From the IMG/VR virus record IMGVR_UViG_3300047678_000416, positions 1 through 22,784 of that record: DNA of 22,784 nt; one strand, 5' to 3'. The notes beneath the pieces are model-generated. The model had not been told where the DNA came from. It saw only the letters and a list, made by a program, of their open reading frames with translations, and did not search any database. The first letter of the stretch is position 1. Each line of letters opens with the position of its first letter. Shown piece by piece: positions 1-22,784 of the stretch. A program made the translations under genes and the position numbers. This stretch comes from a virus.

Positions 1-59
1 ACTGATGCAGCCACGCCCTGCGGTGGCCCGATCCAGAATTTGATTGGTTGAATTGGCAT
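1..59 (-). CDS. Start of an unknown tail-region protein (partial)
   Basis: An ATG at 59 opens a frame that stays open to the left edge of the window and reads MPIQPIKFWIGPPQGVAAS. It follows the stop of the glycosyltransferase-like gene by about 36 bases, and a purine-rich AGAGAG lies about 7 bases upstream as a possible ribosome binding site. It is most likely the next gene of the tail operon. Only 19 residues are visible, so no function can be given. The position and strand fit; the sequence itself is too short to prove coding. Confidence 0.5.
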   Translation of the reverse strand, partial: MPIQPIKFWIGPPQGVAAS

Positions 60-95
60 TGTTAACTCTCTGATTTGTTCCGCGTGTCGCGTGAA

Positions 96-860
96 TCAAC
101 CATCCGCGTGTTGTGTAAGTCTTAATCCACGGCGAAATTCACGCGACCCGTAGCCCAGTTCGACACCATAAGTCGCCCGCATAAAGTCCCGCCCTTTGGT
201 CCAGTCGTCTTGCGTCCACCCGATCGTGTGGTTTTGATGAAAAAAGACTGCTGAAGTGATCCAGTGAAACGGGTGCCCACGTGCACGAAAGTGATGCGGT
301 ATCCAATAATCCCAAACGGGCTTTCCTATCGCCAGGGGAGCATCCCGAGGAACAGTTCGAGCCATTTTCGGAGTCATCAGGAACGCATCCAGGCCATCAG
401 GTTCTGGCCTCGCATAAGACATCGACGTCGTGTAATTATGTCGGACACAAATTGTCAGTGCGTCAGAATAACCTAACGCCTGCTCAAGAAGGTCACTGCC
501 TCCCTGACATTCAATGTCTGAATTGATCAGGAGAAACGGCGTCCCGGTTTCAGCCCCCAAATGAATCAGAGAACTCACCAGCTGCGTCTGTCGATCGTAG
601 TGCAGAGCCACTCGATCACACGCTATTCCCGTGATGCCTGATGGCAGATCGAGATTTGCCAGCTCGGCCGCGGTGTTCACGGCCAGCACGTCCAGTCCAG
701 CGTCAATCAATGATTGCAGGCACTTGCGTTGTGTTTCCCAGCGCAGCGGAGACGGATTGAGCGAGGTTACCGCGACGCATCGGCCACGGAACCGTCCCGG
801 CGTTGGCTCGCTTTTTTCCCCGCGATCGCAGGGGGCATATTTGCGAATAGTCGCCACCAT
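96..860 (-). CDS. Glycosyltransferase-like protein in tail module
   Basis: The 254-residue protein looks like a GT-A type nucleotide-sugar transferase domain. It begins with a beta strand (CVAVTSLNPSP near residue 28), followed by a helix containing Q-R-K-C-L-Q-S-L. A hydrophobic strand ending in an acidic motif (LLINSDIECQG, about residue 112) resembles the metal-binding DxD or DxE site of this fold. A late WDYWIPHH segment could contribute the acceptor side. The ATG at 860 overlaps the TAA of the upstream fibre gene as TAATG, so I prefer it to the start nine bases earlier. It probably modifies a sugar on the virion or the host surface. The assignment rests on fold-like motifs only. Another alpha/beta enzyme is possible. 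Confidence 0.55.
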   Translation of the reverse strand: MVATIRKYAPCDRGEKSEPTPGRFRGRCVAVTSLNPSPLRWETQRKCLQSLIDAGLDVLAVNTAAELANLDLPSGITGIACDRVALHYDRQTQLVSSLIHLGAETGTPFLLINSDIECQGGSDLLEQALGYSDALTICVRHNYTTSMSYARPEPDGLDAFLMTPKMARTVPRDAPLAIGKPVWDYWIPHHFRARGHPFHWITSAVFFHQNHTIGWTQDDWTKGRDFMRATYGVELGYGSREFRRGLRLTQHADG

Positions 861-3232
861 TATGCACACGTCCCGTATCTGCGCTCGCCAGGGTAATCAC
901 CGTCGGTGTCTGGTGCCGTAGCTGTCTTCGTGCTCGCGCAATAGTCCGACACTAGCGCCCAAGCGTACTCCGGAGCGTATTCACTGCCGACGTTTTGCCA
1001 CTCGTATAAGGCGAAACAGCTGCCACTCACCAGATCACCCGCAACAACATATTGGTCTCCGATGATCACGCCTGTTCTGCCAATAATGTCGGCGCCACCA
1101 GCGACGTTTTGACCAAACGGAATGTTCCAGATCACGTCCCCCGTGTCCCAGTCGACCCGATTCACATACCCATTCGAAAGCGTGAAGGCATTTGCAGTCG
1201 CAGCCTTCACTTGAATGTACATGTACCGCACGTCGTTTCGAACATTGATTCCGTATGGCGAGGCTGTGGATCGAGCTGGCAGTGTAACCATCATGCCGCG
1301 TTGCCAGATCATTTCTGGAATCGGCTCGTCAGATCCTTGCGCGTAATCTGGGCCAGCGACATAGGCGTTCGGGCCGTACGTGTTGTTTCCGAGCAGTGTC
1401 AGCAGAGCGTTCAGAAAATCCGTCTCATCATCATCGAAATCGAGCCATGCCGTAAAACTCGTTGGATCGTCGGAAGCGGTCGGGTTGTCAGCCCCGAAGA
1501 ATGCCGCTCTCCATTGCATGCCAGCATCGACCCAGCGGTGATTGATTGGACTCTGCAAAATGTACTGAATCCGATAGTACGACGCTTGGCCGAAGAACGA
1601 ATCCGCCGATACCTGGGAGACGTCTCCTTGCTTAAAACGCGTGTAGATTGTTGCCAATGCCTGGTTGCTGGACCGGATGACTTTCTGGCTATTCGCTGAC
1701 CAGCCTCCTGAGCCTGCTGGAGATCCGGGAGCGAATCCGCGGCAGCCATAGATTGCCGATCCGTCGGCTGCGACCGGAGAGCCTGCGCCGATGAATTCCT
1801 GCCCGTATGCACCGAAGTAATCTGCATCGTATCCAGTGAAATCCGTCATCAGAGAGATCGGGTTTGGCGCTGCTCGATCGCACTGATAGATCGTCCCGTC
1901 ATAGGAGTTCGTCATGAACGAGTCCCAGCCAAGCGCCAGCAGTTTGGAGTCCGTCGCAAACGTCACTCGGCCGTGAATTGCACCATTGATTCCGCCATTA
2001 GTCGTCAGCGTGCCAGCGGCCAAATCGATTTCGTGCCACTCCGAGGACTGCCCGGTCGTCTGGTCAGCGCCGCGGCCATTGTCATGCCCGACGATCAACT
2101 TTCCACCACGGATGGCAGGACGATAGTACAGGCACCGCGTGCGGCCAGCTGGTCCCCAAATAGGGCCGCGTGCCTCCGTTGGTCGCACTCGCCACGCCTG
2201 CGAATACGAGGCGCCTGATCGGGTGAACTTCTCGATTCCAATCCCGTCGACTCCACCGACAACCGCGCTGCCGTTTGTTCCGTGCCCGATGATGTTATCT
2301 GAGGCATCGAGTTGCCAGACGGTAGCGCTTGAATTCACAGGGGAAGTGTCGACCAGCGTGGCTGTGATCTCCGCGGTATCCCAGTCTCTAAGCCAGGTAC
2401 GGACTCCACGGCTCGTTGAAGTGAGTCGCGAAACTTCGAGGAAGTGCGTTGTCGATTGATTCCAAACAATCGTCAGCTCGATGTTCTGCAAGGGATACGG
2501 TCCGCCAGTGCCGGAGGCCGACGCGACGTGCGGGAACGCTGCCACCGCCGTTGCCAGGGCAGAGGCTGTTATCCCGATCATATTGGGCACGTCGATCGTC
2601 TGCTGCGCATTCGTTCCGTCGTTCTCGGCGACGAACCGCATTTTGACGCCGCCAGTCGGTGGCGTCGCAAGGTCTCGGACTGCAGCAGCGACGAACGTGT
2701 ATTTGCGTGTGGTCGTTGTGTTGTTGCTGTCCCATGCGATCAGGTATTCACTCAGCGTTGTCCCCGCTGAAAAATTCCCGGACTGTTGCAGCAATTCGCC
2801 GTCCGCTGTCGCTCCGAGCACGTCCTGCATCCATCCGTGAGTGGCTCCGCTGATGCTGGGTAGTTCCAGCGGAGTCTCGCCATAGGCCCCATTGCCTGTG
2901 TACCAAAAGAACGTGGAGTCACCGATCACGTTTCCTGACGTGTCGAGTTTGCGAATCCACTTTTTGTACCGTTTCACAGAAGTGGTGCGTGCGACGCGCA
3001 CCGGGCCGCCTGCACCAGCTCCTGATAGAGGCACCATGTGGGAGGAATTCGCCGCGGCCGAATCATCCAGCTCGTAGGCGTACCCATAGATAAAACCATC
3101 GGAGGACAGCACAGGATTATCGAGCCAGTGCTGCCAGATCAGCGAGCCATCGACTTTGCTGAACGATCTCAACGTCACAGGACCGATGTCGCAGACGTTG
3201 CATTTGCAGTCACAATTTGGAGGACGCCTCAT
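860..3232 (-). CDS. Large beta-propeller-like tail tip or fibre protein
   Basis: The 790-residue protein is rich in Gly, Thr, Ser, Trp and Asp. It contains repeated blade-like pieces of the kind seen in PQQ or quinoprotein propellers, such as KVDGSLIWQHW near the N-terminus and VDWDTGDVIWNIPFG near the C-terminus. Near the start is a Cys cluster, CDCKCNVC (about residues 7-14), which could bind a metal or form disulfides. The ATG at 3232 overlaps the previous stop as ATGA and has GGAGG just upstream; a longer start at 3283 is less likely. Position downstream of the tape measure and two tail proteins, together with its size, suggests a tail-tip or receptor-binding protein. There are no catalytic motifs that I recognise. 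The propeller assignment is tentative; the structural role is more secure. Confidence 0.65.
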   Translation of the reverse strand: MRRPPNCDCKCNVCDIGPVTLRSFSKVDGSLIWQHWLDNPVLSSDGFIYGYAYELDDSAAANSSHMVPLSGAGAGGPVRVARTTSVKRYKKWIRKLDTSGNVIGDSTFFWYTGNGAYGETPLELPSISGATHGWMQDVLGATADGELLQQSGNFSAGTTLSEYLIAWDSNNTTTTRKYTFVAAAVRDLATPPTGGVKMRFVAENDGTNAQQTIDVPNMIGITASALATAVAAFPHVASASGTGGPYPLQNIELTIVWNQSTTHFLEVSRLTSTSRGVRTWLRDWDTAEITATLVDTSPVNSSATVWQLDASDNIIGHGTNGSAVVGGVDGIGIEKFTRSGASYSQAWRVRPTEARGPIWGPAGRTRCLYYRPAIRGGKLIVGHDNGRGADQTTGQSSEWHEIDLAAGTLTTNGGINGAIHGRVTFATDSKLLALGWDSFMTNSYDGTIYQCDRAAPNPISLMTDFTGYDADYFGAYGQEFIGAGSPVAADGSAIYGCRGFAPGSPAGSGGWSANSQKVIRSSNQALATIYTRFKQGDVSQVSADSFFGQASYYRIQYILQSPINHRWVDAGMQWRAAFFGADNPTASDDPTSFTAWLDFDDDETDFLNALLTLLGNNTYGPNAYVAGPDYAQGSDEPIPEMIWQRGMMVTLPARSTASPYGINVRNDVRYMYIQVKAATANAFTLSNGYVNRVDWDTGDVIWNIPFGQNVAGGADIIGRTGVIIGDQYVVAGDLVSGSCFALYEWQNVGSEYAPEYAWALVSDYCASTKTATAPDTDGDYPGERRYGTCA

Positions 3233-3813
3233 GGTGACGCCTCCAGTCCAGTCAGTGCTTCCCGAGGTGCACAATCTGCCCAAACGATTGTGAGAGTCCC
3301 GGACACATATGCCAGCTGGATCAGTGTCCCATCGGCGATCGTGGACGACCCATCACGTCGCACAAAATTGAGACGGTCTGTCAAAATCTCAAGGTTGCCA
3401 TCGGACTTCACTCCAAGGACTGCTGCGACGCCTGAGGCGTGCCCTGTCAGCGGGTGCGTGGCCGCTGCAAGACTCCCGATGTTCACGGCCCAGAAAGCCG
3501 AGTCCTGGACGCACAGCCCGTGACGGCCGACAGGCCATGCAATTTGCCGGCCCGCACTGATGCGTCGGACAGGGACGGCCTGCGTCTGGTCGGCCCATGC
3601 GATGCCGCTGATGCGATAGATCGTCCGCGAATTGACTGTGCCCTCAGGATCCTGCCCCGGGAATTCCTGCGGCCCTGCGACCACGACGGCATTTCCCGTC
3701 GATCGATTAACGTTAGCGCTGCCGCCATCGCTCTCGGATTTCACGCCGGCGATCAGCGCGGACAATGCCCGTGCTCCGTCGTCGTCCGTCGCAATGGTCC
3801 GAAGCGTTGTCAC
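3229..3813 (-). CDS. Minor tail protein, unknown function
   Basis: A 194-residue protein starting with GTG at 3813. It is Ala, Gly, Ser and Thr rich, without membrane segments or obvious catalytic motifs. The middle (about residues 60-110, with TIYRISGIAWADQTQAVPVR) and the C-terminal strands (GTLIQLAYVSGTLTIVW) suggest an all-beta virion protein. It sits between two tail genes with a 4-base ATGA overlap downstream and a gap of about 10 bases upstream, so it is made with them. The role as a tail-tip or baseplate component is inferred from position alone. Confidence 0.6.
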   Translation of the reverse strand: MTTLRTIATDDDGARALSALIAGVKSESDGGSANVNRSTGNAVVVAGPQEFPGQDPEGTVNSRTIYRISGIAWADQTQAVPVRRISAGRQIAWPVGRHGLCVQDSAFWAVNIGSLAAATHPLTGHASGVAAVLGVKSDGNLEILTDRLNFVRRDGSSTIADGTLIQLAYVSGTLTIVWADCAPREALTGLEASP

Positions 3814-3822
3814 GTAAGTCTC

Positions 3823-5010
3823 TCACGGATGATTGTTTGGAAGTGGGACGGCCGACCAGTCGGCCAGATCGTCCATCACGAAATAATTCACCAGCGCCCC
3901 GGACACCCAGACGGCTTTTCCGCTGGCCGTCGTCGCAGCCGCTGTCGACAGTGTTGCGGACGTCGACGAGCCCACCGTGTCGATCCGTGCCGTCAGCCAT
4001 CGGCCTTTCGGCCCGCAGCCGGCGACTCTCACGAGCGCCCCCTTGTGGAGCCCGGTCGTGTCGAATGTCCCGGAGGCGAGTGTCAGAGTCGCGGATCCGG
4101 CCGTCATGCCGCCGGTACCGAGCTGCGTCGTCCGGAGCGATATCAGTCGCTGTGCCTGGCCATTCGCGTCGAGCCAGATATCGTCGCCGAGGTCCTGATT
4201 CTCGGCCGACTGAATTCGCACCTTAGTAATCGTCTTGAGATTCGCGTTAGCCTCGGCGTCGTATGTCGCTTTGCTGACGTCGGCGAATTTGTTGTTCGGC
4301 GGAGACGTGCTGGCTCGAGTCTGATAAACCAGCTCGTTCGGTCCCTTGTTCGGCAGCAGGATGTACCATCCATCCGGATCGATGGTGATCGAATACGTGA
4401 TCGGCCAGTACAGGTTTGCTGGCACGTCGTTGTCACGACTCGGTTCGTCCGGCATGTCGATGTCATGCAGCTTGCACGTGCCGGCCGGATATACCTTGCC
4501 GTGGATCGTCACGTTTGCGTTATTGAGTGTGTCTGACAGCTCAAAAAGCCAGTCCGGAATCGACGAAAAATTGTAGGTGACAGGCACCGTGCGCAGTCGT
4601 CGTTTGCGGCTCAGACCGGGATACAGGTCTCCGGCCGTGTTGACGAGCGGATAGCCTCGCGCGTCGAAGAACGCCGGCACGTCTTTCGACGCGGACCGCA
4701 TGCCGCCCTTGATCCGCTGCTCGTCGAACGGCTTGTCCTCGCGTGTCTTGAGCTTCGTCGAATACCGAGCGTGGTACATCCAGACCGTGAGCACCTCCGC
4801 GTCGTGATCGCACGTGATGTCGGTGACGATCGCGTTGGTTTTTTCTGAGTGCGATGCTCCCTTGGCCGGAAGCCCGCTGGCGGCGAGGACCGTTGTGAGA
4901 GTGTCGGTCTCGGACGTCGTAAGAATGCGCCAGATGTCGACGCAGGACTCCGAGCCGTCCTCGTCGATTTGCCATTGTCCGCGCCTGTAAAGTGTGGCTG
5001 TCGCGCTCAT
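3823..5010 (-). CDS. Tail protein following the tape measure
   Basis: A 395-residue protein whose ATG overlaps the tape-measure stop (ATGA). The N-terminal half mixes acidic and Trp or Tyr rich segments (WQIDEDGSESCVDIWRILT; LTVWMYHARYSTK). The C-terminal part (about residues 285-370) is low-complexity, beta-rich and full of Thr, Ala and Gly, ending in WVSGALVNYFVMDDLADW. In siphoviruses the gene after the tape measure usually encodes a distal-tail or tip protein that closes the tail tube, and position suggests that role here. I do not recognise a named family in the sequence. Confidence 0.6.
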   Translation of the reverse strand: MSATATLYRRGQWQIDEDGSESCVDIWRILTTSETDTLTTVLAASGLPAKGASHSEKTNAIVTDITCDHDAEVLTVWMYHARYSTKLKTREDKPFDEQRIKGGMRSASKDVPAFFDARGYPLVNTAGDLYPGLSRKRRLRTVPVTYNFSSIPDWLFELSDTLNNANVTIHGKVYPAGTCKLHDIDMPDEPSRDNDVPANLYWPITYSITIDPDGWYILLPNKGPNELVYQTRASTSPPNNKFADVSKATYDAEANANLKTITKVRIQSAENQDLGDDIWLDANGQAQRLISLRTTQLGTGGMTAGSATLTLASGTFDTTGLHKGALVRVAGCGPKGRWLTARIDTVGSSTSATLSTAAATTASGKAVWVSGALVNYFVMDDLADWSAVPLPNNHP

Positions 5011-6614
5011 ACCTTGACGACCCCCGGCCCGCGTTCAGCGATCACCAACTGCCTGGCGGTGATTCGCTTGATTTCCTGCAGCATCGACAGCTGCTGCCGG
5101 CTGACGTTGCCCTGAGCGTTGATGATGGAGGTGAGCTGCCCGGCTCCGCCAACCGTCCGCAGGTCTCCGACGTCTCCCGGCCCTTTGACAGCCCCTTCGA
5201 TGCGCGTCGCGATTTCACCAGCCTTGAGATCCTCCATCAGCTTTGTGAAGCGATCGTCTGCGATTTCTGCCGCATTGGGCTCGTTGGCCTTGCGTTCGGC
5301 GATCGTCGCGGCCTCTTTGACCGCCGCTTCCCATTCGGCTTTGGCCTGCTGCAGATCCGTGGACGCCTTGCCGATCGAATTCGCGAACTGCTTCTCTCGC
5401 TCAGCGGCTGCGGCGTCGGATTCCTTTTGTGCAGAATCCATGCGTCGCTGGAAATCCTCGTCGAGTGTTTTCCCGACTTCTTCGACGTTGATGGTCGAGT
5501 CGAAGAACGCCATCACTTCGATCATGCCGTGAGCGATCGAGTTTTGCAGCGAGCCCCAGATTTTTCTTGCGGCCAGTGCGGCCTCCGCAAACACGTCAAC
5601 GAATGCCTTTTTCCAGATCTGCCATTCGCGCTGGAGAAAATCGACTCCGACGGCCCATTCATATTTGAGAGTCGTCCAGAGAAATTTTGCGGCCTTCGAC
5701 CATTCGCCGGAAATGAGCAGGTTCTTCATCGCGGTAAAGTTGGATTTCATGACGCCAAACAACGGCTGAAAGCTGGCTGTGAGTTCCTGAATCGCAGTCC
5801 AGCCGCGTGCTGCCCAGTGAATGAGCGCTTCGCCGATCGCCTTCAACGCGCTCATCATCACGGGAACGACCGCAGAGAATGTTTCTAAAAGGAACGAGAG
5901 AGCTGGAGCGAGCACCGCTCCGATCACCTTTGCGGTTCCGATAAAGGTTGATTTGGCTTTCGCCCAGGAATCATCCAGTTGAGCGGCTGCCGCGGCCTGC
6001 TCGCCAGTAAGCGTCAGGCCCAGTGAATCCGCCTCAGTCATCAGCTTTTGAATCCCGGCCGCTCCATCCTCCATCATGGGCAGCAGGTTTGTCCCGGATT
6101 TGCCAAGCAAATCCATCGCAAGCGACGATCGTTTTGCCGGATCCTCGATCTTGCTCAGCCCCTCAGCCACGGCGAGCATCGCCTGATCAGGATTCAGTCC
6201 CTCAAGATCCGCTGCGGAGAGTCCGACGGCCGCCAGTGCTTCACTTGCCGACTTGCTGCCGTTGGCTGCCTGTGTGGTAACGTCACCGAGCTTGCGCATG
6301 CCTCGCTCGACGTCGTCGATGCTGGCGCCTGACTGCTCGGCCGCGTAGGCCAGCTGGCTGAGCGATTCGGAGGAGGCTCCGGTCCGCTTCGCCATGTCGT
6401 CGACCTGTGCCCCGGATTCCGCAAACGAAAACACGGCCGCTGTGGCCTTTGTGACGCCCTGGGCGAACAGGTTCCCGATTCCAACGGCCGCTATACCGGC
6501 CGAGACCGAGCGAAACAGAGCAGGCACGCGCGAGAGCGAACTGCGCAGCGGCTTGTCATCCGCGGATATCCGCACAAACGCCTTGGCTGCTTCGATTGCT
6601 CGCGCATTGCTCAT
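5007..6614 (-). CDS. Tail tape measure protein
   Basis: The 535-residue protein has the composition of a tape measure: long Ala and Ser rich helices and few Cys. A central hydrophobic stretch (about residues 225-265, VIGAVLAPALSFLLETF and following) resembles the membrane-inserting part of this family. The N-terminal half has TMP-typical helical repeats (DDMAKRTGASSESLSQLAYA; SLAMDLLGKSGTNLLPMM). The region around 390-460 is a charged coiled coil (RRMDSAQKESDAAAAEREKQF). Tape measures set tail length. At the usual rule of roughly 1.5 angstrom per residue this would give a short tail of about 80 nm. The ATG overlaps the upstream chaperone ORF stop as ATGA. Family and role are secure, helped by the chaperone pair directly upstream. 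Confidence 0.9.
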   Translation of the reverse strand: MSNARAIEAAKAFVRISADDKPLRSSLSRVPALFRSVSAGIAAVGIGNLFAQGVTKATAAVFSFAESGAQVDDMAKRTGASSESLSQLAYAAEQSGASIDDVERGMRKLGDVTTQAANGSKSASEALAAVGLSAADLEGLNPDQAMLAVAEGLSKIEDPAKRSSLAMDLLGKSGTNLLPMMEDGAAGIQKLMTEADSLGLTLTGEQAAAAAQLDDSWAKAKSTFIGTAKVIGAVLAPALSFLLETFSAVVPVMMSALKAIGEALIHWAARGWTAIQELTASFQPLFGVMKSNFTAMKNLLISGEWSKAAKFLWTTLKYEWAVGVDFLQREWQIWKKAFVDVFAEAALAARKIWGSLQNSIAHGMIEVMAFFDSTINVEEVGKTLDEDFQRRMDSAQKESDAAAAEREKQFANSIGKASTDLQQAKAEWEAAVKEAATIAERKANEPNAAEIADDRFTKLMEDLKAGEIATRIEGAVKGPGDVGDLRTVGGAGQLTSIINAQGNVSRQQLSMLQEIKRITARQLVIAERGPGVVKV

Positions 6615-7030
6615 TTTTCAAATACCTTTCGAATCGAATCGGGACCGTAGCCCTCAGCCCATTGCATTTCGCCCGCGTACCAGCCGACCATCGTGCTCAC
6701 CACCTGCACGCCCGACGCGCCTCGTGAGGCTTTCTGATGTTGCGGATGAAAGTCCGTGAATCTGTACCACTTATCTGTCTGCTTGCGTCGCCGCGAGTTG
6801 AACACCCCGGCAACGACGTGACTGCTGTGCATGAATGTCTGATACGTGATGGCTTCATATCTCCACAGCAGTCGCCTCAGTGAAATGTTCTCGGCCTGAT
6901 GGCCCACGACAGCAATCAGCTTTTCGACCCACTCCCATGCGTCATCGATTGGCTGAGCACCGAAGTGAACTCGGGCTGATTTATTTTCTCGATGATCTCC
7001 TGCTCTGCCTGGTCTCCGATTGCCGCCCAC
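6611..7030 (-). CDS. Tail assembly chaperone T-like domain (frameshift product candidate)
   Basis: This open frame has no good start of its own: the GTG at 7030 lies inside the upstream chaperone gene, and the first 20 or so residues read as an Arg-rich shadow. The convincing part starts near PIDDAWEWVEKLIAVVGHQ. It contains the signature of tail-chaperone T domains, a helix SLRRLLWRYEAI followed later by a basic stretch and YRFTDFHPQHQ. It is in the -1 frame relative to the upstream gene, the arrangement of lambda gpG and gpGT. It is therefore probably made as a C-terminal extension by -1 frameshifting, placing a tape-measure-binding domain on a small fraction of the chaperone. Independent initiation is the alternative. 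It ends in an ATGA junction with the tape measure gene. Confidence 0.7.
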   Translation of the reverse strand: MGGNRRPGRAGDHRENKSARVHFGAQPIDDAWEWVEKLIAVVGHQAENISLRRLLWRYEAITYQTFMHSSHVVAGVFNSRRRKQTDKWYRFTDFHPQHQKASRGASGVQVVSTMVGWYAGEMQWAEGYGPDSIRKVFEK

Positions 7031-7389
7031 TGACTCTGTGTCCGCTTGAGAATCGCCAGAAGAATTCTCCGCGGACGGGAGGGGAAAAAATCGATCAGTC
7101 CCCAGATCAGTGCCTCCGAGGCCGCCTGAAACGCATCACCGTCAAAGAGATCGTAGAACGCATTCAGATCCTTCTCGGCGATGCTCTCCACAATGGACAG
7201 CACAGCCAGTACGAGTGACGGATTTTCAGCCAGCCGCGTCAACACGGGATCGACATGATCGGTCGCATGCAGTGTGGCGAGCAGGTCCAGACCGCAATGC
7301 TCTTTGATCTGCATGGCCTGCCGGACGGTGAACGCCACTCGATGCGTGGTGCCGTGCCGGTCCGTCCAGACAGCTTTGCTTTCTGACAT
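6916..7389 (-). CDS. Tail assembly chaperone G-like protein
   Basis: A 157-residue, mostly helical, soluble protein with a GGAG ribosome binding site 5 bases before its ATG. It opens with a small strand pair typical of phage tail proteins (VWTDRHGTTHRVAFTVRQAMQI). It then forms helices around LARLAENPSLVLAVLS-like and DLNAFYDLFDGDAFQAA segments. Its place between the major tail protein and the tape measure, together with the overlapping -1 ORF, matches the gpG position of lambda-like tails. The protein would hold the tape measure soluble while the tube polymerises. The last 17 residues (from FTSVLSQS) lie in the overlap and are replaced in the frameshifted form. Confidence 0.75.
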   Translation of the reverse strand: MSESKAVWTDRHGTTHRVAFTVRQAMQIKEHCGLDLLATLHATDHVDPVLTRLAENPSLVLAVLSIVESIAEKDLNAFYDLFDGDAFQAASEALIWGLIDFFPSRPRRILLAILKRTQSQWAAIGDQAEQEIIEKINQPEFTSVLSQSMTHGSGSKS

Positions 7390-7436
7390 GATTGCTCCGT
7401 CCTTTTGTGTCCTATTGCCTCACCTACGCCGAAAAA

Positions 7437-7613
7437 TTACGGCGATGTGGGTTCCGGCGATGTGGGTTCCGGCGTTGTGGGTTCCGGCGTTGCTGGTGTT
7501 GCTGGCGTCGCGTGGCTCGCCACCTTGCCCACCACGATCAGCTCGCACGTGCCCTTGACCGTGCCGTCCTCGTTCAGGACCGTAATCTTCTCTCTCTCTC
7601 CAATGCCTGCCAT
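7437..7613 (-). CDS. Short Pro-Thr repeat protein in tail module
   Basis: A 58-residue gene with an ATG at 7613, preceded by AAGGTGA at ideal spacing, ending in TAA at 7437. The first half is a compact strand-rich domain (ITVLNEDGTVKGTCELIVVG). The second half is a Pro and Thr rich repeat tail made of ATP triplets followed by PEPTT/PEPTS pentapeptides. The DNA shows this as three 9-bp and three 15-bp tandem units. It fills the gap between the major tail protein and the chaperone gene, where no other frame looks coding. The tail-like repeat would be flexible and could vary in length by slippage. Function unknown; perhaps a tail accessory or decoration protein. Confidence 0.7.
   Translation of the reverse strand: MAGIGEREKITVLNEDGTVKGTCELIVVGKVASHATPATPATPEPTTPEPTSPEPTSP
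7441..7512. repeat. Tandem 15-bp and 9-bp repeats inside the Pro-Thr gene
   Basis: Units GGCGATGTGGGTTCC occur at 7441-7455 and 7456-7470, with a one-base variant (GGCGTTGTGGGTTCC) at 7471-7485. Three degenerate 9-bp units follow to 7512. Both unit lengths are multiples of three and keep the minus-strand reading frame, encoding PEPTS-like pentapeptides and ATP tripeptides. This is an in-frame coding minisatellite and not a CRISPR. Confidence 0.85.
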
Positions 7614-7680
7614 GGTGTCTCACCTTGTTGTGTGTAATGGAATGAAATGATCGCGAAGTGAACCCAGACCGACCGACTGA

Positions 7681-8145
7681 CTACGCCGTGACAGCGACCG
7701 TCGAGTTGTAGACCGTGCCGATGGCGGCCGGCACGATCTCAATTGCGACCTTGACGGTGTCTCCGTCCGGCCGTGATTCGGTCCACTTGGAGATTTGCCC
7801 CTCCATCCGAAACGTTTGGTTTCCAGACAGAAGGATGTCGCCCGTGCAGAGCGCAAAATGCAGAACCGTGTTCGCGAAGTATGCGTTTTTCAAAACGAGA
7901 TAATTCACGCCCGGCGAGCCGACTCGCACCTGCAGGTTCGCAGTGATGGAGTTCTTCAGCTTGCCGAGAATCGTTCTGACTTCGGCGTCGCCCCGAACAT
8001 TGCTTTCGGCCGAGCGTCGTTCGCTGCTGATTTCGTCGTCAATGACACAATCAACCTCGGTCAAAGCACCCGCACCGCCCAGCGTCGCGCTGTAGTACAT
8101 TTTTGCGTCGTCGCCAAGACGTGGTCCGATGATGGCTGCTGGCAT
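7681..8145 (-). CDS. Major tail (tube) protein
   Basis: A 154-residue protein with AAGGA about 9 bases upstream of its ATG. It has the strand-rich pattern of phage tail-tube proteins: an opening MPAAIIGPRLGDDAKMYYS, then the acidic turn VDCVIDDEISSERRSAE, an FRMEGQISKW strand and a C-terminal VKVAIEIVPA strand. It is one of the best-conserved positions of the module, just before the chaperones and tape measure. It would polymerise into the tail tube. The stretch of about 67 bases between its stop and the next gene holds only that gene's leader. Confidence 0.75.
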   Translation of the reverse strand: MPAAIIGPRLGDDAKMYYSATLGGAGALTEVDCVIDDEISSERRSAESNVRGDAEVRTILGKLKNSITANLQVRVGSPGVNYLVLKNAYFANTVLHFALCTGDILLSGNQTFRMEGQISKWTESRPDGDTVKVAIEIVPAAIGTVYNSTVAVTA

Positions 8146-8213
8146 AATGCAGAATCCTTAAAAGATTTCGATCAAAATATCTGTGTCCGTGACGCCGCGA
8201 TGCTGCGGGTGTG

Positions 8214-8483
8214 TTATTCCGCCGGCGGTGTCGGCTCGGCCGAGCTGTCGGCCACGGCCTCGGCCGCTGTTTGCGCAGGGACGTCTGATTCGGCGGAAGG
8301 AGTGTCAGGTGCTTTCGCGGCCTTCTTGGCCGGGGCTTTCTTCGCGGGTGATGAGGCCGGGACGTCGGGCTCTGCCGGTTTGCCACCGGTGACGATGACC
8401 GTCAGGGCATCGACCTTTTCCGCCAGCGTGCTCGTGATTGCGGTTAGTGATTGCACCTGTTCTAAGACTTCGTTGAGATTCAT
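8214..8483 (-). CDS. Small protein with Ala-Lys-Pro rich tail
   Basis: An 89-residue protein starting at the ATG at 8483, with AAAGGTG about 7 bases upstream. The first 33 residues form a short coiled-coil-like helix (NEVLEQVQSLTAITSTLAEK). The rest is low complexity: a KKAPAKKAAKAP stretch followed by an acidic Ala, Ser and Pro rich end. It sits between a head-completion gene and the major tail protein. Possible roles are a nucleic-acid-contacting accessory or a spacer protein of the head-tail joint. There are no family matches that I recognise. Confidence 0.65.
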   Translation of the reverse strand: MNLNEVLEQVQSLTAITSTLAEKVDALTVIVTGGKPAEPDVPASSPAKKAPAKKAAKAPDTPSAESDVPAQTAAEAVADSSAEPTPPAE

Positions 8484-8524
8484 GGGCACACCTTTCGGGA
8501 GTTCAAAATGGGAAATCGATAAAC

Positions 8525-9076
8525 TTAGCCGGCAGCGGCCTTCAGGTAGTCCGGAAGCCGAGGCTCAATGATCGTGTAGGCTGGCTCCATAAATGGATGC
8601 ACGCGTTCCAGCTGGCGGAGTGACGACATTCCTCCTTGCCGGACCTGTGTCCGCTTTTTTCCGATTGCCGCGGGGCCAATCAGCACGCTGGTCTTGTCCT
8701 CAGTAAGCGCAAACCAGAGCCGGTGCCTCAATGGCGAGGTCCCGGAGTCCCACGTCACATGCAGCATCGGCGGCTTGCCCGGCAGGCTCGTACGATCCGG
8801 CCGCCGAGGCTTGACCGTCGTTTTCCCGTCCTGATAGAGCTGCCGGGCTGTGTCGTAGTTGGCCCGCTCGAAGCGATTCAGCTCCCCGATTTGTTTCTGC
8901 GGGGCCTTCCGCAGCATTCGCCTGGCCGTCGTGCGGATCGCCCCACCAGCTCGGCGAAAGAACTTTTGCGTGATCGGGTTCAGCGTCTTTGCAAAATCGC
9001 GATCAAGGAATCGCGACTGCATCTTGAGCTGCGAGAAGCTCAGACGGATCGAGTGAAAGTAGGCTCCGGTTGCCAT
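8525..9076 (-). CDS. Head-tail completion or virion morphogenesis protein
   Basis: A 183-residue basic protein with a GAGGA site upstream of the ATG at 9076. Features include an N-terminal helix (FAKTLNPITQKFFRRAGGAIRTTARRMLRK), a Pro-rich loop (RRPDRTSLPGKPPMLH) and a C-terminal helix ending in HPFMEPAYTIIEPRLPDYL. The motif of a basic helix followed by RTSLPGKPP and HPFMEPA resembles phage virion morphogenesis or HK97 gp10-like neck proteins. The stop of the upstream gene is only 4 bases before the start. It most likely completes the neck or tail end. Exact family unsure. Confidence 0.65.
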   Translation of the reverse strand: MATGAYFHSIRLSFSQLKMQSRFLDRDFAKTLNPITQKFFRRAGGAIRTTARRMLRKAPQKQIGELNRFERANYDTARQLYQDGKTTVKPRRPDRTSLPGKPPMLHVTWDSGTSPLRHRLWFALTEDKTSVLIGPAAIGKKRTQVRQGGMSSLRQLERVHPFMEPAYTIIEPRLPDYLKAAAG

Positions 9077-9080
9077 GGCG

Positions 9081-9548
9081 TTACGTCCTCGCTCCGGCAA
9101 ACGTGTAGTACACCGCTTCGGTGACGCTCACGAAGAGTTCGCTCTGATCCATCATCTGAGCGTCACAGACCACGGACGTGCTGACCGCTTTTCGCGCAAA
9201 CGACTGGGATCCGACCGTGATATTGCGGAACGTGGTCGACGTCCTGAGGTGGTCTCTGAGCAGCTCCGTGAAATCATCCCACGCGTCCGAGTCGGCCACG
9301 GCCAGACTCGGACAATTAGCGATGACGACGATTCCGATCGTGATGTCCTCGGCCACATCTCCGCGTGTCGTCTGGTCGGTGATTTCGGAAGAAATCACAG
9401 CGATTACCGCCGGATCCGAGGCAGGCAAATCGTTCAGCAGATGCGTGACGCTTCGGCAGCGCGCGACGCCGACTCCGGCCGGGAGTGATCCCCAGGCGAG
9501 AATCAGCGCGACGATTGCGTCCGCCAGCGTTCGCGATCGGCTTGCCAT
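9081..9548 (-). CDS. Tail terminator-like protein
   Basis: A 155-residue protein starting with the ATG at 9548, which overlaps the upstream stop as TGATG. It begins with a helix (RTLADAIVALILAWGS) followed by alternating strands, including DITIGIVVIANC and RNITVGSQSFARKAVSTSVV. The helix-then-strands pattern with an internal DFTELLRDHLR helix is that of tail-terminator proteins such as lambda gpU or SPP1 gp17, which cap the tail tube and bind the head. Position right before the neck protein and tube supports this. Assigned from pattern and order, not from a definite motif. Confidence 0.55.
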   Translation of the reverse strand: MASRSRTLADAIVALILAWGSLPAGVGVARCRSVTHLLNDLPASDPAVIAVISSEITDQTTRGDVAEDITIGIVVIANCPSLAVADSDAWDDFTELLRDHLRTSTTFRNITVGSQSFARKAVSTSVVCDAQMMDQSELFVSVTEAVYYTFAGART

Positions 9549-9922
9549 CAGCTGCGTTCCTTCGTGTGAATGCGGTATGTGGTCTGTGCGTCGCGATCGT
9601 GCCACTGCCAGAGCTGTCGATCGCCGCCCATCGGGAGAACTCGGTACACCGTGCCATCGGCCGTGGTGATCGTGGCGTCCCGCTGAGGCTCGAGCGGAGT
9701 TCCCGCGTGGACCAGCTGGGCCGACTCGATCAGCCAGTCAGTGCTGCGGTCGCCGATCCGGACGTTGGGATGGACCGCATTGCGGTCCCAGTTCGTGGAG
9801 CCCCGAACCGCGTTGGATATTCCGATCGTAATGACGCCATGCCGGTACGTGACAGCCTCGCCTCTTAGGCGGCGGGTGGCCGCCTGAGCTGCAGACGTGG
9901 CACGTTGAACGGCAGTGGACAT
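9548..9922 (-). CDS. Head closure or head-tail joining protein
   Basis: A 124-residue protein with a start chosen at the ATG at 9922. The frame can be extended to 9949 only with a non-ATG start. It is strand-rich (AVTYRHGVITIGISNAVRG; DATITTADGTVYRVLPMG) with a Trp pair at LWQWHDRD and an Arg-rich end. A small beta protein at this place after the capsid and cement genes is usually the head-closure protein or stopper between portal and tail. It is translationally coupled to the next gene. Function inferred from position and fold. Confidence 0.6.
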   Translation of the reverse strand: MSTAVQRATSAAQAATRRLRGEAVTYRHGVITIGISNAVRGSTNWDRNAVHPNVRIGDRSTDWLIESAQLVHAGTPLEPQRDATITTADGTVYRVLPMGGDRQLWQWHDRDAQTTYRIHTKERS

Positions 9923-9959
9923 CCCATCGAATCCGGTACCGGGCCTCAATCGCTGTGAA

Positions 9960-10430
9960 TTACGCCAGCTGCAGTAGCTTGAAAATCAGCGAAGCCGTGG
10001 ACGCATTGCTGGCCCCGGTCTTCGTCGCTTTGATGCGTACGTATCGCTGCACGTTCGTCGGAAGGCGGAATCGCTTGGTGTTCGTCGCGGCCCCAGCACC
10101 GCCGGCCCCTGTCTGCACAAAGAGCGAAGCGATCAGGTCCGTCGGTGACGTAAACGCCGCGTCAGTCGCTGTCTGCACGATGTACGTGATGGTCTGCGTG
10201 TCTCCGAGTTCCGTAGTGGTCAGGGCAGGAGCAAAGACGGAGAATTCAATGTCCGCGAGCAAATCGGCAGACGTCGACACAGTTTCGAGGTCGATTCCGG
10301 AGCTGGTGGTGGAGGCTGCACCGTTTGGCAGAGCCTGAGTGATCGTGTACGTTTTGTCAGCCAAACCGAGCACGGCGCCGAGGCAGCAAAGCAGCAGGGC
10401 GACCGCAGCAAAAAATGAAGATGGGCACAT
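9960..10430 (-). CDS. Bbp16-like capsid cement protein with hydrophobic leader
   Basis: A 156-residue protein with an AAGGA ribosome binding site 8 bases before the ATG at 10430. From about residue 24 it reads as a capsid cement protein of the Bbp16 type: ALPNGAASTTSSGIDLETVS, then TYIVQTATDAAFTSPTDLIAS, a Gly/Ala turn, LPTNVQRYVRIKAT and a final strand. Such proteins decorate HK97-fold capsids, fitting its position right after the capsid gene. Odd is the first 22 residues, a hydrophobic FFAAVALLLCCLGAVLG stretch that looks like a signal peptide or membrane anchor. The longer frame to 10535 would begin inside the palindrome region and is unlikely. Confidence 0.7.
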   Translation of the reverse strand: MCPSSFFAAVALLLCCLGAVLGLADKTYTITQALPNGAASTTSSGIDLETVSTSADLLADIEFSVFAPALTTTELGDTQTITYIVQTATDAAFTSPTDLIASLFVQTGAGGAGAATNTKRFRLPTNVQRYVRIKATKTGASNASTASLIFKLLQLA

Positions 10431-10499
10431 GACACTGGTCCTTGGTGGTTCGTGTGAAATTGAAATTGTGGAGGTTGTGGCAGGTCTGAAGGAAAGAAT

Positions 10500-10523
10500 G
10501 CCCCGTCGGCGCGCCGACGGGGC
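10500..10523 (-). terminator. Perfect 24-bp palindrome after the capsid gene
   Basis: The sequence is a perfect palindrome with half GCCCCGTCGGCG. It starts 17 bases past the capsid stop and is followed on the transcribed strand by CATTCTTTCCTT. The GC-rich stem with a weakly T-rich tail suggests an attenuator or partial terminator that lets capsid mRNA accumulate above downstream tail mRNA. A symmetric protein-binding site is an alternative. No other gene is seen between 10431 and 10539. Confidence 0.6.
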
Positions 10524-10539
10524 GGGTGATCGCAATCGC

Positions 10540-11499
10540 TTACAGAGTCAGCGCCTCAACATCGCTGAGGGATTCCGTCACGATGATTGGCACACCGTCG
10601 TAATCCATTGGCAGCGGAGCCTCTTTGCCAGTGTCGTTTGTGGCAGTGCGTGAGTCTCGCAATTGCCGTCGGCTGCGTTTTGTCATGAACAGCGCATCCG
10701 GCCGAACACCGACAGCAAACAGCTCCATGAGAGCACTGAGCTTTGCGTCGGTCAGCGTCTTGCCGCTGTCTGCTGTCAGTTTCTTGAGGCGTGCCACGTA
10801 CCGTGGGCTGCTGATCTGCAGGCCAGGGTAGAGGCACATTTCCTGAAAGTACGCGGTGTAAGGATTGGACGAAGCGTCATTGACGTCGCGAGTTTCCACT
10901 TCACTCGGTTCCATGATGCCGTTCGCACCATAAACCCAGCGCACAGCTTGCGGACCGAATTTGACGGCCCAGACGCTGCTGCCTGTCGCGGCTGTTGTGC
11001 CGCCGGCGTCGACGACCATGTTCGTCGCATCATACACGTCGAGCAGGCCGAGAAATCCCTTTGCATGTCCGTTGTATGTCGTGTTCCGCCCATAGTAGAA
11101 CTGCCGGCCGAGCTGCAGCACAGCGGCTTCGGTCACGCCAAACGCTTCATCGGCCATCAGCATCTGCCAGCCGTCTTCGGACTTGTCGGCGATGGCTTTG
11201 TCGACCGTCCATCTCGGGTTCATGATAAAGGTTTCCACCAGCCGATTGGCCCAGGTGGACTTCAGGCCGGTGGCCCCTTCGTTCGCGTCGCGGAATCCGA
11301 CGGTCGGAATTCCGGTGCGAACCAGTGTCTTATAGGACGTCCCTTTGATCGTGCGCGCGTCAGCCACGCCCGGGATGGCGATCCGCGTTTCGGGATGCAG
11401 CCCGGAGACTTCAGGGACCGCCTTGGTGGCCTCTTCGATGATGCCAACAACGGCGTCGGACCCATTTCGCTTCGCAATGTCCAGAATGGTCAGTGGCAC
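10540..11499 (-). CDS. Major capsid protein, HK97 fold
   Basis: A 319-residue protein starting with GTG at 11499, behind AAAGGGGAA. The length, Ala/Gly/Thr composition and segment order suit an HK97-fold capsid protein. There is an N-terminal helix (LTILDIAKRNGSDAVVGII), an E-loop-like stretch (GTSYKTLVRTGIPTVGFRDANEG), a middle with GRQFYYGRNTTYNGHAKGF, and a C-terminal VGVRPDALFMTKRSRRQLRD followed by YDGVPIIVTESL. The last pieces (receptor-like RSRRQLRD and GVPIIVT) are typical of the Bordetella phage BPP-1 Bbp17-type capsids, which also occur with Bbp16 cement proteins. It lies directly downstream of the protease-scaffold gene. Assignment is strong. Confidence 0.85.
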   Translation of the reverse strand: MPLTILDIAKRNGSDAVVGIIEEATKAVPEVSGLHPETRIAIPGVADARTIKGTSYKTLVRTGIPTVGFRDANEGATGLKSTWANRLVETFIMNPRWTVDKAIADKSEDGWQMLMADEAFGVTEAAVLQLGRQFYYGRNTTYNGHAKGFLGLLDVYDATNMVVDAGGTTAATGSSVWAVKFGPQAVRWVYGANGIMEPSEVETRDVNDASSNPYTAYFQEMCLYPGLQISSPRYVARLKKLTADSGKTLTDAKLSALMELFAVGVRPDALFMTKRSRRQLRDSRTATNDTGKEAPLPMDYDGVPIIVTESLSDVEALTL

Positions 11500-11659
11500 T
11501 GGAGATTCCCCTTTCGGTTTGGAATCCCCGTCACGGTGTTTTTGAATTCAGAAACCCCATCTCGGGAGAATGCGGGCCCCGGTGGCGATCCGGAAACCCG
11601 CCTCCCGTGACGGAGACGCATCAAATCAATCTGGTTCGTTGAGTCGCATAACGCTGGCG

Positions 11660-12745
11660 TTATGCCCCCTTCAGTTTCATCGCGGCCGCAAACGCTGCCC
11701 GGTTTTCTCCACCGGACAAAGCGAACTGTTTCCGCTGCGGGTCATCGGCGCCAGCGGGTTTGCCGCTTGTTTCGATCGGTTTCTCCTGACCCAGTGAGCC
11801 GCCGAACTGTTTCAGCTGGCTCTTCAGGTCGTCGATTTCCTTGTCCTTCGTGACAAGAGTTTCTGAAAACTGTCTGGCCTCGGCTTTGGCCTGATCTCGC
11901 TCGTGAATCGCGAACTGGTACCGAGCGGCGTCGAGGCTCAGGCCGGCCGTCAGGAATTCCGTGCCTTTGTCGCCGAACTCCCCGTGGAACTGTTTCAGCA
12001 TTTCGATCGAAATGCTGCCAGCGGGCTGCTGGCCGAATTGCTTTTCGCCGTCCGCGGGAACGGTGGCAGCGGAATTCGCTGCTGGTGCTGGTGCTGTGCT
12101 CACAATCGATTCCTCTGTCGGAGCGGTGGTAATGGAGACGGACACGGTGTCCTCTGCCTCCGTCTTCGAAAATTGAGTGCGTGTGTCCGGATCCACTCCG
12201 TAACGGCAGATCGCGATCGCTCGCAGCGGCCATTTGCGGACGACATACCCGGGACCGGAAAACTGGCGGCCGTTGACCTCGGTGCTGACCAGATCTGGGA
12301 TGTATTCAATCTCGACTTCCGGACCATTCCAGTCGATCGAAGCCTCATAAGGCACTCCGGCTTTGCCCTTCCGATAGACCTCGTCGGCCTTGTCATTGGG
12401 CTCTGTAGTGACAAGCGAACCGCTCACCTCGAGGCCGGCGTCGGTCACGCTGAACTGATTCGCGAAGCCAAGCACCTCATCCCAGCCGTGAGCCCAGTCG
12501 ACCGTCACAGAATCCTTTCGCAGGATCATCCCGGAAAAGTCGTGCACGATGCGGCCCCAGTAGTAATGCTCAATGGCTTCCAGAGATCTGGCCATCATGC
12601 GAAACGGCATAATGCCCGTTTCGGGATCGCTGTCAGCAAACTGCATTTTGGCGCCGACCGCGAATCGCAGAACGGACGCGGGCACCTTGGCCACATCAAT
12701 TTTTGGTCGATCGATCTTCGCTCGATCAATTGTGGGAGTGCTCAA
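11660..12745 (-). CDS. Prohead protease with C-terminal scaffold domain
   Basis: The 361-residue protein starts with TTG, which overlaps the portal stop as TTGA and has GGAG 8 bases upstream. The first about 200 residues have the layout of phage prohead serine proteases: RSLEAIEHYYWGRIVHDFSG, then DWAHGWDEVLGFANQF, and VPYEASIDWNGPE. Here a His in the first or second segment and the Ser in EASID could be catalytic. Residues about 205-361 are low-complexity and helical with a coiled coil (RDQAKAEARQFSETLVTKDKEID), typical of an internal scaffold that is cut during maturation. Protease-scaffold fusion directly before the capsid gene is the standard order. Confidence 0.75.
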   Translation of the reverse strand: MSTPTIDRAKIDRPKIDVAKVPASVLRFAVGAKMQFADSDPETGIMPFRMMARSLEAIEHYYWGRIVHDFSGMILRKDSVTVDWAHGWDEVLGFANQFSVTDAGLEVSGSLVTTEPNDKADEVYRKGKAGVPYEASIDWNGPEVEIEYIPDLVSTEVNGRQFSGPGYVVRKWPLRAIAICRYGVDPDTRTQFSKTEAEDTVSVSITTAPTEESIVSTAPAPAANSAATVPADGEKQFGQQPAGSISIEMLKQFHGEFGDKGTEFLTAGLSLDAARYQFAIHERDQAKAEARQFSETLVTKDKEIDDLKSQLKQFGGSLGQEKPIETSGKPAGADDPQRKQFALSGGENRAAFAAAMKLKGA

Positions 12746-14352
12746 GCGATGATCTCCGTGGTGGGAACTGTGGCTGATTTGTCGGGCCTGGCTGGCTTGC
12801 TGGAATCAATTGGAGTGCCAAACGACAGAGACATTGGCAACTTCGCCGGCTGGAACGCCAGGGTGAACCCGAGCTCTTTGGCCTTGGTGAATTCCTCGGA
12901 CAGCCCTTTGAGATTGTCTGACCAGATTCCGAGGCCTCGTTCGTCGCAGACCTGCTGCAACGTCTTCAGGCCCGCTGCGACGGACATCAGGTCGACCGTC
13001 AGCTCTTCGTTCGGGTTCCACCATGGCATGCCGCGAGGCACCCATTTCCATTTCACGTCCTTCAGTTCCATGCGACGAGGCAACACAATTTCGCCGGTAC
13101 CGCCAAACTCAGTTGGAAGCATCCACTGCGACATTCGCCAGATCGTGTAGCGCCGGTGCAGCTCGAGCTGATCTTCGCGTTTGCTGAGGCAGCTGCGATC
13201 GTATTGAATCCAGGCCGCTTTTGACCCAAAGAAATTCGTGTGAGACTCGTCGAACATATTGAACGGCAAGTCCAGAGCCTTGATGGCGATCGCGATCGAC
13301 AACTCCAAAAACTGCTGAGTCTGCGTGCTGGGATTGTTGGAGTGAATCAGCTCGATCTTTTCGTCTTTGTCCAGATCAAAGCCTTTGATGCCCTGGCCAA
13401 GATCGTAGCTCGGGGGCGCGGTCGGCTGGTCGTCCGATTCCGCTTCGGCTTCAGTGTCGCCGTCAGTGCCAAACTCAGTCTCAAGAGAATCCGAGGCCTG
13501 ATCTCGCATAAAAGCCACGCCGAAGATCTGATCGAGCTTCACCTTTGCGGCCATCAGTTCTTTGGTCTCGTACACATCGCGAAACTCGTTAAGGGCTCCT
13601 GCGATCGGACTGATTCCGCGTATCTGATCGAAACGTCCCTCAAACGCGGCCAGCATCAGAAACTGGCTGGCGGGCACGACTCGTTCACTGAGCATGCCGA
13701 ACTGGTCTCGCTCTGTCAGGCAATAGGCGACGGCCCGGCGACCGGATCCCAGTTTGACCCCCTGTTCCCAGCGAGCCTGATCCGTGCGGAGTTGCAGGGC
13801 AGGATTCTTCACCATGTGAGATTCGATGCCCTGCAGCTGTCGGCTGCGCAGCGTCAGAAACCCGCAATCGCCGTCCAGCAGCTTGCGCACCTCCGCCAGC
13901 CGACGCATACGGTTCCAGCTGTGACGCCCGCCAACGTCACAGTTCTCGGGCCGGCAATCCCTTTCCATCAGGGTTCTGAGGTCCTGATTAAGTGATTCTT
14001 CACCGGTGCACGGCTGAAAGTCGAACAACGTGGTGTAGTCCAAGTGCCGTCGAATGGCCCAGGCGAACAAAATCGCGTTTCGGTGCAGATCCATCGCGTT
14101 CGACGATAAACGCACCCTCGCGGATCGATCGAGGATTTTGTCTTCCGGACGAATTTGTCCGGACGCCGATCTGCGGTTCTTGCTCGAACTGACGGCGTCA
14201 TATCCGTCAGACGCCGCGGCGAACTGGTACGGACTGGCGGACACGTGCGCGGTGAAGGTCCCCGGCATGGACTGCACTTGGCTCATGATTCCGATTCCTG
14301 CCAGGAGACCGCCGAGGCAAGCGGCAAATTGGATAGTGACAGCCCGACGCAT
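12742..14352 (-). CDS. Portal protein, lambda gpB-like
   Basis: The 536-residue portal has the typical features of the lambda family. These include KNRRSASGQIRPEDKILDRSARVRLSSNAMDLHRNAI, the stem region RGISPIAGALNEFRDVYETKELMAAKVK, and a clip-to-crown part with MFDESHTNFFGSKAAWIQYDRSC (about residues 365-390). An acidic insert (TEFGTDGDTEAEAESDDQ) lies in the middle. It forms the dodecameric ring through which DNA enters, next to the terminase. The ATG at 14352 abuts the upstream stop (TGAATG). A second ATG at 14283 has a good GGAATC-type site. If the first start is used, the protein carries a hydrophobic 22-residue leader that portals normally lack. Confidence 0.85.
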   Translation of the reverse strand: MRRAVTIQFAACLGGLLAGIGIMSQVQSMPGTFTAHVSASPYQFAAASDGYDAVSSSKNRRSASGQIRPEDKILDRSARVRLSSNAMDLHRNAILFAWAIRRHLDYTTLFDFQPCTGEESLNQDLRTLMERDCRPENCDVGGRHSWNRMRRLAEVRKLLDGDCGFLTLRSRQLQGIESHMVKNPALQLRTDQARWEQGVKLGSGRRAVAYCLTERDQFGMLSERVVPASQFLMLAAFEGRFDQIRGISPIAGALNEFRDVYETKELMAAKVKLDQIFGVAFMRDQASDSLETEFGTDGDTEAEAESDDQPTAPPSYDLGQGIKGFDLDKDEKIELIHSNNPSTQTQQFLELSIAIAIKALDLPFNMFDESHTNFFGSKAAWIQYDRSCLSKREDQLELHRRYTIWRMSQWMLPTEFGGTGEIVLPRRMELKDVKWKWVPRGMPWWNPNEELTVDLMSVAAGLKTLQQVCDERGLGIWSDNLKGLSEEFTKAKELGFTLAFQPAKLPMSLSFGTPIDSSKPARPDKSATVPTTEIIA

Positions 14353-14556
14353 TCAGCGGCCCCCCATGTTGAAATTGAAAACCCGGTGGCGGCGACGTTT
14401 GACGCCCAACTTCTGTTCGAGTTTGGCTCGCTCGCGGCGCAGGGTATCGTGATCGAAACTGGTTGTTTCCCCGTCGACAGTGTTCGACGCGACTCCCGTC
14501 TCAAGTGTCGCGTCGATGGCCGCGATGCGTTCACGAATCTCGGTGGGCGTAGGCAT
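14353..14556 (-). CDS. gpW-like head-tail joining protein
   Basis: A 67-residue protein placed exactly between terminase-region genes and the portal, as gpW is in lambda. It has the gpW pattern: a first helix (TPTEIRERIAAIDATLETG), a short strand pair (NTVDGETTSFDH), a second helix (DTLRRERAKLEQKLG) and a basic C-terminal tail (KRRRHRVFNF). GpW fills the portal channel and connects head to tail. I use the ATG at 14556; a TTG six bases upstream is also possible. Its stop is followed directly by the portal ATG. Length matches the family (about 68 residues). Confidence 0.75.
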   Translation of the reverse strand: MPTPTEIRERIAAIDATLETGVASNTVDGETTSFDHDTLRRERAKLEQKLGVKRRRHRVFNFNMGGR

Positions 14557-14562
14557 ACCCAA

Positions 14563-14664
14563 GGAACATCGGACGTAGATTCCCGACTTCGCAACGTCGA
14601 ACGCAGCAGATTTCGAAAGAAATATTGCTAATCGTAATATCCGTTGAGCTGTGTCAGCCCTTGG
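14563..14664. other. Gap between zinc-ribbon and gpW genes
   Basis: About 100 bases without a convincing gene. The stretch is locally AT-rich around 14619-14640, including AATATT pieces, and could hold a promoter or an mRNA processing site. I cannot see a clear -10 and -35 pair or a strong hairpin. Confidence 0.35.
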
Positions 14665-14937
14665 TCAGCCCGTGGACTTACCTTTGCGGTTTTCGTAGGT
14701 GGAAATCTGGCGGTGCTGACCGCAGTGACTGCAGGCCGCTTTCCTGCGCACGATGTGCGTGTACGGCTTTCCCTGATGCACGCCGGCGAACGTCACGGTG
14801 AACACTGGGCCGAATGGCTTGCCGATCTCTGTAGAGTCGCATTTCCTGCAGCGTGACAGATGCACCTCGCCGTGATCGTACTGGATGTTTTTGGCGCCTT
14901 CCGGGCGACCGGGAGCACGTTTCGATTTTGCGGACAT
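14665..14937 (-). CDS. Small zinc-ribbon protein
   Basis: A 90-residue basic protein with a gap of about 20 bases after the terminase and an AAGG site about 11 bases before its ATG. It has two CxxC knuckles: CRKC near residue 30 and CSHC near residue 69. They are separated by a strand-rich middle (GPVFTVTFAGVHQGKPYTHIVRRK). This is the layout of a four-cysteine zinc ribbon. The N-terminus SKRAPGRPEGAKN contains an AT-hook-like GRP core. It may bind DNA and help terminase or packaging, or act as a late regulator; neither is shown. The zinc ribbon is visible, the role is open. Confidence 0.75.
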   Translation of the reverse strand: MSAKSKRAPGRPEGAKNIQYDHGEVHLSRCRKCDSTEIGKPFGPVFTVTFAGVHQGKPYTHIVRRKAACSHCGQHRQISTYENRKGKSTG

Positions 14938-14958
14938 TCGGATCAGCCTTTCAGGAGT

Positions 14959-17241
14959 TCACCAAATTGGACCATGCGCCTTTCGACGTTTCTTTTTGCG
15001 TCGGTTGTTTGCAGGGTTCAGAATCGCAGCGTCCGGAAGCTGGCAGCCCAGCATCGAACCAAGCATGCCATTTCCCACGCCGCAGTCCCAGAAATGATTG
15101 TCTGGCCGCTCCGGACGTTGCTCCCAGACTTCGACAGTGCGTTGGGTGTTCACGTCATGGATCATGCTGGAGTACTCCGACAGCATATGATCCGCGTACA
15201 TCGTGTGATCGCGGCCGGCGAACAGCGTCACTGCGCCGGGTGACTCCTGCGGAATCAGCAGCCGATCGCGGTGGAAACTTTTCCAGTAGTCCACATCGTA
15301 GAGAAGGTGCCGAATCGCGTCCTTTTCCTTTGGGGATCGCAACCGCCAGAATGACCCGCAGTTGTCACCGGGTTGTTTCTTCAGGTCATTGAGCGCCACT
15401 TTGGGGGGCCGAAACGACCGACCGTGAGTAGGAATCAGGCGTGCCACGAATCCCGACTTGCGGACAGCTGCCTTGACTGTTTCTGTTTCCCAGTTCGCAT
15501 CGATGCCGGCCACGTTCAGTTTCAGAATGTGTCCGTCTTCTCTCTGCCATTCCTTGGAAAAAAGCAGCGTGAACAGATCTTTGATGCCCGCGGTCAAACG
15601 AGCCTGCAGCGTGGCATGCTGAGGATACATGCTGTCGAGAGTGAGCGTGATGTCCGACAGCGAAAAGTACGTGCGGGGTTGCCCTGGCCACGTTCCGTAG
15701 GCGACAACCCAGCTGGTGGAATCTTTCGCGTGTGCGCGCACTTCGTAGAACAGGCATTTGCCCTGAACGTCGCAAAAAGCCGTAACGTATTCGGCTTCGA
15801 TCGGGACAGATTCCGCTTTCAGGTGATGCATTCGCACCGAGACTGTATCTCGATCGAGCACAGGCTGATTGTTCACTGTGAATCCGGCCGGATTGTTCAT
15901 CAGCTCGGACCAGAATCCCTGCCTGTCTCGAAAAAACCAATCCATAGCCTGTTCGAGCGGATCCAAAAACCGATCTGGATCGTAACCGTCCTTCCAGACA
16001 ATGTTGGCGCCGGACTTCATTGCCTTCATGTTCTTTTTGTAGAACTTGTGCGCGTCTGTAAGGTCTTCGTCTCGGCGGAGACTGGCTTCTCTGATCTGAT
16101 TCCATGCGAACCAGAGATCCATGGCCGTTTCATCCGGCAAAGAATCCAGAGCTGCGTGGCGCACTCCGTGCCAGTCGGGATGCTTATCGCGATCCAAAAC
16201 TCTATCCGCAACGTCACCCGGTTCGATGACCGTCATCGTCATGAGGCAAGACCACGCCTCACCGGCCCCAGGAAGCCCCGGTAACGCTGCCTGCACGACG
16301 CGTTCCCGTCGATAGCAGCTGCGTTTCGAAGCGGCGCTTTGTTCGGTCTGCGGATCATCCACAAGCCCGATTGTTGGTCGTTTCGTTTCACCGTCAATCA
16401 CAATGCGAGCGCCGCGGATCTTGCTGCTCAAAATTCCGCCGGCACGGATGACGGCACCACTCTGGCCGGACACGTCGCCGAGGCGCAGTTCGAAGTCGGA
16501 CGCGAAGACTCGGGTCCGCTCGCCACAGCAGAGTTGAGCTTTGCCACGCTGATTGACGCCTTCCAGTTCCTTAATCGGAATGCAGAGTTCCGGAAAGTCC
16601 TCCAGCAGCAGCGGATTCGTCTCGAGCTCCGTTCTGATGTCCGCAATCATTGCCTTTGCCGCTTCGTTGCTGGCGCCGATCAGCATGGCGAACGTATGAT
16701 GGCGGTACGCAGCCGCCCAGATGACGCCGCGGACACAAAGCGACGTCTTTCCCCAGCCTCGAGGGATTCCCATCGCGAGCAAAGCCCCCACAAGAACCAC
16801 CATCTGGATGAGTTCGATTAGCCGCTTGTGCACGCTGGACCACTCATGCTGAAAGGTGCCGGGAAAATACGTTTTGCAGAACCTGCCGAAGTCTCGTTCA
16901 CAGCGAGCTCGCCTCGCATGGTTCAGGGGTGCAGGAATCGAACCGATGTCGCGGCCGGCTCGCGATCGATTGCGTTCGCGGTCCGCCGCACGATCCTTGT
17001 GTTCTTCGTAGGATTGCCGCTGGAATTCCGACACTGCTGGCGACGGACTGACAGACCTATGAGCAGAAGCGGGAGAATTCGCTTTGGGCGGCTTCGTCAG
17101 AGAATTCTTTGGCTTCTTCTTCGCGGGCTTTTCGGCAGCGTTCGCAGTCCGCTTCTTCGCAGCTTTCGCAGACGCCTTTTGCGTTGGTTTTGGCGTCTGC
17201 TTTGGCTTCGAGGCTTTTGACGGTTTTTTTGAGTCGCGCAT
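14959..17241 (-). CDS. Terminase large subunit, lambda gpA type
   Basis: The packaging motor and nuclease of the phage. The core starts near RARCERDFGRFCKTYFPGTF. It then shows a Walker-A-like GIPRGWGKTS, a Walker-B-like GLVDDPQTE, and nuclease-side acidic segments AFCDVQGKCLFYEV and NVAGIDANWETETV. The C-terminus is very basic (NRRKKKRRKAHGPIW). Start is unclear: an ATG at 17295 (778 aa), the ATG at 17241 used here (760 aa, MRDSKKPS) or a GTG at 17034 (691 aa). The two longer versions add a Lys, Ala and Pro rich tail like histone H1. The tail region overlaps another plausible frame (see 17057-17248), so its reality is uncertain. Family assignment is firm. Confidence 0.9.
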   Translation of the reverse strand: MRDSKKPSKASKPKQTPKPTQKASAKAAKKRTANAAEKPAKKKPKNSLTKPPKANSPASAHRSVSPSPAVSEFQRQSYEEHKDRAADRERNRSRAGRDIGSIPAPLNHARRARCERDFGRFCKTYFPGTFQHEWSSVHKRLIELIQMVVLVGALLAMGIPRGWGKTSLCVRGVIWAAAYRHHTFAMLIGASNEAAKAMIADIRTELETNPLLLEDFPELCIPIKELEGVNQRGKAQLCCGERTRVFASDFELRLGDVSGQSGAVIRAGGILSSKIRGARIVIDGETKRPTIGLVDDPQTEQSAASKRSCYRRERVVQAALPGLPGAGEAWSCLMTMTVIEPGDVADRVLDRDKHPDWHGVRHAALDSLPDETAMDLWFAWNQIREASLRRDEDLTDAHKFYKKNMKAMKSGANIVWKDGYDPDRFLDPLEQAMDWFFRDRQGFWSELMNNPAGFTVNNQPVLDRDTVSVRMHHLKAESVPIEAEYVTAFCDVQGKCLFYEVRAHAKDSTSWVVAYGTWPGQPRTYFSLSDITLTLDSMYPQHATLQARLTAGIKDLFTLLFSKEWQREDGHILKLNVAGIDANWETETVKAAVRKSGFVARLIPTHGRSFRPPKVALNDLKKQPGDNCGSFWRLRSPKEKDAIRHLLYDVDYWKSFHRDRLLIPQESPGAVTLFAGRDHTMYADHMLSEYSSMIHDVNTQRTVEVWEQRPERPDNHFWDCGVGNGMLGSMLGCQLPDAAILNPANNRRKKKRRKAHGPIW

Positions 17242-17248
17242 GAGGCAT
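17057..17248 (-). CDS. Small Cys-rich acidic protein overlapping the terminase 5' end
   Basis: A 63-residue frame from the ATG at 17248, with CAGG about 9 bases upstream, ending at TAG 17057, in another frame than the terminase. It reads like a real protein: a helix KKTVKSLEAKADAKTNAKGV, two cysteine pairs (CESC then CERC, with 4 residues between) and an acidic helix KAREEEAKEFSDEAAQSEF. Its codons are rich in first-position G and third-position C, the usual mark of coding frames, while the terminase frame across the same bases has G mainly at the third position. If real, the terminase would start at the GTG at 17034. Both readings could also be used. Function unknown; metal binding possible. 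Confidence 0.4.
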   Translation of the reverse strand: MPHARLKKTVKSLEAKADAKTNAKGVCESCEEADCERCRKAREEEAKEFSDEAAQSEFSRFCS

Positions 17249-17325
17249 TGCAATGGGCCTGTGTGAAATGGCCACCGGGGGGAGTTCGCCGGCATGGAGC
17301 CGAACGAACTCCAGCCCGTGGCACG

Positions 17326-17808
17326 TTACGGAGTCTTCGGCAGCAGATCGCTGAAGCGGCCAAGACCGATGTCCAGTGAATCATCCGAGGTAGGTTGTGG
17401 GGCCAGTTGGGGTGCAGTGGGAGTCGGCTTGTTGATCAGCTGGTGCAGTGCATATCCGGCGATGCCCGCCACCGGCACAGCGAGCAGCGCAGCTCCAACG
17501 GCAGCGCCAGCGAGCACTTTGCCGAGGCCGCTTCCCTGCTGCCCATTGATCACGATGGGCGTTGGGTGCAGAACGTTGTCGCCGAGGATTGTATTTCCCA
17601 TGTCGTTTCCCGCCGGCTGTTCCTCAGTTTCGCCCCATGCGGTTTTCCGCACGTGGCGATTCTCGGCAGCGATGTTCTTTTCGGTTTCAGCCTGGTGATG
17701 CTGAAGTGACCGCATGCCCAGCAGGCCGGTCAGAGTCTCGATCTTCCATCGGCTGAGCGCCGCTTTCTGAATCGTCTTCAGCGGCGAGAATGATTCCGGA
17801 AAGCTCAT
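17326..17808 (-). CDS. Protein with hydrophobic segment, unknown function
   Basis: A 160-residue protein, using the ATG at 17808 with AGGA about 9 bases upstream. The N-terminal half is helical and polar (PLKTIQKAALSRWKIETL; HHQAETEKNIAAENRHVRK). Residues about 100-125 form a Gly and Ala rich hydrophobic stretch (VLAGAAVGAALLAVPVAGIAGYAL) that could span a membrane. The C-terminus is Pro-rich. A single membrane segment close to the hydrolase and protease genes would suit a holin or lysis accessory, though its location before the terminase also fits a DNA ejection protein. No family recognised. It overlaps the 3' part of the preceding gene by 122 bases. Confidence 0.65.
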   Translation of the reverse strand: MSFPESFSPLKTIQKAALSRWKIETLTGLLGMRSLQHHQAETEKNIAAENRHVRKTAWGETEEQPAGNDMGNTILGDNVLHPTPIVINGQQGSGLGKVLAGAAVGAALLAVPVAGIAGYALHQLINKPTPTAPQLAPQPTSDDSLDIGLGRFSDLLPKTP

Positions 17809-17923
17809 CAAATGCGTTCCTGCTGATCGCACCAACAGTCCGGGCAGAAAGTCTTTCGAACTTTGCCCGGTCCTGTCGATTCGATTTCAAAATTCCTCTG
17901 AGAACTTCTTCGAGCTCAGACAT
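17687..17923 (-). CDS. Small helical protein
   Basis: A 78-residue protein whose ATG overlaps the upstream TAA as TAATG. The first 42 residues form convincing helices (MSELEEVLRGILKSNRQDRA; KFERLSARTVGAIS). The C-terminal part (from about SGIILAAEDD) lies over the start of the next gene in another frame and may be a by-product. The long overlap suggests either a read-through arrangement or an old frameshift that split one gene. Role unknown; perhaps a small DNA-packaging partner, since it lies just upstream of the terminase region. Confidence 0.55.
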   Translation of the reverse strand: MSELEEVLRGILKSNRQDRAKFERLSARTVGAISRNAFDELSGIILAAEDDSESGAQPMEDRDSDRPAGHAVTSASPG

Positions 17924-18315
17924 TACTTCTGCGCGTTGGCAGGTCCTGCAATCGGAGTGGCCAGAATGCCGCTGGCGGTGCGACCTTCAACCAATCCAGT
18001 GTCTTTAAAATTTGCGACCATGGTGCCCTGCAGAGCGCCCATTGCAATGTCGCCCACATTGCGAGAGTTGCGATTGCTCGCCTGAATGTTGCCGGCCGTC
18101 TCGGTCATCATGACCTGGCCGACGCCTTCTGGAAGATCCAGTGCCATCGTCTTTGTTCCTTCATCTGGTTCAGCGGGGAGAATAATTTCGACGACGCCAT
18201 TCCCCAAAACTGGCGCAGTCACGGTTTCGACAGGTGCTGAGATTTCCGTCGGTTCCTCCGCCACATCTTCTGTGGACTGTTCTTCAGATTCCTCAACGGA
18301 TTCTTCATCGGGCAT
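17923..18315 (-). CDS. Acidic small protein, unknown function
   Basis: A 130-residue protein with AGGAG about 8 bases before its ATG, overlapping the protease gene by 11 bases. The first 40 residues are extremely acidic (many Glu, for example EESVEESEEQSTEDVAEEP). The middle has hydrophobic strands (GVVEIILPAEPDEGTKTMAL), and the last part contains Asn, Gly and Ala rich segments (IQASNRNSRNVGDIAMGALQ). The acidic N-terminus resembles DNA-mimic or internal head proteins, but nothing decisive is seen. It is coupled to both neighbours. Confidence 0.6.
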   Translation of the reverse strand: MPDEESVEESEEQSTEDVAEEPTEISAPVETVTAPVLGNGVVEIILPAEPDEGTKTMALDLPEGVGQVMMTETAGNIQASNRNSRNVGDIAMGALQGTMVANFKDTGLVEGRTASGILATPIAGPANAQK

Positions 18316-19477
18316 CGGACATACTCCTGAGCCGTTTCAGATCGAGTACAACCGGTTCACCTGGTGCGTAGGTTTCATCGTCAACGATCTTTCCGTCACT
18401 CGACAGCACGATTCGAAATGGCCGTCGTTCGAGGTCCGAGAGTCGCTTTTCGAGGCCGGAAACGCCCGGGGAATGACCGGCTGCCCCTGCTGCCCCTGCT
18501 GGTCCCGGTGGACCGGGCGGCCCGGCTGGCCCTCTCAGCTGGTCCCTGTTGGCGTCGAGCCACGCATTGACGACGGCCTCGACTTGTTCCTGATTGACGT
18601 TTTTGCCGGCCGGGCCTTGCGGTCCAGGCGGGCCGGCTGGACCAGCTGGTCCCTGTTGATAAATTGTTTGCGGAGCTAATCGCACGGGTGCGGGTTCAAT
18701 CGTATCGACGATTTTCGGAGGGCCGACCGGAATGCCAATGCCGATCATCGGCTGCTGGATCTGCGGTCTGATGCGAATCGGGCATCCTCCAGGAGGACAC
18801 CTGCGGCCGTATTGCGTCTGAATAAAAGCGACGAGTGTCTCTGCCGGCACAAATCCCGTTTCTGTACCGCGAAGATCATGGCGCGTCGCTGCGGGCCGCT
18901 CATCGACATAGTGCGTCACGATCCCGATCACTGTGGGGCCTTGTTCGGTATCGCACAGCACCGGGCCTCCGGAATCGCCTGGGATCACATGCTCGCCGTC
19001 TTCACCTCGCAAGGTGCTGTCAGAGGTCAGCGTTGCCCGGAAGCCAAACGACTCACCACTGCGGTTAAGCGCGGGACCGTAGCCGGCGACGAGTACTTGA
19101 GCTCCTGCAGGCGTGCGGTCGCTGATCGGCGTGACATTCAGTGCGGCGTCTACTTCCACAATGGCGAGATCTGCCGTGGGATGGACAAAGGTCTGTCGTG
19201 CGGCGATCCACTCCCGCCGATTCGAGACCCACACACTTCCCGGGCGATCGGCGACGACGTGGCCAGCCGTCAGAAGCGTCGAACGCCCTTCAGAGGATCC
19301 CACGCAGACGGCGGTACCGGATTCCTCGACGTGCTGGCCATTCCGCAGATAACTGATCTCGATCGGATAGACATCGGCCTGAGAGTCACCCGCACAAGCC
19401 AGCAGGCACACGACCACCGCCAGGCGTTTGAGGCACGTGGATATTTCGATCGAAATGTGTTTGGGCATGGTCCACAT
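18305..19477 (-). CDS. Exported trypsin-like protease with collagen-like segments
   Basis: The 390-residue protein starts with the ATG at 19477, which overlaps the upstream stop (TGATG) and has GGAGG 8 bases before it. Residues about 1-35 are a signal peptide: a basic start, then LAVVVCLLACAG. The S1-type triad is visible as His73 (TAGHVV), Asp103 (TADLAIVEV) and Ser169 (PGDSGGPV). Two Gly-X-Y runs follow (276-291 with GPAGPAGPPGPQ, and 316-335 with GPAGPPGPPGPAG), separated by a helix VNQEQVEAVVNAWLD. A short coiled coil (GLEKRLSDLERR) comes near the end. The collagen parts could trimerise the protease or extend it from the envelope. Placement beside a YiiX-like hydrolase suggests host-envelope attack or virion processing. 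Family certain, role inferred. Confidence 0.85.
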   Translation of the reverse strand: MWTMPKHISIEISTCLKRLAVVVCLLACAGDSQADVYPIEISYLRNGQHVEESGTAVCVGSSEGRSTLLTAGHVVADRPGSVWVSNRREWIAARQTFVHPTADLAIVEVDAALNVTPISDRTPAGAQVLVAGYGPALNRSGESFGFRATLTSDSTLRGEDGEHVIPGDSGGPVLCDTEQGPTVIGIVTHYVDERPAATRHDLRGTETGFVPAETLVAFIQTQYGRRCPPGGCPIRIRPQIQQPMIGIGIPVGPPKIVDTIEPAPVRLAPQTIYQQGPAGPAGPPGPQGPAGKNVNQEQVEAVVNAWLDANRDQLRGPAGPPGPPGPAGAAGAAGHSPGVSGLEKRLSDLERRPFRIVLSSDGKIVDDETYAPGEPVVLDLKRLRSMSDAR

Positions 19478-20154
19478 CAACGCAGCCTCCAATCTTCTGG
19501 GCAGGTGAACTCGGTCAGGTGCTGGTAAGTGCCCGATGCCACCAGTCGTCGCATCAGGCCGGCAGGAGTGAACTTCGATGGATTCTCTCGGCATAGTCGG
19601 CCAAGACGTTGCAGGACCGCTGCCAGCAGCTCGCTGCAGAACAAGGTGTCCAACTGGTTTCGCCAGAGACTAAACCGCTTCAGAATCCGAGTTCCGCTGC
19701 ACAAAGCCCCGGCCGTGTCGTAGGTGATCGGCTGTTTTTGGGTGTTTTGTCCATCACCGATGACCATTCCCATCAGCATTCGCAGCTGATGGATTTCGGG
19801 CGGGGTCAGCGAATCGAATTCGGTGAGTCGATAAACTGCCACGCGACCACCGGCGGAAACATAGTCCTGGATGCGACTTGTGATCTGATGGACTTGGCAA
19901 CCGCTGACGGGGGCTTCCGCCTCGAGGCAGGGCCGTTTGGCCAGTGTCGTTGACTCCCACCAGTAACAGGTTTTGTGGTTCGGATAAAAGCGTGGGCATG
20001 CGATCGCCACGTGCGCAGGAGCCCAACGAAAATGTCGAGGTCCGAAGAGGCTGGCGGTCTCAAGGCTGATGCCAAACGAAACGAGATCATGTCCCCAGCA
20101 GGCAAAGATATCGCCCGCATTGGGGACATATTCGGACTGATGCTTCGCTGTCAA
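19477..20154 (-). CDS. YiiX-like permuted NlpC/P60 hydrolase
   Basis: A 225-residue protein. I choose the TTG at 20154 because it overlaps the preceding stop as TTGA and has AGGAG 7 bases upstream; an ATG at 20205 would overlap the previous gene by 55 bases. The layout is that of the permuted papain-like (YiiX/YebB) family: GDIFACWGHDLVSFGI, then His48 in APAHVAIA, WWEST at about 65-69, VAVYRLT, and Cys173 in LFCSELLAAVLQRLG. The closing segment NPSKFTPAGLMRRL is usual for these proteins. Such enzymes cut amide or ester bonds in cell-wall peptides or lipids. Adjacent to the exported protease, it may act in lysis. There is no signal peptide, so it would need help to leave the cell. Confidence 0.75.
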   Translation of the reverse strand: MTAKHQSEYVPNAGDIFACWGHDLVSFGISLETASLFGPRHFRWAPAHVAIACPRFYPNHKTCYWWESTTLAKRPCLEAEAPVSGCQVHQITSRIQDYVSAGGRVAVYRLTEFDSLTPPEIHQLRMLMGMVIGDGQNTQKQPITYDTAGALCSGTRILKRFSLWRNQLDTLFCSELLAAVLQRLGRLCRENPSKFTPAGLMRRLVASGTYQHLTEFTCPEDWRLR

Positions 20155-20729
20155 GAGGTTGCTCCTGGTAAGGGGTTCGTCAGGCGCTGAAAACGGTTCC
20201 AGCATTTTCTGATGCGCCAGACCTCTCCTTCGATCCGCAGCTCAGCAATATGATCCAGTCGATAATCCCTCAACACGATGTGGCGATAGAGGCCCTGCCA
20301 GACAGGCTTCGCAGGTTTAATCAAAAATCGCTTCAGCGCTTCCAGCGGGATGACCTCGCCGGTTTCGCTGTTGCGGAACTGGGCCACTGCGGTCTGCACT
20401 TTGATCTCGATATACAACAGCGTTTCGCCGTGCTCTGTGACAAGCGCGACAAGCGGCGAGTTTTTCACTCGCTGCCCCCAGCTGCGTGACAAGGCTCGAA
20501 AGTCCGCTGGCTTCCACTCGCGCACTCTCTGGCGGTTCACTGCCCTGGAATAACGCCAGTTGATGAAGCCGTTGACATTGCAGATCTTTGCCACGCGGCC
20601 GGCGAACGGATTGTTTGTGATCCGCATGTCCGGTTCAGTCAGTGCAGTCATACCAATCGGAGCGGCGTCGCGTCTCTTAAACAAACGCCGCTCGAGTTGA
20701 CTCTGAGAAAGCAACAACTGGCCCGCCAT
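20151..20729 (-). CDS. First gene of the late operon, unknown function
   Basis: A 192-residue protein starting at the ATG at 20729 (MAGQLLLSQSQ); a GTG at 20777 and an ATG further inside are alternatives. It has a polar N-terminus and then a conserved-looking core (RVREWKPADFRALSRSWGQRVKNSPLVALVT). Strands follow (GETLLYIEIKVQTAVAQF; YRHIVLRDYRLDHIAELRIEGEVWRIRKC) that could make a small beta barrel. No motif is diagnostic. It lies right beside the divergent regulator and its operator, so its transcription likely starts close to 20800. The TTGA junction couples it to the YiiX-like gene. Confidence 0.65.
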   Translation of the reverse strand: MAGQLLLSQSQLERRLFKRRDAAPIGMTALTEPDMRITNNPFAGRVAKICNVNGFINWRYSRAVNRQRVREWKPADFRALSRSWGQRVKNSPLVALVTEHGETLLYIEIKVQTAVAQFRNSETGEVIPLEALKRFLIKPAKPVWQGLYRHIVLRDYRLDHIAELRIEGEVWRIRKCWNRFQRLTNPLPGATS

Positions 20730-20806
20730 CGTCCGATTCCGTAGTATGGAGGGGCGAGCCCGGAAAGACAAACGCACTACGCTCGCCGCGCCTCCAATCT
20801 TCGTTT

Positions 20807-20832
20807 TGCAATGTAGATTGCACCCACTGCAA
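20807..20832. promoter_or_regulatory. Phased half-sites between divergent genes (operator candidate)
   Basis: Half-sites TGCAAT (20807), ATTGCA (20817) and CTGCAA (20827-20832) lie in alternating orientation with about 10-11 bases between centres. They form two overlapping inverted repeats, TGCAAT-4-ATTGCA and TTGCA-5-TGCAA. One-turn spacing is typical of ribbon-helix-helix repressor operators. The site lies between the regulator gene and the first late gene, so both promoters could be covered. I cannot identify clear -35/-10 boxes. Confidence 0.55.
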
Positions 20833-20850
20833 GGCCCGAGGCGCTAATTT

Positions 20851-21090
20851 ATGGTGATGCAGGCAAACACTGGCGGATCAGGTTCACTCGCTCAGATCTT
20901 CAATGCACACGCTCCAGGGGAAGGGCGTACGAAGACCATCGGCATTTCGCTTCCACCCTCGATTGCAAAAAAACTGAGAAGAGTCGGCAATCGGGGGAAG
21001 TCGATCAGCGATAAGCTGCTGTCTGTGATCGATGCGGAAAAGCTCAACGCGCTGCTTGCGGAGGATGATGCGCACCAAGGGACGACCTGA
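20851..21090 (+). CDS. Ribbon-helix-helix-like small regulator
   Basis: The only convincing plus-strand gene of the window, 79 residues. After a flexible 25-residue start comes TKTIGISLPPSIAKKLRRVG, then KSISDKLLSVIDAEKLNALL. A short strand, Pro-Pro cap, helix, turn and helix is the shape of a MetJ/Arc (ribbon-helix-helix) DNA-binding protein, which acts as a dimer. The ATG at 20851 is used; a second ATG two codons later is possible, and GAGG lies about 9 bases upstream. It is divergent to the late operon and next to phased half-sites that such a protein could bind. It may control the late genes or itself. Family call is from pattern only. Confidence 0.65.
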   Translation: MVMQANTGGSGSLAQIFNAHAPGEGRTKTIGISLPPSIAKKLRRVGNRGKSISDKLLSVIDAEKLNALLAEDDAHQGTT

Positions 21091-21140
21091 GTCGTCTTCT
21101 GTCGCTGATTGACGGACGACGGTCCGAAATTAAGCCTTAC

Positions 21141-21269
21141 CTACACGCATGTTTTTCCATTCATCGCCTGACCGATCAGCGTGATCCCATCCACTGGCAA
21201 CTTCAACGCTGATCCCGGCCCGATGACGTGTATCTCTGGCACGCCGCCCCAATCCCAAATCTCTCGCAT
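21141..21269 (-). CDS. 42-residue ORF, unknown function
   Basis: A minus-strand ATG at 21269 gives MREIWDWGGVPEIHVIGPGS followed by a short strand-rich end (LKLPVDGITLIGQAMNGKTCV) and TAG at 21141. Its composition looks like a real small protein, without runs of Arg or stop-like bias, and it lies in the otherwise empty stretch between the regulator and the next accessory gene on the accessory-gene strand. The ribosome binding site is weak (CGGA a few bases upstream). No family is recognised. The region 21091-21140 holds no other gene that I can see. Confidence 0.5.
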   Translation of the reverse strand: MREIWDWGGVPEIHVIGPGSALKLPVDGITLIGQAMNGKTCV

Positions 21270-21294
21270 CGTCCGATCCGATCTGACTACGTGT

Positions 21295-21328
21295 CACGTT
21301 TTGCCTTCATCCACGTTTTGCCTTCATC
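21295..21328. repeat. 17-bp tandem duplication at a gene end
   Basis: CACGTTTTGCCTTCATC occurs twice in direct succession (21295-21311 and 21312-21328). It covers the 3' end of the 65-residue ORF on the minus strand. Because 17 is not a multiple of three, the second reading brings a new stop: the gene now ends WMKAKRG, while a single copy would read WMKAKRDT before its stop. Confidence 0.85.
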
Positions 21329-21504
21329 CACCTTTTAAATGCGGCACTTTTTCGAAGCGTTTTATCAACGTGGTCGCTTCGGTCGCTTCCGAACGTCTCA
21401 AGGAATGCGGACACGTCCAAAGTCATCCACAACGTCAGCGAGCCTTTCGTCCCGAACTTGCCGGGCTTGCGCCCGGAACCTTCGCGGTATCCGCCACGTT
21501 TCAT
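21307..21504 (-). CDS. Small basic protein with Gly-Arg-Lys start
   Basis: A 65-residue basic protein with GAGG upstream of the ATG at 21504. It opens with GGYREGSGRKPGKFGTKGSL, the Gly-Arg-Lys motif (GAGRPK type) that begins many small phage and transposon DNA-binding proteins. Helices follow (TLDVSAFLETF; HVDKTLRKSAAFKRWMKAK). Such proteins often bind DNA non-specifically or as small repressors. The last codons come from a 17-bp duplication. Target unknown. Confidence 0.65.
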   Translation of the reverse strand: MKRGGYREGSGRKPGKFGTKGSLTLWMTLDVSAFLETFGSDRSDHVDKTLRKSAAFKRWMKAKRG

Positions 21505-21506
21505 TA

Positions 21507-21534
21507 TCTTTACCTCGAAATCTTTACCTCGAAA
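21507..21534. repeat. 14-bp tandem duplication
   Basis: TCTTTACCTCGAAA is repeated at 21507-21520 and 21521-21534. It covers the end of the 94-residue ORF and its spacer to the next gene, and on the minus strand it doubles the purine-rich GAGGTAAAG ribosome-binding stretch in front of the 65-residue ORF. Confidence 0.8.
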
Positions 21535-21794
21535 TCCATATCCATCGCACTTCCTGTTATGCTCGCGTGTTTCTGCTGGAGCAGATACTTCACACGATTC
21601 GTTTTGACATTATCTCGCTGGAAACCGCCAACCATCACTACCGCAGGCGGTGACATATCTCCGGAAAACACCATCGCCGCCAAGATCGCTTCCGCCACAG
21701 TGTTATCCACCGTGGTGCCTATCGCATTAGGAAATTCTTCGCAGAAAAAACCGCGATCAGTTTCGTGTGTCAGTGTCAGTGTCAGAGTGCTCAT
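21510..21794 (-). CDS. Small accessory protein, unknown function
   Basis: A 94-residue protein from the ATG at 21794, with AAAGG about 9 bases upstream. It starts with strands (STLTLTLTHETDRGFFCEEF), continues with VAEAILAAMVFSGDMSPPAV and MVGGFQRDNV, and ends in a charged strand (AMDMDFEVKISR). The alternation of short strands and an Ala-rich helix suggests a small alpha-beta domain. No known motif. It is separated from the upstream gene by a strong hairpin. Confidence 0.6.
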   Translation of the reverse strand: MSTLTLTLTHETDRGFFCEEFPNAIGTTVDNTVAEAILAAMVFSGDMSPPAVVMVGGFQRDNVKTNRVKYLLQQKHASITGSAMDMDFEVKISR

Positions 21795-21824
21795 ACTGAT
21801 TCGCCTTTCATGATTCCGCGAAAG

Positions 21825-21849
21825 TCCGGGCCTCACTGTGAGGCCCGGA
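21825..21849 (-). terminator. 11-bp stem hairpin between accessory genes
   Basis: TCCGGGCCTCA, a 3-base loop CTG and TGAGGCCCGGA form a perfect 11-bp stem. It lies 12 bases past the stop of the 100-residue ORF and 31 bases before the next start. On the minus strand it is followed by CTTTC only, so termination would be weak; it may instead protect or process mRNA. Confidence 0.6.
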
Positions 21850-21860
21850 AAACAGAAGCC

Positions 21861-22163
21861 CTACATTCCGCAGGCGATTTCCATTGCATTCAGAATCTCA
21901 TTCTGGTTTGCGATCTCTGCAGCCAATGTGGTGGCTGGCGTCAATCCGCGTGCCCACTCCAGAGAGTCCCAATTTCCGTCTGCGTGCGAAAGGATCATTT
22001 CTGCCAGAAAGCAGAATTCACCTTTTGCGACGATTGGTTTGGCCTGATATCCGTCTGCCGCCTTGGCGTCGTATTCTGCGAGCATCGCAGAACCGGCGTC
22101 CGCAATCGCTGCGGAGAACTCTCGGATCTGTTCTATCTGCTGTTCTACAATTTGTCGTGTCAT
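21861..22163 (-). CDS. Helical accessory protein, unknown function
   Basis: A 100-residue acidic protein. The ATG at 22163 has AAGGA about 8 bases upstream and is preferred to an earlier start at 22238. It is nearly all helix: MTRQIVEQQIEQIREFSAA, then AMLAEYDAKAADGY, VAKGEFCFLAEMILSHADG and TLAAEIANQNEILNAMEIA. No motif is recognised; phage-encoded small helical proteins of this kind often inhibit a host enzyme, but nothing shows that here. It overlaps the 3' part of the next upstream ORF by 146 bases. Confidence 0.6.
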   Translation of the reverse strand: MTRQIVEQQIEQIREFSAAIADAGSAMLAEYDAKAADGYQAKPIVAKGEFCFLAEMILSHADGNWDSLEWARGLTPATTLAAEIANQNEILNAMEIACGM

Positions 22164-22599
22164 CGTTCGTTTCCTTGGTTCGGGTTTGCGTTTCACTTCC
22201 ACTGAGTCGAATAATATCAGTATCGCTTGATTCCCCAAGCGTAATGCAAACCATTTGGAAAGATTTTCCCAGATGGTATGTGATAGATTCGCCCTCCAAT
22301 GTCACTGTGATCGTATCGCGACCGTGATTAACCACCGCACGATAAAGGAGATGCTTTTGCCCGCTGTCACTGATGCAGACGACAAACGGCGTTGCCGGTG
22401 GATTGATACACGCATCAAGCAAATCGACACGATGAGCCTTGGTACATGCCTTGCGATCGCCTGCCGTAATGATCCACGAATAGCCGCGTGTCTTTTGGTT
22501 GCTCTTGCGGGTTCCGTCAATCAATTGCAAATCAATGCCCTCTTGCATCGCATCAACGCAACCAACGCAAACCCAATTGGATAACGTGACGGTATCCAA
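22018..22599 (-). CDS. Csf1-like protein (tentative), unknown role
   Basis: A 193-residue frame beginning with a TTG at 22599; an ATG at 22548 is another choice. Its core is protein-like: NWVCVGCVDAMQEGI with a CxxC pair, then GYSWIITAGDRKACTKAHRV, LLDACINPPATPFVVCISDS, GQKHLLYRAVVNHGRDTITV and TLEGESITYHLGKS. The order CxxC, PP-x-PFV, SGQKHLLYRA and a late strand reminds me of the small type IV CRISPR protein Csf1, which usually has an N-terminal zinc finger. I could not search for it, so confidence is low. The last 48 residues, Arg-rich, overlap the next gene and may be spurious. No other CRISPR gene or array is present. Confidence 0.5.
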   Translation of the reverse strand: MDTVTLSNWVCVGCVDAMQEGIDLQLIDGTRKSNQKTRGYSWIITAGDRKACTKAHRVDLLDACINPPATPFVVCISDSGQKHLLYRAVVNHGRDTITVTLEGESITYHLGKSFQMVCITLGESSDTDIIRLSGSETQTRTKETNDDTTNCRTADRTDPRVLRSDCGRRFCDARRIRRQGGRRISGQTNRRKR

Positions 22600-22635
22600 T
22601 CCGGCGCGACCGGTTGATTCATAGCTTCCCCAGAC

Positions 22636-22784
22636 TTACCCTTCTTGCGCCAACTCCGCATCGTCTGGCAGCACATGCACACCGCCACGGCCACCGCGTT
22701 TTCGGCGCTGGCACAGCAACGCCACCGCCTCCGGCGCAGAAAATCGCTGGCACAACACCAGCCACTCAAGATATTCACTGGCTG
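22636..22784 (-). CDS. 3' end of an unknown gene (partial)
   Basis: A frame open from the right edge to TAA at 22636 gives 48 residues: ASEYLEWLVLCQRFSAPEAV and LLCQRRKRGGRGGVHVLPDD, ending DAELAQEG. The mix of helix and charged tail looks real, whereas the Cys-Arg rich frame over the same bases does not. It lies just upstream of the Csf1-like ORF on the same strand. Function cannot be told from the fragment. Confidence 0.55.
   Translation of the reverse strand, partial: ASEYLEWLVLCQRFSAPEAVALLCQRRKRGGRGGVHVLPDDAELAQEG

Follow-up and report, generated by a model that had tools for sequence, protein, structure and literature searches.

What is the role of a papain-like hydrolase that a phage couples to an exported protease carrying collagen-like runs? 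The question is raised by two genes in an IMG/VR virus record of 22,784 bases, the whole of which was analysed and is called the window here. The minus strand of the window reads as a late operon. In this operon, a gene for a 208-aa protein is followed by a YiiX-like gene, the protease gene, two small ORFs and the genes for the large terminase subunit (TerL), the portal, the GP7-like major capsid protein and the tape measure. The original prediction described the two genes as a pair attacking the host envelope. Both ORFs are indeed present on the minus strand, joined by a TGATG junction at 19477–19479, where the ATG of the protease gene at 19477 overlaps the YiiX stop codon. The features of the locus are as follows.

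20151–20777, minus strand: ORF directly upstream of the YiiX-like gene, 208 aa; heads the same slot in the relatives L003 and L005
19477–20154, minus strand: predicted YiiX-like permuted NlpC/P60 hydrolase, 225 aa, TTG start, with His48, Glu67 and Cys173
18305–19477, minus strand: predicted HtrA-like S1 protease with export-type N-terminus and collagen-like runs, 390 aa
19376–19477, minus strand: predicted signal peptide region, residues 1–34, from sequence and hydropathy peak
18923–19318, minus strand: S1 (Trypsin_2) domain with His73, Asp103 and Ser169, from profile match and alignment
18599–18652, minus strand: collagen-like run 1, 6 Gly-X-Y triplets, from shuffle test
18470–18532, minus strand: collagen-like run 2, 7 Gly-X-Y triplets, aligned with the GPPGPAG runs of five related phage lineages
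18308–18469, minus strand: C-terminal short coiled coil and tail (RL..LE...FR..V), common to the S1-collagen phages
17923–18315, minus strand: acidic ORF, 130 aa, start overlapping the protease gene; no confident family match
17326–17601, minus strand: ORF with one transmembrane (TM) segment, 91 aa, from an in-frame ATG at 17601, between the pair and TerL; hydropathy 2.24; no family match
14959–17295, minus strand: TerL; gpA nuclease domain, E 2.6e-18

The YiiX-Like Enzyme

The YiiX-like gene is read from a TTG codon at 20154, because this codon shares bases with the stop of the preceding gene, a TGA (overlap TTGA), and agrees better with the N-termini of relatives than the ATG at 20205. Numbered from this start, His48, Glu67 and Cys173 are invariant in all 25 aligned homologues, which bears out the catalytic His and Cys that had been named beforehand. 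Neither a signal peptide nor a TM segment was found in the protein. As a single sequence it matches no Pfam family at E-values up to 0.1, and it is therefore named YiiX-like instead of being assigned to a Pfam family. A profile search of PDB sequences retrieved 3kw0 from B. cereus at E 3.5e-5. The AlphaFold model, based on 25 sequences, has a pLDDT of 84 and a pTM of 0.83. Comparison of this model by Foldseek and VIA-align gave Z-scores of 15.4 for E. coli YiiX (2if6), 14.9 for 3kw0 and 8.5 for TseH. Because of these fold matches and the permuted order of the catalytic residues, with the His before the Cys in a papain-like fold, the protein is predicted to be a circularly permuted NlpC/P60 enzyme.

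The window protein thus resembles YiiX and 3KW0 in fold and permuted order, but it is 14–20% identical to them, is encoded by a phage, has no signal peptide and belongs to a type that is nearly always found in a cassette. E. coli YiiX was crystallized with a fatty acid, and the related LnsA is involved in lipoprotein acylation (PMC7387801). The permuted NlpC/P60 fold is also shared by the type VI secretion (T6SS) effectors TseH and Tox-Act1, which attack bacterial envelopes; Tox-Act1 cleaves PG and PE, and TseH has phospholipase activity on liposomes (PMC12994826). These are, however, injected effectors with immunity proteins, whereas the genes described here are phage genes coupled to a protease. 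In the PHROG database, the two genes of the pair weakly match phrog_9683 (“protease”) and phrog_1128, neither of which is annotated as lysis. The label of phrog_1128, which matches YiiX-like proteins, is enoyl-CoA hydratase/carnithine racemase-like and looks misleading.

The Exported Protease

The protein encoded by the second gene has a single N-terminal hydrophobic segment by hydropathy, followed by the S1 domain, a Pro-rich region, two collagen-like runs, a short coiled coil and a tail. From the sequence, the export site can be read in two ways, either as an LLAC lipobox-like motif at residues 25–28 or as a type-I (SPase I) site, SQA|D. The S1 domain matches the Pfam families Trypsin_2 (E 1.4e-9; 39.2 bits against a cut-off of 27.6) and Trypsin (E 2.6e-9), both above their cut-offs. 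His73, Asp103 and Ser169, the triad of the original prediction, are invariant in a seven-sequence alignment of S1-collagen proteins. Profile and His-Asp-Ser triad together place the protein among the S1 peptidases, and proteolysis is predicted. With the hydrophobic segment and the Trypsin_2 match, the coupling of a YiiX-like enzyme to a protease that is probably exported holds as it had been described. The nearest PDB matches of the S1 domain are DegS, DegP and HtrA (E about 1e-6). Like these, the window protease matches the S1 profile and is predicted to be exported; unlike them, it has no PDZ domain and carries a collagen/coiled-coil stalk, in place of which relatives have a thioredoxin domain and a TM anchor.

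The collagen-like runs comprise 6 Gly-X-Y triplets at residues 276–293 and 7 at residues 316–336. A run of at least seven triplets arose in 1 of 20,000 shuffles of the protease, and the score for Pfam Collagen (PF01391) is 20.2 bits, below the cut-off of 27.2. The runs are non-random, although they are short and sub-threshold for Pfam. The claim of collagen segments therefore stands as far as the runs are real and shared with other phages, but they represent one optional architecture, the combination of thioredoxin and membrane anchor being commoner. The coiled coil that had been noticed is present, though short. The AF2 model of the whole protease is poor (pLDDT 46). By inference, the stalk of the window protein probably trimerizes or extends the protease.

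Conservation of the Pair

Relatives of the pair were reached solely through TerL neighbors and planctomycete genomes. Single-sequence pattern searches of IMG/VR with the window proteins found no relative, and neither did a search of a phage collection with the same proteins. A typical YiiX member had no relative in the phage and plasmid collections, and the distant L198 type had none in the phage collection. A TerL search led to the close relatives L003 (72%) and L005 (48%), as well as to a large phage family in genomes of Planctomycetota, Lentisphaerae and related groups. With the YiiX-like protein as query, 392 Planctomycetota genomes yielded homologues at 38–48% identity, and an alignment of the planctomycete homologues led to 27 viral loci. 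Strong YiiX homologues (above 180 bits) were found only in Planctomycetota; the Victivallis phylum (289 genomes) and the phylum of G411, which is listed as Quisquiliibacterium (299 genomes), yielded none.

Clustering at 90% left 35 distinct YiiX homologues, 32 of them with a readable downstream gene. In about 27 of these 32, by hand curation, an exported peptidase gene lies directly downstream. The peptidase class varies while the pairing is constant: 11 are S1 proteases with thioredoxin and TM anchor, 5 have the window type of S1 with collagen and coiled coil, 2 are S1 alone, 5 combine an HExxH-x16-E peptidase with thioredoxin, and 4 are papain/C39-like lipoproteins. No exported peptidase was seen downstream of nine distant YiiX homologues from other contexts. 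A downstream ORF is listed for six of the nine, and the comparison of 27/32 with 0/6 gives a probability of about 1.7e-4 (Fisher-type comparison, calculated by hand from hand-entered counts). The adjacency persists down to 26–28% YiiX identity. The original prediction was to be dropped if the two genes proved rarely adjacent; instead, the pair is conserved in planctomycete phages.

The collagen form, defined by a YiiX-like gene followed by an S1 protease with export-type N-terminus, Gly-X-Y run, coiled coil and FR..V tail, was found in the window and in five other phage lineages (L176/L178/L182, L184, L185, L186/L187 and L188), and thus is a recurrent architecture. In most relatives outside this form, the protease is fused to thioredoxin and a membrane anchor, with a Pro-rich linker. 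The S1-thioredoxin proteins, for instance L177:4807-6333, also have a highly conserved C-terminal segment past the TM anchor (PPPPQAIVPETRFAPYERDTFAEAFAWAE), which is predicted to be cytoplasmic. The whole S1-thioredoxin branch has Glu at the expected position of the catalytic Asp, and the protein of L175:9886-11382 has Asp instead of the catalytic His (LTARDC).

Other arrangements were seen as well. A distant YiiX branch (L190, L191, L194 and L196) is paired with a small exported papain/C39-like protein and has a small zinc-ribbon-like gene (CxCG...CxxC) upstream; for L190, L191 and L194, the C39-like call reflects a weak PDB match, 3erv, at E 0.11. At L238:1028-2447, a distant planctomycete YiiX gene lies between a lipoprotein gene, on its upstream side, and a TM/coiled-coil gene, which seems to be another lysis-cassette-like order, without protease. 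L157 and L158, at about 200.5 kb and 236.7 kb of G033:C1, are two cassettes of one genome that agree in score and ORF lengths and are separated by about 36 kb, as if a prophage had been duplicated in tandem.

A Small Membrane Protein Upstream of YiiX

In 17 phage-type clusters, the gene directly upstream of YiiX encodes a protein of 70–120 aa in which a coiled coil comes after a single TM helix, and mostly overlaps YiiX by ATGA. All four host-chromosome clusters lack this gene, and no copy was found in one of the phages, L149. One type of this protein matches a PHROG holin (phrog_1350) at E 1e-5, and another matches XhlA at E 2.7e-4, below the cut-off; for most of these genes the similarity to holins is weak. 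The window has neither such a gene directly upstream of the YiiX-like gene nor a thioredoxin domain. The 91-aa one-TM ORF downstream of the pair might fill the role of the holin-like gene, but is a weak candidate.

Exchange of the YiiX-Like Enzyme

In three phages (L210:9108-11326, L211:9249-11383 and L212:8601-11350), a class-3 lipase replaces YiiX beside an exported S1-thioredoxin gene, and a TM/coiled-coil gene is close by. The lipases match Pfam Lipase_3 at E 1e-24 to 1e-27 and PDB lipases at E 2e-12 to 2e-15. None of these three phages has YiiX, and none of nine phages whose cassettes are of the YiiX or papain-like type has Lipase_3. In the nearest relatives of the window, L003:6834-9701 and L005:6585-9367, the slot between the gene corresponding to that at 20151 and TerL encodes three proteins: one with a TM segment, one that is papain-like, and an exported thioredoxin-S1 protein with triad. 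Their papain-like proteins, 79% alike, were called from motifs and have no Pfam or PDB match.

Because a class-3 lipase replaces YiiX in three phages, lipid hydrolysis is a likelier activity of the YiiX-like enzyme than peptidoglycan amidase activity. This replacement is the best evidence in the analysis pointing to a lipid substrate and, together with the phospholipase activity published for permuted NlpC/P60 enzymes, favors lipid over peptidoglycan as the target. The first gene had been put forward as an envelope hydrolase; its YiiX-like nature stands, and the expected activity shifts to lipid hydrolysis.

Genomic Context and Hosts

The pair of the window lies about 1 kb upstream of TerL, with two small ORFs intervening. 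Its placement upstream of the terminase was thus correctly described, but it is no general rule: the cassette lies upstream of TerL in the window, L157/L158 and L169, and after head-tail genes in L156, L160 and L164–L166. It occurs on unrelated backbones, of the gpA/lambda-portal type versus the HK97 type with TerL PF03354, and moves as a unit. In Pfam scans of four relatives of 35–42 kb (ORFs of at least 90 aa; for G399, 25 of 29 families examined), no ordinary endolysin was recognized, and no peptidoglycan hydrolase was recognized within the pair.

Pairs of YiiX with an HExxH-peptidase-thioredoxin-TM protein lie in planctomycete chromosomes at L159, L161, L162, L163 and L167, with no phage genes nearby. 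These pairs adjoin glnE, glycosyltransferase or desaturase-like genes (in L162 both glnE and a glycosyltransferase), and a third conserved gene, for a protein of 221–229 aa, follows the pair in L159, L162 and L163. The module can therefore serve some host purpose. Host homologues unrelated to lysis had been considered adverse to the original prediction; homologous pairs without phage neighbors do exist in host chromosomes and count in part against it.

A Proposed Lysis Cassette and Its Alternatives

An attack on the envelope remains the best reading of the pair. That the two enzymes form the core of a lysis, or envelope-disruption, cassette of planctomycete phages is given an even chance. This reading is favored because the parts of the set, namely a lipid hydrolase, a holin-like protein and an exported protease that mostly carries a fused thiol oxidoreductase, would suit a protein-walled envelope. 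The planctomycete wall can be a disulfide-stabilized protein structure (PMC3035269; PMC8567305), and most peptidoglycan-synthesis genes of P. limnophila are dispensable (PMC10632474). From the adjacency and overlap of the genes, the catalytic residues, the fold, the export-type N-terminus, the TM/coiled-coil partner in relatives and the swaps, we infer a lipid substrate, a protein-wall substrate, the timing and lysis as the outcome. Counting against a lysis cassette are the lack of an upstream TM/coiled-coil gene and of thioredoxin in the window, the host-chromosome pairs, the loss of the His in L175 and the Glu of the S1-thioredoxin branch.

During late expression, the protease would be exported and then tethered or oligomerized, by the collagen/coiled-coil stalk in the window and by a Pro-rich linker and TM anchor in most relatives. 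Having no export signal, the YiiX-like enzyme would at first be confined to the cytoplasm; once a holin-like membrane protein had opened the inner membrane, the enzyme would hydrolyze acyl chains of membrane phospholipids. The protease, with its thioredoxin domain in most relatives, would cut the cysteine-rich, disulfide-linked protein wall. Lysis might in this way proceed without any peptidoglycan hydrolase: the lipid hydrolase, whether YiiX-like or a class-3 lipase, would destroy the membrane, the exported and mostly thioredoxin-fused protease would cut and reduce the wall, and the catalytic parts would be interchangeable modules. This full scheme is put forward tentatively, at somewhat less than even chances.

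Such a cassette would share with the holin-endolysin-spanin cassettes of lambda, P2 and Mu its compact overlapping late-operon genes and a three-part make-up: a cytoplasmic hydrolase, an exported protein and, in relatives, a small TM protein. It differs in that a proposed lipid hydrolase takes the place of the peptidoglycan hydrolase and a protease that of the spanin, and in that the window has no TM gene directly upstream. Mycobacteriophages use lipolytic lysis enzymes together with peptidoglycan hydrolases, and their LysA/LysB lysis set likewise includes a lipolytic enzyme suited to an unusual envelope (PMC6116114). However, these phages keep the peptidoglycan hydrolase and have no protease in the set, and LysB acts on mycolic-acid lipids.

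Four other roles were weighed. Firstly, the protease and an acyl-modifying YiiX enzyme could, in infected or lysogenic cells, modify proteins or lipids of the host surface and leave the cells unlysed, as in surface remodelling, superinfection exclusion or receptor shaving. Anchoring by TM segment or lipobox, the thioredoxin fusion and host-chromosome copies without holin-like gene would fit a long-lived surface function, and LnsA works with a second membrane protein in lipoprotein N-acylation (PMC7387801). Yet phage copies lie in late operons and overlap a holin-like TM gene, YiiX has no export signal, and no other endolysin was seen in the four scanned relatives, so this role is considered unlikely.

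Secondly, the YiiX-like protein could be a conventional endolysin, i.e., a peptidoglycan amidase or endopeptidase, with the protease as a spanin-like accessory for disrupting outer layers. It belongs to the NlpC/P60 superfamily, no other endolysin was recognized, and peptidoglycan has also been reported in planctomycetes, according to a title cited in PMC10632474. Permuted members nevertheless act on lipids where tested (PMC12994826), and replacement by a class-3 lipase is unexpected for a peptidoglycan enzyme, which makes this role rather unlikely.

Thirdly, the phages may carry a captured host module for envelope maintenance, consisting of a protease, a thiol oxidoreductase and an acyl enzyme, as cargo unrelated to release. 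The chromosomal pairs, three of which share the third gene, agree with this, but in phages the pairs are part of structural operons whose backbones are unrelated, their domains have been swapped, a TM gene has been added, and adjacency is kept down to 26–28% YiiX identity; this reading is improbable. Lastly, one or both proteins might be carried in the particle to open the envelope at infection, as some copies lie among head-tail genes and Bacillus phage Izhevsk has a YiiX-like amidase among its tail genes (PMC7685451), but a signal-peptide protease is not readily packed into cytoplasmic virions and the cassette shifts between operon positions as a unit, so that entry enzymes, set aside as the main reading because the protease is exported, are highly improbable.

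Implications for Planctomycete Phages

The planctomycete phage found described in the literature is chronic and non-lytic (PMC10945688), and a literature search retrieved no paper linking YiiX-like enzymes or proteases with phage lysis of planctomycetes. If the lysis-cassette reading is true, it would explain a family that is labelled “moron” or “unknown” in phage databases. It would also speak directly to the dispute about how planctomycete envelopes are held together, and supply sequences with which to probe it. A cassette of lipid hydrolase, protease and thiol reductase would then show phage release adapted to a protein-based wall.
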